NCBI RefSeq assembly: GCF_003991195.1
Contig: NZ_RCWL01000005.1
Location: 37,270 to 101,269 of the forward strand
Direction of reading: 5' to 3'
Origin: Gynurincola endophyticus
GTDB lineage: Bacteria > Bacteroidota > Bacteroidia > Chitinophagales > Chitinophagaceae
DNA: 64,000 nt
The position numbers and the translations under genes are program-made. This document shows positions 1-64,000 of the stretch, in pieces (the stretch's first letter is position 1; every line of letters begins with the position of its first letter). The notes under the pieces are model-generated. The model made no database searches. It saw nothing but the letters and a program-made list of their open reading frames with translations, and was not told the origin of the DNA.

Positions 1-43
1 CATTTTCTTCATGTTTCAAATTCCATTTTCAAGCATAGGAGAA
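1..43. repeat. Intergenic repeat family B, copy 1
   Basis: This 43-base segment matches 21823-21865 with 38 of 43 positions identical (shared core TTCATGTTTCAAATT and AGGAGAA). A weaker match continues to about 87, including a CTTAAT(G/A)GT-like end. Both copies lie 60-100 bases beyond the stop codon of a minus-strand gene. This copy is cut by the window edge, so its true left end is unknown. Confidence 0.6.
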
Positions 44-102
44 ATTAAGTAAGTGAAGAATACTTCATTCGCTTAATTTCTTAATGGTAAATGATCTCTC
101 TT

Positions 103-957
103 TTATTGTTTTTGTGACTTCATAAACGCTGCTCCTATTACTGCCATGGCTACCAATGGAATTGCCCAGATAGCAGATGCCCAGTTAAAAGTTGATTTTA
201 CCGAACGTTTTCCATCCTCAATGAAGTCGGTGCGCGTTTTTACTGCCTGAATCAAGGAACTATCATTTTTAATAGCCAGCGCATAGTATTCAACACCAAG
301 GTTACGGTCTGTTTTTTTTGCGATCAGGTCGCCGGCATCTAATAGCAATCTGCCCGTGATCGAATCCTGCTGGGGCAAAAACACTAATCTGTTATACAAA
401 AGGTAGTGTATCTGATTTAACAACGAGTCTGAGTTTCCGGTAATGGTTTGCAAAACCAGAAAATCGTAATAATCATCCGTTTTAAGCTGAGTAATTTCTT
501 TTACCGGGAGTTTTCCTGTGGCGGATAGGGCCATTTTTCTGAACAAGTGATCAGAGCCGCCCAACTGCCGCGCATGGATGGCAATACATTTGTCATTAGC
601 TATCAATGACTTATCTGGCTGTCCGGCAATAAACAAAGCCCATGCATAAGTATTCCACACATCATAATTATCCGGATAGCGGGAACTGAGATTTTCCAGA
701 TTTTGTAATCCAAGGTATTGATCTCCAATACTTACTTCCAGTAAATTCTTGTGAAGCAGTTGCAGAAGGTCTGACTGATCATTGGTGGTTTGCTGCAGTT
801 TTATTAATTGGGTTTTAAGACTGTCTTTTGTAATATTTTTAAGTTTATCAAGACTAATATTATAGAGGTCGGTTTGCGACGGAAGTACCTGAGCGGTGGC
901 AAGCGAAGTAACAAAAAGTATTGAGAAACAGTAGATTAAAAGTCTTCGACGCATCAT
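103..957 (-). CDS. Secreted TPR-like protein with C-terminal membrane anchor
   Basis: The function is not recognised. The 284-residue product starts with an N-terminal signal peptide (MMRRRLLIYCFSILFVTSLATAQ). The middle, roughly residues 60-240, is helical and TPR-like: the stretch YPDNYDVWNTYAWALFIAGQ followed by a second helical unit resembles tetratricopeptide repeats, which usually mediate protein contacts. Around residues 258-278 a hydrophobic segment is followed by a short basic tail, which suggests a C-terminal membrane anchor with the repeat domain in the periplasm. The gene is divergent from the DUF4870 gene. A TAnnTTTG element read on the minus strand (986-979) lies upstream. The start is a double ATG, and either Met could be used. 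Confidence 0.6.
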   Translation of the reverse strand: MMRRRLLIYCFSILFVTSLATAQVLPSQTDLYNISLDKLKNITKDSLKTQLIKLQQTTNDQSDLLQLLHKNLLEVSIGDQYLGLQNLENLSSRYPDNYDVWNTYAWALFIAGQPDKSLIANDKCIAIHARQLGGSDHLFRKMALSATGKLPVKEITQLKTDDYYDFLVLQTITGNSDSLLNQIHYLLYNRLVFLPQQDSITGRLLLDAGDLIAKKTDRNLGVEYYALAIKNDSSLIQAVKTRTDFIEDGKRSVKSTFNWASAIWAIPLVAMAVIGAAFMKSQKQ

Positions 958-978
958 TATTGATTAGCTTTAAGACTG

Positions 979-986
979 CAAAAGTA
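979..986 (-). promoter_or_regulatory. -7 element upstream of the TPR-like gene
   Basis: Read on the minus strand this is TACTTTTG, a match to the Bacteroidota -7 consensus TAnnTTTG, 22 bases before the start codon. No well-spaced TTG -33 element was found, so this is only a partial promoter call. Confidence 0.4.
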
Positions 987-1026
987 CAATCTTAGCACCA
1001 GCAAAATATTTAAACACAGTATTAAG

Positions 1027-1353
1027 ATGACTAAAGATCAAAAAATTTTATCTGCAATCGCACATATATCTGCGATCCTCCCTTTAGGGTTTGGGTTTGT
1101 AGGGCCATTAATCGTTTGGTTATCTAAACGAAACGATGATGATATAGTGGCTGAGCACGCGAAAGAGGCGTTGAATTTTCAACTTTCTCTGATTGTGATG
1201 TATCTGATAGCCTGGGTGCTGGTATTTGTGTTAGTAGGGATATTTATGTTATGGTTATTAAGTGTATTGAATGTAATATTAGTGGTGGTAGCGGCTGTTA
1301 AGGCCTTAAACGGTGAATTTTTCAGGTATCCGTTTTCCATCAAATTTATTTAG
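1027..1353 (+). CDS. DUF4870-family small membrane protein
   Basis: The 108-residue protein has the DUF4870 pattern: an N-terminal DQKILSAIAHISAILPLGFGFVGPL stretch in which the first helix follows a short polar start, a polar loop with KRNDDDIVAEHAKEALNFQ, and two further hydrophobic segments, about residues 50-100. The loop with Ala-Lys-Glu-Ala-Leu-Asn-Phe-Gln is the family hallmark. Function is unknown; members are three-helix inner-membrane proteins. It starts at an ATG about 70 bases from the divergent TPR-like gene. The 3' end overlaps the convergent acetyltransferase gene by 8 bases. Confidence 0.8.
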   Translation: MTKDQKILSAIAHISAILPLGFGFVGPLIVWLSKRNDDDIVAEHAKEALNFQLSLIVMYLIAWVLVFVLVGIFMLWLLSVLNVILVVVAAVKALNGEFFRYPFSIKFI

Positions 1354-1780
1354 AAAGAACTTTTTCCATTACAAAATGCTCAATGGTAACTTCTGTGAAG
1401 GGGTTACCTTTTTTTATATAACCCAGTTTTTCATAAAATGGTACAGCGTTGTAACGGGCATGTAAAGTTATTGTTGAAAAATGGTGAGAAATTGCCCACT
1501 GTTCAGCAAAATCTACAATCATTTTGCCGATTCCGAGTCCCTGAAACCGGTCATCTACTGCCATTTGTCGTAGTTGGAGCAGCTGGGGCGATTCTTTAGA
1601 TAAAATACAGCAGCCTGTAAGGGTATCTTCCTGGAAAGCACCGATAAGAATCCGGTTTTCATCGGGTTGTAATTGTTCGGGAGTGAAATCGAGTCCTAAA
1701 GGGGCTCTTAAAACTTTATACCGAAGGGCAACCATGTTATGGTAGGAGGGAGAATTGTATGGAATGATATTGATTTTCAT
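1346..1780 (-). CDS. GNAT-family N-acetyltransferase
   Basis: This is a single GNAT domain of 144 residues. Motif A appears as QMAVDDRFQGLGIGKMIVDFAE, with the acetyl-CoA-binding Q/RxxGxG/A loop, followed by a C-terminal HARYNAVPFYEKLGY segment typical of the family's last strand and helix. The substrate cannot be told; similar proteins (ElaA/YitI-like) acetylate amines or protein N-termini. I place the start at the ATG giving MKINIIPYN, because the preceding in-frame extension (MYFFLSIPFF) is hydrophobic and not family-like. The 3' end overlaps the convergent DUF4870 gene by 8 bases, so the two transcripts collide. Confidence 0.8.
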   Translation of the reverse strand: MKINIIPYNSPSYHNMVALRYKVLRAPLGLDFTPEQLQPDENRILIGAFQEDTLTGCCILSKESPQLLQLRQMAVDDRFQGLGIGKMIVDFAEQWAISHHFSTITLHARYNAVPFYEKLGYIKKGNPFTEVTIEHFVMEKVLSK

Positions 1781-2093
1781 TGTAAAAAAGGGGATTGAAA
1801 GAAAGAAATACAAGAAACTGTTAAAAAAACAATCTGATTTGGCGCAAAAATAAATATTTTCTGGAGACGTTTAAAAGAACGAAAATAATAGTAAAATACT
1901 GGATATCAGAGGTGTAATAACAAACAAAAATGGCAGTTGTTTAAAAACTTTTCGAAAAATAGATGGAAAGTTATCGTTTTATCCATTATTTTGCGCCCAG
2001 AATTGATTGTAAAAATATCGAAATGATCATTCGGTGGCTGATACGAACGTCCGGCTTTGTTAAAAATGGATGTAAGAATTAAAAACCGATGAA
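1781..2093. other. Intergenic region before acpP
   Basis: This is an AT-rich stretch between the divergent acetyltransferase and acpP genes. I see no open reading frame, tRNA or strong hairpin in it. The acpP promoter begins at its right edge. Confidence 0.5.
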
Positions 2094-2124
2094 TTGTTAT
2101 ATAAAATCAAAATCTATATTTTTG
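2094..2124 (+). promoter_or_regulatory. acpP promoter (Bacteroidota type)
   Basis: A TTG -33 element (2094-2096), a 20-base spacer and a perfect TAnnTTTG -7 element (TATTTTTG, 2117-2124) are present. Transcription would start near 2131, giving a leader of about 18 bases before the acpP start codon. Confidence 0.7.
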
Positions 2125-2148
2125 CAGCCGTAACTAAACTTTACAAAA

Positions 2149-2385
2149 ATGTCAGACATCGCAACCAGAGTAAAAAAGATCATTGTTGACAAGTTAGGCG
2201 TTGAAGAAGCGGAAGTTACCAATGAGGCTTCTTTCACCAATGATTTAGGTGCCGATTCATTGGACACCGTTGAACTAATTATGGAATTTGAAAAAGAATT
2301 CAATATTTCAATTCCTGATGAACAAGCTGAGACTATCACTACTGTAGGTCAAGCTGTATCTTACTTAGAAGAACATGCTAAGTAA
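2149..2385 (+). CDS. acpP: Acyl carrier protein
   Basis: This is a 78-residue acidic four-helix carrier protein that holds growing fatty acyl chains on a 4'-phosphopantetheine arm in the cytoplasm. The attachment motif [12 protein letters not shown] places the modified serine at Ser37. Length and the flanking pattern ([13 protein letters not shown], [12 protein letters not shown]) are those of type II fatty-acid synthase ACP. fabF follows on the same strand after 106 bases, the standard acpP-fabF pairing. A hairpin with a T-run separates the two genes, so full-strength acpP message may stop there and only part read through into fabF. Confidence 0.97.
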
Positions 2386-2417
2386 ACTGAATTAAGTTCA
2401 GATGCAATAAATTAAAT

Positions 2418-2458
2418 CCGTCTTTCCTTTCCTAAGGGAATGAAAGGCGGGTTTTTTT
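2418..2458 (+). terminator. Intrinsic terminator/attenuator between acpP and fabF
   Basis: A GC-rich stem (CCGTCTTTC at 2418-2426 with GAAAGGCGG at 2442-2450, one G-T pair) is followed at once by a run of seven T (2452-2458). It could let acpP be made in excess over the downstream genes. Confidence 0.75.
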
Positions 2459-2491
2459 CCTTTTTAAAATATCCTCGTTGACTTATCATTT

Positions 2492-3748
2492 ATGCAATTA
2501 AAACGCGTCGTAGTAACCGGAATTGGAGCACTAACGCCCCTGGGAAATAACTTACAAGAATACTGGAATGGCTTAGTGAACGGTGTTTCCGGAGCTGATT
2601 TTATTACATTATTTGATGCTTCTAAATTTAAAACAAGATTTGCCTGTGAATTGAAGAACTTTGATCCAACGGCATTTTTAGATAAAAAAGAAGCTAGAAA
2701 GTTAGACCGTTTCTCACAGATTGCCATTGTTGCAGCTGATCAGGCCATTGAAGATAGCCAAATCAAGAATTCACCGTCTTTTAACCCAGACAGGGTAGGT
2801 GTTGTATTTGCGAGCGGCATTGGAGGTTTAATTACCTTTCAGGAGGAAGTAAAAGCTTTTGCAGGTGGGGATGGAACTCCTAGATTTAATCCATTCTTCA
2901 TTCCTAAAATGATTTTAGATATTGCGTCTGGGCATATTTCAATGCGTCATACACTGCGCGGTCCTAACTTTGCCGTTGTAAGTGCCTGTGCCTCTTCTAC
3001 TAACGCTATCATGGAAGCCTTTAACCTGATTCGTATCGGTAAAGCCGATGCAATTGTTACGGGTGGATCTGAAAGTGTTATCAGCGAAGCTGGTGTGGGT
3101 GGTTTCAATGCAATGAAAGCGATGAGTGAGCGTAATGACGATCCTAAAACGGCCAGCCGTCCATACGATAAAGACCGTGATGGTTTTGTAATGGGTGAAG
3201 CTGCCGGTGCTTTAATTTTAGAAGAATACGAGCACGCAATTGCACGTGGTGCAAAAATTTATTGCGAAATTGCAGGTACCGGTGCTACTGCTGATGCTTA
3301 TCATATCACCGCTCCGCATCCGGATGGTTTAGGTGCTAAAAACGTAATGTTGTCAGCCCTCGACGATGCCGGAATGCAGGCTTCTGAAATCGACTACGTG
3401 AATACACACGGTACTTCTACTCCGCTGGGAGATATAGCAGAAGTAAAAGCGATTACGGAAGTATTCGGCGAACATGCTTATAAATTAAATATCAGCTCTA
3501 CCAAATCAATGACAGGCCACTGTTTAGGAGCTGCCGGTGTAATTGAAGCAATCGCTTGTATCATGAGTGTGGTGAACGACGAAATACCTCCGACTATTAA
3601 CCACTTTACTGACGATCCTGAGCTAGACAATAACCTGAACTTCACTTTCAATAAGTCTCAGAAAAGAACAGTTAATGCTGCATTGAGTAATACCTTCGGT
3701 TTCGGAGGCCACAATGCCTGCGTAATTGTGAAAAAATATAAAGGTTAG
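2492..3748 (+). CDS. fabF: 3-oxoacyl-[acyl-carrier-protein] synthase II
   Basis: This 418-residue condensing enzyme joins malonyl-ACP to acyl-ACP in fatty-acid elongation. The thiolase-fold Cys-His-His triad is visible: Cys166 in VVSACASSTNA, His306 in NTHGTSTPLGD and His343 in KSMTGHCLGAAG. The C-terminal NTFGFGGHNA motif is intact. Length is normal for FabF, and two active-site His residues fit KAS I/II rather than FabH. The start gives MQLKRVVVTGIGALTPLG, the usual N-terminus. The gene lies in the acpP-fabF-rnc order that is common in bacteria, with rnc starting about 90 bases after its stop. Confidence 0.97.
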   Translation: MQLKRVVVTGIGALTPLGNNLQEYWNGLVNGVSGADFITLFDASKFKTRFACELKNFDPTAFLDKKEARKLDRFSQIAIVAADQAIEDSQIKNSPSFNPDRVGVVFASGIGGLITFQEEVKAFAGGDGTPRFNPFFIPKMILDIASGHISMRHTLRGPNFAVVSACASSTNAIMEAFNLIRIGKADAIVTGGSESVISEAGVGGFNAMKAMSERNDDPKTASRPYDKDRDGFVMGEAAGALILEEYEHAIARGAKIYCEIAGTGATADAYHITAPHPDGLGAKNVMLSALDDAGMQASEIDYVNTHGTSTPLGDIAEVKAITEVFGEHAYKLNISSTKSMTGHCLGAAGVIEAIACIMSVVNDEIPPTINHFTDDPELDNNLNFTFNKSQKRTVNAALSNTFGFGGHNACVIVKKYKG

Positions 3749-3836
3749 TCAGTAACTTACAATATTGTTAATATATTTAGGAAGATGCTATATCTTCGTT
3801 TATATATTAATCAATCATCTAAAATGTTACTTTATA

Positions 3837-4607
3837 GTGAGTATTCTCAAACGTCTATTTGAAAAGGATGAGAATCATTCGTTCAAGATAAGCTTGCGTA
3901 ATGTGCTTGGATTTACTCCTAAGCGCATTGCGTTATATAAAGCTGCTTTGACGCATCGTTCTATCCGCGACAATGCAGATGAGAATAATGAACGACTGGA
4001 ATATTTAGGTGATGCTGTATTAAGTACTGTGGTGGCTGATTATCTTTTTAAGAAATATCCCTACAAAGAAGAAGGCTTTCTTACCGAAATGAGAAGTAAG
4101 ATGGTTAATCGTAATAAACTCAATGAGATAGCAGTTAAAATGGGTTTAAAACGAATTACCATTTACAATAAAATCGACAGTTCATTAAAAATGAGCCAGA
4201 TTTTTGGTAATACGCTTGAAGCGGTAGTAGGTGCTATTTACCTCGATTTAGGTTTCACTAAAACCAAAAGATGGATTGTTAGAAATGTAATTATCCCGCA
4301 TTTCTACATGGACGACCTCGAGAACCTTGAAATCAATCACAAAAACAAACTTTACGGCTGGGCAAATAAACTCGGTAAAACATTAGAGTTTGTTACGCTC
4401 AATGAAAAAATTGAAGGAGGAAGACGACTTTTCACCATCGGAGCTGTTGTTGATGGCGTAAGTTTGGGAGAAGGAAAAGCTTTTAATAAAAAAGACGCCA
4501 GTCAGGTGGCTGCTGTTGTTGCCCTGGAAAAGCTGGGCTTATTAAAAAGCGAAGAAGACGTGAATGACTCAACAACTCCTGCAGCTAATAATAAACCCGC
4601 TCAATAA
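3837..4607 (+). CDS. rnc: Ribonuclease III
   Basis: This double-strand-specific RNase processes rRNA precursors and structured mRNA. The catalytic signature NERLEYLGDAVLS lies near residue 48, and further acidic residues follow in GNTLEAVVGAIYLD. A C-terminal double-stranded-RNA-binding domain covers about residues 160-230 (NKLYGWANKLGK ... KKDASQVAAVVALEKLG). I choose the GTG at 3837 (256 residues). An upstream TTG at 3765 is in frame but would add a cysteine- and tyrosine-rich hydrophobic extension that the family does not have. The short C-terminal tail is low-complexity. The convergent epimerase gene begins one base after its stop. Confidence 0.93.
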   Translation: MSILKRLFEKDENHSFKISLRNVLGFTPKRIALYKAALTHRSIRDNADENNERLEYLGDAVLSTVVADYLFKKYPYKEEGFLTEMRSKMVNRNKLNEIAVKMGLKRITIYNKIDSSLKMSQIFGNTLEAVVGAIYLDLGFTKTKRWIVRNVIIPHFYMDDLENLEINHKNKLYGWANKLGKTLEFVTLNEKIEGGRRLFTIGAVVDGVSLGEGKAFNKKDASQVAAVVALEKLGLLKSEEDVNDSTTPAANNKPAQ

Positions 4608-4608
4608 T

Positions 4609-5010
4609 TTATTTTCTCTCCATACAGAGTTCAATAAGTACTCCCTTTGTTGATTTAGGATGTAAAAAACAAACCAGTTTATTGTCTGCTCCCTCTTTAG
4701 GTACCGTTTGTAAAAGCTGAAAACCTTCGTCTGATAACCGCTTCATTTCACTTTCGATATCTTCCACTTCAAAAGCAATATGGTGAATGCCTTCGCCCTT
4801 TTTCTCTAAGAATTTAGCAATAACACCGTCTTCGGAAATACTTTCCAGTAACTCTATTTTAGTAGTCCCCTTTTGAAAAAAGGCAGTATTTACTTTTTCT
4901 GACTCCACTACTTCAGTTTTATAACAGGGCGTATTTAATAACTTTTCATAAAAAGGAATCATTTCGTCAAGCGATTGTACGGCAATGCCAATATGTTCTA
5001 CTTTTAACAT
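4609..5010 (-). CDS. mce: Methylmalonyl-CoA epimerase
   Basis: This 133-residue vicinal-oxygen-chelate protein interconverts (R)- and (S)-methylmalonyl-CoA in the propionate/succinyl-CoA route. The paired beta-alpha-beta-beta-beta modules are clear. Likely metal ligands are His6 (VEHIGIAV), one of His76/His77 (GIHHIAFEVED) and Glu127 (LIELC), as in known epimerases. A stand-alone B12-binding protein of the methylmalonyl-CoA mutase type lies 12 kb away at 16536-16943, but no mutase catalytic subunit is in the window. The gene is convergent with rnc and divergent from the cysteine desulfurase gene. A less likely alternative is another glyoxalase-fold enzyme. Confidence 0.9.
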   Translation of the reverse strand: MLKVEHIGIAVQSLDEMIPFYEKLLNTPCYKTEVVESEKVNTAFFQKGTTKIELLESISEDGVIAKFLEKKGEGIHHIAFEVEDIESEMKRLSDEGFQLLQTVPKEGADNKLVCFLHPKSTKGVLIELCMERK

Positions 5011-5052
5011 AAGAAGAAAATAGTTTCAGTAAAAATACCTACAATTTTCAAG

Positions 5053-5060
5053 TAAATTTG
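5053..5060 (+). promoter_or_regulatory. -7 element of the cysteine desulfurase gene
   Basis: TAAATTTG matches TAnnTTTG exactly and sits 15 bases before the TTG start. Transcription would then begin only a few bases before the start codon. No clear TTG -33 element was seen. Confidence 0.5.
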
Positions 5061-5075
5061 AGCAAAACGAAATAA

Positions 5076-6284
5076 TTGAATACTTCATTTATTTACCTTG
5101 ATTACAACGCTACCACTCCCTGTGATGAAAGGGTATTACAAGCCGCATTGCCTTATATGACGGAGTTTTTCGGTAATGCCGCCAGTAATACTTATTCCTT
5201 GGGTACCTATGCAGCCAATGCGGTGAAAATCGCACGCGGTGAAGTGGCTAAATGTATCGGGGCAGATGAGTCGGAAGTTATTTTTACCAGCGGCGCTACC
5301 GAAAGTTGCAATATTGCGATCAGAGGTGTTGCCGAAACTTATCAGCATAAAGGAAAACATATCATTACTGCTGTTACAGAGCATAAAGCAGTGCTGGATA
5401 CTTGTAATGCTTTGGAAAAAGAAGGTTACCAGATTACTTATTTAGCTACCGATCAGCAGGGAAATATCAATCTGGATATATTAGAGAAATCGATTACACC
5501 CGCCACCATTCTGATTGCATTAATGTATGCCAACAATGAAACTGGTGTTATTCATCCGGTTCAATCAATCGGAAAAATTGCTAAAAAACATGGTGTTATT
5601 TTCTTCTGTGATGCTACACAGGCTTTAGGAAAAATAGCAATCGATGTGGTCACCGATGAAATTGATCTGATGGCGGTTTCTGCGCATAAAATTTATGCAT
5701 TAAAAGGAACCGGTGCTTTGTATATCAGAAGAAAACAACCCCGGGTAACAGTGGCTCCTTTTTTATTTGGAGGTGGTCATGAAAAAGGCTTACGCAGCGG
5801 TACATTAAATGTTCCGGGAATTGTGTCAATGGGTAAGGCCTGTTCAATAATTACTGCTGAATTAATTGATATTCAGTCAAAATACACCATTCTTAAAACA
5901 AAACTGTTACAGCAGTTATTAACTATTCCACAAACAGTTGTCAATGGAAATATAGATGTTTCATTACCCAATACGGTTAATGTATCTTTTCTTTACACTG
6001 AAGGAAAAGCTATACTTGCTGCAGTAAAAGATAAAATTGGTATTAGTGCCGGCAGTGCGTGCACTGCTCATCTCAATAAACCCAGTTATGTATTATTGGC
6101 AATGGGACATAGCGAAAACAGAGCGGCAGCTTCATTTCGAATCAGTATCGGACGTAATACAACGGAGGCGCAAATTGACGAAGCCGTAAATATATTCCGT
6201 AAGGGAATCAGTGAAGTAAGAGCCGCGAGTTATATTTGGAAAAATTATCAGGAAGGGAGAGAAAATCTACAGCATTGGAAATAA
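5076..6284 (+). CDS. Cysteine desulfurase (NifS/IscS family)
   Basis: This PLP-dependent enzyme takes sulfur from cysteine as a persulfide for Fe-S clusters and thio-cofactors. The N-terminus reads IYLDYNATTPCDERV, and the PLP-binding lysine is Lys205 in SAHKIYALKGTG. The catalytic Cys329 lies in SAGSACTAHLNKPS, the long-loop SSGSAC form of NifS/IscS (group I) rather than SufS. Length, 402 residues, is typical. The start is a TTG, because no ATG or GTG precedes the conserved IYLD block in frame. It stands alone, with no iscU, iscA or hsc genes beside it, so it may serve tRNA thiolation or general sulfur supply. Confidence 0.92.
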   Translation: MNTSFIYLDYNATTPCDERVLQAALPYMTEFFGNAASNTYSLGTYAANAVKIARGEVAKCIGADESEVIFTSGATESCNIAIRGVAETYQHKGKHIITAVTEHKAVLDTCNALEKEGYQITYLATDQQGNINLDILEKSITPATILIALMYANNETGVIHPVQSIGKIAKKHGVIFFCDATQALGKIAIDVVTDEIDLMAVSAHKIYALKGTGALYIRRKQPRVTVAPFLFGGGHEKGLRSGTLNVPGIVSMGKACSIITAELIDIQSKYTILKTKLLQQLLTIPQTVVNGNIDVSLPNTVNVSFLYTEGKAILAAVKDKIGISAGSACTAHLNKPSYVLLAMGHSENRAAASFRISIGRNTTEAQIDEAVNIFRKGISEVRAASYIWKNYQEGRENLQHWK

Positions 6285-6309
6285 AAAAAACCCTCTCATA
6301 GGGAGAGGG
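6283..6309 (-). terminator. Hairpin after cysteine desulfurase, terminator-like on the opposite strand
   Basis: The stem CCCTCTC (6291-6297) pairs with GAGAGGG (6303-6309). An A-run precedes it (6283-6290), and no T-run follows on the plus strand. Read on the minus strand it is a textbook hairpin plus eight U, but no minus-strand gene enters it here. It may still end plus-strand transcripts weakly. Confidence 0.5.
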
Positions 6310-6317
6310 GGTACAGT

Positions 6318-6325
6318 TAGTTTTG
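6318..6325 (+). promoter_or_regulatory. Possible -7 element upstream of gldF
   Basis: TAGTTTTG matches TAnnTTTG. It lies about 130 bases before the gldF start, and no matching TTG was found, so confidence is low. Confidence 0.3.
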
Positions 6326-6453
6326 ATTCATTTAGATAACAATACTAAAAATAAAATTTATTACTTCCAAATCAATTTCAAAGATTTCCTGAAATAAATG
6401 TATTGATTCGTCTAAAATGTCGTTATATTCAATAAAACCTATATTCTCTAAAC

Positions 6454-7182
6454 ATGTGGCCGATTTGTAAAAAAGAATTTCAACAGTTTTTTAGTAGTTT
6501 GACCGGCTATATTGCCATCATCGTATTTTTAATTCTCACCGGATTATTACTTTTTGTATTTCCCAACGGAAATATTCTGGAAGACGGATATGCAACTTTA
6601 GAAAAGTTTTTTCAAACTGCTCCTTTAATTTTATTGTTTTTAGTGCCTGCCATCACCATGCGCAGTTTTGCGGATGAGTTTAAACAGGGAACTTTTGAAA
6701 TTCTTCAAACCAAACCTTTGAAATTATCGCAATTGGTACTGGGAAAATATTTCGGCGCCTTGTTAGTTGTGTTTATTGCGATTCTTCCTACCGTTTTGTA
6801 TGTATGGGCTATTCAGTCATTAGCTGAAACAAAAGGTATTGATGTTGGTGCAACAATCGGTTCGTACATCGGATTGTATCTTTTGGCTGCTTCTTTCGTG
6901 GCAATAGGTGTATTCAGCTCCAGCATCACCGCCAATGCAGTTGTCGGATTTATTCTGGCTGCTTTTTTATCATTCATCTGGTACGGCGCATTTAGTGCTA
7001 TCGCTTCTATTCCTGTTTTTGAAGCAGGGGCAGATTATTACATTGAAATGTTTGGAATAGACTTTCATTACAGAAGTATCAGCAGAGGAGTAGTAGATAC
7101 AAGAGATATTGTATACTTCCTTACTCTAATCGGCGCATTTGCACTTTTAACTATCAGAAACCTCGAAAAAAGAACGGCTTAA
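6454..7182 (+). CDS. gldF: Gliding-type ABC transporter permease GldF
   Basis: This is a 242-residue ABC-2 type permease with about six membrane segments. The N-terminus WPICKKEFQQFFSSLTGYIAIIVFLILTG, the soluble segment MRSFADEFKQGTFEILQTKPLKLSQLVLGKYFGA and the C-terminal DFHYRSISRGVVDTRDIVYFLT are characteristic of GldF. GldA, GldF and GldG form an ABC transporter that helps gliding in Flavobacterium, but the pair is widespread in non-gliding Bacteroidota too. gldG follows after 10 bases in the same operon. No gldA ATPase gene is in the window, so it must be encoded elsewhere. Motility of this organism cannot be judged from this pair alone. Confidence 0.92.
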   Translation: MWPICKKEFQQFFSSLTGYIAIIVFLILTGLLLFVFPNGNILEDGYATLEKFFQTAPLILLFLVPAITMRSFADEFKQGTFEILQTKPLKLSQLVLGKYFGALLVVFIAILPTVLYVWAIQSLAETKGIDVGATIGSYIGLYLLAASFVAIGVFSSSITANAVVGFILAAFLSFIWYGAFSAIASIPVFEAGADYYIEMFGIDFHYRSISRGVVDTRDIVYFLTLIGAFALLTIRNLEKRTA

Positions 7183-7192
7183 GGCATTTATC

Positions 7193-8899
7193 ATGAAGAA
7201 TATTTTCAACTCAAGATATTTCTGGATCTATATCATCGGTGGAGCAATTGTTATTAATCTGCTCGCATCATTTGTGCATACAAGAATTGACCTGACTGCA
7301 GAAAAAAGGTTTACATTAACCGAACCTTCCAAAAATCTTATTGCTAAAATAAATGAACCGATAGAAATTACGATTCTGTTAGACGGAGATATGCCTGCAG
7401 GTTTTAAACGTCTCAGAAATACGGCCGGTGATTTATTAACAGAGTTTAAGCAGATCAATAGTCAGCAGATTACATTTAAATACCTGCGTCCTTCTGCCAG
7501 TGATTCTACCGAAGGTATTACGATGGACTCATTAATAAGATTAGGAATGAGCCCAACCAACGTTCGAATGAAAGCAAAGGAAGGGGAAGGTGAAGAACAG
7601 CGTTATTTGTTTCCGGGAGCTTTGGTAAAATATCAGAATAGAATTTTACCAATCGATTTCTTACAGGGTACCAAAGTGGTAGATGGTGATCCCTTCAGTA
7701 CTTTAAATGCAGCAGAAGCATTGATGGAATACAAATTTGCAAGTACGATTGAAAAAATTACCCGTACAGATGTAGCAAACGTAGGTTACCTTATAGGAAA
7801 CGGACAGCCTCTGAATTATAATGTATATGATTTAATTGAAGGGGTAATAAAACCTAATTACGGATTCGGATTTATTCCGATTGATAGTGTAGATATCATT
7901 CCGCTTGATTTTGATGCAGTGGTAATGATGAAACCAACACTACCGTTTACCGACCGTCAGAAGCTGAAACTCGATCAGTATATCATGAATGGAGGAAAAG
8001 TTTTATGGATGGTTGATAAGCTGTATGCTGAGATGGACAGCTTAATGCGGGTGCAAAGTGATTTTGTAGCGTTCGACAGAGACTTGAAATTAGATGATAT
8101 TTTATTCAAATATGGTGTTCGTTTGAACAGCGACCTGGTACAGGATCTTCAAAGTGACCAATTACCATTGGTTATAGGTAATTATGGCAATCAACCGCAG
8201 ATGCAGCTGGCGCCGTGGTATTATTTTCCTTTGTTGAGTAGCGGCAGCGAACATCCGATTGTGAAAAATCTCGATTATGTACTGAGTTTATTTCCACAAT
8301 CATTAGATACGGTGGAGTCAGCCGGTATTCAAAAAACCGTATTACTCAATACTTCCAATGCAGCCAGAATATTAAGCACACCGGCAATCGTATCATTAAA
8401 CAGTGTAAAGACCGAGGATGATCTGAAAACGTTTAAATCGGGCCCGATACCGATTGCTATTTTACTGGAAGGAAAGTTTAAGTCTCTGTATAGCAATCGA
8501 TTATCGAAAAGTGTATTAGATAGCTTTAGCCTTTTTTATGAGCAGCCATACTTATCCGAGGCAATGACTGATAATAAAATGATTGTAATCAGTGATGCCG
8601 ACGTTGCTTCGAATGTTTTTACCCAACAACAGGGGCCTTTGCCGATGGGAATGAATCAGTTTACGCAGCAACGATATGCAAATCACGACTTTCTGGCTAA
8701 TTCAATTGATTATCTGGTGAATAATTCAGGCATATTAATGGCTCGCAATAAAGATTATTCGTTGAGGTTGTTAGATCCCAAACGTGTGGAAACAGAGAAA
8801 GGGAAGTGGCAGCTGATTTGCACAGTAGTTCCGGTGTTAACGGTGATGCTGTTTGGAGCCGTTTTCCAGCAAATCAGAAGAAGAAAATATCAATCTTAA
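7193..8899 (+). CDS. gldG: Gliding-type ABC transporter auxiliary protein GldG
   Basis: The 568-residue protein is anchored at both ends: an N-terminal membrane helix (about residues 9-28) followed by RIDLTAEKRFTLTEPS, and a C-terminal helix (about residues 540-560) followed by the basic tail RRRKYQS. The large periplasmic part contains the family's DUF4350/GldG-like repeat around MMKPTLPFTDRQKLKLDQYIMNGGKVLWMVD. It is the partner of the GldF permease, with a 10-base gap and therefore likely co-translated. Known GldG proteins are of similar size. Its exact role in the transporter is not established. Confidence 0.92.
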   Translation: MKNIFNSRYFWIYIIGGAIVINLLASFVHTRIDLTAEKRFTLTEPSKNLIAKINEPIEITILLDGDMPAGFKRLRNTAGDLLTEFKQINSQQITFKYLRPSASDSTEGITMDSLIRLGMSPTNVRMKAKEGEGEEQRYLFPGALVKYQNRILPIDFLQGTKVVDGDPFSTLNAAEALMEYKFASTIEKITRTDVANVGYLIGNGQPLNYNVYDLIEGVIKPNYGFGFIPIDSVDIIPLDFDAVVMMKPTLPFTDRQKLKLDQYIMNGGKVLWMVDKLYAEMDSLMRVQSDFVAFDRDLKLDDILFKYGVRLNSDLVQDLQSDQLPLVIGNYGNQPQMQLAPWYYFPLLSSGSEHPIVKNLDYVLSLFPQSLDTVESAGIQKTVLLNTSNAARILSTPAIVSLNSVKTEDDLKTFKSGPIPIAILLEGKFKSLYSNRLSKSVLDSFSLFYEQPYLSEAMTDNKMIVISDADVASNVFTQQQGPLPMGMNQFTQQRYANHDFLANSIDYLVNNSGILMARNKDYSLRLLDPKRVETEKGKWQLICTVVPVLTVMLFGAVFQQIRRRKYQS

Positions 8900-8970
8900 A
8901 ATTTTTTTAATAAGAAACTGATATTATTAGATTGCTTGTTTCGATCTTTGTAATTCATATTTAACAATTC

Positions 8971-9909
8971 ATGACACCAGAACAAATAACTTACCTTGTA
9001 TTCGGCGTAGTAGTGATATTAGCGCTGATTTTTGATTTAGGATTACTAAGTAAAAAATCTACTCAGATTTCTATTAAAAAAGCGTTGTATCAAACGCTCT
9101 TTTGGGTTTCACTTGCTTTAGGCTTTTTCGTGTTCATGTGGTTTGAGGACGGAAGTACCAAAGCGTTGGAGTATTTAAGTGCTTACCTGATGGAATGGTC
9201 ATTGAGTATTGATAATATCTTTGTATTTATTCTCATTTTCGGTTTTTTTGGGGTGAAAGAGTCTTATATACCAAGAGTTTTACTCATCGGTATTTTAATG
9301 GCGATTGTATTCCGTATCATTTTCATTGCTGTTGGTATTGAACTGGTAACCCGTTTCGGATGGTTATTATACATTTTCGGAGCCATTCTCGTGTACACCG
9401 GTATTTCCATGTTCAGAGCCAGTCACGACGAAGAGGTGGATATGAACGAGAACAAAGTGTATAAGTTTCTGAAAAAAGTAGTTCCTCTGGTAGCACACGA
9501 TGGTGAAGGCCGCTTCAGAGTAAAAATAGACGGTAAAACCTTTTATACCACCACTTTCGTGGTGGTAGTAATGCTGGCCACAACGGATATCGTATTTGCG
9601 TTGGATTCAATTCCCGCGGTGTTCGCCATTTCAACTGATAAAATGGTCATTTATACCTCTAATATTTTTGCAGTATTAGGACTAAGATCTTTATTCTTTT
9701 TGTTGAAAGGGGCTGCTAATAAATTTCAGTATTTACAACATGGAATTGCAATAGTGCTGGTATATATCGGTTTGAAAATGCTGGTAACCTACTTCCACAT
9801 TCATATTCCGATTTATATATCACTGGGTGTAATCGTATTATGTATAACCGGCTCGATTCTATATTCACTTATGGTGAATAAGAGACTTGAGAAACAAAAT
9901 AAACAATAA
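8971..9909 (+). CDS. TerC/Alx-family membrane protein
   Basis: This is a 312-residue integral membrane protein with about eight to nine helices. Family motifs are present: LIFDLGLL near residue 20, MEWSLSIDNIFVFILIFGFFGV near residues 70-90, and TTDIVFALDSIPAVFAISTDKMVIYTSNIFAVLGLRSLFFLL. The acidic residues within helices (Asp in FDLG, SIDN, TTDI and ALDS) are thought to bind metal in this family, whose members export manganese or help load metals onto secreted proteins. Related proteins are linked to tellurite resistance, but no ter genes are nearby. Its 3' end overlaps the murF-alr gene by 23 bases, suggesting coupled translation. Confidence 0.9.
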   Translation: MTPEQITYLVFGVVVILALIFDLGLLSKKSTQISIKKALYQTLFWVSLALGFFVFMWFEDGSTKALEYLSAYLMEWSLSIDNIFVFILIFGFFGVKESYIPRVLLIGILMAIVFRIIFIAVGIELVTRFGWLLYIFGAILVYTGISMFRASHDEEVDMNENKVYKFLKKVVPLVAHDGEGRFRVKIDGKTFYTTTFVVVVMLATTDIVFALDSIPAVFAISTDKMVIYTSNIFAVLGLRSLFFLLKGAANKFQYLQHGIAIVLVYIGLKMLVTYFHIHIPIYISLGVIVLCITGSILYSLMVNKRLEKQNKQ

Positions 9910-12373
9910 ACTGAAAATTCTTTTTAAGGATATAGCTTCTGTGGTGGATGGAGAGTTTCACGTGTATGACCCCGAAATGCGGGTAGAGGCTGTTAGTATT
10001 GATACAAGAACTCCGGTTTTAAATAATCATACCCTTTTCGTTGCTATTAACGGTGAACATTTTAATGCGCATCGTTTTATTCAAACAGCATACGAAAAGG
10101 GTATTCGTATGTTTATTGTTCAGGAAACAGAACAGTTAAATCAACTCAATGATGTTAACTACATCGTTGTAAAAAACTCAGTAGTTGCCTTACAACAGTT
10201 TGCCCGTTATTATCGTTCTCTGTTTACAATTCCTGTAATCGGAATAACCGGCAGTAATGGAAAAACCATTGTAAAAGAATGGTTGTATCAACTACTGCAA
10301 AAGCATGAAAAGATAGCAGTCAGCCCAAGAAGTTTTAATTCACAGATAGGAGTGCCGCTCAGTATTTTTCAAATAAACGAGGAAAGTACACTGGCTATAT
10401 TCGAGGCTGGCATCTCTACTGTTAATGAAATGCAGCTGCTGGCAAACATTATTCAACCGACGATCGGTATTTTAACCAATATCGGTCATGCACATGATGC
10501 TGGGTTTAACAGTCTCCAGCAAAAGTTTGATGAAAAAAAATTGCTTTTCAAGAACGCAGCAGTAGTGATTACTTCTGCCGAATTAGTAGAAGAATACGTA
10601 ACAGATGAATCGGTTGTTTTTTTTACCTGGGGTGGAAAAGCGGAAGCCAATGTTTATTTGAAGAATGTAATAACCGGTTCAGACAGTACCCGTCTTACAA
10701 TACAATTCGATGAAGATACTTTTGATATTTCAATACCTTTTATAGATAAAGCATCCATCGAAAATACAATGCACTGTATTTCGTTGCTATTGTATTTGAA
10801 GTATCCTCCACATGAAATACAGGAGAAACTATTGCAATTAAGATCGGTTCCGATGCGAATGACATTGAAAAAACTATCTAATGATGCATTGTTAATTGAC
10901 GATACTTACTCTGCAGATATCGGTTCTTTAAAAATAGCTTTAGATTATCTGGCAGGTTTTGATCAAACAAAAATAAAGACGCTGGTGTTGTCAGATTTTG
11001 ATCAAACGGGAAGAACCGGTCAGCAATGGTTAAAAGAGGTTTTTGATATTTTGAATCACTACCGGTTTCAGCGTCTCATTGGAATAGGAAAAGAATGGTA
11101 CCTGAACAGAGCGTCTCTTCCGGTGAATCATTTTGAAAACCTACAGGTATTTGAAGAAGTGAGCGATGCAATCCGGTATTTACGTAATAATATCCAGCCG
11201 AAAGAATTAATTCTTTTAAAAGGAGCGCGAAATTATTCATTGGAACGTGTGGTAAAGTCATTGGAGTTCCAGAGTCATGATACCCGGATAGAAGTAATGA
11301 TTCCACATCTGATAGAAAATGTTCAATATTTTAAGAAGCACCTGATGCCCGGAGTGAAATGCATGGGAATGGTGAAAGCATTTTCTTATGGTACCGGCGC
11401 ATATGAGATTGCTGAGGTGTTAGTACGCCAGGGAATCGATTATCTTACGGTAGCGTATTTAGACGAAGGGGTTGAATTAAGACAAAAAGGTATTCAGCTG
11501 CCGATCATGGTGATGAATGTAGAATATCATTCATTTGAGCGATTAATAGAATATAATCTGGAACCAGTCGTTTACAGTTTGAATATCTGGTCAAAGTTAT
11601 TGAGCTATCTTGAAGAAAATAAAATACAGGAATATCCTGTACATATAGAATTAGAAACCGGTATGAACCGATTGGGATTAGAGCAAAAAGAAATAGAGCA
11701 GCTGTTACCACAGCTTGTTCATCCGGCAATAAAAATACAATCTGTATTCAGTCATCTGGCAGGAAGTGAAGATCCGATACATGATAATTACACTTTAGAA
11801 CAATTTGCTAAATATCAAAAAATTGTAGGGCTAATTTCTCAAGTAATTGAATATCGTTTCTTAAAGCATATTCTAAATACCAACGGAATACTCAGACACC
11901 CATCTTTGCAATTGGATATGGTTCGGTTGGGAATTGGCATGTACGGATTAGCGGTTACACCTGTATTCCGTAAAGATTTAAAAACAGTCGTGAGCCTGAT
12001 TACTACTATTGCACAGATAAAAGAGGTAGAAGCCGGTACTACTATCAGCTATGGACGTAAAGGAAAGGTAAACACCAAACGTACCATTGCTACTTTACGG
12101 ATCGGATACGCAGACGGCTATCCGCGAACATTGGGAAATGGGGTTGGAAAGGTTTGGATAAACGGGTATTTTGCACCCATTATAGGTACTATCTGCATGG
12201 ACATGTTAATGGTAGATATAACTGAAATACCTAATGTACAGGAAGGGGATGAAGCCGAGTTATGGGGTGAAAATGTTTCGTTGGAAGAATTAAGTGCAAT
12301 ATCCGGAACAATTCCGTACGAGATTTTGACAGGAATCAGTAATCGGGTAAAAAGAGTTTATATTACAGGATAA
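9887..12373 (+). CDS. murF-alr: Bifunctional UDP-MurNAc-tripeptide:D-Ala-D-Ala ligase / alanine racemase
   Basis: This is one 828-residue polypeptide with two cell-wall enzymes. Residues 1-450 are MurF: an N-terminal substrate domain, the ATP loop GITGSNGKT (Gly122 to Thr127), and a central ligase fold that adds D-Ala-D-Ala to the peptidoglycan precursor. From about residue 460 to the end is alanine racemase: the PLP lysine is Lys497 in GMVKAFSYGTG and the catalytic tyrosine is Tyr722 in ISYGRKG. One chain therefore makes D-alanine and installs the dipeptide; only the Ddl ligase step is missing. The fusion is common in Bacteroidota. The start is a TTG inside the end of the TerC gene, since no ATG or GTG lies before the conserved region. 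Confidence 0.93.
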   Translation: MRNKINNKLKILFKDIASVVDGEFHVYDPEMRVEAVSIDTRTPVLNNHTLFVAINGEHFNAHRFIQTAYEKGIRMFIVQETEQLNQLNDVNYIVVKNSVVALQQFARYYRSLFTIPVIGITGSNGKTIVKEWLYQLLQKHEKIAVSPRSFNSQIGVPLSIFQINEESTLAIFEAGISTVNEMQLLANIIQPTIGILTNIGHAHDAGFNSLQQKFDEKKLLFKNAAVVITSAELVEEYVTDESVVFFTWGGKAEANVYLKNVITGSDSTRLTIQFDEDTFDISIPFIDKASIENTMHCISLLLYLKYPPHEIQEKLLQLRSVPMRMTLKKLSNDALLIDDTYSADIGSLKIALDYLAGFDQTKIKTLVLSDFDQTGRTGQQWLKEVFDILNHYRFQRLIGIGKEWYLNRASLPVNHFENLQVFEEVSDAIRYLRNNIQPKELILLKGARNYSLERVVKSLEFQSHDTRIEVMIPHLIENVQYFKKHLMPGVKCMGMVKAFSYGTGAYEIAEVLVRQGIDYLTVAYLDEGVELRQKGIQLPIMVMNVEYHSFERLIEYNLEPVVYSLNIWSKLLSYLEENKIQEYPVHIELETGMNRLGLEQKEIEQLLPQLVHPAIKIQSVFSHLAGSEDPIHDNYTLEQFAKYQKIVGLISQVIEYRFLKHILNTNGILRHPSLQLDMVRLGIGMYGLAVTPVFRKDLKTVVSLITTIAQIKEVEAGTTISYGRKGKVNTKRTIATLRIGYADGYPRTLGNGVGKVWINGYFAPIIGTICMDMLMVDITEIPNVQEGDEAELWGENVSLEELSAISGTIPYEILTGISNRVKRVYITG

Positions 12374-12493
12374 GAAATTAACGAAGCTCTATACCGTACT
12401 TTCAGACTATTGCTATAAATTGTAGAAAGAGTATTGCCAATATTAAAGCCAGACAGGGAGATTAAGTTTTTGTAGATTAATTTAACCTTCGTG

Positions 12494-12526
12494 TTGATGG
12501 GCGACTCTAGATAACTATTATCTTTG
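12494..12526 (+). promoter_or_regulatory. lspA promoter
   Basis: A TTG (12494-12496), a 22-base spacer and a perfect -7 element TATCTTTG (12519-12526) are present. The expected transcript start near 12533 supports the GTG at 12546 over the TTG at 12537 as the lspA start. Confidence 0.6.
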
Positions 12527-12545
12527 ATAACTTAAATTGTTAATT

Positions 12546-13196
12546 GTGAAGTTAAGAACGATTTGGATAATTATTTTTTCAGTATTAATTATTGACCAGG
12601 CTCTTAAAATCTGGGTGAAAACTTCTATGGGATATGGCGAGCAGATTCCTCTATTGGGTTCATGGTTTCGTTTGCTGTTTATCGAAAATGAAGGTATGGC
12701 ATGGGGCTGGAAATTCGGTGGTGAGTTCGGGAAACTGGCGTTAACCCTCTTCAGATTGGTTGCCGTAGCATTCGGTACCTGGTTTATTTTTAAGAATTAT
12801 AATAACCCTAAATACCATAAAGGATTTTTTGTTTGTGTTGCATTAATGTATGCCGGTGCTGCAGGAAATCTGATAGATAGTATTTTTTATGGAGTAATAT
12901 TTGCAAAATCCGGATACGGGCTTCCTTTAGCAACTATGTTTCCTCCGGAAGGTGGATATGCAACCCTGTTTCATGGGAAAGTGGTAGATATGTTGTATAT
13001 GCCGATCATTGAGAATAAAGTATTGCCTGAGTGGATTCCGATATGGGGTGGAGAACGATTCACGTTCTTTTCTCCGATTTTCAATATTGCAGATGCATCA
13101 ATTTCTTTGAGTATTATTTTCATTCTTATCTTTCAAAAGAAATTCTTTAAAGAAACGAAAGAAACAAAAAAAGTTCAGCAAGAAAAGCTGGCATAA
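12546..13196 (+). CDS. lspA: Lipoprotein signal peptidase (signal peptidase II)
   Basis: This inner-membrane aspartyl protease cuts the signal peptides of lipid-modified prolipoproteins, of which this window encodes several. The first helix carries VLIIDQALKIWVKT, followed by the periplasmic FIENEGMAWG block. The catalytic aspartates are Asp148 in GKVVDMLYMP and Asp183 in FNIADASIS; AGAAGNLIDSIFYG is also conserved. At about 216 residues it is longer than proteobacterial LspA because of an insertion before the first aspartate, as is common in Bacteroidota. I prefer the GTG start (MKLRTIW...) because the mapped promoter leaves almost no leader for the upstream TTG. A strong bidirectional terminator follows. 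Confidence 0.93.
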   Translation: MKLRTIWIIIFSVLIIDQALKIWVKTSMGYGEQIPLLGSWFRLLFIENEGMAWGWKFGGEFGKLALTLFRLVAVAFGTWFIFKNYNNPKYHKGFFVCVALMYAGAAGNLIDSIFYGVIFAKSGYGLPLATMFPPEGGYATLFHGKVVDMLYMPIIENKVLPEWIPIWGGERFTFFSPIFNIADASISLSIIFILIFQKKFFKETKETKKVQQEKLA

Positions 13197-13201
13197 AATA
13201 T

Positions 13202-13237
13202 AAAAAAAGGGTCGGTGTTAACACCGACCCTTTTTTT
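13202..13237. terminator. Bidirectional terminator between lspA and fumC
   Basis: This is a perfect 36-base palindrome: A7, GGGTCGGTGTT, its complement, T7. It works for both convergent genes. The fumC stop codon (13236-13238) lies on its right edge. Confidence 0.93.
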
Positions 13238-14633
13238 ATATTTTTCCTACCATTTGTGAAGGGATCACCCATTGATCAAACTCTTCAGCAGTAACATATC
13301 CTAATTTTACAGCCATTTCTTTTAAGGTAGTACCTTCTTTGTGGGCTTTCTGGGCAATTTCAGCAGCTTTATAATAACCGATTTTAGTGTTCAGTGAAGT
13401 CACTAACATTAAAGAATTATCTAAATGTTTTTTAATGTTTGCTTCGATCGGTTCAATGCCTGCTGCACATTTATCATTAAAGCTAACGCAACCGTCTCCT
13501 AATAATTTAGCACTATGCAGGAAGTTGTAGATCATCATCGGTTTGAATACGTTCAATTCGAAATGACCGGTAGCTCCACCTACGTTAATGGCAACATCAT
13601 TTCCAAGAACCTGTGCAGCAATCATTGTTAATGCCTCGCACTGGGTTGGGTTCACCTTGCCCGGCATGATGGAAGACCCCGGTTCATTATCAGGAATGAA
13701 GATTTCACCGATTCCTGAACGTGGTCCTGATGATAACATACGGATATCGTTGGCGATTTTCATCAGGCTGACAGCAACTGTTTTTAACGCACCGTGTGCT
13801 TCAACGATGGCATCGTGTGCCGCCAGCGCTTCAAATTTGTTTTCGGCAGTTACAAATGGTAATCCTGATAAATCAGCGATATGTTTTGCTACATTTTCAG
13901 AATAACCCTCAGGGGTGTTGATACCGGTTCCAACTGCTGTACCGCCCAATGCTAACTCGCTCAGGTGGCTTAAAGTATTTTTGATAGCTTTTAAACCGTG
14001 GTTTAATTGAGATACATATCCGCTGAATTCCTGTCCTAAAGTTAATGGGGTCGCATCCATGAAGTGTGTTCTTCCTATTTTCACCACATTCATAAAGGCT
14101 TTTGACTTTTTGTCGAGCGTATCTCTTAGTTTTTCAATACCCGGAACAGTAACTTCTAAAAGAATTTTGTAAGCAGCAATATGCATTGCTGTAGGGAAAG
14201 TATCATTTGAAGATTGTGATTTATTTACATCGTCGTTCGGATGTAAGAACTTTTCTTTATCTGTTAGTGAACCTCCTTTGATAACGTGGCCTCTGTAAGC
14301 AACCACTTCGTTTACGTTCATGTTTGATTGAGTACCCGAACCTGTTTGCCAAACTACTAGTGGAAACCATTCGTCTAATTTACCCTCCAGAATCTCGTCA
14401 CAAACCTGACCGATCAGTTTCGATTTTTCTTCAGAAAGTACACCAGCTTCAAAATTGGTAATGGCAGCAGCTTTTTTCAAATAGGCAAACGCACGAATAA
14501 TTTCAATAGGCATTTTGTTAGTGTCTTGTGCTATTCTGAAGTTATCTATACTTCTTTGCGTCTGAGCACCATATAATGCATTGGCAGGCACTTGCACCTC
14601 ACCCATAGTATCTTTTTCAATGCGGTATTCCAT
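13236..14633 (-). CDS. fumC: Class II fumarate hydratase
   Basis: This 465-residue enzyme of the citric acid cycle hydrates fumarate to L-malate without an Fe-S cluster. The superfamily signature [17 protein letters not shown] is intact and carries the catalytic Ser loop. The substrate-binding [14 protein letters not shown] and the base-carrying [20 protein letters not shown] segments are also complete. Length is standard for FumC, and the N-terminus [14 protein letters not shown] is typical, which separates it from aspartase and argininosuccinate lyase. It is the last gene in a closely spaced minus-strand run (gltX, B12-binding protein, crotonase, LacI regulator, fumC) and ends in the shared terminator with lspA. 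Confidence 0.96.
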
Positions 14634-14703
14634 GTCAAAAAATTTGAGTAAAGTTAGTTAATTGTAAGTTTGATTGTAAGCTTTCTGCAAGAATTTATCA
14701 GCT

Positions 14704-15705
14704 TTATCGTTGAATTAATTTACTGCGTAACACAATTTGTTGGGGAGCCGGTTTTTTTTGTTCTTCTTTCGCCCGTATGAGCTCTAATAATAAGCCGGCA
14801 GCTTTTTTTCCTTGTGATGTAGGAAATTGTTCGATAGAAATGACCGGTTTCTTTTCAAGATATTCTATAAAAGAAATATTAGCATAACTGGCTATGTCTA
14901 CAGGTGTGTTGTAAGACTTCAATATTTTGAATGCATCTAATGCAACATAATCATTTACTGTAATGATAACAGTGGGGGGCTCCTGTAACTTCATTAAATG
15001 GTTAATGGCATTTAATGTAGAAGTGTAGGTAAAATCGGTATGTTGAACGTATTCGTCGAGATAATCCAGATTAATTTTTTTTAATCCTTCTTTATAACCC
15101 ATCCAGCGTTCATTTTTATCAGGAAAGTTTTCGGGTCCCAAAATAAGAGCAATCCGTTGGTGTCCTTTTTCATTTAAACTCTGAATCATTTCTACAGTTG
15201 AATGAAATATGCTGCACATAATGTAGTTGATATCCTGATAAAGCGGAACGCGGTCAAAATAAACTATTGGCAGGTCGAGTTCGTTCAATTTTTCAAAATG
15301 AGCCAGCGAATCATTGTCTTTTGCCAATGAAACTAATAAACCGTCTACTCTGTATTTGAGCATAGACGCTACCAGCTCTTTTTCAAGATTCATAGAATCG
15401 TGCGATTGCGTGATAAGTGCAATGTAATTTTGTTGACGGAGAACGCCTTCAATGCCTGCAAGTATAGAAACGAAGAATTCTTCTTTCAGATTGGGTACTA
15501 TTACCCCAATCGTATTGGTACGACTACTTTTAAAAGAAATAGCTGTTTGATTGGGGTGATAGTTTAACTCTTCTGCTTTTTTCTTAACGGCAGCTTTTGT
15601 ATTGGCTCCGATACTCGGATGATTATTGAGTGCTCTTGATACGGTTGAAATGGATATGTTTAGTTGTTGGGCTATTTCTTTTATTGTTGTTATTTTTTTC
15701 GACAT
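14704..15705 (-). CDS. LacI-family transcriptional regulator
   Basis: The 333-residue repressor-type protein has an N-terminal helix-turn-helix (TIKEIAQQLNISISTVSRALNNHPSIG, residues 7-33) with the hinge helix following, and a periplasmic-binding-protein-like ligand domain (TIGVIVPNLKEEFFVSILAGIEGVL onward). Members bind sugars or other small effectors and control catabolic genes. Here it sits between crotonase and fumC genes with gaps of 42 and 70 bases, and no sugar-catabolic gene is adjacent. Its target is therefore not evident. I found no clear LacI-type palindrome near it. Confidence 0.9.
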   Translation of the reverse strand: MSKKITTIKEIAQQLNISISTVSRALNNHPSIGANTKAAVKKKAEELNYHPNQTAISFKSSRTNTIGVIVPNLKEEFFVSILAGIEGVLRQQNYIALITQSHDSMNLEKELVASMLKYRVDGLLVSLAKDNDSLAHFEKLNELDLPIVYFDRVPLYQDINYIMCSIFHSTVEMIQSLNEKGHQRIALILGPENFPDKNERWMGYKEGLKKINLDYLDEYVQHTDFTYTSTLNAINHLMKLQEPPTVIITVNDYVALDAFKILKSYNTPVDIASYANISFIEYLEKKPVISIEQFPTSQGKKAAGLLLELIRAKEEQKKPAPQQIVLRSKLIQR

Positions 15706-15747
15706 CTCACTCAGTTTACTTGGATAAAAACAATGGCCCTGCCGAAT

Positions 15748-16524
15748 TTATTCACCCGTAAAGTTCGGCTTTCTTTTTTCGAGAAATGCACTGGTTCCTT
15801 CCTGTTTATCTTTTGTTCCGAAACATTTTCCAAATAATTCAACTTCCAGATCAAATCCTTTTTTTTCTCCCGTATAACCGTTAACGGCTTGTATTACATA
15901 GTTGATGGCAACAGGAGCTTTTGTTAATATCAGTGCGAGACTTTCTGTTAACCTGGGTAGTAATTCTTCAGGTGTATGTACTTCATTTACAAGTCCGGCT
16001 TTTTCTGCATCGGCAGCACTATACAATTTGGCGCTCATAATCCACTCCATTGTTTTTCGTTTGCCGATGGCACTTACCAGGCGTTGTGTTCCGCCATATC
16101 CCGGAATCAAACCAAGGTTTACTTCGGGTTGTCCGAACTTCGCATTTTCACTGGCGTATATAAAATGGCAGGCAAGTGCCAGTTCACAACCTCCACCCAA
16201 TGCGAATCCGTTTACCGCTGCAACAATCGGTTTAGGAGATTTTTCTATTTTAAAAAACAGATCCTGGCCAACCTGTGCCAATTGTTTGGCCTGTTCAACA
16301 GTGAGATTCTGAAACTCACTGATATCAGCACCCGCAACAAATGCTTTAGTGCCACTTCCGGTAATAATAGCAGCTTTGATATCTTTATTCTGATAAACTT
16401 CTTCGATTGCAGTTGATAATTCAGCAATGACTGTTTTATTCAGTGCATTCATTTTATCAGGTCTGTTAATGGTAATCGTTAAAATATTATTTTCTAAAGT
16501 AGTAAGAATAGTTTGATATGACAT
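15748..16524 (-). CDS. Enoyl-CoA hydratase/isomerase family protein
   Basis: This is a 258-residue crotonase-fold enzyme. The oxyanion-hole segments GTKAFVAGADISEF and NGFALGGGCELALACHF are present, and both catalytic glutamates expected in true enoyl-CoA hydratases appear: Glu114 (GGGCEL) and Glu134 (FGQPEVNLGLIPGYGGTQRL). The reaction is likely hydration of short-chain enoyl-CoA such as crotonyl-CoA. Neighbours are a B12-binding protein 11 bases upstream and a LacI regulator downstream, and an epimerase of methylmalonyl-CoA lies 11 kb away. This hints at branched-chain or odd-chain acyl-CoA catabolism, but the chain-length preference is not readable. Confidence 0.9.
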   Translation of the reverse strand: MSYQTILTTLENNILTITINRPDKMNALNKTVIAELSTAIEEVYQNKDIKAAIITGSGTKAFVAGADISEFQNLTVEQAKQLAQVGQDLFFKIEKSPKPIVAAVNGFALGGGCELALACHFIYASENAKFGQPEVNLGLIPGYGGTQRLVSAIGKRKTMEWIMSAKLYSAADAEKAGLVNEVHTPEELLPRLTESLALILTKAPVAINYVIQAVNGYTGEKKGFDLEVELFGKCFGTKDKQEGTSAFLEKRKPNFTGE

Positions 16525-16535
16525 AGTACATTAAA

Positions 16536-16943
16536 TTAGAAGTTACGATGATCTTTTACCCAGTCGCTGATGTATTTAGCAACATCTTCGGTAGTGGTAC
16601 CGGGAGCGAATAATGCACCAACACCCATTTCCTGTAAAGAGGTTCTGTCTTCTTCAGGAATTATACCTCCGCCCGTGAGTAAAACATCATCCATTTTGTG
16701 TTGCTTCATCAGTTCAAGCATTTTCGGAAACACGGTCATATGTGCTCCGGATAAAATACTGATACCAATGGCATCCACGTCTTCCTGCAAAGCGGCACTC
16801 ACTACCATTTCCGGCGTTTGACGCAGACCGGTATAGATAACTTCCATACCCGCATCTCTCAACGCAGTGGCAATGATCTTGGCTCCTCTGTCATGACCAT
16901 CTAAACCTACTTTTGCAACCAGTACTCTGATAGGACGACTCAT
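16536..16943 (-). CDS. Stand-alone cobalamin-binding protein of the methylmalonyl-CoA mutase type
   Basis: The 135-residue protein consists only of a B12-binding Rossmann-like domain. It carries the DxHxxG signature in VGLDGHDRG (Asp15, His17, Gly20), where the His replaces the lower ligand of cobalt. The downstream GISILSGAH and [12 protein letters not shown] loops hold the nucleotide tail. The sequence resembles the C-terminal region of methylmalonyl-CoA mutase (or the small subunit of isobutyryl/ethylmalonyl-type mutases). It must pair with a catalytic subunit encoded elsewhere. It is followed after 11 bases by the crotonase gene, so the two are likely one operon. Confidence 0.9.
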
Positions 16944-17001
16944 AATAATTTAATTTTCAATATGGCTCACGTTCGTAATGATGGAAGGTAATGTATTTTT
17001 T

Positions 17002-18537
17002 TTAAAGGAAATCAGCAAAGAGATTCAATGCTTTTTCCATGCGTACAATCGTTTCCGTTCTGCCTACGGTTTCAGCAATTTCAAATACACCCGGTCCGAA
17101 TTTTCCTCCTACCAGCATGATACGCATCGGCATCATTACATCTCCGGGTTTTAAGCCTTTTTCAGTGGCCTTATTCTTAAAATGTGCTTCCAGTGCAGTG
17201 GCTTCAAACGGTTCAAAACTTTTGAAGTCTGTTACCATTCCGGTGAAAAAGGCTTGTTTTTCAGCGTTCCATTTCGGTTGAACCGCTGCATTGTCATAGG
17301 CAGAAGGCGTTTCAAAAAAGAACCGCGACTGACCCACAAAATCAGTCAGAAAAGTGCATCTTTCTTTTACCAGCTGAATCACTTTTTCTAAGAAGTCAGG
17401 ATCGGTTTGAATGCCTTCTTTTTCAAGGAGCGGGGCTACCAATGCCACCAGTTTTTTAGCATCTGTTTTTTTAATCCATTCGTGATTAAACCATTTTGCT
17501 TTTTCAAAATCGAACTTAGCTCCTGCTTTGTGCACTCTATCTAAAGAGAACTTAGAGATTAATTCATCCAGGCTGAAAATTTCCTGATCAGTACCGTCGT
17601 TCCAACCCATCATTGCCAGCATATTCACGAAGGCTTCCGGTAAAAACCCTCTTTCTTTGAAGCCCTGATTAATTTCATTTGATTTCGGATCCTGCCAATC
17701 CATTGCAAAAACAGGAAAACCTAAACGGTCGCCATCTCTTTTGCTCAATTTTCCGTTTCCGTCTGGTTTTAATATCAATGGCAAATGTGCCCATTGAGGC
17801 ATTGCTGCTTCCCAGCCTAAATATTTCCACAACAATACGTGCACCGGTGAAGAGGGTAACCATTCTTCTCCTCTGAATGCATGTGTGATCTTCATTAAGT
17901 AGTCATCCACTACTACAGCCAGGTGATAGGTAGGCATTCCGTCAGCTTTCAACAAAACTTTATCATCTATGAGACCGGTATGGAAACTGACTTCTCCACG
18001 AATCATATCGTTGAACTGTACGGTTTCATTATCGGGCATTTTGATACGAATTACATAGGGGGTACCATTTGCCAGTAATTGCTGCGTTTCTTCTGTAGTA
18101 AGGGATAATGAATTTCTCATTTTATCTCTTACGTTCCTGTCATATTGGGGAGATGGATTTTCAGGAGTTTTGAACGTTTCGCGCATTTTCTCCAGATCTT
18201 CCGGTAAATCAAATGCATAATAAGCATTTCCCTGAGCTACCAGCTGATCAGCGTATTGGCGGTACATGCTTTTGCGTTCAGATTGGCGGTAGGGGGCATA
18301 AGTACCGCCGATATGCGGACCTTCGTCGGGGTTTAATCCGCACCATTTCAGGCAATCAATTATATATTGCTCTGCACCCTCTACAAATCGAGTTTGGTCA
18401 GTATCTTCGATTCTTAAAATAAAATCGCCCTGATTTTGACGGGCAAACAGATAATTATATAAAACGGTACGCACGCCACCGAGGTGTAAGCCTCCTGTAG
18501 GGCTGGGTGCGAATCTGACACGAACTTTTGTACTCAT
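17002..18537 (-). CDS. gltX: Glutamyl-tRNA synthetase
   Basis: This 511-residue class I aminoacyl-tRNA synthetase charges tRNA-Glu. The ATP-binding HIGH-type motif is HLGG (residues 18-21) in RFAPSPTGGLHLGGVRT, and the KMSKS-type motif is KLSKR (263-267). Rossmann and stem-contact-fold regions are complete, and the all-helical anticodon-binding C-terminal domain is present (KPGDVMMPMRIMLVGGKFGPGVFEIAE). It is full-length GltX rather than the truncated YadB form. Whether it discriminates against tRNA-Gln cannot be read here, and no gatCAB genes are in the window. It is divergent from the ARPP-1 gene, with starts only about 45 bases apart. Confidence 0.96.
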   Translation of the reverse strand: MSTKVRVRFAPSPTGGLHLGGVRTVLYNYLFARQNQGDFILRIEDTDQTRFVEGAEQYIIDCLKWCGLNPDEGPHIGGTYAPYRQSERKSMYRQYADQLVAQGNAYYAFDLPEDLEKMRETFKTPENPSPQYDRNVRDKMRNSLSLTTEETQQLLANGTPYVIRIKMPDNETVQFNDMIRGEVSFHTGLIDDKVLLKADGMPTYHLAVVVDDYLMKITHAFRGEEWLPSSPVHVLLWKYLGWEAAMPQWAHLPLILKPDGNGKLSKRDGDRLGFPVFAMDWQDPKSNEINQGFKERGFLPEAFVNMLAMMGWNDGTDQEIFSLDELISKFSLDRVHKAGAKFDFEKAKWFNHEWIKKTDAKKLVALVAPLLEKEGIQTDPDFLEKVIQLVKERCTFLTDFVGQSRFFFETPSAYDNAAVQPKWNAEKQAFFTGMVTDFKSFEPFEATALEAHFKNKATEKGLKPGDVMMPMRIMLVGGKFGPGVFEIAETVGRTETIVRMEKALNLFADFL

Positions 18538-18566
18538 AGGTACAAAGATAGGATAAAGAGATTGTG

Positions 18567-18574
18567 TAACTTTG
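18567..18574 (+). promoter_or_regulatory. -7 element of the ARPP-1 gene
   Basis: TAACTTTG is an exact TAnnTTTG match 8 bases before the ATG at 18583, so the transcript would be nearly leaderless. No TTG -33 element was seen. Confidence 0.5.
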
Positions 18575-18582
18575 TAGGGGCC

Positions 18583-19557
18583 ATGTTAAAATGTATTGTA
18601 TTTTGGTGGAGTTTGTTTACCGCGGTAGCAGGAGCAGCATTGCCTGCGCGGGCACAGCTTACGTCGGCAGAGTTGACGATAGGCTGGGCAGATCAGTTTG
18701 GGCTAAACCATCTGATGGCGATTCCTATTTATCTTCAAAACCCTGCTTTTCATTGGAATAAAACAATATTGAGTTTGCGTGAAGGAATGCAAAAAGGATC
18801 TGTAAAAGTTACGGAGAGAGGAGGGATGGATTTTGAGAATATCCGCTGGATACGCGTCAACAATAACTCTGATCAACCAGTTTTACTACTAAGCGGAGAA
18901 GTATTGAAAGGTGGGCGCCAAGACAGGATGATTGCTATGGATACGCTACTAATGCCCTCAGAGAAAGATCAATATGTGCCCGTGGTGTGCCTGGAAGAGG
19001 GGAGATGGAGCAAAAAAGAACTACCCTTCAGTTATCAGGGAATGGCTAACACCGAACTTCGTCTGATGCTCGCAAAAAGAGCAAAACAAACGAAAATCTG
19101 GAATGAAATCAATTTTCAGGTTGACAGAACAAAAACAAAATCCAAAACCAAGGCTTATACGGCTATCCGTAAACAGAAAGAAAATGCTGTTGCCATTCAA
19201 CAGTATATGCAATATTTTGAGAAAAGGATGGACAAGCTTGCCAGCAATACCAATGGCTTGATTTTTTTATCGGCTAATAAAATACTTGGGGTAGAATTAT
19301 TCGCTTCTGCCGAACTGATGAGAGAATATCAGCAAGGTTTTCTGATCAGTTATATCGAGTCGGCGGTAATACAGGGTGGCAAAGTGAGAATATCGAAGGA
19401 TACGGTAGAATTGTACCTGAAAAATATGTTGCGTGATGAGCAATGGCAGTCCTACTTTCTGAATAGTAACCTTGGACGATCTTATCAGATAGAAAGCAAA
19501 CCTATTTATATGACCGGCTATCAATATGAAGCAATGAAGCCGGAAGAGAAGCCATAA
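18583..19557 (+). CDS. Secreted ARPP-1 domain protein
   Basis: A signal peptide (MLKCIVFWWSLFTAVAGAALPARAQ) is followed by a single domain of about 300 residues. The blocks LLLSGEVLKGGRQDRMIAMDTLL and QYVPVVCLEEGRW match the pattern of the ARPP-1 domain (GE-x-L-x-GxxQxR and VPVxCxExGRW), a family with no settled biochemical role. In this protein the domain appears to be exported. The start is the ATG at 18583; the upstream in-frame TTG would begin ahead of the likely transcript start. The polysaccharide deacetylase gene follows after 10 bases, so the two are probably co-expressed, which suggests a cell-envelope role. Confidence 0.75.
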   Translation: MLKCIVFWWSLFTAVAGAALPARAQLTSAELTIGWADQFGLNHLMAIPIYLQNPAFHWNKTILSLREGMQKGSVKVTERGGMDFENIRWIRVNNNSDQPVLLLSGEVLKGGRQDRMIAMDTLLMPSEKDQYVPVVCLEEGRWSKKELPFSYQGMANTELRLMLAKRAKQTKIWNEINFQVDRTKTKSKTKAYTAIRKQKENAVAIQQYMQYFEKRMDKLASNTNGLIFLSANKILGVELFASAELMREYQQGFLISYIESAVIQGGKVRISKDTVELYLKNMLRDEQWQSYFLNSNLGRSYQIESKPIYMTGYQYEAMKPEEKP

Positions 19558-19567
19558 AAGAATAAAT

Positions 19568-20209
19568 ATGTACCTGGTAAAAACACCGGCATTGTTGAAG
19601 AAGATATATCATCGTTGTGTTTGGGAAATGCCCGCTAATGAAAAGATAATCTATCTGACATTTGATGACGGGCCACATCCAACCGCTACTCCCTTTGTGC
19701 TAAATTGTTTAAAAGAGTATAATGCGAAAGCGACGTTCTTTTGTATAGGTAAAAATGTAGTAGAACATCCTGACGTGTATCAGGCGATACTGGAAAACGG
19801 CCACCGGGCAGGCAATCATACGCACAATCATATGAACGGCTGGAAGGTCAGTGATAAAGAATATTTTGATAACATATTTCTTGCGGCAAAGTATATTGAC
19901 TCAAATTTATTCAGACCTCCATACGGAAGAATCAGCTTATTCCAATCGAAGCATCTTAGTTCAGTAAGTGCCTATAATAGCACGGAAAACCCATTTAAGA
20001 TCATTATGTGGTCGGTGTTAAGTGGAGATTTTGATACAACTATCAATGGAAAGGAAACAGCGCTGAATGTAATCAATCATGCAAAGGCCGGAAGTATAGT
20101 AGTGTTTCATGATAGTGAAAAAGCATACCCCAGAATGACGGAAGCATTACCCAAAACTTTAGAGCATTTTTCGAAGCTCGGATACAGATTTGAAAGTATT
20201 ATAATGTAA
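19568..20209 (+). CDS. Polysaccharide deacetylase family protein (NodB domain)
   Basis: This is a 213-residue carbohydrate esterase family 4 enzyme. Motif 1 is TFDDGPHP, with the general base and metal-binding Asp33/Asp34. Motif 2 is HTHNH (His84 and His88 as metal ligands) and motif 3 is FRPPYGR near residue 117. The C-terminal IVVFHDSEKAYPRM supplies the catalytic His. Members remove N-acetyl groups from chitin oligomers or peptidoglycan. There is no signal peptide, so the protein acts in the cytoplasm or is exported by another route. It follows the ARPP-1 gene closely and ends in a strong hairpin terminator. Confidence 0.9.
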   Translation: MYLVKTPALLKKIYHRCVWEMPANEKIIYLTFDDGPHPTATPFVLNCLKEYNAKATFFCIGKNVVEHPDVYQAILENGHRAGNHTHNHMNGWKVSDKEYFDNIFLAAKYIDSNLFRPPYGRISLFQSKHLSSVSAYNSTENPFKIIMWSVLSGDFDTTINGKETALNVINHAKAGSIVVFHDSEKAYPRMTEALPKTLEHFSKLGYRFESIIM

Positions 20210-20229
20210 GTAATTTTACTAAATAAAAT

Positions 20230-20259
20230 GGGCCGGGGTAGAAACCCTGGCCCGTTTTT
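20230..20259 (+). terminator. Terminator after the polysaccharide deacetylase gene
   Basis: The stem GGGCCGGGGT pairs with ACCCTGGCCC (one G-T pair) and is followed by GTTTTT. Confidence 0.9.
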
Positions 20260-20515
20260 AATCCGTACCCTATGAAAACTGATTTAAAGGTAAAAACTTT
20301 TTTGATTCAATCAAACTAAATTGATTTTTCATATGAGAAATTATTAATATAATTTATATATTTTATTGATGTTCATAGGGAATGGTAAATAATTTAATTA
20401 AAAATACTCTTTTAGTAGTATTAATTTTGAGTAGTAGGTTTACGAAAAATTTCCAAGTTGAAGAAACGTAGTTTTACAAATATTGAGTTTACTTTTTATA
20501 TAAAAATAATATAAT
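20260..20515. other. Intergenic region before tatD
   Basis: This is very AT-rich sequence after the deacetylase terminator. Apart from a possible TAATTTTG -7 element (20422-20429), I see no coding or structured signal. Confidence 0.5.
20422..20429 (+). promoter_or_regulatory. Possible -7 element upstream of tatD
   Basis: TAATTTTG fits TAnnTTTG and lies about 87 bases before the gene; no TTG at the right distance was found. Confidence 0.35.
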
Positions 20516-21289
20516 ATGTCGTGGAGTTTGGTAGATACACATAGCCACTTATACGTGGATGCGTTTAATGAAGATCGTTATGATATGCTGAAAAGATGTC
20601 TTGATGAAAAAGTTGAAATAGTATATCTACCGGCAATTGATAGCGAAACGCATCAGGCCATGTTTGACCTGGCGCATGAATATCCCGGATTTATGATTCC
20701 GATGATTGGCTTGCACCCCTGTTCGGTAAAAGAAAATTTTGCAGATGAGCTTAAAATTGTTGAAGACTGGCTCGAAAAGGAAAAAGTAGCGGCTATCGGA
20801 GAAATCGGATTAGATTTTTACTGGGATCGTTCTTTTGATGAACTGCAGTTGAAAGCTTTCCATTATCAATGTGCGCTGGCGTTACAGCATCAATTACCGA
20901 TTGTGATTCATTCACGCGAAAGCACGCAGGAATGTATTGAAGCCGTGAAACAATATGCCATTCAGGGATTGACCGGTATTTTCCATTGTTTCAGTGGTTC
21001 GCTGGAACAGGCTCAGGAGATTACTGATATGGGCTTTTTGCTGGGTATCGGTGGGGTAGTGACTTATAAGAAGTCGAATTTGCCGGAAATCGTAGAAAAA
21101 ATCGACCTGAAATATATTGTTTTGGAAACTGACAGCCCTTATCTGAGCCCGGTTCCTTACCGTGGAAAGCGTAATGAATCGGCGTATTTGAAGTATGTGG
21201 CGGAGAAAGTGGCTGAAATCAAGCAGTTAAGTATTGAAGAGGTGGCAAATATTACTTCACAGAATGCAAAAAATATTTTCGTAATCTAG
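20516..21289 (+). CDS. tatD: TatD-family metal-dependent hydrolase
   Basis: This 257-residue TIM-barrel amidohydrolase-type nuclease belongs to the TatD/YcfH group, which act as 3'-5' exonucleases or in D-aminoacyl-tRNA and DNA repair roles. Metal ligands are visible in order: His9 and His11 in DTHSHLY, Glu in AIGEIGLDFYW, His in VIHSRES, His in GIFHCFSGS and Asp in LETDSPYLSPVPYRGKRNE. The domain is complete. It is followed by a tRNA-Ser gene whose promoter starts about 12 bases after the stop codon. Confidence 0.92.
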   Translation: MSWSLVDTHSHLYVDAFNEDRYDMLKRCLDEKVEIVYLPAIDSETHQAMFDLAHEYPGFMIPMIGLHPCSVKENFADELKIVEDWLEKEKVAAIGEIGLDFYWDRSFDELQLKAFHYQCALALQHQLPIVIHSRESTQECIEAVKQYAIQGLTGIFHCFSGSLEQAQEITDMGFLLGIGGVVTYKKSNLPEIVEKIDLKYIVLETDSPYLSPVPYRGKRNESAYLKYVAEKVAEIKQLSIEEVANITSQNAKNIFVI

Positions 21290-21301
21290 GAATCGTTTTC
21301 C

Positions 21302-21309
21302 TATTTTTG
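21302..21309 (+). promoter_or_regulatory. -7 element of the tRNA-Ser gene
   Basis: TATTTTTG is an exact TAnnTTTG match ending 10 bases before the mature tRNA 5' end. Confidence 0.55.
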
Positions 21310-21319
21310 CAACCCCTTG

Positions 21320-21406
21320 GGAGGGATGCAGGAGTGGTTGAACTGGCACGCCTGGAAAGTGTGTATAGGAGAAATCCTATCAAGGGTTCGAATCCCTTTC
21401 CCTCCG
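21320..21406 (+). tRNA. tRNA-Ser (anticodon GGA)
   Basis: The full cloverleaf can be drawn. The acceptor arm is GGAGGGA with TCCCTCC, discriminator G. The D-arm contains AGTGGTTGAAC. The anticodon stem-loop is CACGC-CTGGAAA-GTGTG with anticodon GGA, which reads UCC/UCU codons. A long type II variable arm (ATAGGAGAAATCCTAT) is present, as expected for serine, and the T-arm is AGGGTTCGAATCCCT. The CCA end is not encoded (CAAC follows). A hairpin terminator lies directly downstream. Confidence 0.97.
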
Positions 21407-21410
21407 CAAC

Positions 21411-21440
21411 AAAAAAAGACACCATTTGGTGTCTTTTTTT
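21411..21440 (+). terminator. Terminator of the tRNA-Ser gene
   Basis: A7-GACACC, loop ATTT, then GGTGTC-T7: a near-perfect dyad with T-runs usable in both directions. Confidence 0.92.
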
Positions 21441-21583
21441 GTTCTAGCGCCAATTGTATACGTTGCTGATGAACCCCTTCTGGCGCCGGATTGCATCCGG
21501 TGCTAATGATAAATGTTTGGTATTAAAAAACTGCATAGAGGTGCTTCTTTTATGGATAAATAATTTAAAAAGAACCGCTCACA

Positions 21584-21639
21584 GCAGCGCCGGCAGGTAA
21601 CGATATTTTGAAATATCAACTTTTTTTCGTATCTTAATA
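21584..21639. repeat. Intergenic repeat family A, copy 1
   Basis: The segment is 56 bases, identical at 53 positions to 33888-33943. The shared core includes GATATTTTGAAAT and CAACTTTTTTTCGTATCTTA. The upstream hairpin arm that is perfect in the other copy is eroded here. Confidence 0.8.
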
Positions 21640-21822
21640 AGATAGGCATTTTATATTTTGCTCTTAAGATTAAGAAGCTCCTGCCGCTTCGCTTTGCATC
21701 ATTCTATCTGATAATCACCATTTAAATTTGAAGATAATGAAGCTGAAAAGCGAATGAAGAATTCAAACCATCACTGAACAATCAGCGAATTTTTTGCTGA
21801 AGTAACAAAGTTACCTCCTCTT

Positions 21823-21865
21823 CATTTCCTTCATGTTTCAAATTGTATTTTCAAACACAGGAGAA
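21823..21865. repeat. Intergenic repeat family B, copy 2
   Basis: It matches positions 1-43 at 38 of 43 bases; similarity resumes near 21880-21910 (CTGAATTCCTTAATAGTTA compared with CTTAATTTCTTAATGGTAA). Confidence 0.6.
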
Positions 21866-21925
21866 CCCTCGGTATTAAAGCTTCTGTTCCTGAATTCCTT
21901 AATAGTTACCACGCTATCACTATAA

Positions 21926-23317
21926 TCAAACAACCACTTTCCTGAACTTCTTTTGTAACCTGCTCTCTTCAGCTTTGAAACCCATAATATGGCTCTCTAT
22001 CGATTCTTCAATCGTAGAAGTGAGCAAGGATGCATTCTGCTGTGCTACTGCCTGTACAAAATCACGCATCATCAACCAGTCTCCACCACCATGTCCGCTT
22101 TTTTCATAACCCGCCACATCAGTGTATTTAGGCTGAAGTCTGGTTACTTTACCGGTGATAAAGTCTGTTACTACCAGTTCTTTCATGTCTCCCACCATAT
22201 CACCCATTGAACCCATTACGCGGGTTCTTCTACCGGCATAGGAGGTAAATGCTTCCATGGAAAAACTGGCTGTTATATTGTCTTCAAACTGAATATTGGA
22301 GATATAATGATCCGGTTGGTCGTTTTCCATACGGTATACGCATCGGCCGTAGTTGGTTGTGTACATCCGCTGTTTAATTTCGGCTTCGTGTTTGGTTTTG
22401 TCTTCTGACAAGTCTAAGACCCTGTTTCTGCTGGTGCTTTTCGGCGTATAGATTTTTAATGCAGAGTAAGGACAGGTTTTTTCTACTTTACAACCATTAA
22501 TACATCTGTCGGTACTTCCTTCCGGTGCATTTTCTTTTCTGAACCATTTCAGGTCACCCATCGCTGAAATTTCTGTACAACGTTTGTTGATTACCCATTT
22601 AATGATATCCAGGTCGTGGCACGACTTTGCCAGAATGATCGGCGTTGTTTGTTTCGAGTTGTGCCAGTTACCGCGAACATAGGAATGTGCCATGTGCTGA
22701 AACTCGATCGGCTCCAGATGTTGTACACTGATTACTTCACCGACTGCTCCTTCGGCAATCATTTCGCGCATCTTTACAAAATACGGCGCATAACGCAATA
22801 CATGACAAACGGCTACGATCCTGCCTTTTTGCTGTGCCTTTTTTAAAATTGCACGGCATTCTTTTTCGGTTGGAGCGATGGGCTTTTCTAATAGAATGTC
22901 ATACCCCATTTCCAAAGCCTGCATGCAGGGGCCGTAATGCAGATTGTCTGGAGTTGAAATGATAATCGCATCTGCAAATTTCGGACGTTTAAATACGTCT
23001 TCCCAGGTATTGAAACGGTTATCGTGCGGAATGTTATGTGAGGTTGTGTATTTCTGATTCCGGAAGGCAACGGGTTCTGCTACACCAACAATTTTCATAT
23101 TTTGAGGAAATTGTAAAGCATAGTTACCATATACGGTTCCGCGTCCGCCTGCTCCTAATGTAATAGCAGTAACCGGTTTTTCAAGCACTATGTGGAAAGG
23201 GTTGTCAGGAAGTGTGTATTGCTGCACATCCGTGGTAATGGCAGCAATTGCTTCATTGGTGAGAATGGTTCCTCCCAGCCCCAGCCCCAGATTTTTTAAT
23301 AATGTTCTTCTTCTCAT
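21926..23317 (-). CDS. Gfo/Idh/MocA-family oxidoreductase, exported
   Basis: This is a 463-residue NAD(P)-dependent oxidoreductase. An N-terminal twin-arginine-like signal (RRRTLLKNLGLGLGGTIL) is followed by the Rossmann motif ITLGAGGRGTVYGNYA and the EKPIAPTEKECR block that carries the family's catalytic lysine. A Cys-rich insert, CINGCKVEKTCPYSALKIY, may bind metal. It is the last gene of the SusCD locus, 26 bases after the EEP phosphatase-like gene. It closely resembles the protein at 40481-41866, with a shared insert and the same C-terminal GHGGGDW motif. That copy has CxxC where this one has CxxxC. The substrate is unknown; relatives act on sugars, inositol or sugar acids. Confidence 0.9.
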   Translation of the reverse strand: MRRRTLLKNLGLGLGGTILTNEAIAAITTDVQQYTLPDNPFHIVLEKPVTAITLGAGGRGTVYGNYALQFPQNMKIVGVAEPVAFRNQKYTTSHNIPHDNRFNTWEDVFKRPKFADAIIISTPDNLHYGPCMQALEMGYDILLEKPIAPTEKECRAILKKAQQKGRIVAVCHVLRYAPYFVKMREMIAEGAVGEVISVQHLEPIEFQHMAHSYVRGNWHNSKQTTPIILAKSCHDLDIIKWVINKRCTEISAMGDLKWFRKENAPEGSTDRCINGCKVEKTCPYSALKIYTPKSTSRNRVLDLSEDKTKHEAEIKQRMYTTNYGRCVYRMENDQPDHYISNIQFEDNITASFSMEAFTSYAGRRTRVMGSMGDMVGDMKELVVTDFITGKVTRLQPKYTDVAGYEKSGHGGGDWLMMRDFVQAVAQQNASLLTSTIEESIESHIMGFKAEESRLQKKFRKVVV

Positions 23318-23343
23318 GTGATGATAATTTATACGGTCAAAGA

Positions 23344-24144
23344 CTACTTTTTGATTTCAAAACCGGCTAATACCGGAAGATGATCTGAACCGTAATGGTG
23401 CTCGGTGAGTACGCGACTGCTGATTAGCGAAACACGTGCATGTTTTTTATAAAAAATATAATCTATTTTTTTAGTAGGTTTTTTCACCGGTATGGTATAC
23501 TCTTTTTCATTGCCGGCATCAACCAGTAATGAACTCATTTGTGTGATACTCTCGTCGTTTGGTGCCGCATTGAAATCACCGCCTATGATAATAATATCAT
23601 TGGAGAATTCTTTTACTTTATTTATCAGGTCAGCGGTTTGACTGATTTTGATCGCTTTTGTTTTGTAATCGATGTGTGTACAGCCAACAACGATCTCTTC
23701 ATTTTGATAAGCTATTGTGGCGAATAAGACTTTTCTGGGTTCCGTTCCTTCGGTATGTGGTAAACGGTAAGCACTGATTTTTTTAATGGGATGTTTCGAT
23801 AAAATGCCGATACCGTATGATCCGCCTTCGTAAGGAATGGTTTGTTCGAAGTGATAAAACATATTCAATTTTTCAGCGAGTACTTTTAGCTGATAGGTTT
23901 TATGACTTCTGATGGTAACACTGTCCAGTTCCTGTATAGCCACTACATCTGCTCCGGAAAGTTGAATGGCTGCTGCAATACTGTCGAGATCAATATATCC
24001 CTTTGGCTGGGTAGGAGGGTTACCATGATGAATATTGTAAGTCAGCACGCTGAAGTTGCCGGTACCGGCCGTAGTCAGCTTTTTGGGCTGACTACATCCG
24101 ATACATAACAAGGTTAAAATTGATATTGATAATAATTTTACCAT
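23344..24144 (-). CDS. EEP-superfamily phosphodiesterase, lipoprotein (first copy)
   Basis: This 266-residue endonuclease/exonuclease/phosphatase-fold hydrolase has a lipoprotein signal (LTLLCIGCSQP, lipid on the Cys at about residue 18). Active-site blocks appear in family order: VLTYNIHHG (Asn), AIQELDSVT (metal-binding Glu), IGGDFNAAPND (Asp and Asn), KIDYIFY (Asp) and GSDHLPVLAGF (Asp-His). Members cleave phosphodiester or phosphomonoester bonds in nucleic acids, sphingomyelin, inositol phosphates or sugar phosphates. It lies in the SusCD operon between the surface lipoprotein and the Gfo/Idh gene. Together with the second copy it is the only hydrolase type in the locus. Confidence 0.9.
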   Translation of the reverse strand: MVKLLSISILTLLCIGCSQPKKLTTAGTGNFSVLTYNIHHGNPPTQPKGYIDLDSIAAAIQLSGADVVAIQELDSVTIRSHKTYQLKVLAEKLNMFYHFEQTIPYEGGSYGIGILSKHPIKKISAYRLPHTEGTEPRKVLFATIAYQNEEIVVGCTHIDYKTKAIKISQTADLINKVKEFSNDIIIIGGDFNAAPNDESITQMSSLLVDAGNEKEYTIPVKKPTKKIDYIFYKKHARVSLISSRVLTEHHYGSDHLPVLAGFEIKK

Positions 24145-24155
24145 TATGATTACTG

Positions 24156-25769
24156 TTATGGATAATTAAATAATGATTCAGGGTTGTATTTGGTACGCTG
24201 ATCTTCCATCGGTACTTTAATATCGAGGGTAATTGTTCCGATACCATTTTCATTTTTGTAATCACGAACAATCACGATACCAAATGACTGATTCAGAATC
24301 GGTTCCCATCTTCCCCATCCGATATAGAAACCCTGACCTGGGTTAAATACGTTATTGGTACGTCTGTTGGTTTCGTAGATATTATAGTTCTCACCACCTT
24401 GTGCAGTAGGAGCGGCTACTCTCTTTTCAACGTGTTCCATTAACTGAGTGTCCCAATGAAGCGTATCATAAGATGTACTGTTAGCACTTGCCCTGTTGGC
24501 TGTAACAAGAGTATAAGGTGCTTTGTCAAAACCGACCATATAAGGAGCCAGTGCGTTGGCATAGGCGGCACCTGCCATAAATACGCCCGGAGGCATAATG
24601 TTGTTGCTGGTAGCGGTGTATTTGAAAAATCCTAAGTCGATCATTTCATCATACGGAGCTGCATTTTCAATACTGAAAAGGTGAGGAGCCTGATAAGCTG
24701 CAAAGAAGTTATTTTTACCCGGTCCGATTTCAGTGGTTAATACGACGTTTTTAAATTCCTTTAATGGATTATATACTTTACTAACTTTAAACTCGGCCAT
24801 TCCTTTTTTACCACCTTCGTTTTCACCCTGTATGCGTATGGCTTCAATACTTCCTTCGCCCAGAATGTCGAATGAGAAGTTGAATTCATCGGCAGGGGTG
24901 CCGATATTTAAGGGTTGCTCTGCACCATAAATACCGTTGCGCTTAACCGCATAAGTGAAAGAGTTTATATAGGTTCCTGAGAAAACTGCTCCGCTGAAAG
25001 TATTGTTTACTGTAGTGTACAGCTTTTCGATCGGATTTTTATTATCTGCGATAGCAATTACAACTGCGTCTTCCTGTACGGATCCGATTTTAAAAGTATC
25101 AGTTACAAAAGCATCGTAGATGTTTTTTGTGTTAATGATAATTGCAGTGAGATCTTCCACTACATCTACATTAAACTGAAACGGCGTATTCTTTTTATTT
25201 TCGAAACTGATGGCTGTTTCAGCAGAAGTTACTCCGTTGATGGTTATCTGATATGTTAATGAACTCAGATCATACTCTGATACGATGTTTCCTTCAATTG
25301 ATAATCTTTTACCGGCAAACACAGACGCTCTTTCTTTAATATTATCTTTAAAGTTTATTTTTTGAATCGCTCTGATATTATCAGTATCTATATGTATTTC
25401 GCTGTTATTGTGATTGATGTCGAATGCAATAATCACTAATTCTTTAAAATTGCTTTGCACGGTTACGCTAATGGTTTCTTCCATATTGTTAGGTGCATCG
25501 GTTCTGTCGAAGAAAACCGGATCTCCTGATGAAGTGCCATTCGATGTAGCGCTGATTACGTAGTAAGCCAGTCTCTTTAAGCCAATCGGTGAACTTACTT
25601 TTACCGGTACTACCAATTGCTGTCCTTCATTCAATCCTTCAATATTCTTGTAACTGTCATCAACGGTAATAACAGGAGCCGGGGCGTTTATTTCTGTTTT
25701 CTTACATCCTGTAATGATTACACCGAAGCATAATAATGCACAGGAGATATATAGAATGAACTTTTTCAT
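24156..25769 (-). CDS. Surface lipoprotein of the SusCD locus, SusE/F-like position
   Basis: The family is not recognised. The 537-residue protein has a lipoprotein signal (ALLCFGVIITGCKKTE, lipid on Cys near residue 22). After it come a linker and several beta-rich modules of about 90 residues, for example VVPVKVSSPIGLKRLAYYVIS, LSSLTYQITINGV and FTYAVKRNGIYGAEQPLNIG. The C-terminal half, from about residue 340, has a distinct domain ending in GIGTITLDIKVPMEDQRTKYNPESLFNYP. It lies between the two EEP hydrolase genes, with gaps of 11 and 18 bases, where PULs usually encode surface ligand-binding proteins. Ligand binding is therefore inferred from position only. Confidence 0.7.
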   Translation of the reverse strand: MKKFILYISCALLCFGVIITGCKKTEINAPAPVITVDDSYKNIEGLNEGQQLVVPVKVSSPIGLKRLAYYVISATSNGTSSGDPVFFDRTDAPNNMEETISVTVQSNFKELVIIAFDINHNNSEIHIDTDNIRAIQKINFKDNIKERASVFAGKRLSIEGNIVSEYDLSSLTYQITINGVTSAETAISFENKKNTPFQFNVDVVEDLTAIIINTKNIYDAFVTDTFKIGSVQEDAVVIAIADNKNPIEKLYTTVNNTFSGAVFSGTYINSFTYAVKRNGIYGAEQPLNIGTPADEFNFSFDILGEGSIEAIRIQGENEGGKKGMAEFKVSKVYNPLKEFKNVVLTTEIGPGKNNFFAAYQAPHLFSIENAAPYDEMIDLGFFKYTATSNNIMPPGVFMAGAAYANALAPYMVGFDKAPYTLVTANRASANSTSYDTLHWDTQLMEHVEKRVAAPTAQGGENYNIYETNRRTNNVFNPGQGFYIGWGRWEPILNQSFGIVIVRDYKNENGIGTITLDIKVPMEDQRTKYNPESLFNYP

Positions 25770-25787
25770 TGTTAAAATTTATTAGAG

Positions 25788-26675
25788 TTATCTGTTTCTT
25801 TTTAGTTCGCTGACCACCGGAAAGTGATCAGAGGCATACGTTTCAACCACTACATTGTGCGATTGTATGGTGAATGCATCTGACGGGCGAAATGCCAGAT
25901 AGTCAATTATTGAAGTGGCATTTCTTGAAGGGAATGTATTCGGACAGCCTCCGCCTGCACAGGTTCTGGTTAATGCACCATCAAACACATTAAAGAAATT
26001 GATGACTTCAGGCTTCTCGTTTAAATCAGCGCCAAGTACCATCGGTATATTGTTTGAAGAAACCAGGCGTGCCACTTCTCTTACCTGTAAAAGTCGTGAA
26101 ACATCACTGTTATGTTGTAAGTGAGTAACGGTAGCTATTACAGAATCAACTCCGGGTAAATCAACCAGTGCCATACCGATTACACGTTGTTCTTCATCAC
26201 TGTTTCCTTTTGGCAACAAATATTTTTGAATACTTCCTAAAGGATACTTCGATAAGATAGCTGTTCCGTAAAATCCTCTTCCTATGTTAGTAGCTGAAAA
26301 GAAAGCTACATTTCTTTGAGTGAGGTTTCCCAGTTCTGCTGCCTGGTCGCCATTGTACCCGTTTCTGGCAGTGTTTTTATCTACTTCCTGAAGAAATACA
26401 ATATCAGGGTTTGCATCATTAATCACTCTTGCAATAGCAGCAAGGTCTACTGTTCCGGGTGATAAAGGCGGAACACCACCATGAATGTTATAAGTCATTA
26501 TTTTAATGGTTGGTAATACCTGCTGACCATCATTGTCAAGACCATATTTATTTTCTGCCGTACCCAGCTCTATGTAAGTAGGCGGGTTATCGGGCATATA
26601 AGGTTTTTTATTGCAGGCGCTAACTGTTAACAGTAGCGCAGGAATAATTATATTTTTAATTGCTCGCATTTTCAT
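25788..26675 (-). CDS. EEP-superfamily phosphodiesterase, lipoprotein (second copy)
   Basis: This 295-residue paralogue of the protein at 23344-24144 carries the same motif set: IMTYNIHGG, FLQEVDKNT, GTAILSKYPL, LGADLNEKPE, SIIDYLAFR and SDHFPVVSEL. The lipoprotein signal ends at Cys21 (LTVSACNKKP). It has a short Cys-containing insert, RTCAGGGCPNTFPS, between the LNEKP and IDYLA motifs that the other copy lacks. Identity to the other copy is moderate, so this is an old duplication or two independent recruitments. The susD stop codon is 8 bases upstream, so the pair is tightly linked. Both are likely surface-exposed or periplasmic. Confidence 0.9.
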   Translation of the reverse strand: MKMRAIKNIIIPALLLTVSACNKKPYMPDNPPTYIELGTAENKYGLDNDGQQVLPTIKIMTYNIHGGVPPLSPGTVDLAAIARVINDANPDIVFLQEVDKNTARNGYNGDQAAELGNLTQRNVAFFSATNIGRGFYGTAILSKYPLGSIQKYLLPKGNSDEEQRVIGMALVDLPGVDSVIATVTHLQHNSDVSRLLQVREVARLVSSNNIPMVLGADLNEKPEVINFFNVFDGALTRTCAGGGCPNTFPSRNATSIIDYLAFRPSDAFTIQSHNVVVETYASDHFPVVSELKRNR

Positions 26676-26683
26676 TTAGAGTT

Positions 26684-28435
26684 TTAATCCCAGTGCGGAT
26701 TTTGTTTTAAATTTTTGTTCAACTGAATGTCTTCGATGGGTAAAGGCCATAAGTAGTCTCTGTCTTCTCTGAAAGTTTTTCTGATATTGATATTGGTTAC
26801 AATATTTCCTTTTCCTGCTCCGGATAGTTCGCTGCTGGGAATCTGATAAGGGCCAGTAGCCGGTGGTTTGGCTCCGTCATAAATTTCAACGTCGTTTCTT
26901 CCGTCTCTGTTGAGGTCAAACATTCCGGTTTTAGGGAAATACATTCCTCTGAAGGCACGGGTTAATAAATGGCCTTCTTTCCAGCGCATTAAATCATCCC
27001 AGCGGAAATTATTTTCCATTACCAGTTCAATTCGTCTTTCTCTTCTGATTTCAAGGATCACGCCTGTATTCGATCCGCTTACATTTTTATATTGCTCAGC
27101 GAGGTATTGATCGGGAGATGCATTGGCTGCTGCTAAATCCAGAGAAGGCATTCCTGCACGTGCTCTGAGTCTGTTCAATGAAATGTCAAGGTCTGTTTGA
27201 GAAAGCGTACCAAGTTCTGCTTTGGCTTCTGCGTAGTTTAAGAATACTTCACCGGTTCTGAATATTACCATATCGTGGTAAGATTGATTGTTACCGTCCA
27301 TGGCTACGATATTCATCCATTTAATAGGTTGATAACCTGTCATGGTCGCTTCAAAGTCAGGAGCAAGGGAAGCGGTTTGTCCGATTCTGGTATATCCCGG
27401 TACGCGAATGGTTTGTGCCAGGCGCGGATCACGGTTTTGTACTTCCTCAAAATATTGTATGGTATCATAACCCTGTATATCGGTGAATCTGCTGCCGTCG
27501 GCCATGAGGTAACTGTTTACCAAAGATTTTTCAAGACCGGGTTTTCCCTGTGTTCTGGCAGTGATGTAGAATTGCAGGTTATGTCTTAATGCCAGTTCGT
27601 TTGAATAACGTCTGGTCAAAATTACTTCCTCTGCTACACCATCGGCGTTTAGTGTGGCGAACAGGTCCTGATAAGCTTTTCCTGAAGGACCGTTGGTTTG
27701 TGTGTATAACGTGTAACCGCTTTCATTAATGAAGCGCAGGGCTGCTTCCGCACTTAAATTCAGAAACTTTTCTGCATCGGGAAGATTAAATTCAGTATGA
27801 TATTTACGCCAGGTTCCTTCATATAATGCGACTCTCGCTTTTAAAGCAAGTGCCGTCCATCTGGTTACTCTTTCTACATTTTTCTGGTTATCCAGGTGTT
27901 CAATAGCAAAATCCAGATCAGCCATGATAGAATCCATGATCAATACTCTTGAGTCGCGCGGCTTCATCAGATTTTCTATATCATTCGTTTCAATTACCAC
28001 ATTGTACCATGGAACGTCGCCGTACCATCTCACTTTTTCAAAGTAAAAAAACGCTCTGAAAAACTTAGCTAAGCCAAAGTATTTATTTCGAACGTTTTGG
28101 TCAGTATAGTTAATTGCAGTGGGGCTGTTCAGTAAAAAGTTGATATTTCTTAAAGCACTCCAGTTCCAGCGGCTGTCGGTGGTAGGAACGATTCTGGTAC
28201 CACTTACTTCAGCTGCAACAGATGATTTTACAATGTTATCGGCTGATTCTCCGAATACATAGTTTGCATCTGGTAGTGCGGCGTAAAAAGAGTTAGTGTA
28301 AGCGGCAAAGTCATTTTCAGATTTAAAAAATGTTTGCGGAGAGATATCAGCTGTTGGGTATCTCTCTAAGAAATCTTTTGTACAACCTGTGAGCATCAAT
28401 GCTACTGCGGGTATGATAATATGTTTGAGTTTCAT
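26684..28435 (-). CDS. SusD/RagB-family outer-membrane lipoprotein
   Basis: This 583-residue surface lipoprotein forms the lid of a SusC-type channel. The signal ends in LMLTGCTKDFLERYP. The helical TPR-like scaffold and family blocks are present: FFRAFFYFEKVRWYGDVPWY, NYAEAKAEL, and a C-terminal segment EIRRERRIELVMENNFRWDDLMRWKEG. The closing YLWPLPIEDIQLNKNLKQNPHWD is the standard SusD ending. It follows susC by 30 bases. The ligand is unknown, because no glycoside hydrolase or polysaccharide lyase accompanies it. Confidence 0.95.
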   Translation of the reverse strand: MKLKHIIIPAVALMLTGCTKDFLERYPTADISPQTFFKSENDFAAYTNSFYAALPDANYVFGESADNIVKSSVAAEVSGTRIVPTTDSRWNWSALRNINFLLNSPTAINYTDQNVRNKYFGLAKFFRAFFYFEKVRWYGDVPWYNVVIETNDIENLMKPRDSRVLIMDSIMADLDFAIEHLDNQKNVERVTRWTALALKARVALYEGTWRKYHTEFNLPDAEKFLNLSAEAALRFINESGYTLYTQTNGPSGKAYQDLFATLNADGVAEEVILTRRYSNELALRHNLQFYITARTQGKPGLEKSLVNSYLMADGSRFTDIQGYDTIQYFEEVQNRDPRLAQTIRVPGYTRIGQTASLAPDFEATMTGYQPIKWMNIVAMDGNNQSYHDMVIFRTGEVFLNYAEAKAELGTLSQTDLDISLNRLRARAGMPSLDLAAANASPDQYLAEQYKNVSGSNTGVILEIRRERRIELVMENNFRWDDLMRWKEGHLLTRAFRGMYFPKTGMFDLNRDGRNDVEIYDGAKPPATGPYQIPSSELSGAGKGNIVTNINIRKTFREDRDYLWPLPIEDIQLNKNLKQNPHWD

Positions 28436-28465
28436 AAAAATCTTTTTCGAATAAAATGATCGTAA

Positions 28466-31400
28466 CTAGAAAGACATGTCGATACCAAATGAAATTGTTT
28501 TGCTGAACGGATAAACACGGCCATCGATTTGTGACATTGCCTGTTCAGGATCGATGTACTTACTTCTTAATTTAGTGAACGTAAACAGGTTTTCACCACT
28601 TACATATACACGCAGACCTTTTAATAAGGCTCTTTTAGTAATGTTGTTTGGAACTGTATAACCAATTGTCAGATTCTTTAACCTTAAATAAGCAAGGTCT
28701 TGTAAGTAACGGTTATTGGTAGCTCTCAACTCATTGTTTGCATTCAGGGCTACATATGCTAACAAATTCGGGAAGTAAGCATTGGTGTTATCCGGTGAAT
28801 AAACGTCTTTTTCAAAATCATTCGGAATGAATGAAAAATAAGGACGGGAGTAAGGCCCCCAGAACCGGTCGGCGTTATTACCCGGATACCAGTCCATTTT
28901 TCCTAAACCCTGAAAGAAGAAGCTGATGTCGAAATTGTTCCAGTTTGCATTACCACCGAATGAATACATGTAACGCGGAGTACTGTTTCCGATTACTCTT
29001 TGATCACCCGGATCGTCGATCGTGTTTTTTCCCGCACTGATCACATTGTCACCATCTAAATCTAACCAACGTAAATCGCCTGCACGAATCGGAATGTTGT
29101 TGTCTCTTCTTACCCTGTTTAAGAATACCTGATCAACCGGGTATGTTCGGGCTTCTGCATCGGTCTGGAAGAAACCGTCTGTGATATATCCCCAGATTTC
29201 TCCTATTTCTTTTCCTTCGTAAAGAGAGTAGGTGAGTTTCGTTGGGTTGTTTATTTTTTTAACTACAGAATGGTTATCACTTAGAGCAACATTGAAACTG
29301 TATTTGAAAGGTTTGTTGAGTAACATGAAATGATCACGATAATTTACGGCTAACTCAAAACCTTTTGTTTGAATAGTAGCTACGTTTACAATCGGCTCAC
29401 TGGCACCATACACACTTGGTAATTTAACATCGCTTGCTAAAATGTCTTCGGTGTTTCGGATATATTTATCAAAACTGATGTTTAATCTGTTTCTGAAGAA
29501 GGATACATCTATACCACCATTATAGGTAATCGCTGTTTCCCATGTAAAAGAACCGGAAACGGGGTTTGGTACGGAATAACTTCTGGCTTTTTCTCCACCC
29601 AGAATATAGTTCATTACAGAAGCTCTCATCGTCGGAATGTATGGATAGGCACTGGAAATCTGCTGGTTACCCAATGATCCGATAGATCCTCTGAATTTTA
29701 AATCGCTGATTACATTATTAAGAGGAAGGAAGAAGTTTTCTTCGCTGATTCTCCAGGCTGCTGATACAGAAGGGAAAAATCCTCTTCTTCTTCCGCTGGG
29801 AAAACGTGATGAACCATCGTAACGTCCGCTTGTTTCAAGAATATATTTTCCGGCGAAGTCATAGTTGAAACGATAGAATAAACCTGCTAATGCCACTTCA
29901 CTTGAATTGCCGGATACGGTTTGTAAGCCTGTTCCGAGATTTAAACTGTTGAGCTCTTCTGAAGATAAATCGTCAATGGTAGCTCCGATTCTTTTTGCTT
30001 TGCTTAACTCCTGATTTAAACCTGCAAGAATTTTAAAATTATGATTATTGAATGATCTGGTATAATCAGAATAGAGATTCATTACGTGTACCTGATTGAA
30101 CTGTTGTGATTCGCTGAGTTTGTCGATTGCATATTTAGGTGCTACTTCAACAGTTCCGGGATATAATGAATAAGTAGCCGCTGTTTGTCTGTAAAAGCTG
30201 GGGTCTGTATATAAATTGTAACTGTAGTTAGCTGTGATATTCCAGTTTTTAAGCGGTGTGATGCCTATTTCATTAATGGTAGTGAGTTCATATTTTCTAT
30301 CTAAACCTCTGGTATTACCACTGATCAGCATTGCGAAAATACCGTCGCCGATATCATAGTTGTTTAAACCGGTTCTGTAACTGGCAGTTCCGTCCGGGTT
30401 GATCGGTGCATAGGCAGGAGATGCGTGTACGTTCACGTGGGTAAAGTTTGCAGAACCGCCACCATCTCTACCAAAGTAATCATAACTCATGTGGTAGAAG
30501 TTGGTGTTGTTTGAAATTCTTAACCACGGATTGATCTGTGCATTTACTTTTGTTCTCAATGTTTTTGAACCGTATTTGTCAGTGTTCATTCGCATAATCC
30601 CATCTTTCGATTTCAGGTTACCATTGATCATGTAGTTAACTGTTTCACTTCCTCCGCTGATAAATACGTTATGATTCTGAGATGCCTGCCATTTGGTAAA
30701 CATGATATCCCACCAGTCGTAGTTGCCGTAATAAACATATTGGTCTCTGCCGTTTCTGTTTTGTACGGTTACCCATGGTCTGGAAGGGTCTTCTACTTTA
30801 TCATTTCTTCTGGCGTATAATTCTTCATAGTCTCTTTCTGTGTAACCTGAATAACCACCTACGTGTGCCAGCGCTGCATCATTCAGTCGCATCCAGTCAT
30901 AAGCGGTAGTCATGAAATCTGTGCTTACTGTTGGTGTTGAAGCACCCCAGTTATTGTTATATCTGATGGCTGTTTTTCCGGCTGTTCCATTTTTGGTAGT
31001 TACAAGAATTACCCCGAAAGCACCACGTGCACCATAGATGGCAGCGGCTGAAGCGTCTTTTAATACAGAAATAGTTTGTACTTCTTCCGGATTCAGGCGG
31101 TCTAAGGTTCCGGGTACTCCGTCAATGATCACCAGAGGGGCACCATTTACGGCATTGCTTCCGCTGATAGAAGTAATACCTCTGATATTGAGACTTCCCA
31201 TTTGTCCGGGCATACCGCTGCTGACGCGGATATTAAGGTTGGGAATCGCTCCCTGTAAAAGAGACGTAATATTAGTAGCAGGACGGTCTCTTAATTCGTC
31301 GCCTTCTATTTGCTGAACGGCACCAGAAAGGTTCATTTTCTTTTGTGTACCATAACCAACAACTATCACTTCTTCAATTTCTCTGACATCAATTTTCATT

Positions 31401-31732
31401 TTAATCATCAGAGAATTGTTTTCTCCATCTTTAATGACAAAACGGTTGATTTGCTGTGTTTCGTAGCCAATGAATGAGGCTCTGAAGTTATAAGCAACAC
31501 CGGGTGTCAGGTTAAGTCTGAAAATACCCTGAGAGTTCGTCATTGTTGACAATACTGCCGCAGTATCGTTTATTTTAAAAGCTTCTACGGTTACTCCCGA
31601 CATTACTTTTGAGTTCTCATCGAGAATGGTTCCGATAAGCGGACGGGTCTGTGCCAATGCCTGTAACGACAAAATAGAGCACAGCAAGATACAGGCGCTC
31701 AATCGGCTTGAACGCTTCAGTTTTAATTTCAT
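28466..31732 (-). CDS. SusC/RagA-family TonB-linked outer-membrane protein
   Basis: This is a 1088-residue TonB-dependent importer. A signal peptide to about residue 28 precedes a carboxypeptidase-D-regulatory-like domain (TRPLIGTILDENSKVMSGVTVEAF, residues 30-115). The TonB box region and plug follow (VIVVGYGTQKKMNLSGAV, then IIDGVPGTLDRLNPEEVQTISVLKDASAAAIYGARGAFGVILVTTKNG). The rest is a 22-strand barrel ending in an aromatic residue (SFGIDMSF). The N-terminus has no STN/secretin domain, so signalling to the upstream FecR anti-sigma factor may occur differently or be weak. It lies 46 bases after fecR. Confidence 0.95.
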   Translation of the reverse strand: MKLKLKRSSRLSACILLCSILSLQALAQTRPLIGTILDENSKVMSGVTVEAFKINDTAAVLSTMTNSQGIFRLNLTPGVAYNFRASFIGYETQQINRFVIKDGENNSLMIKMKIDVREIEEVIVVGYGTQKKMNLSGAVQQIEGDELRDRPATNITSLLQGAIPNLNIRVSSGMPGQMGSLNIRGITSISGSNAVNGAPLVIIDGVPGTLDRLNPEEVQTISVLKDASAAAIYGARGAFGVILVTTKNGTAGKTAIRYNNNWGASTPTVSTDFMTTAYDWMRLNDAALAHVGGYSGYTERDYEELYARRNDKVEDPSRPWVTVQNRNGRDQYVYYGNYDWWDIMFTKWQASQNHNVFISGGSETVNYMINGNLKSKDGIMRMNTDKYGSKTLRTKVNAQINPWLRISNNTNFYHMSYDYFGRDGGGSANFTHVNVHASPAYAPINPDGTASYRTGLNNYDIGDGIFAMLISGNTRGLDRKYELTTINEIGITPLKNWNITANYSYNLYTDPSFYRQTAATYSLYPGTVEVAPKYAIDKLSESQQFNQVHVMNLYSDYTRSFNNHNFKILAGLNQELSKAKRIGATIDDLSSEELNSLNLGTGLQTVSGNSSEVALAGLFYRFNYDFAGKYILETSGRYDGSSRFPSGRRRGFFPSVSAAWRISEENFFLPLNNVISDLKFRGSIGSLGNQQISSAYPYIPTMRASVMNYILGGEKARSYSVPNPVSGSFTWETAITYNGGIDVSFFRNRLNISFDKYIRNTEDILASDVKLPSVYGASEPIVNVATIQTKGFELAVNYRDHFMLLNKPFKYSFNVALSDNHSVVKKINNPTKLTYSLYEGKEIGEIWGYITDGFFQTDAEARTYPVDQVFLNRVRRDNNIPIRAGDLRWLDLDGDNVISAGKNTIDDPGDQRVIGNSTPRYMYSFGGNANWNNFDISFFFQGLGKMDWYPGNNADRFWGPYSRPYFSFIPNDFEKDVYSPDNTNAYFPNLLAYVALNANNELRATNNRYLQDLAYLRLKNLTIGYTVPNNITKRALLKGLRVYVSGENLFTFTKLRSKYIDPEQAMSQIDGRVYPFSKTISFGIDMSF

Positions 31733-31778
31733 GATAATAAACGGTTTTTGCGTATGCGTTTATCGAATGGATAAATGC

Positions 31779-33047
31779 CTATGCATAATCATTGAATAAA
31801 ATAAAGTTTTTGTATAAAGAACTAAATCTTGAATCAAGAGCCTGATTCGGATAAGGCAAGTGTGTCTGATAAGAAACTTCTACCGGTTGATTACCAGCAG
31901 ATGAATCTTTATTTTTTTCATTCAGGATTGGTGAAGGGGTTTCCTTCGATGTATGTTGTTTGATTATTTTATAATTTCCATTCTCTTGTATAATATTCAG
32001 GTCGTTCATGTTGGCAATTACCTGTAATACCTGTGTAAGAGAGTCTTCTGTTGCAAAGGTTCCGGTGAAAAGCATTCCTCTTACGTCTTCTTCTTTATAA
32101 GCAATCGTGCAACTGTAGATATATTCGAGTCGTTTGAATACATTCGGTAAAGAAGTTTTATCGAAATCAAGTGATCGTGACAGTTCTTCATATTCTATTA
32201 CAGGAATGTCAATTGTTTTAACGTCAGGAATAGCAGGTTTGGTGATTGGTTTTACAGGTATTAAAGTTACATATGCTTTTTCCTCAGCTGTATTGATAAA
32301 ACATTGTTCACCGGCATTCAGGTATAACTCTTTAATTTTTTTCTTTTTGTCGCTGGCCGTTACCATTACTTTTCCTTCAAATAACTGAACATTGACTTTG
32401 TGTGCTGCCGTTTCTCCGTCAACGCTGAAGATGGTTCCCAAGGCTGTAGTAATAATGCCATTAGCTTCAACACTAAAAGGTCGGTTCTTATCTTTTTTAA
32501 CATCAAATCTGGCCTTTCCTTTTAAAAGGATGTGGCGGCTGGTGGTCGACGACATTTCTACGTAGATACTGGATCCGGGCGATAATGTAATAACAGAACT
32601 GTCGGTTGTAATAATTTTTTTGGGCTTGTGAGAAGTATTGGTTTGCCATTCACCGGTTGATTGCTGTTGTACAATTTGTAACTCAGGTTGAAATATTGGG
32701 GTGGGTTGTTTGTTGAGTTGGTAGAACGACCAGGTACCGGCCAGTAACAGAATACCTGCCGCTACAGCCCATTTAACGCGTAAATGAATGAGTCTTTTCG
32801 CCGGTTGACGGTCGATGATTTTTTTGTTGGTAAGAATTCTATCCTGAATAGAAGCGAAGATTTTTGCTTCTCTGGCTATTTCCTGTGGAGTAGACTGCTG
32901 TTCTTCGAGGTTCTTTTGAAAATCCTGGTATAATGAAATACGCCAGTCATTTTCATTTTGCTGAAAATCACGCAAAAATGCTCTTAACTCTTCCGAGGTT
33001 AACCGGTCATTCCAAATTCCATTAATCCTGCTTTCAATATTCTTCAT
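31779..33047 (-). CDS. FecR-family anti-sigma factor
   Basis: This 422-residue inner-membrane protein controls the neighbouring ECF sigma factor. The cytoplasmic N-terminal part (residues 1-80) is followed by a single membrane helix (VKWAVAAGILLLAGTWSFYQL, about residues 89-109). A periplasmic FecR domain follows (ITTDSSVITLSPGSSIYVEM ... ILLKGKARFDVKKDKNRPFSVEANGIITTALGTIFSVDG), then a DUF4974-like domain (LDFDKTSLPNVFKRLEYIYSCTIAYKEED). The C-terminal tail of about 60 residues is polar and unrelated. It sits 82 bases after the sigma gene and just before susC, the classic order for substrate-induced loci. Confidence 0.93.
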   Translation of the reverse strand: MKNIESRINGIWNDRLTSEELRAFLRDFQQNENDWRISLYQDFQKNLEEQQSTPQEIAREAKIFASIQDRILTNKKIIDRQPAKRLIHLRVKWAVAAGILLLAGTWSFYQLNKQPTPIFQPELQIVQQQSTGEWQTNTSHKPKKIITTDSSVITLSPGSSIYVEMSSTTSRHILLKGKARFDVKKDKNRPFSVEANGIITTALGTIFSVDGETAAHKVNVQLFEGKVMVTASDKKKKIKELYLNAGEQCFINTAEEKAYVTLIPVKPITKPAIPDVKTIDIPVIEYEELSRSLDFDKTSLPNVFKRLEYIYSCTIAYKEEDVRGMLFTGTFATEDSLTQVLQVIANMNDLNIIQENGNYKIIKQHTSKETPSPILNEKNKDSSAGNQPVEVSYQTHLPYPNQALDSRFSSLYKNFILFNDYA

Positions 33048-33129
33048 GTATGGTGTTTCTACGCCCTAAATACACGAGAATTGTAAAATGGGGATTCGGT
33101 TTAATGTTACGAAATTATTACCGATCCGG

Positions 33130-33726
33130 TTAAGCGGAAAAATAGCTCATTAAAAGTAGAAAAGAGGTTCCGTGCATTTCAGGATAACGTGCCTGAATAT
33201 ATTTTTTAATGAAACGTGTAGATTGTTTCAGGTAGTCTCTGACAGAGTTTTCAGAAATGTTCAGAATGCCTGCTACTTCGTTGGTGGTGCGCCCTTCAAA
33301 GCGGCACATCATCAGTACATCTTTTTTCCGTTTGGGAAGGTGATCAATGGCTTCTTCTAAAACCGAGAGGCGGAGGTCGAAAATAAACTCTTCTTCTTGC
33401 GGCGATTTGACCTCTTTATGTTGATTTTCTATATACGACTGTTCCTGATAAGCGACCTGTGCTTTGACTTTGTTTTTGAGATAATTAATTGATTTATTAT
33501 AGCTTACAACAAATAGCCAACGATCAACTTTGTCGGCTTTCACATGATCTCTGTTATCCCAAAGAGCGATAAAAACTTCCTGCAACAGATCTTCTGCGGC
33601 ATTTCCATCTTTCACCATTTTGATGATGTTCAGATAAACAGCACGGTTGTACTTATAATAAGTCTCATTAAATGCATCTAATTCATCCTGATAAATGAAT
33701 ACGTCATCCCTGTTAGCTTTATTCAT
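33130..33726 (-). CDS. ECF-type RNA polymerase sigma factor
   Basis: The 198-residue protein has sigma region 2 at about residues 15-85 (EDLLQEVFIALWDNRDHV with the -10 recognition helix) and region 4 at about 130-185 (LPKRKKDVLMMCRFEGRTTNEVAGILNISENSVRDYLKQSTRFI, a helix-turn-helix). No region 3 is present, as in extracytoplasmic-function sigma factors. With the FecR gene it should form a surface-signal module that switches on the susC operon. The gap of 440 bases upstream holds repeats and no obvious autoregulatory operator. Confidence 0.93.
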   Translation of the reverse strand: MNKANRDDVFIYQDELDAFNETYYKYNRAVYLNIIKMVKDGNAAEDLLQEVFIALWDNRDHVKADKVDRWLFVVSYNKSINYLKNKVKAQVAYQEQSYIENQHKEVKSPQEEEFIFDLRLSVLEEAIDHLPKRKKDVLMMCRFEGRTTNEVAGILNISENSVRDYLKQSTRFIKKYIQARYPEMHGTSFLLLMSYFSA

Positions 33727-34166
33727 TCTCTTGTGAATTTTCTGTCAATTACAATACCTGGTTTTATATGGTACTGAAATCAACACTTTCATTCGTAAAT
33801 AGATCACAAAAGTAAATACCTTCTCAGAAGGTTCTATGTTATAAAATTGTAAACAAACTAATACAAATACAAAGCGCTGCTCAGAGAGCAGCGCCAGCAG
33901 GTAATGATATTTTGAAATCTCAACTTTTTTTCGTATCTTAATAGATAGACCTTTCTTTTAATTACTATATTTCTAATAGGTTAGAAAATTGGAAATCGAA
34001 AGTGTACAAAAACGTTTTGTAATTGAACACAGCAAATGATATTCAGATTAAGAACTGCGTACCCATTTTTAATTTTTAATTCTCAATTTATCTACGTAGC
34101 CGTTTTCAATCTTCCATTTTCACCTTTCAATTGCCCTCGTTATTCTTATGCTTTGTTATTGAATAA
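33727..34166. other. Gene-free region with repeat and T-rich tracts
   Basis: About 440 bases lie between the sigma gene and the NAD(P)-binding protein gene. The stretch holds a perfect hairpin and a repeat family A copy (33874-33943). An AT-rich tract follows near 34060-34130 with phrases such as TTTTTAATTCTCAATTTAT and TTCCATTTTCACCTTTCAATT. Similar phrases occur at 39452-39578 and 47995-48034. No reading frame looks genuine. Confidence 0.55.
33874..33943. repeat. Intergenic repeat family A, copy 2, with 5' hairpin
   Basis: A perfect 9-bp stem, GCGCTGCTC-AGA-GAGCAGCGC (33874-33894), leads into the 56-base repeat core (33888-33943) that matches 21584-21639 at 53 of 56 positions. Confidence 0.8.
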
Positions 34167-35051
34167 TTAACCATTAAAGCGCGCGGCAAACTCTTTTGCA
34201 AACTCTTCCAATTTTGTTTTTCCCTCTACAGGTGCATTGTTTTTAATAAAATCTGCCTGTATGTTGCCTTTTCGTAAACCAGCACCCATATCAGTGTATA
34301 AACCTGCTATTTCAGCCGGCACACCTGCGTTGGTCATTCCTTCTAAAGCCTGTTCGTCTGTGAATTCAACCCAGGGTAATTCCGGTTTTCCCACAGCGGT
34401 TCCCAATGCTTTTGCAACCTCTTCCGCACTGCGGAAATCGCTTACGATGTAATGTATCTTTTCTCCTGCAGATGTTTTTTGTAAGAATGCTGCCGCTGCA
34501 CTCGCAATATCACGTGGATGAACTAAAGGAATCCGGGTGGAGGCAGGTAAATTTGAACCTACAATTCCTGCACCTTTGATAACAGGAATATCATTGTAGT
34601 AGTTTGTATAAAAATAACCGGCTCTTAAAAAAGTGAAGTCAACATTTTTCACTTCGTTATAAATGTTTTCGATGTGGTATAAACTTTCGATCGGTCCATT
34701 CCCATTCGGTAAATCAGCACCGATACTGCTTAATAATACCACTCTTTGAATGCCTGCGTCAGTAAATGCTTTGGCAAAAGCTTTTCCGGCGGCAACCGTA
34801 TTTTCTACAACATTTGAACCACCTAAATTGGGTGGAGTCATGGCAAAAACCGCGTCGGCATCCTTAAACGTTTCAGTTAAAAAAACGGCATCATTGACTG
34901 ATCCGATGGCGGGTATCGCGCCGGTTGCTTCAATGGCGGCTTTTCTGTTAGAAGAACTGGTTACAACAATAACTTTATTACCAGCTTTAACTAATTGATT
35001 GGTAAGCTCTTTTCCGATATTTCCTAACGAACCTGTAACAACTATTTTCAT
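34167..35051 (-). CDS. NmrA-like NAD(P)-binding protein (atypical SDR)
   Basis: This 294-residue Rossmann-fold protein begins MKIVVTGSLGNIGKELTNQLVKAG, the GxxGxxG motif of NmrA/HSCARG and quinone-reductase-type atypical short-chain dehydrogenases. RVVLLSSIGADLP and FLRAGYFYTNYY are further family blocks, while the canonical YxxxK pair is not obvious. Proteins of this type are NAD(P)H:quinone oxidoreductases or redox sensors. It is divergent from an HxlR-type regulator gene, a common pairing (QorA/QorR-like), with an elaborate shared operator between them. Regulation by that regulator in response to quinones or electrophiles is a reasonable inference. Confidence 0.88.
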   Translation of the reverse strand: MKIVVTGSLGNIGKELTNQLVKAGNKVIVVTSSSNRKAAIEATGAIPAIGSVNDAVFLTETFKDADAVFAMTPPNLGGSNVVENTVAAGKAFAKAFTDAGIQRVVLLSSIGADLPNGNGPIESLYHIENIYNEVKNVDFTFLRAGYFYTNYYNDIPVIKGAGIVGSNLPASTRIPLVHPRDIASAAAAFLQKTSAGEKIHYIVSDFRSAEEVAKALGTAVGKPELPWVEFTDEQALEGMTNAGVPAEIAGLYTDMGAGLRKGNIQADFIKNNAPVEGKTKLEEFAKEFAARFNG

Positions 35052-35056
35052 TTGAT

Positions 35057-35087
35057 TTGTTTTATTTGAAACACAAAGGTATTTTTG
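35057..35087 (+). promoter_or_regulatory. Promoter of the HxlR-type regulator gene
   Basis: TTG (35057-35059), a 20-base spacer and a perfect -7 element TATTTTTG (35080-35087) are present. The expected start near 35094 falls inside the left arm of the operator. Confidence 0.7.
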
Positions 35088-35104
35088 TACATACTTTTTA
35101 ACAA
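35074..35104 (-). promoter_or_regulatory. Promoter of the NmrA-like gene
   Basis: On the minus strand a TTG (35104-35102), a 20-base spacer and a -7 element TACCTTTG (35081-35074) match the consensus. The -33 TTG overlaps the central dyad of the operator. Confidence 0.7.
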
Positions 35105-35125
35105 GTACTTACCCTAAAGTATGTA
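35088..35125. promoter_or_regulatory. Symmetric operator between the NmrA-like and HxlR-type genes
   Basis: Two perfect 9-base arms, TACATACTT (35088-35096) and AAGTATGTA (35117-35125), flank a central palindrome AAGTACTT (35103-35110). All three share one centre at 35106.5, and six bases separate each arm from the core. It overlaps the minus-strand -33 and the plus-strand start point, fitting repression of both genes. Confidence 0.8.
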
Positions 35126-35127
35126 TT

Positions 35128-35490
35128 ATGGCAGCCATTAAACCAAGCTCCACGATTCAGGAGAATAAACAATATGCATTAGAGCTGTGTCCGGTTACCT
35201 ATGTAATGGAAAAAATTGGTAATTACTGGAAGCCGATTATTTTATTTCATGTTGCAAAAGGGCCTTTGCGTTACAGTGAAATCAAACGGGCTATTCCGGC
35301 GATTACCGAAAAAGTATTGATTCAGCATTTGAAGCAGTTAGAAGCAGACGGCCTGGTTATTCGCGAATCAAAACCTGTTGTTCCTCCTCATGTTACTTAC
35401 CGTTTAAGTGCCTCGGGAAAGGGTCTTTATCCGGTGATAGAGGCGATGGCTGCGTGGGCATTCGAAGAAAGGGCAGGAAGGTTTGCATAA
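35128..35490 (+). CDS. HxlR-family transcriptional regulator
   Basis: This 120-residue winged helix-turn-helix protein has the family's signature CPVTYVMEKIGNYWKPIILFHVAKGPLRYSEIKRAIPAITEKVLIQHLKQLEADGLV. The conserved Cys21 at the start of the motif is the redox- or electrophile-sensing cysteine in relatives such as QorR, YodB and HypR. The wing is VTYRLSASGKGL. It starts only three bases after the operator's right arm. Autorepression and repression of the divergent oxidoreductase gene are likely. Confidence 0.92.
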   Translation: MAAIKPSSTIQENKQYALELCPVTYVMEKIGNYWKPIILFHVAKGPLRYSEIKRAIPAITEKVLIQHLKQLEADGLVIRESKPVVPPHVTYRLSASGKGLYPVIEAMAAWAFEERAGRFA

Positions 35491-35548
35491 AATAAAAAGA
35501 GGTGATAGAAAATAAAGAATCAGAACGATTGTGATTAAAATCGCTTAT

Positions 35549-36055
35549 ATGGAAATAACTACTATTCAACCGTTTTTAGATTATTACAAAAGAATACGCC
35601 AGAGAACACTTCGTCTGCTGTCGGTGATTCCTGAAGAGTCGATGAACTGGTCATATAAACCTGGTAAATTTACCATTGCAGATCAGGTTCGTCATATTGC
35701 TGCTATTGAAAGATATATGTATGCGGAGACGGTTCAGGGAAAGCCATGTACTTACAGCGGTTGTGGAAAAGAGCTGGCAGACGGATATGAAAATGTGATG
35801 AAGTTTTTTAATGATATGCACGAAGAGTCGATCAGTATATTTAGCAGGCTCTCTGATACCGACCTGCAAGGGAAATGCAGTACTCCCGGAAATGTTGACA
35901 TAACTATATGGAAATGGTTAAGAGCGATGACTGAACATGAAGTACATCATCGCGGAGAGCTTTATATTTATCTTAATTTACTGGATATAAAAACGCCGCC
36001 GATGTTTGAGTTGAGTTCGGAGGATATTATTCTGAATAGCAGAAAAGGTAAATAG
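35549..36055 (+). CDS. DinB-family (YfiT-like) putative metal-dependent protein
   Basis: The 168-residue four-helix bundle of the DinB/YfiT superfamily has the expected histidine triad: His49 in ADQVRHIAAIERYM, and His130 with His133 or His134 in MTEHEVHHRGELYIYL. These bind a metal ion, usually nickel or zinc. Members include thiol transferases for bacillithiol, but most have unknown activity. I start at the ATG giving MEITTIQPFL, rather than the upstream in-frame GTG (35531), because the extension is not conserved in the family. It follows the HxlR gene by about 58 bases, and co-transcription is possible. Confidence 0.85.
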   Translation: MEITTIQPFLDYYKRIRQRTLRLLSVIPEESMNWSYKPGKFTIADQVRHIAAIERYMYAETVQGKPCTYSGCGKELADGYENVMKFFNDMHEESISIFSRLSDTDLQGKCSTPGNVDITIWKWLRAMTEHEVHHRGELYIYLNLLDIKTPPMFELSSEDIILNSRKGK

Positions 36056-36080
36056 TTATTGACACAGTATTTTTAAATTG

Positions 36081-36473
36081 TCAGATACTCAGCGTATGAA
36101 AGTTTTCGTTCAGATAATTGCACTCGAGAATGATTTTACCGCAAATGATTCCGATAGCTATTTCCTCTACTTCCTGCAGCCAGCTATGATTTATTAAAAA
36201 AGCGTTCTTAGGAGAATTTTTTTTTCTGTCAACATAAGCTGTGCTCATTATGCGTTGTTGTGCTTCACTGCGTTTTAGTTCAATTCTTCTGATCATATAA
36301 GCATCCATAACAAACCGTTGATTGTTTTCGCCGGCAGTTTGGTCTGATACGATTTCGTCTAATAATTTATCTATGTCAGGCTGTTTAAGTAATTCTTTTG
36401 CCTGAATAAGTTCGGCTTCGGAACAGCTTCCTTCAAGAAATTTTTGCAATAACAGTTTGTGTGGGTGATGCAT
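36081..36473 (-). CDS. Short hypothetical protein resembling the N-terminal part of FecR
   Basis: The 130-residue reading frame starts MHHPHKLLLQKFLEGSCSEAELIQAKELLKQPD, the type of opening seen in the cytoplasmic domain of FecR anti-sigma factors (a helical unit ending in a leucine-rich turn). The FecR membrane helix and periplasmic domain are missing: after residue 95 the chain reads HSWLQEVEEIAIGIICGKIIL and ends. I checked the neighbouring frames for a lost membrane helix and did not find one, so a simple frameshift is not shown. It may be a FecR remnant or a small independent protein. No sigma gene is adjacent. Confidence 0.45.
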   Translation of the reverse strand: MHHPHKLLLQKFLEGSCSEAELIQAKELLKQPDIDKLLDEIVSDQTAGENNQRFVMDAYMIRRIELKRSEAQQRIMSTAYVDRKKNSPKNAFLINHSWLQEVEEIAIGIICGKIILECNYLNENFHTLSI

Positions 36474-36788
36474 ATAGCGGTTATAGTGCTTTAATTCCGT
36501 ATGAATGAGATAACAAGAATTTATGATTGTACCGGAACCTGGTTAATCGGTAGACAAATCCCGTTAGTACAAGATTATTGTATAAATAAAGTGTGAATGT
36601 TATGCGAGTATTAAGTTTTGATGAACTGACTGTTGAACTACAGCCGGCGGCAGAAACCGGGTAAGACCAGCAAAAGAGGTAATGTAGTACCTTATACGGA
36701 TCGATTCGTCACAAAAATGGTGGCTTACATCACATTTGCCGGCTTTTAAAGCAACAGTTCAGTAATATTGTCTTCGAATTATCTCTTT
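36474..36788. other. Intergenic region before the LytS-type kinase gene
   Basis: About 315 bases separate the divergent FecR-like frame and the kinase gene. It contains one short frame of 20 codons (36602-36664, MRVLSFDELTVELQ...) without supporting context. No strong hairpin or consensus promoter was found. Confidence 0.4.
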
Positions 36789-38288
36789 ATGACTGAATTA
36801 CGAAAAAAAGAACTCTGGGGCTACTCCATTGTATCCTTTGCCTATCTGTTGTCATTACTATACATCCTGTTAGACAATCCATTTCATGTGGATGAAGCGA
36901 TGTATTATCACCCGCGGTACCCGATTACACCATATACACCGGTCATTCATCTCTTCACATCCTTAATTTGTGTACTGGTGATCGGTCTGGTCTATTTTTA
37001 TTTTTTGCCAAAAGTGATCAACGAAGTAATCACCAGCAGGTTTTTTTTAATTATAATACCGGCAGCGTTGATTATTCTGGCTGCTGCTACTTTCTATAAC
37101 TTCGTCGCTTTCTCATCTTATGAGCCTCATGAATATTATCCGCGCAGGAGATTATTCTCGCTGGCTTTTAAAGAAGGCCTCACCGTAACGTTCATTATCA
37201 GTTTTATATTTGGTTTGTATGTGCTGGTAAGATACCTGCTTACCAGCCTTCACGACCGTGTATCGGGTGGCAGTAAAATAAAACAGGAGTTATTAGAGAG
37301 AACATTGATGGTATCGATTGGTAGTATACTGGCAGTAATCATTTTATTATTCTTTCAACAGTATATTCACCGGGTTTGGAGATTTTCATTAATCTTTCTG
37401 GTACCGCAATACATTATCCTGTTTATATTAGGTATCAATTATGTATATCCCGCTTTCAGTAAAGAAAAGAGTTTACTTAAACTATTCTTGAGGATCATTA
37501 TTATTACTTTAGTGATCACATTGCCACTATATACACTCTTTCATGAAGCTGCCGGTATCAGAGATGGAGAAACGAGTGTTACATTTTTCTTAATATTTGC
37601 AGCGAGTATACCATTATTCTGGTTTTTTTTACGAATTTACTACAACGATATTGTAAGGAAATTTGGAGCAATGGATGCGCTTCAATTGCAGGTAGATACC
37701 AAAACGGCCAATATTGATTTTTTAAGGTCACAGATAAACCCACATTTCCTTTTCAACGCACTGAATACACTATACGGACTGTCCCTAACAGAAAAGGCTG
37801 AAAGAACAGCGGAAGGAATACAGAAGCTGGGAGATATGATGCGATTTGTCTTAACAGAGAATCAGCAGCAAACGGTTTCTATTGATAAGGAGCTAAACTA
37901 TATATCACATTTTATTGATTTACAGAAATTAAGGACTCAGGCATCGGATAAGATTGTTATTACATTTAAGAAGTATAGCCATGATTGTAATCACTCTATC
38001 GCGCCGATGCTTTTGATTCCTTTAATAGAAAATGCCTTTAAGCACGGTATTAGTTTAACCCAGCCTTCCTGGATTACTATTCATCTCACTTGTGACGAAA
38101 AAAAGGTTTACCTGGATGTATACAATAGTGTACACCAGAAAACGGAAGGTGATACGGAGAAGTTTAGTAGTGGTATCGGTTTAAAAAATGTACAGCAACG
38201 ACTTTCATTATTATATCCCAACAAGCATGAGTTACAAATCAGAAATACCCCCAATGAATACATCGTACACCTCACCATCGAACCTTGA
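36789..38288 (+). CDS. LytS/YehU-type sensor histidine kinase
   Basis: The protein has about 500 residues. The N-terminal half holds roughly eight membrane helices (for example WGYSIVSFAYLLSLLYILL and IIIITLVITLPLYTLF). The C-terminal half is a His_kinase domain: phospho-accepting His319 in SQINPHFLFNALNTLYGLS, then the ATP-binding LLIPLIENAFKHGI and SSGIGLKNVQQRL. This is the LytS-like class that pairs with LytTR response regulators, one of which lies 1.3 kb downstream. I use the ATG at 36789 rather than the TTG 21 bases upstream. Its 3' end overlaps the DUF4407 gene, so these genes are probably translated together. Confidence 0.9.
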   Translation: MTELRKKELWGYSIVSFAYLLSLLYILLDNPFHVDEAMYYHPRYPITPYTPVIHLFTSLICVLVIGLVYFYFLPKVINEVITSRFFLIIIPAALIILAAATFYNFVAFSSYEPHEYYPRRRLFSLAFKEGLTVTFIISFIFGLYVLVRYLLTSLHDRVSGGSKIKQELLERTLMVSIGSILAVIILLFFQQYIHRVWRFSLIFLVPQYIILFILGINYVYPAFSKEKSLLKLFLRIIIITLVITLPLYTLFHEAAGIRDGETSVTFFLIFAASIPLFWFFLRIYYNDIVRKFGAMDALQLQVDTKTANIDFLRSQINPHFLFNALNTLYGLSLTEKAERTAEGIQKLGDMMRFVLTENQQQTVSIDKELNYISHFIDLQKLRTQASDKIVITFKKYSHDCNHSIAPMLLIPLIENAFKHGISLTQPSWITIHLTCDEKKVYLDVYNSVHQKTEGDTEKFSSGIGLKNVQQRLSLLYPNKHELQIRNTPNEYIVHLTIEP

Positions 38289-39447
38289 GCCGGATGAGTA
38301 TTCAGGCTGGCAAAAATTTTTATGGTGGCTGGCCGCGGCTGATCCTAAAATAATCGTTCATTGCGGACCGGATAAATTCCGCTTCTCAGTGATCGGTTAT
38401 ACGGTAATGGTGACCTGGATTTTTGCAACCCTTGCATGGGGATATTTTTTCTCGACCATTGCTGATGATCCTGTTGTTTATATTCCTGCAGCCTTGTTTT
38501 TCGGGTTTGTGATTTTGTCTATCGACCGTGCTCTGATTGCCGGTATTAACAGCAATGGAAAAGCAAAGTGGTTATCGGTCGTATTTCGTATGTCGCTTGC
38601 ATTAACAATTGGTTTCTTTCTTTCGCAACCTGTTGTATTGATGCTGTTTAAGAAAGATATCGATGGTCATTTACCGCTGGTACAATCTAAACAGGCAGCT
38701 GCTTTTAATGAACAACTGCGCGAAGCACATAGCATAACATTGCAAAATGCAAAAACGGATATTGAAAGAATCAGAAATATTCAGAATGCCAAAGGGCAGG
38801 AAATTGCTGATCTGAAGAGTGCGTACATCAAGGAAACCGACGGAACCGGCGGCTCAGGAAAAATAGGAGAGTCAACGATCGCAAGAGTAAAGAAAAGCGA
38901 ATACCTGAAAGCAGAGGAAGATTTAAAAACCTGGAAACGTAATATCCAGGCAGAGATGGACACTGCAGTAGCGCAGGAAAAAAGAACCGAAGCTTTGATT
39001 GCAGCAAAACAAGCAGAATTTCAAAAAAATCAAAGTGATGGTTTTTTAACGCGTATCGAAACGCTCGATGATTTAATGCTTCAACATCCACCTGTAAAAT
39101 ACCGATATAGAATTATACTGGTACTGATTCTGCTAATAGAATTGATGCCGTTACTCACAAAATTAATGATGCCTTCAGGGTTGTACGAAGAGCTGTTAAA
39201 TGCTGCTTCGCAGGATGAAAAAGAACTTATAAAGCTTAGAAAACAATACGCTTCCGCAGTGGAGAAAGAATATTATCAACAGGCATTGGCTGCTGACAGA
39301 GAATTGCAGGAATCTATGCTTAAAGAAATTCATCAGGCAAGAAAAGAAATGGCTGAAGAATCATTGCAGGAATGGAAACAACAGAAGGGAACGGTGAGTG
39401 GTTTCTGGGACGGATTAAAGAAAAAAATATTGTACTTTACAAAGTAA
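38254..39447 (+). CDS. DUF4407 domain membrane protein with coiled coil
   Basis: The product is about 397 residues. DUF4407 begins at WQKFLWWLAAADPKIIVHCGPDKFRFSVIGYTVMVTWIFATLAWGYFF. Two to three membrane helices follow, including the motif ILSIDRALIAGI. A long charged, helical segment (about residues 130-290) looks like a coiled coil, ending in a further helix (YRIILVLILLIELMPLLTKLM) and a second charged tail rich in Lys, Glu and Gln. Function is unknown. The start overlaps the kinase gene by about 35 bases at the ATG chosen (38254); earlier in-frame ATGs at 38188 and 38227 would increase the overlap. It lies between the kinase gene and its likely response-regulator gene. Confidence 0.8.
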   Translation: MNTSYTSPSNLEPDEYSGWQKFLWWLAAADPKIIVHCGPDKFRFSVIGYTVMVTWIFATLAWGYFFSTIADDPVVYIPAALFFGFVILSIDRALIAGINSNGKAKWLSVVFRMSLALTIGFFLSQPVVLMLFKKDIDGHLPLVQSKQAAAFNEQLREAHSITLQNAKTDIERIRNIQNAKGQEIADLKSAYIKETDGTGGSGKIGESTIARVKKSEYLKAEEDLKTWKRNIQAEMDTAVAQEKRTEALIAAKQAEFQKNQSDGFLTRIETLDDLMLQHPPVKYRYRIILVLILLIELMPLLTKLMMPSGLYEELLNAASQDEKELIKLRKQYASAVEKEYYQQALAADRELQESMLKEIHQARKEMAEESLQEWKQQKGTVSGFWDGLKKKILYFTK

Positions 39448-39451
39448 TAAA

Positions 39452-39578
39452 GTAGAATTGAAAGTTAAAAATGGAGAATTGAAATGAACGGTTGAATTCT
39501 TCAGTTTTAATTAAGGCCAGAAATATTATAACTGCATAGCTCGTTTTCCATTTGAACTTTCTATTTTCAATTCACTAC
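39452..39578. repeat. Imperfect AT-rich inverted repeat
   Basis: The segment GTAGAATTGAAAGTTAAAAA near 39452 is loosely mirrored by TTTTCCATTTGAACTTTC-type sequence near 39543-39578 in inverted orientation. Similar T/A-rich phrases appear at 34060-34130. The alignment contains gaps, so this is a weak repeat. Confidence 0.4.
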
Positions 39579-39583
39579 GTATA

Positions 39584-40276
39584 ATGATACACGCTATAGC
39601 AATAGATGACGAACCGTTTGCGCTGGAAGTAATAAAATCTTTATCAGAAAAAGTACCCTTTCTGAAAATGGAAGCGTACTTTACTGATGCGTTTCAGGCA
39701 TTGGAATACCTGCGTTCCAAACCGGTAGACCTGGTTTTTCTGGATATTAAAATGCCCGATATCACCGGTATCGAATGGCTGAAGTCATTACCCGACCCGC
39801 CAATGATTATTTTTACTACTGCTTATAGCGAGCACGCTGTTGAGAGCTTTGAATTGAATGCACTGGATTATCTGTTGAAGCCTTTCTCATTGGCCAGATT
39901 TCTCAAAGCTGCTAACAAAGCAGAAGAAATGAAATCGATGAAATCTTACAGAACAGAAATCGGCTCTACACAATTCCTTTTTGTAAAAAGTGGAACCGAA
40001 CAGATAAAATTATTATTGTCAGAAATATTATATGTACAGAGTGCGGGCAACTATGTACACTTTATCGATAAAGATAAAAAGATAACTACCCGCCTTACGA
40101 TGGGCGAGGTAGAAGAATTGCTGCCCCTACCACAATTTACCAGAGTTCATCGTTCTTATATCATCGCCGATCATGCCGTTCGTAAAATAGATAAGAACTT
40201 TATCTATGTGGCAGATGAACAAATTCCTATTGGTACAGCGTATTTGCAAATCGTAGAGAAAAAATTCTTTTCTTAA
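39584..40276 (+). CDS. LytTR-type response regulator
   Basis: The 230-residue protein has an N-terminal receiver domain (phospho-accepting Asp54 in VDLVFLDIKMPD, acidic pocket Asp8/Asp9, conserved Lys in YLLKPFSLARF). A C-terminal LytTR DNA-binding domain follows from about residue 130 (FLFVKSGTEQIKLLLSEILYVQSAGNYVHFI ... FTRVHRSYIIADHAVRKI). Together with the LytS-type kinase this forms a two-component system, with the DUF4407 gene between them. Target genes are unknown; the nearest downstream gene is the Gfo/Idh oxidoreductase, about 200 bases away. Confidence 0.93.
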   Translation: MIHAIAIDDEPFALEVIKSLSEKVPFLKMEAYFTDAFQALEYLRSKPVDLVFLDIKMPDITGIEWLKSLPDPPMIIFTTAYSEHAVESFELNALDYLLKPFSLARFLKAANKAEEMKSMKSYRTEIGSTQFLFVKSGTEQIKLLLSEILYVQSAGNYVHFIDKDKKITTRLTMGEVEELLPLPQFTRVHRSYIIADHAVRKIDKNFIYVADEQIPIGTAYLQIVEKKFFS

Positions 40277-40480
40277 TTCCCTTCTTTTGGTACAAAACCT
40301 CATTTGTATAAGCCGGTTGAATAGTATTCCCGGATATTGTACACACATGCCTTAATTTTAACGATTATAAAACGATTAATTTCAATAAATTGCAATACAA
40401 ATTATAAGCTTCTACAAATTTTTTATACTCCATAAGGTTAAATTGCGTTATAAAAACTGATAGCCACAATTTTATACCAT

Positions 40481-41866
40481 ATGAACAGGCGAAAACTTCT
40501 TAAAAATTTAGGCATCACCATTGGTGCTGCCGTTATCAGTGGAGATACACTTGCAGGTATCGGAAAAGACCGGTATCGTTATTCCATTTCTCCTAATCCA
40601 TTGCATAAGTCTTTAGATAAACCAATCACAGCCATTGTGTTAGGAGCTGGTAGCAGAGGTAATACGTATGCAAACTATGGTATTCAATTTCCGGATCAGT
40701 TAGATATTGTAGGAGTTGCTGAGCCGATTCGTTTGCGAAAAGAACGTTTTGCCGAAAAACATTCTATTGCTGCCGAAAACTGTTTTGACACCTGGGAACA
40801 GGTTTTTACCCGACCGAAATTTGCCGACGCAATTATCATTTCAACCCCCGATGATGTACACTACAAACCTTGTATGAAAGCATTGGAAATGGGTTATGAT
40901 ATTTTGTTGGAAAAGCCCATTTCACCCAGTGAGCAGGAATGCCGGGATATTCTGAAAATGTCAAAGAAAACAGGCAAAATTGTAGCCGTTTGCCACGTGC
41001 TCCGGTATGCCCCGTATTTTGTAAAAATGCGCGAACTGATCAAAGACGGTGCTATCGGTGAGGTAGTGAGTGTTCAACATTTTGAACCAATAGAGCATAT
41101 GCATATGGCGCATTCGTATGTACGCGGAAACTGGCATAACAGTGTCAAAACCACTCCGATTTTGCTGGCAAAGTCCTGCCACGATCTTGATATTATAAAA
41201 TGGGTAGTTAACAAGCCCTCTAAACAAATTACCGCTATGGGTAATTTGAAATGGTTTAAAAAAGAAAATGCTCCTCAGAATAGTGCTGACCGTTGTATTG
41301 ATTGTAAAGTAGCGAACGATTGTCCTTATGATGCGGTAAGATATTATCATGATCGCCGTCAGCGGAACTATGTTTTTGATTTGCCCGAAGATAAAACGCA
41401 GCAAGGTGCATTTATCATGGAGCAGTTAAAAACAACCAATTATGGCCGTTGTGTTTACCGGATGGAAAATGATCAGCCAGATCATTATATCTCCAACATT
41501 CTTTTTCAGGATGATGTAACAGCCAGCTTCTCAATGGAAGCTTTCACTTCTTATCATGGCCGCAGAACACGAATCATGGGTTCAATGGGTGATATGGTAG
41601 GAGATATGAATGAACTCGTAGTTACAGATTTTAAAACCGGTAAGTCTATAACATTAGTTCCCAAGGCAGAAGACGTAGGAGATTACAAAAACTCAGGACA
41701 CGGTGGTGGTGACTGGTTATTGGTTCGCGACTTTGTACAAGCTGTCGGACAACAAAACCCTGCTATACTTACTTCTACGATAGAAGAATCGATAGAATCA
41801 CACCTCATGGGCTTCATGGCCGAAAAAAGCAGAAAAACATCAAAATTTATGGCGATCAAAATGTAA
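40481..41866 (+). CDS. Gfo/Idh/MocA-family oxidoreductase, exported (paralogue)
   Basis: The 461-residue protein is a close paralogue of the protein at 21926-23317. Shared features are the twin-arginine-like start (NRRKLLKNLGITIG), the Rossmann loop IVLGAGSRGNTYANYG, EKPISPSEQECRDIL, and HVLRYAPYFVKMRELI. They also share GRCVYRMENDQPDHYISNI, and GHGGGDWL near the end. The Cys cluster here is CIDCKVANDCPYD (CxxC then a third Cys), one residue shorter than in the other copy. It stands alone between the response regulator and an S9 peptidase and has its own terminator, so it is not part of the SusCD operon. The substrate is unknown. Confidence 0.9.
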   Translation: MNRRKLLKNLGITIGAAVISGDTLAGIGKDRYRYSISPNPLHKSLDKPITAIVLGAGSRGNTYANYGIQFPDQLDIVGVAEPIRLRKERFAEKHSIAAENCFDTWEQVFTRPKFADAIIISTPDDVHYKPCMKALEMGYDILLEKPISPSEQECRDILKMSKKTGKIVAVCHVLRYAPYFVKMRELIKDGAIGEVVSVQHFEPIEHMHMAHSYVRGNWHNSVKTTPILLAKSCHDLDIIKWVVNKPSKQITAMGNLKWFKKENAPQNSADRCIDCKVANDCPYDAVRYYHDRRQRNYVFDLPEDKTQQGAFIMEQLKTTNYGRCVYRMENDQPDHYISNILFQDDVTASFSMEAFTSYHGRRTRIMGSMGDMVGDMNELVVTDFKTGKSITLVPKAEDVGDYKNSGHGGGDWLLVRDFVQAVGQQNPAILTSTIEESIESHLMGFMAEKSRKTSKFMAIKM

Positions 41867-41914
41867 TGTAACACATATTTGACCGACTTATAATAAGGAT
41901 TACTTAATTTTAAA

Positions 41915-41944
41915 AGTCTCAGAAAAAATCTGAGGCTTTTTCTT
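41915..41944 (+). terminator. Terminator after the second Gfo/Idh gene
   Basis: AGTCTCAGA pairs with TCTGAGGCT (one G-T pair), loop AAAAA, followed by TTTTTCTT. It lies just before the S9 peptidase gene. Confidence 0.88.
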
Positions 41945-41959
41945 ATTCAAAACTATCTC

Positions 41960-44701
41960 ATGAGATATCTATCAATCACACTTTTAACACTTTTCTTTGG
42001 TAGCGCTCTTTTTGCACAAAAGAAGACCCTCACCGAAGATGATTATGGTAAGTTCCAGCTAATGGGTTATCCAAGTCTGGCGAAAGACGGAAATTGGTCA
42101 GCCTATGCTGTAATTACTACCACTTTTGACGATTCTGCATTTTTCAAGAATCTCTCTTCCGGAAAAGAATATGCTTTCGGAAAAGCAATGTCTCCACAGG
42201 TTGCTCCTTTAGGAAATTGGGGTGCCTATATTACGACTGTTTCTTTTACTGAAAAAGAAAAGCTGACAGAAAGTAAAAAACCTGTTCCGAGAGGCGTTGC
42301 AATAGTAGACCTTTCTACCGGTAACAAATCGGAAATTAAAGATGCTAACAGTTTTAGATTTTCTGATAACGGAAAATTTATTGTTATTGAGCTGGATGCT
42401 CAAAAAGAAAAATCACCCAACAAAGTTATCTTGTTAAGAAACCTTTCTACCGGTGAAACAAGAACGATTGGTAACGTAAAAGAATATGCTTTTAATAAGA
42501 AAGGAGACTTCCTGGCTTATATAGTAGGGGGAGAAAACACTTATGCAAATACGATTGAGTTGTTTGATCTCAGATCTTACGCTACTAAAGTAATTAACAG
42601 TGATACTTTAGGATATTCTTCTTTAACATGGAGCCCTAACGGTGAATCACTGGCTTTCTACAAAGAACTCAAAGATACTTTGTACGAAGACAAAGAAAAA
42701 GCAGCCAGTGTTCATTATTATTCAGGAATCTATAAAACACCTGTGTTGTATTCGTATACAGCAGCTCAGTTGAAACCTGGTTTTAGAATTCTGCCTGCTT
42801 CAAGAATTATGATTTCTGAAGATTTACAGATTGTATATTTCGGTATTAAGGAGTGGACAAAAAAACCTGAGAAAAAATCTCCTGCTAAAGATACTGCTGC
42901 AAAAGACTCTGCAAAAACAGCAGCTCCTGCAGCTCCTAAAAAAGAGAATGTGGCAGATGTAGATGTATGGCATTGGAAGGATAAGGATATTCAGCCTTAC
43001 CAGAAGTTAATGCAAAATACTATTGCCAATGCTCATTACCTGGTAAGCTGGGTTCCGGCTCAGTCGAAAGCATTTCAGTTAACTGAAAAGTTAACAGATC
43101 GTGCAATGTCAAATTTTGAGAAAAATGCTGTAGTAGTACAGTCTGACGAAAAATACAAACCGGCAATGGTAGAAGATTTCGCAGATGTATATTATGTGGA
43201 TGCATTGACCGGTAATAAAGTATCAGTTGCTGAAAAATTAGACCTTACAAGAAGAGGGTTAGCAATCAGCCGTTTAGGTAAGTATATTATTTACTTCAAA
43301 GATAAACATTGGTGGTCGTTTAATACACAAACAAAAAAGGTTACCAATATCACTGAGAAAATTGATGAACCGGTATGGGATACCAGAGATGATCATCCGG
43401 GGCCATTATTCTATTTCGGTGCTTCTATGTTCAGTAAAGATGAAGAAACCGTATTTATCAATACCGAATATGATGTGTACTCAGTTCGTTTAGACGGCAA
43501 ATCACAACAACGTTTAACAAAAGGTAAAGAAGAAGGTAATATTTACAGAGTGTATGCTCAGTTCTCTAACAAAAGTTATTATGACCCGGCTTTACCGATT
43601 TATTTCAGAAAGTTCGGCGATTTAACTAAGAAAGCCGGACTGGTAAGTTATCAGAATGGAAAGTTTGATGAATTATTCTTTGAGGATATTCTTTTCGGCA
43701 ACGTTGTTAAAGCTGAAGATGCCAATATGTTCTTAATTAGTAAAGAAACCAATCAGACTCCGATAGCGCTTTACAGTGGTACATCATTAAAAGCGTTAAA
43801 AAGCATTCACCAATCAAACAAATTTGCAAGTGAGTATGCTAACGGAAAAGTTGAGTTAATTAACTATACCAATAAGAACGGTAAAAAATTACAAGGTACT
43901 TTGTACTATCCGGTGAACTATACACCCGGAAAACAATATCCGTTGGTCGTTTATATTTATGAGAAATTAAGCGACGGGATAAACAGATTCCCGATGCCAT
44001 CTCCAACCAGTGCATATAATACCGTAAACTTTACGAATGCAGGTTACTTTATCTTCCAGCCGGATATCGTTTATGATATGAATGATCCGGGTATCAGCGC
44101 AGTTAACTGTGTGGTGCCGGCGGTAGAAGAAGTATTAAAAACCGGTATGGTGAATAAAGATCAGCTCGGAATTATGGGCCACTCATGGGGTGCTTATCAA
44201 ACCAGCTTCATCGTTACACAAACAGACCTGTTTAAGGCAGGTGTAGCCGGAGCTCCTTTGACAAACATGATTTCAATGTCATTGTCTATTTATTGGAACA
44301 GCGGTGTACCTGATCAGAAAATCTTTGAAACTTCTCAAGGTCGCTTTGACGGTCCATGGTATGAGCGTATGGAAGAGCATATGAGAAACTCTCCGATCTA
44401 TGCTGCTAAGAATCTGAAAACGCCTTTGCTGGTAGCTTTCGGTGATAAAGATGGCGCAGTAGACTGGCATCAGGGTATCGAGTTGTACGGAACACTGAGA
44501 AGAATGCAAAAACCCCACGTTTTGTTGGTATATGCTAATGAAAACCATGGTTTAGCTAAAAAAGAAAATCGTATAGATTATATGAATCGTCAACGCCAGT
44601 GGTTCGATCACTTCTTATTGAAGAAAGAAGCACCAAAATGGATTGAAGAAGGTATGACTTACGACGAACGTGTGAAATTTGAAGAAAAGAATAAAAAATA
44701 G
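41960..44701 (+). CDS. Exported S9-family prolyl oligopeptidase-like peptidase
   Basis: This is a 913-residue secreted serine peptidase. A signal peptide (MRYLSITLLTLFFGSALFAQ) precedes a long beta-propeller region (about residues 40-600) with WD-like repeats. An Ala/Lys-rich low-complexity linker near residues 305-330 interrupts the propeller. The C-terminal alpha/beta-hydrolase domain has Ser742 in GIMGHSWGAYQT, a candidate Asp in AFGDKDGAVDW and the His in YANENHGL. This is the dipeptidyl/oligopeptidase arrangement of families S9B/S9C. It follows a terminator closely, so it probably has its own promoter. It likely digests peptides in the periplasm. Confidence 0.9.
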   Translation: MRYLSITLLTLFFGSALFAQKKTLTEDDYGKFQLMGYPSLAKDGNWSAYAVITTTFDDSAFFKNLSSGKEYAFGKAMSPQVAPLGNWGAYITTVSFTEKEKLTESKKPVPRGVAIVDLSTGNKSEIKDANSFRFSDNGKFIVIELDAQKEKSPNKVILLRNLSTGETRTIGNVKEYAFNKKGDFLAYIVGGENTYANTIELFDLRSYATKVINSDTLGYSSLTWSPNGESLAFYKELKDTLYEDKEKAASVHYYSGIYKTPVLYSYTAAQLKPGFRILPASRIMISEDLQIVYFGIKEWTKKPEKKSPAKDTAAKDSAKTAAPAAPKKENVADVDVWHWKDKDIQPYQKLMQNTIANAHYLVSWVPAQSKAFQLTEKLTDRAMSNFEKNAVVVQSDEKYKPAMVEDFADVYYVDALTGNKVSVAEKLDLTRRGLAISRLGKYIIYFKDKHWWSFNTQTKKVTNITEKIDEPVWDTRDDHPGPLFYFGASMFSKDEETVFINTEYDVYSVRLDGKSQQRLTKGKEEGNIYRVYAQFSNKSYYDPALPIYFRKFGDLTKKAGLVSYQNGKFDELFFEDILFGNVVKAEDANMFLISKETNQTPIALYSGTSLKALKSIHQSNKFASEYANGKVELINYTNKNGKKLQGTLYYPVNYTPGKQYPLVVYIYEKLSDGINRFPMPSPTSAYNTVNFTNAGYFIFQPDIVYDMNDPGISAVNCVVPAVEEVLKTGMVNKDQLGIMGHSWGAYQTSFIVTQTDLFKAGVAGAPLTNMISMSLSIYWNSGVPDQKIFETSQGRFDGPWYERMEEHMRNSPIYAAKNLKTPLLVAFGDKDGAVDWHQGIELYGTLRRMQKPHVLLVYANENHGLAKKENRIDYMNRQRQWFDHFLLKKEAPKWIEEGMTYDERVKFEEKNKK

Positions 44702-44714
44702 ATCCTGTTCAATC

Positions 44715-44750
44715 AAAGCCCCGCTGTTTTAAAGCGGGGCTTTGTTATTT
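44715..44750 (+). terminator. Terminator after the S9 peptidase gene
   Basis: AAAGCCCCGCT (44715-44725) pairs perfectly with AGCGGGGCTTT (44733-44743), followed by GTTATTTT. Confidence 0.92.
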
Positions 44751-44795
44751 TATGCGATTTACTTTTTGTTCAGATAATACGAACAGATAGTTTTC

Positions 44796-45527
44796 TTATG
44801 TAAGCCGTAACTTCACAAACCAGGCGGCAAATGTATCCCACAACGGAAAGCTGACCTGGAAAATCATGAGACAATGAAATAATATGTAGAAAGCCAGCAC
44901 CAAAGGAAAAATCCATCTTCCCCGTTGCTGTTTTCTTTCTCTGATAATAAGTGTAATCAACAACAGGTATATTATTAAGATGGTAACCATGAATGCCGCT
45001 AAAAAATATTCTTCAGTAAAAACCGATCTGATCAGAAAGCGGCCGAGCGTTGGTTCTATAAATACAATTCCAGTTGCAATCATTGCTCTGGCATGAACAG
45101 GTGTATTGTGTTTGTTGACAAGTGCTATAACATACATCACGCCGATAATAATAATATCTTTAGTTTGTAGCCACAGACCGGCTCCCAGATCTTCCGTTAC
45201 AATTCCTCCAAGCGTATGGTGTTTTAATAGAATAACCGAGATAAGAAATAATGGAAGAATGATATAGCTGAATTTTCCGATCGTACGGTGTAATTGAATT
45301 TTCTTTTTTCTGATTAAGATAGGTTGTACAATCAGCAGAAATATCCAAAGCGTTGCTATCGCTCCATGAAAATGGAAATAGTAATTAAAGTTGGCGGTTC
45401 CGTCTATATACTTTGAAAAGAAAGAAGGCCAGAAGCCAAGAAGAGTGAGTACAATTAATCCAATAGCATAATAACCTGCATTTTCGAAGGTTAGTTTTGA
45501 CGGTTGACTTTTACCGATAGATTCCAT
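44796..45527 (-). CDS. Multi-pass membrane protein of unknown function
   Basis: The protein is not assigned. With the start at MESIGKSQPSKL (45527) it has 243 residues and about seven membrane helices. Histidines sit at conserved-looking places in or near helices (NYYFHFHGAIATLW, IQLHRTIGKFSYI, LLKHHTLGG, NKHNTPVHARAMIATG), which resembles small heme- or quinone-associated membrane proteins of the DUF2306 or cytochrome-like type. I cannot confirm a family. An in-frame extension of 24 residues upstream looks hydrophobic and basic and is not preferred. It is followed by the convergent terminator region of the S9 peptidase. Confidence 0.6.
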   Translation of the reverse strand: MESIGKSQPSKLTFENAGYYAIGLIVLTLLGFWPSFFSKYIDGTANFNYYFHFHGAIATLWIFLLIVQPILIRKKKIQLHRTIGKFSYIILPLFLISVILLKHHTLGGIVTEDLGAGLWLQTKDIIIIGVMYVIALVNKHNTPVHARAMIATGIVFIEPTLGRFLIRSVFTEEYFLAAFMVTILIIYLLLITLIIRERKQQRGRWIFPLVLAFYILFHCLMIFQVSFPLWDTFAAWFVKLRLT

Positions 45528-45736
45528 TATCTTCCAGATTAATTTTATCAAAACAAACCTTAGTGTTTCAGTCTTTTTAGGAAACAAAAAATAGAACACT
45601 ACTTCTGTTCCGGTTTCTTTGAGCCTAAACTAATCATTATTTCTGATAGTGGATAGACGGGTACTATACCCTAAAAGAGGTAAATGTAGATCCGATTTTT
45701 ACAAAACACTGATATACAATTGTATGTTTGTGAAAG

Positions 45737-45777
45737 AGCTGTCGAATGGTTACACATATGATAAATACCCGACAGCT
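45737..45777. terminator. Possible weak hairpin below the 4-helix membrane protein gene
   Basis: The 8-base arms AGCTGTCG (45737-45744) and CGACAGCT (45770-45777) are perfectly complementary across a 25-base loop. No clear U-run follows on either strand, so termination is doubtful. Confidence 0.35.
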
Positions 45778-45834
45778 ACCTTAATATTGTTGAGTTAATC
45801 AGCAAAACTTCGTTCACTGAAAAACAGTTTATAA

Positions 45835-46254
45835 TTATTCAAACAGGTCATTTCTGTTCAATCCGTTAATAGATTTTTTTCGGGCGTAGAGATAAAAGAA
45901 GAAGTGAATTAATAAGAATACCAGCCATATTAAAGCGGTGATATGAATTACCTGTACTTTTTCAAAGCGCGATTGAAATCCTGCTGCAAACCATAATTCA
46001 GAAATACCAACATGAATAAGAAAGGTCGTAAGATGGAAACGAAATCCAACATCAAAAATCGGCAGGTATTCTCCATCCTGTTTTCCGAAATGCCAGCCGG
46101 CTAATGCCATTAAACCTCCATAAAGTGCGGCGCTGATAATAATCATAGCAACTAAGCCGTGCTCTATGGTATAACTCAAACAGAATCTGAAAATTGTGGT
46201 GAGTATGATTGCTGCAGCGGCAAACTTCAGTAAATAAGGAGTAATCGATTTCAT
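45835..46254 (-). CDS. Small four-helix membrane protein next to a PadR regulator
   Basis: The family is not recognised. The 139-residue protein has four predicted membrane helices (about residues 9-28, 34-53, 70-90 and 102-124). A short cytoplasmic tail, YARKKSINGLNRNDLFE, follows. It starts 4 bases after the stop of the PadR-family regulator, so both are on one transcript and the membrane protein should be under PadR control. Regulator-plus-membrane-protein pairs of this kind are common in Bacteroidota, but the membrane partner's role is not known. Confidence 0.65.
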   Translation of the reverse strand: MKSITPYLLKFAAAAIILTTIFRFCLSYTIEHGLVAMIIISAALYGGLMALAGWHFGKQDGEYLPIFDVGFRFHLTTFLIHVGISELWFAAGFQSRFEKVQVIHITALIWLVFLLIHFFFYLYARKKSINGLNRNDLFE

Positions 46255-46258
46255 GGCA

Positions 46259-46624
46259 TTAAGTGTTTAAAAGATTTTTAATAGAGGGAGAAAAAAACAG
46301 GTGAATGTTACGGCTTACAAACCGGTTAAATAAATCCTGCCCCAGACCGGTAAGGAAATAATACTTCCTGTCAGGCCCTTTGTTTCCCTTTTGTAACTCA
46401 TGATCTACTATACCTACATGCTCAAATTTTCGAAGCACACGATAAAGACTTTGTTCTTCACAGGTCATTGTATGATTCGATTGTTCTTCAACAAATCGTT
46501 TGATCTCATCTACGTATTTCTGCTCTTCTTTGAGCGCCAGGAAGATCCATAGAGTTAGTTGCCCCTTTTTGTAGGTTTCCTCCCAGGAGGACAATAATTC
46601 CTGTAGTTTTTCTTCAGTCGTCAT
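46259..46624 (-). CDS. PadR-family transcriptional regulator
   Basis: The 121-residue winged-helix protein starts MTTEEKLQELLSSWEETYKKGQLTLWIFLAL. Family blocks follow: EEQSLYRVLRKFEHVGIVDHELQKGNKGPDRKYYFLTGLGQDLF, with the wing in the KGNKGPDRKYY segment. Members usually repress their own operon and bind small hydrophobic or phenolic ligands. The perfect 27-base palindrome 12 bases before this start is a strong candidate operator. An earlier in-frame ATG (46648) lies inside that palindrome, so I exclude it. The membrane-protein gene follows 4 bases after the stop. Confidence 0.85.
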   Translation of the reverse strand: MTTEEKLQELLSSWEETYKKGQLTLWIFLALKEEQKYVDEIKRFVEEQSNHTMTCEEQSLYRVLRKFEHVGIVDHELQKGNKGPDRKYYFLTGLGQDLFNRFVSRNIHLFFSPSIKNLLNT

Positions 46625-46635
46625 TATTGCATTAC

Positions 46636-46662
46636 TTGTATTATACAATTTGTATAATACAA
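46636..46662. promoter_or_regulatory. 27-base perfect palindrome, PadR operator
   Basis: The arms TTGTATTATACAA and TTGTATAATACAA are exactly complementary around a single central base. The palindrome overlaps the -7 element and start point of the PadR gene. Confidence 0.85.
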
Positions 46663-46689
46663 ATGTAGTAAATTGTTTTTAATCTCCAA
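46660..46689 (-). promoter_or_regulatory. PadR gene promoter
   Basis: On the minus strand a TTG (46689-46687), a 19-base spacer and a -7 element TACATTTG (46667-46660) match the Bacteroidota consensus. Confidence 0.7.
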
Positions 46690-46741
46690 ATTATTATGAA
46701 TGAAAGAGGAATTTACCCGAAAAGTTCACCATATTCATTTA

Positions 46742-46755
46742 TACTGAATTCAGTA
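46742..46755. promoter_or_regulatory. 14-base palindrome upstream of the AraC-type gene
   Basis: TACTGAATTCAGTA is a perfect dyad about 40 bases before the AraC-type HTH gene. It could be an operator, but no promoter element around it is clear. Confidence 0.4.
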
Positions 46756-46796
46756 AATTGTGTTGAGCAATAGTTACTAAAACGCTGAAAATCAAA

Positions 46797-47174
46797 ATGA
46801 GTAAAAGAAGTGTAGAGATAACCAGTCAATATTTTGACTTTTTAGACCGGCATATTAGTGATGTGGTAAATGGTCGCGCTGCTGATTTTCTGGAGCTGAA
46901 TCAGATTGCCGGTGAATTGTTTGTATCGCACAAACATCTGACAGATACGGTGCAAAAAGAAACCGGTAATCATCCTTGTCATTTTTATGATCTCAAAATA
47001 ATTGATCAGGCAAAACGGATGCTGACAGATACCAGCAGATCCATCGCAGATATTGCTACAATACTCACTTATGATCCTTCCAACTTCTCTAAGTTTTTCA
47101 AAAAATTTGTTGGACAAACACCCGGTCAGTACCGGCAGAAAAATAAAAGTTCCGAAAAGTTCACCACAAAATAA
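46797..47174 (+). CDS. AraC-type helix-turn-helix protein, DNA-binding domain only
   Basis: The 125-residue protein has only the two helix-turn-helix motifs of the AraC/XylS DNA-binding region. Family blocks are LNQIAGELFVSHKHLTDTVQKETGNHP for the first and IADIATILTYDPSNFSKFFKKFVGQTPGQYRQ for the second, which is the signature region. The usual ligand-binding domain is absent, although about 30 N-terminal residues precede the first helix-turn-helix. Stand-alone forms exist. It lies 57 bases before an SDR gene in the same direction and may control it. Confidence 0.85.
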   Translation: MSKRSVEITSQYFDFLDRHISDVVNGRAADFLELNQIAGELFVSHKHLTDTVQKETGNHPCHFYDLKIIDQAKRMLTDTSRSIADIATILTYDPSNFSKFFKKFVGQTPGQYRQKNKSSEKFTTK

Positions 47175-47231
47175 ATATACATACCAGCCATCTTTGTAAT
47201 GTTCATTTTATAACATTTAAAAGAAAACAAA

Positions 47232-47987
47232 ATGGCGAGAAACAATCTAAACGGAAAAGTGGTGCTTATTGCAGGTGGTGCTAAAAACTTAGGCGGTTTG
47301 TTAAGCCGGGATTTTGCAGCCAAAGGTGCAAAAGTAGTGATTCACTACAATAGTGACAGTACAAAAGCTGAAGCTGAAAAAACGTTGACTGCTATTAAAG
47401 AAGCAGGTGGAGAAGCGTTTTTGTTTCAGGCAGATCTGACTGACGTAAAAAATATTACTAAACTTTTTGATGCCGCAATAGAAAAATTCGGCGGTATTGA
47501 TATTGCTATCAATACAGTAGGTAAAGTACTGAAAAAACCTTTTAAAGATACCACAGAAGAAGAGTACGATAGTATGAGTGATATCAATTCTAAAGTGGCT
47601 TATTTTTTTATTCAGGAGGCTGGAAAAAAGCTAAATGATAACGGGAAGATCAACACCATCGTCACATCATTACTGGCTGCTTTCACAGGATATTATTCTA
47701 CCTACGCGGGTGCAAAAGCTCCCGTAGAACATTTTACACGTGCAGCTTCCAAAGAATTCGGCTCAAGAGGTATTTCTGTAACGGCAGTTGCTCCGGGACC
47801 AATGGATACACCTTTCTTTTACGGACAGGAAAGTGATGATGCGGTAGCTTATCACAAATCTGCATCTGATCTGGGAGGTTTAACTGATATTAAAGATATC
47901 GCTCCACTTGTTGAATTTTTAGTAACAGATGGCTGGTGGATTACCGGACAAACCATTTTTGCCAATGGTGGGTATACTACCAGATAG
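47232..47987 (+). CDS. Short-chain dehydrogenase/reductase
   Basis: This 251-residue classical SDR has the cofactor motif IAGGAKNLGG (normally TGxxxGxG, here shifted to Ala-Gly-Gly-Ala-Lys-Asn-Leu-Gly-Gly). The catalytic Ser146, Tyr158 and Lys162 lie in TSLLAA and YAGAK. The NTVGK segment replaces the common NNAG. The ending FLVTDGWWITGQTIFANGGYTTR is typical. The substrate is unknown; relatives reduce keto groups of small molecules or acyl carriers. It follows the AraC-type gene and is followed by an inverted repeat that could end the transcript. The SnoaL-like gene comes next. Confidence 0.87.
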   Translation: MARNNLNGKVVLIAGGAKNLGGLLSRDFAAKGAKVVIHYNSDSTKAEAEKTLTAIKEAGGEAFLFQADLTDVKNITKLFDAAIEKFGGIDIAINTVGKVLKKPFKDTTEEEYDSMSDINSKVAYFFIQEAGKKLNDNGKINTIVTSLLAAFTGYYSTYAGAKAPVEHFTRAASKEFGSRGISVTAVAPGPMDTPFFYGQESDDAVAYHKSASDLGGLTDIKDIAPLVEFLVTDGWWITGQTIFANGGYTTR

Positions 47988-47994
47988 AAAATAA

Positions 47995-48034
47995 AAAATG
48001 GGTAATGAAAAGAAAATTTTCAATTACCCATTTT
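47995..48034 (+). terminator. Possible terminator after the SDR gene
   Basis: AAAATGGGTAAT (47995-48006) pairs with ATTACCCATTTT (48023-48034) across an AT-rich loop. The stem is AT-rich and its sequence resembles the T-rich intergenic phrases seen elsewhere, so it may be a repeat instead of a terminator. Confidence 0.5.
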
Positions 48035-48065
48035 AAAATTCAATCACGAAAATCAAAAGATTATA

Positions 48066-48389
48066 ATGGATTTATCAGTCATACCGAATGAAACCGTAAG
48101 AAGTGCTGTGGCGGCCCTGCAAAAAAATGACAAGAATACCTGGTTTTCTTATTTTGCTAAAGACATAGTGTTTACTGATGACGGAAATACGCTCAACTTC
48201 AAATCATTCTTTGAGAACGCCTTTGCTAAAAAGGAAAAATTTCTGCAAATTGAACGCATAGAAAACAACGGAAAAGATATCTATGGTGTTTTTTATGCCG
48301 GGCAATGGGGTACTTTCAAAGTGTATTTTAAGTTTCAATTGAATGATGAAGAAAAAATCATCAGATTGGATATCGGACAGATCAGGTAA
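48066..48389 (+). CDS. NTF2/SnoaL-like protein
   Basis: This small protein of 107 residues begins MDLSVIPNETVRSAVAALQKNDKNTWFSYFAKDIVFTDDG. The fold pattern is cone-shaped alpha/beta: an N-terminal helix, a WFSYFAKDIVF strand, and the four beta strands ending FKVYFKFQLNDEEKIIRLDIGQI. This is typical of nuclear-transport-factor-2-like proteins, which include enzymes and small ligand binders. There is no clear active-site residue set to name a reaction. It follows the SDR gene by about 80 bases with an inverted repeat between, so linkage to the SDR is uncertain. Confidence 0.65.
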   Translation: MDLSVIPNETVRSAVAALQKNDKNTWFSYFAKDIVFTDDGNTLNFKSFFENAFAKKEKFLQIERIENNGKDIYGVFYAGQWGTFKVYFKFQLNDEEKIIRLDIGQIR

Positions 48390-48586
48390 AACATAGCATC
48401 TTCTGTATCCTTACAGACAACGGTTATTATCATATTATTGTGTGCTACCTCAAAATCGAAATGATATAGCCTCTTCAAACAGACAGGCCAGAAGGTTTTT
48501 CGAAAAAGACCAGGTTTTTGGCCGAAAACGCTCTTTTAAGCAGAAATAATTCAAAAAAAAGGAAAAATTTTTGTTAAACCGCATTA
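48390..48586. other. Intergenic stretch upstream of the sulfur promoter
   Basis: I see no reading frame, tRNA or strong hairpin. The sulfur operator, promoters and leader ORF begin at its right end. Confidence 0.5.
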
Positions 48587-48605
48587 GTCTACCAAATAAG
48601 TAGAA
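48587..48605. promoter_or_regulatory. Putative sulfur operator, site 1
   Basis: GTCTAC-CAAATAA-GTAGAA: the five-base inner arms TCTAC and GTAGA are perfect with a seven-base spacer. It lies directly upstream of a -7 element, between where a -33 and -7 would sit. The same dyad occurs at 52560-52578 and 58331-58349. Confidence 0.8.
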
Positions 48606-48608
48606 AAA

Positions 48609-48616
48609 TATTTTTG
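48609..48616 (+). promoter_or_regulatory. Sulfur operon promoter, first -7 element
   Basis: TATTTTTG is an exact -7 match beginning four bases after operator site 1. No TTG at ideal distance was found, so the operator may replace normal -33 contacts. Confidence 0.6.
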
Positions 48617-48642
48617 TAGTTTAATTTGAACACCTATTTTTG
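48614..48642 (+). promoter_or_regulatory. Sulfur operon promoter, second tandem promoter
   Basis: TTG (48614-48616), an 18-base spacer and TATTTTTG (48635-48642) are present. The expected start near 48650 gives a leader of about nine bases before the leader ORF. Confidence 0.65.
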
Positions 48643-48658
48643 TTCTAACAAATCTGCT

Positions 48659-48721
48659 ATGGTTTATTTTTCTTCCATATTCCCCATGTCTAAGATGATG
48701 GCAACCTGCTGTTGCTGTTAA
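48659..48721 (+). CDS. Cysteine-rich leader peptide (putative attenuator peptide)
   Basis: This 20-codon frame has ATG at 48659 and stop TAA at 48719-48721. It ends Met-Met-Ala-Thr-Cys-Cys-Cys-Cys: four consecutive Cys codons (TGC TGT TGC TGT, 48707-48718) directly before the stop. An internal ATG at 48686 would give MSKMMATCCCC. It lies between the operon promoters and cysH, and overlaps two stem elements. The layout is that of ribosome-stalling leaders such as those of trp, his and leu operons, here for cysteine. No Shine-Dalgarno site is seen, as usual in this phylum. Translation is inferred. Confidence 0.75.
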   Translation: MVYFSSIFPMSKMMATCCCC

Positions 48722-48737
48722 TCATCTTATTGTTGCC
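48691..48737 (+). promoter_or_regulatory. Mutually exclusive stems over the Cys leader (putative attenuator)
   Basis: Stem 1: TAAGATGAT (48691-48699) pairs with ATCATCTTA (48721-48729), enclosing the Cys codons. Stem 2: GGCAAC (48700-48705) pairs with GTTGCC (48732-48737). The order 1, 2, 1', 2' means both cannot form as nested hairpins, and a ribosome on the Cys codons blocks both. A T-rich stretch (GATTTTCAATCTTTT) follows. Whether it controls termination or translation is open. Confidence 0.6.
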
Positions 48738-48768
48738 TGCCTGATTTTCAATCTTTTAAAAACATTAC

Positions 48769-49479
48769 ATGGAGCATCTGGAAACTTTTACTGAATTATC
48801 CTATCAAATTGATAGACTATCAATGAGTGAAGCATTGAAGCTTTTGTCGGACAAGTTTCCCGGCGAAGTGGTATTTTCTACCAGTTTCAGTTATGAAGAT
48901 CAGGTAATCACGTATCATATTTTTTCGCAACAGTTATCTGTAAAAGTATTTACACTTGATACGGGGCGACTGTTTCCAGAAACCTATTCGGTATGGAGCA
49001 GTACGCTGGAAAGATATCAGCAACCTATTGCAGTATACTATCCCGATGCAAAAGATATTGAAAGTTTTGTAACTCAGAACGGACCGAATGCCTTCTATGA
49101 ATCCACTGAACTCAGACAAAGTTGTTGTCAGATCAGAAAAGTGCAGCCCTTAAAGCGAGCGCTAAATGGTCAGTCTGTCTGGATCACAGGTCTGCGCGCC
49201 GAACATTCTCCCAACCGGTCGAACCTGCAGGTGCTGGAATGGGATGATACCAATCAGATTATTAAGTTTAATCCACTGCTGCATTGGACTACAGAAGAAG
49301 TGAAAGAGTGTATCAATAAATATAATATTCCTTACAACTCATTACATGATCGCGGTTTTATCAGCATTGGTTGTGCGCCGTGTACCAGGGCTGTTCGGGA
49401 AGGAGAAGATTTCAGAGCCGGGCGCTGGTGGTGGGAAGATAAGAGTAAAAAAGAGTGCGGATTGCACGTGCATCGTTAA
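48769..49479 (+). CDS. cysH: Fe-S type adenylylsulfate (APS) reductase
   Basis: The 236-residue thiol-dependent reductase turns activated sulfate into sulfite. The N-terminal nucleotide-binding SFSYEDQVI is followed by Cys119-Cys120 in RQSCCQIRKV and Cys202/Cys205 in SIGCAPCTRAVREGEDFRAGRWWWED. These four are the 4Fe-4S ligands of APS reductases. The catalytic Cys230 sits in KKECGLHVH. PAPS reductases lack the cluster cysteines. APS as substrate also fits the absence of a cysC kinase and the single-domain CysN. It is the first structural gene, 47 bases after the Cys leader ORF. cysD follows after 17 bases. Confidence 0.92.
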   Translation: MEHLETFTELSYQIDRLSMSEALKLLSDKFPGEVVFSTSFSYEDQVITYHIFSQQLSVKVFTLDTGRLFPETYSVWSSTLERYQQPIAVYYPDAKDIESFVTQNGPNAFYESTELRQSCCQIRKVQPLKRALNGQSVWITGLRAEHSPNRSNLQVLEWDDTNQIIKFNPLLHWTTEEVKECINKYNIPYNSLHDRGFISIGCAPCTRAVREGEDFRAGRWWWEDKSKKECGLHVHR

Positions 49480-49496
49480 TCAATCAGGTAGATTTT

Positions 49497-50405
49497 ATGG
49501 AAACATATTCATTGGATTATTTAGATCAGTTAGAATCAGAGGCCATACATATATTCAGAGAAGTAGCCGGGCAATTTGAACGGCCTGCTTTATTATTCTC
49601 CGGAGGTAAAGATTCAATTTGTTTGGTACATCTGGCATTGAAAGCTTTTCGTCCCGGTAAATTCCCTTTTCCGCTGGTGCATATAGATACCGGCCATAAC
49701 TTTCCTGAAGCACTGGTGTTTCGTGACCGTTTAGCCGAGCAGCTGGGTGAAAAACTGATTGTCAGGAAGGTGGAAGATACTATAAAGGCAAAAGGGTTAA
49801 CTGAACCCAAAGGAAAATTTGCCAGTAGAAATGCATTACAAACCTATACTTTATTAGATACGATTGAAGAGTTTGAGTTTGATGCCTGTATTGGTGGTGC
49901 AAGGCGCGATGAAGAAAAAGCACGTGCTAAAGAAAGAATTTTTAGTGTGAGAGATGAGTTCGGGCAATGGGATCCAAAACTTCAGCGTCCCGAATTGTGG
50001 AATATCTATAATGGGAAAATTCATAAAGGAGAGAATGTGCGCGTATTTCCGATCAGTAACTGGACGGAGCTGGATGTATGGAATTACATCAAACGTGAAA
50101 ACATAGCATTACCCAATATCTATTTTTCTCACGAAAGAGAAGTCATCTGTCATCAGGGACAATTGGTAGCTGTATCAGATTTTATTCAATTAGAGGAGTC
50201 GGATACAGTGTTAAAGAAAACCGTACGATACAGAACGGTAGGAGATATGACTTGTACCGCAGCAGTTGAATCAACTGCCAGTCATATTGATGATATCATA
50301 AATGAAATTATTGCAACGAAAACCAGTGAAAGGGGAGAAACAAGAATTGACGATAAGGTTTCAGAAGCAGCGATGGAAGACCGCAAGAAAAACGGTTATT
50401 TCTAA
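49497..50405 (+). CDS. cysD: Sulfate adenylyltransferase subunit 2
   Basis: The 302-residue ATP pyrophosphatase subunit of ATP sulfurylase makes APS from ATP and sulfate together with CysN. The PP-loop is SGGKDS (residues 35-40), and ACIGGARRDEEKARAKERIFSVRD is the typical active-site block; FPISNWTELDVWNYI and YRTVGDMTCTAAV also match the family. I use the ATG giving METYSLDYLDQLE, since the in-frame extension overlaps cysH and does not look like family sequence. cysN begins 28 bases after the stop. The gene belongs to the operon cysH-cysD-cysN-cysE-cobA-cysJ-cysI. Confidence 0.95.
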   Translation: METYSLDYLDQLESEAIHIFREVAGQFERPALLFSGGKDSICLVHLALKAFRPGKFPFPLVHIDTGHNFPEALVFRDRLAEQLGEKLIVRKVEDTIKAKGLTEPKGKFASRNALQTYTLLDTIEEFEFDACIGGARRDEEKARAKERIFSVRDEFGQWDPKLQRPELWNIYNGKIHKGENVRVFPISNWTELDVWNYIKRENIALPNIYFSHEREVICHQGQLVAVSDFIQLEESDTVLKKTVRYRTVGDMTCTAAVESTASHIDDIINEIIATKTSERGETRIDDKVSEAAMEDRKKNGYF

Positions 50406-50433
50406 TTAACTATTACTATTACAAAATTAAGCT

Positions 50434-51675
50434 ATGGATATTTTGCGTTTCATAACAGCAGGAAGTGTGGATGATGGAAAGAGTACACTAATCGGTCGCT
50501 TATTATACGATTCGAAAAGTATAATGATCGATCAGTTGGAAGCTATTGAAAAGCAAACGAGGAATAAGTTGGCTGGAGAAATAGATCTGGCATTGCTCAC
50601 CGATGGTTTAAGGGCAGAGCGTGAACAGGGTATTACCATTGATGTTGCTTATAAATATTTTTCTACCAATAAACGGAAATTTATTATAGCAGATGCACCC
50701 GGTCACATTCAGTATACGCGAAACATGGTTACCGGTGCTTCTAATACAGACCTCGCGATTATTCTGATTGACGCCCGTAACGGTGTAGTTGAACAAACAA
50801 GAAGACACTCCATTATTACTTCGTTACTGAAAATACCGAAAGTGGTAGTAGCTGTTAATAAAATGGATCTGGTAGACTATTCGGAAGATATCTATAATAA
50901 TATTGTAATTGATTATCAAAAAGTAGCGACATCTCTTGGTATTAAGGAAATAACTTTTATTCCGCTTTCCGCTTTAAATGGTGATAATATAGTGGAAAAG
51001 TCTGAACGTTTATCATGGTATGATGGAGATTCATTACTTACGTTTCTTGAGAATGTGGAAACACATCAGTCGGTAAATCTGGATATCGCACGTTTTCCCG
51101 TTCAATATGTAATCCGCCCTCAAACAGAACACTTACATGATTACAGAGGATATGCCGGAAAAATAATTTCGGGTATATACCGGAAAGGTGACCAGGTTAT
51201 TATTCAACCCAGCGGAACTACTTCTACGGTTGAAAAAATTGAACTTGGAGGCAAAGAAGTAGAAGTAGCAGTTGCTCCACAAAGTATAGTGCTGCATTTA
51301 GCTGATGACGTTGACGTAAGCAGAGGGGATATTATCGTACCTGCCGGTCAACCTTGTAAAACAGCGCAGGAATTAGACGTGCTTTTGTGTTGGATGGATA
51401 GCAAAAAATTACAAACCGGTAATAAATATATTTTACAGATAAACAGTAAAACCGTTAGATGTGCAGTTAAGCATATTGCTTATCGATTAGATGTAAATAC
51501 ATTACAGAAAGATGAGCAGGTTAGCACAGCCGCTCTGAATGACATTGTCAGAGCAACCATTAAAACAGCCGCGCCTTTGCCACATGATGCGTATGAAACG
51601 CTTCGGTCGAATGGAGGTGCAATCCTGATTGATGAAACAAGTTGCGTAACGGTCGGAGCTTGTATGATTCAATAA
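50434..51675 (+). CDS. cysN: Sulfate adenylyltransferase subunit 1 (GTPase)
   Basis: This 413-residue EF-Tu-like GTPase drives the ATP sulfurylase reaction. Motifs G1 (GSVDDGKS, residues 10-17), G2/G3 (GITIDVAY, DAPGH) and NKMD are all present, followed by two beta-barrel domains. The chain stops after the barrels and carries no C-terminal APS-kinase (CysC) domain, unlike NodQ-type fusions. This agrees with the APS-reductase route. It lies between cysD and cysE, 30 bases before the latter. Confidence 0.95.
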   Translation: MDILRFITAGSVDDGKSTLIGRLLYDSKSIMIDQLEAIEKQTRNKLAGEIDLALLTDGLRAEREQGITIDVAYKYFSTNKRKFIIADAPGHIQYTRNMVTGASNTDLAIILIDARNGVVEQTRRHSIITSLLKIPKVVVAVNKMDLVDYSEDIYNNIVIDYQKVATSLGIKEITFIPLSALNGDNIVEKSERLSWYDGDSLLTFLENVETHQSVNLDIARFPVQYVIRPQTEHLHDYRGYAGKIISGIYRKGDQVIIQPSGTTSTVEKIELGGKEVEVAVAPQSIVLHLADDVDVSRGDIIVPAGQPCKTAQELDVLLCWMDSKKLQTGNKYILQINSKTVRCAVKHIAYRLDVNTLQKDEQVSTAALNDIVRATIKTAAPLPHDAYETLRSNGGAILIDETSCVTVGACMIQ

Positions 51676-51705
51676 TTTATCATTCACCTGTTAATCTGAT
51701 TTATC

Positions 51706-52536
51706 ATGAGTTTTTATGAACAATTGTACAAAGAAAAAAGTAACACGAAAACAATTTATCCAGACAAAGAAAGTGTTACCCAGTTTGTTGACCAGTTAAT
51801 TGGTTTTCTCTTTTCGCCGCAACAAAACAAAATTGAAAGTTTGGCAGAATATCAGTACGCATACGAAGGCCTTGAAAGCCAGTTGACGAATCTGGTATAT
51901 GAGATTACTAAAGACGAGTTTTTGTCTCAGCAAATAACCAGTCATTTTTTTGAGCAACTTCCGGCTGTTCATCAATTGTTATTGAAAGACGCTGATACTA
52001 TTTTGCAGCATGATCCGGCAGCAGATAGTATTGAAGAAGTAACGCTCACATATCCCGGATTTTATGCTATTTCGGTTTACCGTTTTGCGCATGTACTATG
52101 GAAAAAGTCAGTAAAAGGATTACCCCGTTTGCTGACTGAATACGCCCATAGTAAAACCGGTATAGATATTCATCCCGGTGCTATTATCGGAGAATCTTTT
52201 TTTATTGATCACGGTACAGGTATTGTAATTGGTGAAACAGCAGTGATCGGTGATCACGTGAAATTATACCAGGGGGTAACTTTAGGCGCTATTCACAGCG
52301 ATGCAGGCAGAAAAAAAATACACCGCCATCCCAGTATCGGTAATAATGTTATTATATACTCCGGCGCAACACTTTTAGGAAATATTCATATCGGCGAAAA
52401 TTCCATTATCGGCGGAAATGTCTGGATTACTTACAGTGTTCCGGGTGGTTCTTTAGTCTATCATAAATCGGAAGTTATAGCACGAAAAGACTTCGATTTT
52501 GATTCTGCTGTTCATGAAATTTTGTTCAGACAGTAG
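51706..52536 (+). CDS. cysE: Serine O-acetyltransferase (EpsC-type)
   Basis: The 276-residue hexapeptide-repeat acetyltransferase makes O-acetylserine, the acceptor that sulfide is joined to for cysteine. The N-terminal helical domain precedes left-handed beta-helix repeats such as TGIDIHPGAIIGESFFIDHGTGIVIGETAVIG and NVIIYSGATLLGNIHIGENSIIGGNVW. The His in DHGTG is the usual catalytic one. The ending KDFDFDSAVHEILFRQ lacks the long CysE tail that binds O-acetylserine sulfhydrylase, so complex formation with CysK is unclear. No cysK gene is in the window. The second sulfur operator lies downstream, at 52560-52578. Confidence 0.9.
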   Translation: MSFYEQLYKEKSNTKTIYPDKESVTQFVDQLIGFLFSPQQNKIESLAEYQYAYEGLESQLTNLVYEITKDEFLSQQITSHFFEQLPAVHQLLLKDADTILQHDPAADSIEEVTLTYPGFYAISVYRFAHVLWKKSVKGLPRLLTEYAHSKTGIDIHPGAIIGESFFIDHGTGIVIGETAVIGDHVKLYQGVTLGAIHSDAGRKKIHRHPSIGNNVIIYSGATLLGNIHIGENSIIGGNVWITYSVPGGSLVYHKSEVIARKDFDFDSAVHEILFRQ

Positions 52537-52559
52537 GGAGACATTTTTTTAATTTATTA

Positions 52560-52578
52560 ATCTACTAAAACGGTAGAC
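52560..52578. promoter_or_regulatory. Putative sulfur operator, site 2
   Basis: ATCTAC-TAAAACG-GTAGAC, with perfect TCTAC and GTAGA inner arms and the same seven-base spacer as the other two sites. It is only about five bases before the cobA start codon, inside the operon, with no clear -7 element upstream. Confidence 0.7.
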
Positions 52579-52582
52579 AAAT

Positions 52583-53422
52583 ATGCAAAAAAGAATAGAA
52601 CCATTCGGTAAAGTCGTATTCATTGGGGCTGGTCCCGGTGATCCGGAACTGATTACCGTCAAAGCAATAAAATATCTGCAGAAAGCAGATATTATTTTAA
52701 CCGACAGATTGGTGAGCAGGGCGATCCTGGAAGAATATGTACATCCGGGTGCAGAAATCATTTACGTAGGAAAACAATGCAGAAAAAAACAATCAACTCC
52801 TCAGATATCTATTAATGAACTACTGGTAGAGAAAGCCAAACAATTTCCACTGGTGGTACGCTTAAAAGGGGGAGATGTTTCTATTTTTTCAAATATACTG
52901 GATGAGCTGGAAACACTCGTAGAGCATCATGTTGATTATGAAATTATTCCGGGAGTAACTGCAGCGCTCGGTGCGGCAGCTTATGCCGGTATTCCTTTAA
53001 CCGCACGTAATTACGCTAACGGTGTTAGATTCATTACTTATTATAAAGCTGATGTAATTAATCAGCATTACTGGAATGAACTCGCGTCTACGAGTGATAC
53101 ATTGGTATTCTATATGTCAAGTGAAACATTACCTGAAGTGGTAAAACATCTGAAGGATGCAGGTATTGATGAGGAAAAAGAAATTGCTGTAATAGAACAG
53201 GGTACAACACCTTATCAAAATGTTTATACTTCAACATTTAACGATTACAATAGAATTCTCGGCACCAGACAGTTTGTAAGTCCATCTATTATTATTATCG
53301 GTAAAGTGGTACAGTTGCACGATGAATTTATCTGGATGACGAATGCCGGTTCTACAGAGTCATACTTTCCGGAAGTAAATCTTTCACCAGAAAAAGAAGT
53401 GAACAATGTTACCAGAGCCTAA
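52583..53422 (+). CDS. cobA: Uroporphyrinogen-III C-methyltransferase
   Basis: The 279-residue SAM-dependent methyltransferase (SUMT) makes precorrin-2, the precursor of siroheme for the sulfite reductase. Family blocks: GAGPGDPELITVKA (SAM loop, residues 15-28), YVGKQ, VRLKGGDVSIF (residues 92-102), EIIPGVTAALGAAAYAGIPLTAR, VFYMSSETLPEV and FVSPSIIIIGKVVQLH. It is a single-domain SUMT. The dehydrogenase/ferrochelatase step is supplied by the fusion protein at 56806-58299. Its start is immediately after operator site 2, and its end overlaps cysJ by 17 bases. Confidence 0.95.
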   Translation: MQKRIEPFGKVVFIGAGPGDPELITVKAIKYLQKADIILTDRLVSRAILEEYVHPGAEIIYVGKQCRKKQSTPQISINELLVEKAKQFPLVVRLKGGDVSIFSNILDELETLVEHHVDYEIIPGVTAALGAAAYAGIPLTARNYANGVRFITYYKADVINQHYWNELASTSDTLVFYMSSETLPEVVKHLKDAGIDEEKEIAVIEQGTTPYQNVYTSTFNDYNRILGTRQFVSPSIIIIGKVVQLHDEFIWMTNAGSTESYFPEVNLSPEKEVNNVTRA

Positions 53423-55103
53423 ACTAAATATATTAAACGATCTGTTGCGTTCGGCCAGTAAAGAAGAGCTGATCTGGATGAATGGGTACATGAGCGGCTT
53501 ACTGGCTCAACAGCCGGCTGTTCCGGTAAATACAGTTGTACAAACAGCTGTAAAGAAAATTACCATCGTTTATGGTACAGAAACAGGTAATGCTAAAAAG
53601 GTAGCCACTGAGTTTGCCTCTTTTGCCAAAAAGAAAGGTGTTGTGGCAAAACTACAAGGTTTAGATCAATACAAGTTGAATGACCTGCAGAAAGAAGAAT
53701 ATCTCTTTGCAGTAATCAGTACACAAGGAGATGGGGAAGCTCCGGCAGGTGCTAAAAAATTTTACGATTTTATTCACGCACAACCACTTCAGTTGAACAG
53801 CCTGAAATTCGGCATTCTGGCATTAGGAGATTCTTCCTATCCTCTTTTTTGTAAAGCCGGTGAAGATGTAGATCAACGGTTATCCCAATTAGGCGCAACA
53901 GCTATTTTGCCACTTGAAAGGTCAGATGTTGATTTTTCAGCAGTAGCTCAAAAATGGTTTGATGAAGTATTGAATGTACTATCGAAACAACACGTAGTTA
54001 ATACACCAGTAAATACTGCAACAAGTATCAAACCTAAAAGCGGTAAACAGTTTTACAAAGGAACAATACAACAGATTATTAATCTGAACGACCGGGGTTC
54101 TGCAAAGTCAACTTTTCATATTGAAATAGCAGTAACTAACAGTAATATATATGAAGTGGGTGATTCGTTAGGCGTTATTCCTAAAAATTCGGTTGCATTA
54201 GTACGTGAAATTATTTCATTGATTGGTGTCAATGAAGAAGAGTTACTTGATTTCAGAGGAGAACAGTTTACTGTTGGCGCATTCTTAAAAGAAAAGGCCA
54301 ATATTGTTTATTTGTCTTCCAGGGTAATACGTCAGTATGCTGCGATTACTAAACAGGAAATTCCTGATACAAGAATGGGGTTGTTAGAGTTGTTGAAAAT
54401 ATATCCTTCAAACGATTTGTCGCATTATTGTGAATTGATAAAGTGTCTCGAACCGAATGCTCCCAGACTGTATTCGATATCCTCGTCTCCTGAAGCTCAT
54501 TCAGGAGAAATTCATCTGACAGTTGCCTTAGATACTTTTAAAGTAAACGGAGAACTGAAGAAGGGGTTATGTAGCGCACAATTAAGTGATTGGAAAATTG
54601 ATGAAACGGTAGAGTTTTATATCCAACCTAACCATCATTTTAAACTACCCGATAATAACCGACCGGTGATAATGATCGGCCCCGGAACTGGCATTGCTCC
54701 GTTCAGAGCCTTTCTCTCACACCGTGACGCTATTGGTGCTGAAGGTAAAAACTGGTTGTTTTTTGGTGAGCAACATTTTGTTTCAGACTTCTTGTATCAA
54801 ACCGAAATTCAAAACTGGTTTGATACGGGGCTATTGCAAAGCGTGAGTGTTGCTTTTTCAAGAGACCAGTCGTACAAGATATATGTTCAGCACCGTATAC
54901 TGGAGCATGCAAAAGAATTCTGGCAGTGGATAGAAGAGGGTGCAATTATTTATATCTGTGGTGCTAAAAATCCGATGAGTACTGATGTATTAGAAGCAAT
55001 TGCAAAAGTAATTGAACGTTTCGGCGGCAAAGCTGAAGCCGAATCTATACAATATCTCGATGAATTGAAATCATCCGGTAGATTATTACTGGATGTTTAT
55101 TAA
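53406..55103 (+). CDS. cysJ: Sulfite reductase flavoprotein alpha component
   Basis: The 565-residue diflavin reductase passes electrons from NADPH to the siroheme subunit. The FMN-binding flavodoxin domain is residues 48-190 (IVYGTETGNAKKVA, STQGDGEAPAGAKKF, ILALGDSSYPLFCKAGEDVD). The FAD domain follows (APRLYSISSSPEAHSGEIHLTV), then the NADPH part (MIGPGTGIAPFRAFL, YICGAKNPMSTDVLEAI). The closing SIQYLDELKSSGRLLLDVY is typical of CysJ. An N-terminal helix of about 40 residues (ELIWMNGYMSGLLAQQ) is also family-like. It overlaps cobA by 17 bases, and cysI starts 17 bases after its stop. Confidence 0.94.
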   Translation: MLPEPKLNILNDLLRSASKEELIWMNGYMSGLLAQQPAVPVNTVVQTAVKKITIVYGTETGNAKKVATEFASFAKKKGVVAKLQGLDQYKLNDLQKEEYLFAVISTQGDGEAPAGAKKFYDFIHAQPLQLNSLKFGILALGDSSYPLFCKAGEDVDQRLSQLGATAILPLERSDVDFSAVAQKWFDEVLNVLSKQHVVNTPVNTATSIKPKSGKQFYKGTIQQIINLNDRGSAKSTFHIEIAVTNSNIYEVGDSLGVIPKNSVALVREIISLIGVNEEELLDFRGEQFTVGAFLKEKANIVYLSSRVIRQYAAITKQEIPDTRMGLLELLKIYPSNDLSHYCELIKCLEPNAPRLYSISSSPEAHSGEIHLTVALDTFKVNGELKKGLCSAQLSDWKIDETVEFYIQPNHHFKLPDNNRPVIMIGPGTGIAPFRAFLSHRDAIGAEGKNWLFFGEQHFVSDFLYQTEIQNWFDTGLLQSVSVAFSRDQSYKIYVQHRILEHAKEFWQWIEEGAIIYICGAKNPMSTDVLEAIAKVIERFGGKAEAESIQYLDELKSSGRLLLDVY

Positions 55104-55120
55104 TAAAGAAACCTCATTCT

Positions 55121-56803
55121 ATGAGTAAAGATAAATTATCACCCGTAGAAGGAATTAAAACCTCCAGTGACGGATTAAGAGGAACCTTGAAAAAAAGTTT
55201 ACAAGACGGGTTAACCGGAGCATTGCACACGGATGATCAGTCTTTGATAAAGTTTCACGGAATGTATCAGCAAGACGACAGAGACCGTCGTCAGGAAAGA
55301 ACTGATAAAAAGCTCGAATGGTTGTATTCATATATGGTACGTTTACGCCTGCCAGGTGGAAAACTTAGTTCTGATCAATGGGTTGGACTAAACCATGTAG
55401 CCGGAGACTACTCTACCGGAATTATTAAAATCACTACCCGGCAAACAGTGCAGTTACACGGAATTATCAAAAACCACGTAAAACCTACACTGAAAGCCTT
55501 TAATACTTTTGCTCTGGATGCAATAGCTGCTTGTGGTGACGTGAATAGAAATGTAGTGTGTTCCGCACACCCACAGCATTCGGCGATACACGAAGAAATA
55601 TTTCAATACGCTGATAAAATATCTCAATTGGCACTACCTAAAACCAGAGCTTATTATGAGATATGGTTAGATGATGCTCCGCTTACCACTGAAAAGAAAG
55701 AAGAAGTTGAAAAAGACCCTTTGTATGAAGATAGATATCTCCCCAGAAAATTCAAAATTGGCATAGCCATACCACCTGATAACGATGTGGATGTATTTTC
55801 AAATGATATCGGATTAATTGCCATGGTGGAAAACAATCAGCTTAAAGGGTTTAACATCGCTGCCGGAGGTGGGCTGAGTACTACACATGGTAATGAAAAT
55901 ACGTATGCAAGATTAGCGTCCTTGTTAGGATTTGTAGATACGGAAGAAAAATTGTTGAAAGCTGTTTATGAAATCATCACCATTCAAAGAGACTATGGTA
56001 ACCGGTCGGATAGGAAACAAGCCCGTTTAAAATATACGATTGACAGAATGGGTTTAGATGTATTTAAGAAAGAGTTGCAAAACAGATGTGGTTTCGCATT
56101 GTCGCCAGTTGAGGCATTCGAATTTAAATATCGTTCGGATCATTACGGTTGGCACCAGAACCATGAAGGATTGTGGTATTATACTGTATTTGTAGAAAAC
56201 GGCCGGGTGTTGGATGTTGGTGAAACGAAGATAAAAACCGGGTTGCTTAAAATAGCAGAAACAGGTAAGGCCAGTTTCAGGTTCACCTGTAATCAGAATC
56301 TGATTGTGGGTGACGTTCCGGATAAAGATAAAAATACTGTAGAACGGTTATTGAAGGAATATGGAATTTACCAGCATACAGAACAACAATCTCCTTTCAG
56401 AAAAACAGCTATTGCTTGTGTAGCATTCAATACATGTCCTTTAGCATTAGCAGAAGCACAACGATACTTACCTGAATTGATAACTAAGATTGAACCGCTG
56501 TTGAAGAAATATGCATTAGAGGAAGAAGATATTTCTATCCGGATGACAGGTTGCCCGAATGGTTGCGGAAGGCCTTATGTGGCTGAAATCGGTTTAATCG
56601 GAACGGCTTATGGTGAATACAACCTGCATATTGGCGGAGACAGGCTTGGTTTCAGACTGAATACAAAATATCAATCGGGGCTGAAAGAAGATGAGATTCT
56701 GCACACACTTGATGATTTGTTCAATGATTATTCAAAAGAGAAAACTGAAGGAGAAACTTTCGGAGATTATTGTAATAGAGTAAAAATTGCAAAACCAGTA
56801 TAA
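55121..56803 (+). CDS. cysI: Sulfite reductase hemoprotein beta component
   Basis: The 560-residue siroheme-4Fe4S enzyme reduces sulfite to sulfide with six electrons. The cluster-siroheme ligands are Cys433 and Cys439 in CVAFNTCPLAL, and Cys478 and Cys482 in MTGCPNGCGRPYVAE. Two nitrite/sulfite-reductase half-domains are present (LRLPGGKLSSDQWVGL ... ITTRQTVQLHGI near residues 75-115, and the second from about residue 345). It is NADPH-type by its partner CysJ. It is followed after 2 bases by the dehydrogenase-transporter fusion, which provides siroheme. That spacing suggests translational coupling. Confidence 0.95.
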   Translation: MSKDKLSPVEGIKTSSDGLRGTLKKSLQDGLTGALHTDDQSLIKFHGMYQQDDRDRRQERTDKKLEWLYSYMVRLRLPGGKLSSDQWVGLNHVAGDYSTGIIKITTRQTVQLHGIIKNHVKPTLKAFNTFALDAIAACGDVNRNVVCSAHPQHSAIHEEIFQYADKISQLALPKTRAYYEIWLDDAPLTTEKKEEVEKDPLYEDRYLPRKFKIGIAIPPDNDVDVFSNDIGLIAMVENNQLKGFNIAAGGGLSTTHGNENTYARLASLLGFVDTEEKLLKAVYEIITIQRDYGNRSDRKQARLKYTIDRMGLDVFKKELQNRCGFALSPVEAFEFKYRSDHYGWHQNHEGLWYYTVFVENGRVLDVGETKIKTGLLKIAETGKASFRFTCNQNLIVGDVPDKDKNTVERLLKEYGIYQHTEQQSPFRKTAIACVAFNTCPLALAEAQRYLPELITKIEPLLKKYALEEEDISIRMTGCPNGCGRPYVAEIGLIGTAYGEYNLHIGGDRLGFRLNTKYQSGLKEDEILHTLDDLFNDYSKEKTEGETFGDYCNRVKIAKPV

Positions 56804-56805
56804 GA

Positions 56806-58299
56806 ATGTCGTCGGTAGAAACTTTAAGTATAAAAGATAAAAATCAGTTGTTCCCGGTTTTTCTCAAAATAGAACGGTTAAATATATTAATCGTTGGTGG
56901 AGGAAAAGTGGGAGCAGAAAAGTTAAATGCATTATTACAGAATTGCGACACCTGTCAGATAACTGTTGTGTCTGAGTTTTTTACACAGCAAACAGAAAGC
57001 CTGATCAATACGCATGAAAATGTAAAAGGCATACAGAAAGTATTTGATACCGGCGACTTGTTGAATGCACATCTGGTGATTGTAGCTGTGAGTAATCAGT
57101 TACAAAGTACAGCGATTGCAGAAGAAGCAAGAAACTACGGATTGCTGGTAAATGTTGCAGATCAACCTGAACTTTGTGATTTTTATCTTGGTTCGATTGT
57201 ACAGAAGGGTCAATTGAAAATTGCTATTTCTACTAATGGAAAATCGCCAACAGTTTCAAAAAGATTAAAAGAGATTTTAAATCAGTCAATTCCTGAACAT
57301 ATCAATATTTCACTGGATAATATCCATAAAATAAGACATCATCTCAATGGAAATTTTGAGGATAAGGTTCGGCAGTTAAATAAAATTACGAGTGTGCTGG
57401 TAGAAGAGGAGGAGGCGAGAAAAGAACGCAGGTGGAGAAAGATTGCTTCTTATTCAGTGATTGCTTTTGCACTGATGTTGATAGGTCATTTTATTTTCTC
57501 TTACATACCGCTGGATGTAGTTGGTCATTCTCTGACGGAATTTTATCATTCATTAGATCAGAATTTCGGAATCATGTTGCTGGCCGGCTTTCTGGCACAA
57601 TTGATAGATGGTGCATTGGGAATGGGATATGGCGTTACATCCGCTACCGTTTTATTAAGTGCGGGTGTGCCTCCGGCTGCTATCAGTGGTAGTATACATA
57701 CCGCCGAAATGTTTGCCAGCGGTGCTTCGGGATATTCACATTACAAGTTTGGAAATGTAAATAAAAAGCTATTCAAAGTATTGGTTATTCCAGGTGTGAT
57801 CGGTGCTATTGCGGGTGCCATATTGTTGGTGAAGCTGGGAGAAAAACATGTTGATTATATACGGCCCCTTTTAGCTTGTTACACATTATTTCTGGGTATA
57901 AAAATACTTTGGGGCGTATTTTATAAACGAACTTTTCAAAAGAAGTTCAAAAACTACAAAACACTCGCCGGAGTGGGTGGTTTTCTGGATTCTTTTGGCG
58001 GTGGTGGCTGGGGACCTATTGTTACAACTACGCTGATTAATAAGGGTAGGCATCCTCGTTATGTTATAGGTTCTGTTAGTTTAACTGAATTTTTTGTAAC
58101 CCTTGCCAGCGCCGTTACTTTTTTCATTTTTTTAGGAGTTCAACACTGGCAAACTATTACCGGTTTGATTGTGGGTGGTCTTATTGCCGCTCCGATAGCA
58201 GCAAAACTTGTGGGTAAACTTCCTAAAAAAACGGCTATGATACTTTTAGGAATTCTGGTAATTTTCTGGAGTATCCGTATACTGGTTAAACTGTTTTAA
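56806..58299 (+). CDS. Siroheme-synthase dehydrogenase domain fused to a TSUP (TauE/SafE-type) membrane transporter
   Basis: This 497-residue two-part protein has, at residues 15-200, the CysG-N/Met8p-type precorrin-2 dehydrogenase/ferrochelatase: NAD loop ILIVGGGKVGAEKLNALLQN, VADQPELCDFYLGSIVQKGQLKIAISTNGKSPTVSKRLKE. A charged linker (EEEEARKERRWRK) leads into about eight membrane helices of the TauE/SafE/TSUP family with two repeats: GFLAQLIDGALGMGYGVTSATVLLSAGVPPAAISGSIH and GGFLDSFGGGGWGPIVTTTLINKGRHPRYVIGSVSLTEF. The first half completes siroheme. The transporter half probably moves sulfite, sulfate or another sulfur anion. No stop codon or frameshift separates the parts. Confidence 0.9.
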   Translation: MSSVETLSIKDKNQLFPVFLKIERLNILIVGGGKVGAEKLNALLQNCDTCQITVVSEFFTQQTESLINTHENVKGIQKVFDTGDLLNAHLVIVAVSNQLQSTAIAEEARNYGLLVNVADQPELCDFYLGSIVQKGQLKIAISTNGKSPTVSKRLKEILNQSIPEHINISLDNIHKIRHHLNGNFEDKVRQLNKITSVLVEEEEARKERRWRKIASYSVIAFALMLIGHFIFSYIPLDVVGHSLTEFYHSLDQNFGIMLLAGFLAQLIDGALGMGYGVTSATVLLSAGVPPAAISGSIHTAEMFASGASGYSHYKFGNVNKKLFKVLVIPGVIGAIAGAILLVKLGEKHVDYIRPLLACYTLFLGIKILWGVFYKRTFQKKFKNYKTLAGVGGFLDSFGGGGWGPIVTTTLINKGRHPRYVIGSVSLTEFFVTLASAVTFFIFLGVQHWQTITGLIVGGLIAAPIAAKLVGKLPKKTAMILLGILVIFWSIRILVKLF

Positions 58300-58318
58300 A
58301 AACCCGAAAGGGTTTTTT
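58298..58318 (+). terminator. Terminator of the sulfur operon
   Basis: A short stem, AACCC-GAAA-GGGTT, is preceded by A and followed by T (AAAAACCCGAAAGGGTTTTTT), beginning in the stop codon of the fusion gene. It separates the assimilation operon from the receptor gene. Confidence 0.8.
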
Positions 58319-58330
58319 ATTAATCATATA

Positions 58331-58349
58331 GTCTACTAAAATTGTAGAC
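58331..58349. promoter_or_regulatory. Putative sulfur operator, site 3
   Basis: GTCTAC-TAAAATT-GTAGAC, with perfect six-base arms, 17 bases before the receptor start codon. It is the most symmetric of the three copies. Confidence 0.8.
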
Positions 58350-58366
58350 AATTAAATTATGAGAAA

Positions 58367-61276
58367 ATGAAACATTACCGTTTTCATCAACCAAAAATAA
58401 CATTCACTTTTATTCTTGTTTTATTTACAGTGCTGGCATATGCTCAGGAAACCCGGATTATTGAAGTGAGTGGAAAAGTACTCGACGAATTCAGAAACCC
58501 TTTAACGGATGTATCGGTTCAGGTAAAGAATTCAGTTTCCGGTACAACCACTAACAAAGAAGGTAATTTTCAGTTACGAACACGTTTAAAACTTCCTTTC
58601 ACTTTAGTCTTTAGCTCTATCGGCTTTAGGTCACAGGAGTTTGTGGTAGAGCGACTGGGTGCTCATCTTGAAGTACAATTAGAAACTCAATCTGTGTTGG
58701 GCGATGCAGTTGTTGTAACCGCATCGCGGGTAGCAGAGAGTATCTTAAAATCACCGGTGGCTATTGAAAAACTTGATATCCGTGCAATACGTGAAACACC
58801 CGCTCCGGGTTTTTATGATGCGCTTGCTAATGTAAAAGGCGTGCAAATGACAACTTCCAGTTTAACATTCAAAGTACCTAATACGAGAGGGTTTAATATA
58901 CCCAATAACTTTCGTTTCATGCAAATGGTTGATGGAGTAGATATGCAGGCGGCTACTTTAGGTGTGCCTTTGGGAAATGCTATCGGCCCCACCGAACTGG
59001 ACATCGCTTCTGTTGAAATTACTCCCGGAGCCGCCAGTGCTTTATATGGCATGAATGCTATTAATGGTATGGCCAACCTGCTTACAAAAAGCCCGTTTAC
59101 CAGTCAGGGTTTAAGTGTTTATCATAAATCAGGTGTCAATCATGTTGATAATAAAGACAGAAATGCCAGTATTCTGACGGAAACGGCTATCAGATATGCT
59201 AAAGCCTTTAATAATAAATGGGCCTTTAAAGTAAATGCCAGCTTCTTACGTGGAACGGATTGGGTTTCTAATACAGGTACTGATCAGAATTCTAACAATC
59301 TCAATACAGCTAATCCGGCTTATCCTGAATTAAATGGAACGGGTAATGTTGCGGCTGATCTATGGAATAAATATGGAGATGAAAATAATAATGCTGTAAC
59401 AATCACCGGTGTTAATTATCAGGGTAGAAGTAATACATTTATTTTAAGAAGAACAGGATATTGGGAAAAAGATCTTGTTAATCCCATTGTTGAGAATGTT
59501 AAGTTTGATGCAGCCCTGCATTATAGAATACATAGTAATGCCGAAGTGAGTTATAGTTATCGCTTCGGAAAAATGGATGGTGTTTTTCAACGTGGAAATA
59601 AAATTCAGTTAGATGATGTAAAAGTTCAGAACCATAAATTTGAAGTAAAGGGAAACAATTATATTTTCAGAACTTATTTAAGTGTTGAGAATACCGGTAA
59701 TTCTTATAATATAAAACCGCTGTCAGATAATCTTCAATTAACACATTTATCCAATAACGCCTGGGGTACCCGTTTTAAAGCTGCTTTACAGGAAGCATTA
59801 GACAATCAGATTGATCTTTCTACTGCAATGCAATCGGCCCGTCTGATTGCTGATCAGGGAAGAGTTGAGCCTGGTACCGCAGCATTTGATCAGCTAAAAC
59901 AAACGATCATCGGTATTAATAACTGGGATCATGTGAATGCCGGTATTGCAGATGCTCCTGCTACGGGCGGTGCCTGGCTGTTACAGAAAAGCAGAATGTA
60001 CCACTCCGACTTTCAATGGGATTTCTCTAATGATATTAAATGGTTTGATTTACTGGTGGGGGCAGATTTACGAATTTATGAAGTGATTCCTGATGGAAAT
60101 AATTTCGTTGACTTTTCGCGTCCGGTTGCCGAAAGAAATAAACCTATTGGTAACAGTACAACTGATTTTGGCAAAAATGTTCTTTATAAAAAGTACGGTG
60201 CTTTTGCACAGGTAACCAAAACATTCTTCGATGAGAAATTAAAAACTTTTTTTTCATTGCGGTTCGATCATAATCTTGAGTTTACCCCGAAAGTAAATCC
60301 CCGTATTGCAGTGGTATATACTTTAGCAGAGAAACATAACCTGCGTTTGTCATATCAGAATGGATTCAGATTTCCGGCTTTATTTGAAGCGATTTCTTTT
60401 GTGAATAACGGAAATGTAAGGAGAGTAGGAGGGTTGTCTTATATTAATGAAGGATTGGGATACCTGGATAACTCTTATACACTGTCTTCAGTAAATAATT
60501 TTAATGCAGCTTATAACAGAGATAGAGATCCTGCACTGGCTTCAGGTGTGGTGGATGAAGCAGCTGCCTTAAAAAACAAAAATTTGTTGGAGGTAACAAA
60601 CCTGGCCGCTACCCGGCCGGAAAGAATTAACTCGTTTGAATTCGGTTATAAATCTGTTCTGCTGAATAATAAACTTGTTTTTGATATCGATGTGTATCTT
60701 AATAGATACGATGGTTTTTTAGGTCAGGTAGAAGTAGCAGTTCCTTCTACGGATAAAATACTCACAGACGGCGCTGTAATAGATATGGTACAGGCCAATA
60801 GAAGTAAACAAACCAGATACCGTGTATATACTAATGCAAAGAATGTTTATGAAAATTATGGCTTTGCGCTGGGTACTACTTATATCATACACAAAACCTA
60901 TACTGTTTCAGGAAATTTAAGTTATAATGATATCGCTGCTCAAAAGAACGATGATATTTTTATCAATGCCTTTAATACACCGAAATGGGTAACGAATATC
61001 AGTTTCGGCAATAGAAAACTTACAGAGCATGTCGGATTTAATGTGGTGTGGAGATGGCAGGATGCTTTTGAATGGTTTAGCCCGCTTGCTAACGGAAAAA
61101 TTGCTGCATTCAGTACGGTAGATGCACAGGTTTCTTTCGCAGTACCCCAATTATTTTCCACTATAAAAGTTGGTGGTAGCAATATATTGAACCATCGTTA
61201 TGTGCAGTATGCAGCCGGCCCTACTATCGGTGCACTGTATTACGCATCCATTACGGTAGATGGTTTATTAAAATAG
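58367..61276 (+). CDS. TonB-dependent receptor of the sulfur island
   Basis: This 969-residue outer-membrane importer has a signal peptide (MKHYRFHQPKITFTFILVLFTVLAYAQ). A carboxypeptidase-regulatory-like domain covers about residues 28-115 (SGKVLDEFRNPLTDVSVQVKNSVSGTTTNKEGNF). The plug follows (VVVTASRVAESILKSPVAIEKLD; NTRGFNIPNNFRFMQMVDGVD; ELDIASVEITPGAASALYGMNAINGMANLLTKSPF), then a barrel to the end. The substrate is not evident. No SusD partner is present, so it belongs to the classic TonB receptor type. Because it carries operator site 3, its cargo is probably a sulfur source or a cofactor such as iron for Fe-S enzymes. The final residues have no clear terminal aromatic. Confidence 0.9.
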   Translation: MKHYRFHQPKITFTFILVLFTVLAYAQETRIIEVSGKVLDEFRNPLTDVSVQVKNSVSGTTTNKEGNFQLRTRLKLPFTLVFSSIGFRSQEFVVERLGAHLEVQLETQSVLGDAVVVTASRVAESILKSPVAIEKLDIRAIRETPAPGFYDALANVKGVQMTTSSLTFKVPNTRGFNIPNNFRFMQMVDGVDMQAATLGVPLGNAIGPTELDIASVEITPGAASALYGMNAINGMANLLTKSPFTSQGLSVYHKSGVNHVDNKDRNASILTETAIRYAKAFNNKWAFKVNASFLRGTDWVSNTGTDQNSNNLNTANPAYPELNGTGNVAADLWNKYGDENNNAVTITGVNYQGRSNTFILRRTGYWEKDLVNPIVENVKFDAALHYRIHSNAEVSYSYRFGKMDGVFQRGNKIQLDDVKVQNHKFEVKGNNYIFRTYLSVENTGNSYNIKPLSDNLQLTHLSNNAWGTRFKAALQEALDNQIDLSTAMQSARLIADQGRVEPGTAAFDQLKQTIIGINNWDHVNAGIADAPATGGAWLLQKSRMYHSDFQWDFSNDIKWFDLLVGADLRIYEVIPDGNNFVDFSRPVAERNKPIGNSTTDFGKNVLYKKYGAFAQVTKTFFDEKLKTFFSLRFDHNLEFTPKVNPRIAVVYTLAEKHNLRLSYQNGFRFPALFEAISFVNNGNVRRVGGLSYINEGLGYLDNSYTLSSVNNFNAAYNRDRDPALASGVVDEAAALKNKNLLEVTNLAATRPERINSFEFGYKSVLLNNKLVFDIDVYLNRYDGFLGQVEVAVPSTDKILTDGAVIDMVQANRSKQTRYRVYTNAKNVYENYGFALGTTYIIHKTYTVSGNLSYNDIAAQKNDDIFINAFNTPKWVTNISFGNRKLTEHVGFNVVWRWQDAFEWFSPLANGKIAAFSTVDAQVSFAVPQLFSTIKVGGSNILNHRYVQYAAGPTIGALYYASITVDGLLK

Positions 61277-61345
61277 TTCAAGGATAGGTACGTTTGGCAA
61301 ATTGGAATCTTGTTCTTGTACTTGTTGTTTAGTTAGTAAATGCAA

Positions 61346-61386
61346 AGGCCCCTCAATTCTTTGAGGGACCTCTTGTATTTTTTAAA
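61346..61386 (+). terminator. Terminator after the TonB receptor gene
   Basis: AGGCCCCTCAA (61346-61356) pairs with TTGAGGGACCT (61361-61371) with one C-A mismatch, followed by CTTGTATTTTTT. Confidence 0.85.
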
Positions 61387-61438
61387 TTAAGAATGAATAA
61401 TGTCAAAATTCAGACTCTTAATGATTAACTTTTAATTC

Positions 61439-62452
61439 TTACTTTCTTCTACTCCATTCTCTGATTATTTTTGTTATAGCTTTTGCTTCAACAATAAATC
61501 CATCATGACCATAAGTTGAGTCGATAATATGCAGGTGTGCCTGTGGGATATATTTCGCCAGAAACTCCTGTTCGGTAACCGGACATAAAATATCGGAACT
61601 GATACCTATTACTAATGTTTTTGCTTTAATAGATTGTAATCTTTCTGCAATAGATTGTTCTGTTCCTCTTGCTATTTGATGTGTATCCATTGCCTTCGTG
61701 AGATGCCAGTAGCAGTAGGCATTAAAACGTTTTGATAGTTTATCGCCCTGATAAATCATATAACTAGAAGCTTTAAAGTTATCAAGCTTGTTGTTGTCGT
61801 TGTCACTTTGTTTTTCTACCAGCAGTTGATAATTTCTATAAGTGAGCATGCCTATGGCACGGGCAACTTTTAGCCCGTTTGAACCGGCTTCCGGGCTGGC
61901 GTTGTTCCATAAAGGATCATTTTCCAATGCCATTCTCTGTGCGGTATGGATAGCGATTCCCCAGGCACTTTCAGTAGCTGAAGTAGCCAAAAGTATTAAT
62001 TCATCAAAAAGTTCAGGTTCGGCTAATATCCACTCCAGTGCCTGATAACCACCCATACTGCCACCCACCAAACAATGAATTTTTTCTATTTGCAGTGCTT
62101 TTCGAAGTATTTGATGTGCATTTACCATATCACGGATGGTAATCATTGGAAATGTTTCGTAATAGGGTCTGTTTAACACAGGATTAAGGCTGATAGGACC
62201 AGTAGTACCATAACAGGATCCTAATATATTGGCACAAACAATGAAATCATGGGCCGGGTCAAAAGCCGCCTGCGCTCCGACCATTCCGGTCCACCATTCA
62301 GCTACATCAGCGTTGGCGGTTAATGCATGACAAACCCAAACCACTCTTTTGGCAGTGGCTAAATTGCCATAGGTTTTATAGGCGATGGATAATTCCGGCA
62401 AAACTCCTCCCCGTTCTAACTGAAATTCTTCTTTCAGATGAAAATAATTCAT
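61439..62452 (-). CDS. metX: Homoserine O-acetyltransferase
   Basis: This is a 337-residue alpha/beta-hydrolase of the MetX family. It acetylates homoserine, the activated carbon skeleton for direct sulfhydrylation to homocysteine. The nucleophile is Ser132 in LVGGSMGGYQALEW, the acid is Asp287 in ISSDILCP and the base is His316 in STYGHDGF. NILGSCYGTTGP is the family's oxyanion-loop block. It is divergent from the OsmC and sulfhydrylase genes, with 68 bases between start codons. The succinyl- versus acetyl-CoA preference cannot be read reliably here, since some MetX-like proteins use succinyl-CoA. Confidence 0.9.
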   Translation of the reverse strand: MNYFHLKEEFQLERGGVLPELSIAYKTYGNLATAKRVVWVCHALTANADVAEWWTGMVGAQAAFDPAHDFIVCANILGSCYGTTGPISLNPVLNRPYYETFPMITIRDMVNAHQILRKALQIEKIHCLVGGSMGGYQALEWILAEPELFDELILLATSATESAWGIAIHTAQRMALENDPLWNNASPEAGSNGLKVARAIGMLTYRNYQLLVEKQSDNDNNKLDNFKASSYMIYQGDKLSKRFNAYCYWHLTKAMDTHQIARGTEQSIAERLQSIKAKTLVIGISSDILCPVTEQEFLAKYIPQAHLHIIDSTYGHDGFIVEAKAITKIIREWSRRK

Positions 62453-62472
62453 GCTAATTTTATTAAACTGTA

Positions 62473-62505
62473 TTGCAAAGTAAATGTAAGCATGAATTAC
62501 ATTTG
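62473..62505 (+). promoter_or_regulatory. Promoter of the OsmC-sulfhydrylase genes
   Basis: TTG (62473-62475), a 22-base spacer and the -7 element TACATTTG (62498-62505) are present, 15 bases before the OsmC start codon. Confidence 0.6.
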
Positions 62506-62520
62506 TAAAAATCTTTTATT

Positions 62521-62961
62521 ATGATTTCAATCAATTTAAAGCGTGTAGCGGGAGATTATGGCTTTGAAGCAACAGATGCGCAAGGTAAAGTAGTAAAAAT
62601 TGACAATAGTCCTGATGGTGGCGGAATTGACTTCGGTGCCCGTCCTATGCAGTTGTTATTGATGGGTTTAGGTGGATGTAGTGGAATCGACATTGTATCT
62701 ATTCTCAAGAAACAACGTCAGGAAATTACAGATTTTGAGATGAGTATTGAAGGCGAGCGCGAAGCGGGAAAAGAACCTTCTCTATGGAAAGAAATTAATA
62801 TTGTATTTAGCTTAAAAGGTGAAATAGAGCCAGGTAAAGCACATCGTGCGTGTGCTTTGTCGATGGAAAAATATTGTTCAGTTGCTGAAACATTGCGTTT
62901 GGCAGGTGGAAATATCCAATGGAAATTGATCGTAAACGATGTGCCGTTTCAAGTAGATTAG
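62521..62961 (+). CDS. OsmC/Ohr-family protein
   Basis: The 146-residue protein of the OsmC superfamily has the pattern MISINLKRVAGDYGFEATDAQG, GGIDFGARPMQLLLMGLGGCSGIDIVSILKKQRQ (peroxidatic-type Cys) and a C-terminal CALSMEKYCSVAETLR with two cysteines. OsmC and Ohr members are thiol-dependent peroxidases, but the YhfA-type subgroup without peroxidase function has a similar look and cannot be excluded. It stands between metX (divergent) and the sulfhydrylase gene, whose start is 18 bases downstream. That position suggests a role in handling thiols or peroxides during sulfur metabolism. Confidence 0.87.
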   Translation: MISINLKRVAGDYGFEATDAQGKVVKIDNSPDGGGIDFGARPMQLLLMGLGGCSGIDIVSILKKQRQEITDFEMSIEGEREAGKEPSLWKEINIVFSLKGEIEPGKAHRACALSMEKYCSVAETLRLAGGNIQWKLIVNDVPFQVD

Positions 62962-62979
62962 GCACGCAAAATTAATAGT

Positions 62980-64000
62980 ATGTCTGAGCATCCGATTACG
63001 AGGGCCGTTCGTACCCGTGTTGAAAGAACAAATGAAATGGAGCATTCTTCTCCTTTGTTTTTAACCAGTAGTTTCTGTTTTGATAATGCAGAAGATATGC
63101 GGGCTGCTTTTGCTGATGAAACTGATGACAATATCTACAGCAGATTCAGTAATCCGTCTGTGCAGGAGTTTATTGATAAAGTATGTGCCTTAGAAGGAGC
63201 GGAGGCAGGTTTTGCCACTGCTTCAGGAATGAGTGCTATTTTCTCCACCTTTATGACATTGCTGAGTGCCGGTGATCATATGATTTCGTTCAATGCGATT
63301 TTTGGTTCTACTCATACAATTATAACGAAGTACCTGCCGAAGTGGGGAATCACGCATGATTATCTTGCGGTAGATCAGGTTGAAAGTTTGAAAACACTGA
63401 TCAAGCCTACTACAAAACTGATTTATCTGGAAACTCCCACAAATCCGGGGTTGGATGTGGTGGATATGCAGCGGGTAGTGGATATCGCACATGAGCATGG
63501 TGTGATTGTGGTGGTAGATAATTGTTTTGCTACACCGATTTTTCAAAGGCCGATAGAGTTCGGCGCTGATCTTGTAATTCACAGTGCTACTAAGTGGATC
63601 GATGGCCAGGGAAGAACCTTAGGTGGTGTGATTGTGGGTAAACCTTCTTTAATTAAAGATATTTATACGTTTTGCAGAAGTTCTGGTCCTGCGTTATCAC
63701 CTTTTAATGCATGGGTATTGAGCAAAAGCTTAGAAACACTGGAAGTAAGAATGGAGCGTCACGCTCAAAGCGCGCTGACTGTAGCACAGGCATTAGAAGG
63801 ACATGAAAAAGTGAGTTGGGTGAAATACCCCCATCTGAAAAGTCATCCGAACTATGAAATTGCTAAAAGGCAAATGAGTAGTGGCGGTGGTGTGGTTTGT
63901 TTTGAAGTGAAAGGTGGTATTGAAAGCGGTAGAAACTTTTTGAATGCTTTGAAACTATTTTCAATGACTGCCAATCTGGGAGATGCAAGAAGTATAGCTT
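62980..64000 (+). CDS. O-acyl-homoserine sulfhydrylase / trans-sulfuration family enzyme (partial)
   Basis: The frame starts at ATG 62980 (MSEHPITRAVRTRVERTNEMEHSSPL) and runs off the window edge after 340 codons without a stop. It is a Cys/Met-metabolism PLP enzyme. The PLP lysine is Lys205 in HSATKWIDGQGRTLGG, and the phosphate/ring contacts YSRFSNPSVQEF, FATASGMSAIF, LETPTNPGLDV and VDNCFATPIFQRP are in place. The family includes O-succinyl/O-acetyl-homoserine sulfhydrylase (metZ/metY), cystathionine gamma-synthase and lyase. The neighbouring metX and the sulfide-producing operon favour sulfhydrylase. The C-terminal end is not seen. Confidence 0.88.
   Translation, partial: MSEHPITRAVRTRVERTNEMEHSSPLFLTSSFCFDNAEDMRAAFADETDDNIYSRFSNPSVQEFIDKVCALEGAEAGFATASGMSAIFSTFMTLLSAGDHMISFNAIFGSTHTIITKYLPKWGITHDYLAVDQVESLKTLIKPTTKLIYLETPTNPGLDVVDMQRVVDIAHEHGVIVVVDNCFATPIFQRPIEFGADLVIHSATKWIDGQGRTLGGVIVGKPSLIKDIYTFCRSSGPALSPFNAWVLSKSLETLEVRMERHAQSALTVAQALEGHEKVSWVKYPHLKSHPNYEIAKRQMSSGGGVVCFEVKGGIESGRNFLNALKLFSMTANLGDARSIA

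Follow-up and report, generated by a model that had tools for sequence, protein, structure and literature searches.

At the head of the sulfate-assimilation genes of Gynurincola endophyticus lies a frame of only twenty codons that ends in four cysteine codons, which raises the question of whether it is a leader peptide that senses cysteine and, if so, by what device a ribosome on it would control the genes that follow. The locus lies within the window analysed here, i.e., the whole 64,000-nucleotide stretch at positions 37,270 to 101,269 of contig NZ_RCWL01000005.1 (assembly GCF_003991195.1), and all positions below are those of the window. An earlier note on this DNA had read the locus as an amino-acid attenuator for cysteine, with two mutually exclusive RNA stems as its switch.

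A co-directional sulfate-assimilation cluster starts at 48769 on the forward strand. Its first gene, cysH (48769..49479), encodes a (phospho)adenylyl-sulfate reductase (NCBIfam TIGR02055, NF002537) and is followed on the same strand by cysD (49497..50405; NF003587, TIGR02039), cysN (50434..51675; TIGR02034), and genes for an EpsC-type serine O-acetyltransferase (51706..52536; NF041874), a uroporphyrinogen-III C-methyltransferase (52583..53422; TIGR01469), a cysJ-like sulfite reductase flavoprotein (53406..55103), the sulfite reductase hemoprotein CysI (55121..56803; NF010029) and a 497-aa fusion of a siroheme synthase N-terminal part with a TauE/SafE sulfite exporter (56806..58299; TIGR01470, and PF01925 over residues 258-491). 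All of these matches were over cut-off except that of the cysJ-like protein, which scored 543 bits with TIGR01931, below the cut-off of 668. Upstream of cysH, the leader ORF occupies 48659-48721 on the forward strand (20 codons plus TAA) and reads MVYFSSIFPMSKMMATCCCC*. Its 3' end is TGC TGT TGC TGT TAA (48707-48721), with the four Cys codons at 48707..48718, and 47 nt separate the stop from the cysH ATG; frame, terminal Cys codons and gap are exactly as the earlier note had described them. The start is predicted at 48659, and further in-frame ATGs stand at codons 10, 13 and 14. No NCBIfam family matched the leader peptide in a profile search, and Rfam returned eight weak matches, every one far under its own gathering score. 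The pattern TGYTGYTGYTGYTRA matched five times in this genome, with an open frame and an ATG at the cysH match only.

The genus is represented by this genome alone, therefore the comparison is between genera. From 195 genomes of the family (Chitinophagaceae) we took 116 strong CysH matches and read 110 upstream regions, leaving out G160, G053, G009, G067, G108 and G129 as well as 11 weaker matches. To count as a leader, a frame had to start with ATG, span 8-45 codons, carry three or more Cys among its last 12 codons and lie no more than 260 nt from cysH. Such frames preceded cysH in 48 of the 110 regions as raw hits; the reverse strand gave 3/110, and 20 shuffles averaged 2.1 with a maximum of 6. 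Two frames (L084, L090) were judged to be part of other genes and removed, resulting in 46 kept leaders across 29 genera, e.g., MFRSHAIQIMYISCCNKYCCC, MQFTTTIKFLRMLCFNKCCCC and MTYQTIYCCCCCFC, and 64 of the 110 cysH genes without one. Terminal runs of at least three residues were of Cys at 33 loci, of Leu at four and of Lys at one. By context, a leader was present at 1/31 loci where cysH lies less than 60 nt after another gene and at 45/79 otherwise. Three Cys in a row within the last six codons were found in 33/173 short ORFs before cysH as opposed to 5/3970 elsewhere in the same loci, a disparity that leaves next to no probability for a chance frame in a U/G-rich leader, a reading favoured by the small size of the frame and by nothing else.

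Sister species keep the peptide. One pair (L007/L008) differs in its leader codons by three synonymous and no nonsynonymous changes, a second (L012/L014) by four and one, and a third by one of each; between distant leaders the differences are mostly nonsynonymous and lie away from the Cys run. Such retention would suit a peptide that is itself functional, e.g., a Cys-rich metal- or thiol-binding microprotein. However, between genera no relationship is apparent in the N-terminal part, the length at cysH ranges from 13 to 36 residues and the number of Cys varies, whereas the parts that persist are the Cys-rich end by the stop and the position before cysteine genes, and we regard a functional peptide as highly improbable. 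At one further locus (L034) a different frame, MVDFWQCRPTGCCGITFYLII, stands before cysH, and its counterpart in L025 appears frame-shifted; this is possibly a decayed or non-run leader.

A further 120 cysH loci, of which 40 were class-wide and 80 named (family members and repeats of earlier loci being among the 80), gave 19 raw matches within 400 nt and none on the reverse strand. The class-wide set excluded G393, G348, G430, G284 and G251 together with all more distant CysH types. Thirteen matches were kept after removal of two repeats (L157 and L166, of L013 and L059) and four atypical frames (L118, L137, L142, L225). Among the kept leaders are one from Rufibacter ruber and those of four genomes in family f5, whose peptides resemble each other, e.g., MTHIKQHHSFIKSAGMMCCFCCCC. 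Among the Pedobacter, Mucilaginibacter, Flavobacterium and Chryseobacterium loci sampled no leader was kept, the Flavobacterium frame L225 having been set aside.

The cysteine leader is also functionally coherent, since relatives have one before cysS, the cysteinyl-tRNA synthetase gene, and before metY, which encodes an O-acetylhomoserine aminocarboxypropyltransferase/cysteine synthase, i.e., a sulfhydrylase (TIGR01326 over cut-off, one protein). Genome scans with TGYTGYTGYTGYTRA were noisy, most of the loci read having no ATG in the matched frame, and hit one cysH and one cysS leader. The first cysS leader, found by this pattern search, lies 65 nt before its gene (TIGR00435 over cut-off, one protein). 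With 30 of 57 cysS matches read, a poly-Cys leader preceded the gene in 8/30 relatives, and in 0/30 on the reverse strand. A second poly-Cys leader stands before a divergent metY gene in several loci; in the metY set, which held 26 loci including one without a start site (L261), leaders preceded the gene in 14/25 relatives' loci, with 3/25 on the reverse strand. The metY leaders number 15 in another count because a shorter upstream cut adds L239. In this genome, cysS has no poly-Cys leader, and metY gave no match at 1e-150. The general feature of a leader-peptide attenuator, a conserved ORF with cognate codons before the operon of the pathway, is present here, and on these sequence comparisons the frame before cysH is very probably a cysteine-sensing leader peptide.

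Two TAnnTTTG boxes, which we take to be the Bacteroidota -7 consensus, precede the frame on the forward strand as a candidate upstream promoter (48609..48616) and a candidate downstream promoter (48635..48642), the second ending 16 nt before the leader ATG. Across the whole window the box is not commoner than in shuffles, and the sole promoter-like site of a sigma-70 scan on the forward strand near the leader is at 48410. Among relatives, a TAnnTTYG box within 60 nt before the leader ATG occurs at 38/46 cysH, 9/13 further cysH, 6/8 cysS and 7/15 metY leaders, the background being 4/276 windows. The predicted distance from box to leader ATG has a median of 28 nt for the 38 cysH leaders and is 4-12 nt in six of the eight cysS leaders.

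Beside the promoters lies an exact operator-like inverted repeat, GTCTAC-N7-GTAGA (48587..48604, assigned to neither strand), a candidate DNA site for a sulfur regulator. At 38 of the 46 leader-bearing cysH loci, the 140 nt that precede the leader ATG contain the full repeat GTCTACN7GTAGAC with one to three mismatches; control windows in the CDS of those loci show four or more mismatches. Some leaderless cysH loci also show similar repeats. This genome holds five exact copies of GTCTACN7GTAGA. With up to two mismatches allowed, the pattern is not enriched genome-wide (810 matches, and 1184 for its reversed form), and we therefore give weight only to exact copies that lie near genes. Exact copies stand before cysH (48587-48604), before the methyltransferase gene at 52583 (52561-52578) and before a TonB-dependent receptor gene at 58367 (58331-58348). 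These sites could possibly represent a candidate sulfur regulon under a putative DNA-binding protein and, given that the repeats lie near promoters, such a regulator may add a second layer of control to that of the leader.

As to the output of the leader, the two stems described in the earlier note are both perfect complements at the positions it gave. Stem 1 joins 48691-48699 (TAAGATGAT) to 48721-48729 (ATCATCTTA), and stem 2 joins 48700-48705 (GGCAAC) to 48732-48737 (GTTGCC), all on the forward strand; the 3' arm of stem 2 is drawn from sequence, the other arms from sequence and folding. In the minimum-energy fold, GGCAAC alternatively pairs within the Cys codons. The 151 nt fold of the window leader has a z of -1.78, with 10/200 shuffles equally good, and the 58 nt around its stop have a z of -3.1, among the strongest of the cysH set. 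For the cysH class the same 58 nt show a weak hairpin tendency (mean z -0.77, 8/46 below -2); five control windows gave mean z from -0.34 to +0.37, one of them with 7/46 below -2. Across the 46 cysH loci, duplexes of the Cys region with the spacer, start region, CDS and upstream DNA were not better at the own locus than at others (mean ranks 0.48-0.53), and the region from leader to cysH+25 was not more folded (mean z -0.50) than its controls (-1.10, -0.68). Relatives bear out the short frames with Cys runs and the poly-Cys leader before the operon, in 29 genera, and no conserved counterpart of the stems was found at the other cysH loci: the mutually exclusive stems as a conserved switch fail the duplex tests and folding controls and are rejected at family level. 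Stems 1 and 2 are possibly a local feature of the window locus.

The metY leaders form a stronger set than those of cysH in this respect, with a mean z of -1.86 over the 58 nt around the stop. Their hairpin, GTATGCC-GNRA-GGCATAC, has 85.7% of cells paired in an alignment of 13 hand-cut stretches, some rows of which MAFFT misplaces. It is conserved yet unproven by covariation, since only one pair changed on both sides, which is no better than shuffles (232/500). The hairpin follows the Cys run and in many loci contains the stop codon, therefore several of the peptides end Cys-Met-Pro.

An intrinsic terminator combined with mutually exclusive stems would be the classical attenuator, and the family has a leader-plus-terminator design for other amino acids, as seen when one script scored terminators in all leader sets (with a shuffle expectation for all but the Trp set). 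His-rich leaders precede hisG in 28/30 family loci (30 of 32 matches), all 28 with a terminator-like element where 0.5 were expected from shuffles, and leaders with Trp runs precede trpE-like genes in 26/29 family loci (30 of 70 matches, one without a start; none of the matches reached the model's curated cut-off), 25 of the 26 with such an element. In this genome, a His-run leader at hisG (L355; MIQNIHSIHHHHTYLRR) and a WWW leader at the trpE-like gene (L384; MKQIALNNNWWWHTNFNRGL) both have terminator-like elements. Among cysH leaders they number 5/46 (2.8 by shuffle) and 1/13 in the further set (0.5), and no terminator-like site was found on the forward strand at the window leader, in agreement with the remark in the earlier note that no clear U-run follows stem 1. 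An intrinsic terminator at cysH was rejected on this near-shuffle level and on the window leader, and despite the two perfect stems with their strong local fold, we consider the classical attenuator very unlikely here, no conserved stems having been found at other cysH loci and the terminators being scarce. The contrast with the His and Trp leaders suggests that a terminator-poor design characterises cysH leaders as a class and is not peculiar to the single locus. At cysS (2/8, 0.2 by shuffle) and metY (6/15, 0.8) the elements are above shuffle level, so intrinsic termination may partly serve those leaders.

The main rival to attenuation by Rho is translational attenuation, in which the free leader RNA would hide the cysH start, stalling of a ribosome on the Cys codons would free it, and mRNA decay or polarity would follow. 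The cysteine biosynthetic genes of M. smegmatis are cited as translation-attenuated in PMC13236596, the weak hairpin tendency around the cysH leader stop points in the same direction, and at five of the 46 loci (L067, L037, L022, L011, L031) the Cys region pairs with its own cysH start above nearly all others (rank <0.05). However, when the pairing of the Cys region with its own cysH start was compared with that at other loci, the result over all 46 was null (mean rank 0.48), and the stretch from leader to cysH+25 is not extra-folded. As such, translational attenuation seems rather unlikely to us.

Attenuation by Rho rests on the spacer. Between leader stop and cysH (48722..48768, forward strand) C exceeds G (C.213, G.085) and the spacer alone has a fold z of +0.46, marking a candidate Rho-entry region. 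As a class, cysH spacers have C.235 and G.115 and are unfolded (mean z +0.08). The C-over-G state follows the Cys leaders at 44/46 cysH, 13/13 further cysH, 8/8 cysS and 15/15 metY loci, 80/82 in total, and regions without a leader have it in 32/64 cases at cysH and 13/22 at cysS. Fisher tests against 152 other intergenic 5' regions gave p 9.9e-8 for cysH, 9e-4 for the further cysH, 0.021 for cysS and 4.4e-4 for metY; the spacers of His (6/28) and Trp leaders (11/26), jointly 17/54, differ from those of Cys leaders at p 8e-18. All of these p-values are indicative only, as the rows are related species and not phylogenetically independent. Weak points of the argument are that C over G is also the commoner state in the controls (85/152) and that the effect at cysS is modest (p 0.02 to 0.03). 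According to PMC12121999, Rho is believed to prefer pyrimidine-rich RNA without structure, and a title in the reference list of that paper names C-over-G sequence. The feature expected of a Rho attenuator, an unstructured C-over-G stretch by the leader stop, is present, its unstructured part being shown at cysH, and the gene for Rho is encoded in this genome.

We propose that transcription would begin just upstream and that the leader ORF would be translated immediately. With ample Cys-tRNA, the ribosome would pass the Cys codons, stop and depart, leaving the vacated, C-rich, G-poor and unfolded spacer accessible to Rho, which would terminate transcription in the spacer or in early cysH. With Cys-tRNA scarce, the ribosome would stall at the terminal Cys codons, hold the edge of the spacer and exclude Rho, and the cysHDN...JI operon would be transcribed. 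Relatives would use the same device for cysS and metY. What is established, by sequence comparison, is the ORF, the Cys run, the placement at cysteine genes, the near-shuffle level of terminators at cysH and the C-over-G spacer; we infer that the leader is translated, that ribosomes stall on it, that Rho is the effector and in which direction the operon responds. A ribosome stalled on the first Cys codons would shield little of the spacer, which speaks against the Rho step. Rho would be the most likely effector, and the chances that it is the termination step of the cysH leader appear about even. The complete proposal, a cysteine-sensing leader-peptide attenuator in which a stalled ribosome would block termination by Rho, we favour slightly.

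Leader ORFs linked to Rho termination downstream are known from Escherichia coli. The tnaC leader, which senses tryptophan, is tied to Rho termination, and there a ribosome stalled beside the stop sits at the edge of the Rho-entry stretch, a parallel to what is proposed here. In toiL-topAI, an antibiotic-sensing leader, Rho termination has been measured and follows translational repression (PMC12121999); at cysH the action of Rho is putative.

Poly-Cys leaders are also found in distant bacteria. The mycobacterial poly-Cys sORFs are said to be leaderless, their ATG forming the 5' end of the mRNA, going by the title of Canestrari et al. 2020. Poly-Cys leaders were predicted in Mycobacterium, Propionibacterium acnes and Bifidobacterium longum, with no conserved hairpins, and Rho was suggested on pyrimidine motifs that follow them, termed weak evidence and not conserved (PMC1262725). 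By the same paper, the mycobacterial sORFs share with ours the Cys run by the stop before cys genes, the lack of a conserved terminator and the pyrimidine-rich spacer. They differ in that they belong to another phylum, that the peptides are unrelated by eye, that the C-over-G spacer was tested here as a class feature whereas their motifs are called not conserved (PMC1262725), and that an operator-like repeat beside the promoter and leaders at cysS and metY occur here as well. The peptides are very short, and we assume that mycobacterial and Chitinophagaceae leaders are convergent. A Cys-codon uORF before cysS is likewise shared by uORFC-8-2 of Rhodobacterales, for which PMC8632094 proposes ribosome-mediated attenuation at tandem Cys codons and lists a pair of conserved Cys codons together with two stems and an intrinsic terminator. 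The runs here are usually longer, and its 3' terminator has no match at the window leader and no general one among cysH leaders, where such elements are near shuffle level; terminator-like elements occur in 2/8 of our cysS leaders. Within the phylum, the part of PMC9723704 available describes clues for leader-peptide attenuation at amino-acid operons of Flavobacterium psychrophilum, cysteine not being named there, and we found no poly-Cys leader of Bacteroidota in titles or the starts of abstracts, in a search that mostly lay outside subscription papers. Shine-Dalgarno signals are largely absent in Bacteroidota, according to PMC3155529 and PMC6847099, and this is the setting in which the leaders would act.

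What would be new is a variant of the leader attenuator, namely a class for cysteine in which terminators at cysH are few or absent. The His and Trp leaders of the family share with it the short ORF, the run of cognate codons and the position before a cognate gene, but have terminators almost throughout and no general C-over-G spacer. It is a tentative reading, with somewhat less than even chances, that one cell would hold two output devices, the His and Trp leaders working through intrinsic terminators and the cysteine regulon through a C-rich Rho device that mostly lacks them, plus a DNA operator, in Chitinophagaceae and perhaps other Bacteroidota; that this regulon would comprise sulfate assimilation, cysteinyl-tRNA synthetase and homoserine sulfhydrylation is a part of that reading which we put forward just as cautiously. 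Leaders with terminators (His, Trp) and leaders poor in them (Cys) coexist in the family and in this genome, at hisG, the trpE-like gene and cysH, and therefore offer a direct test of what sets the output device of an attenuator. If the proposal is true, poly-Cys leaders would be present in distant phyla, and tiny genes would gauge the supply of cysteine across a bacterial family.
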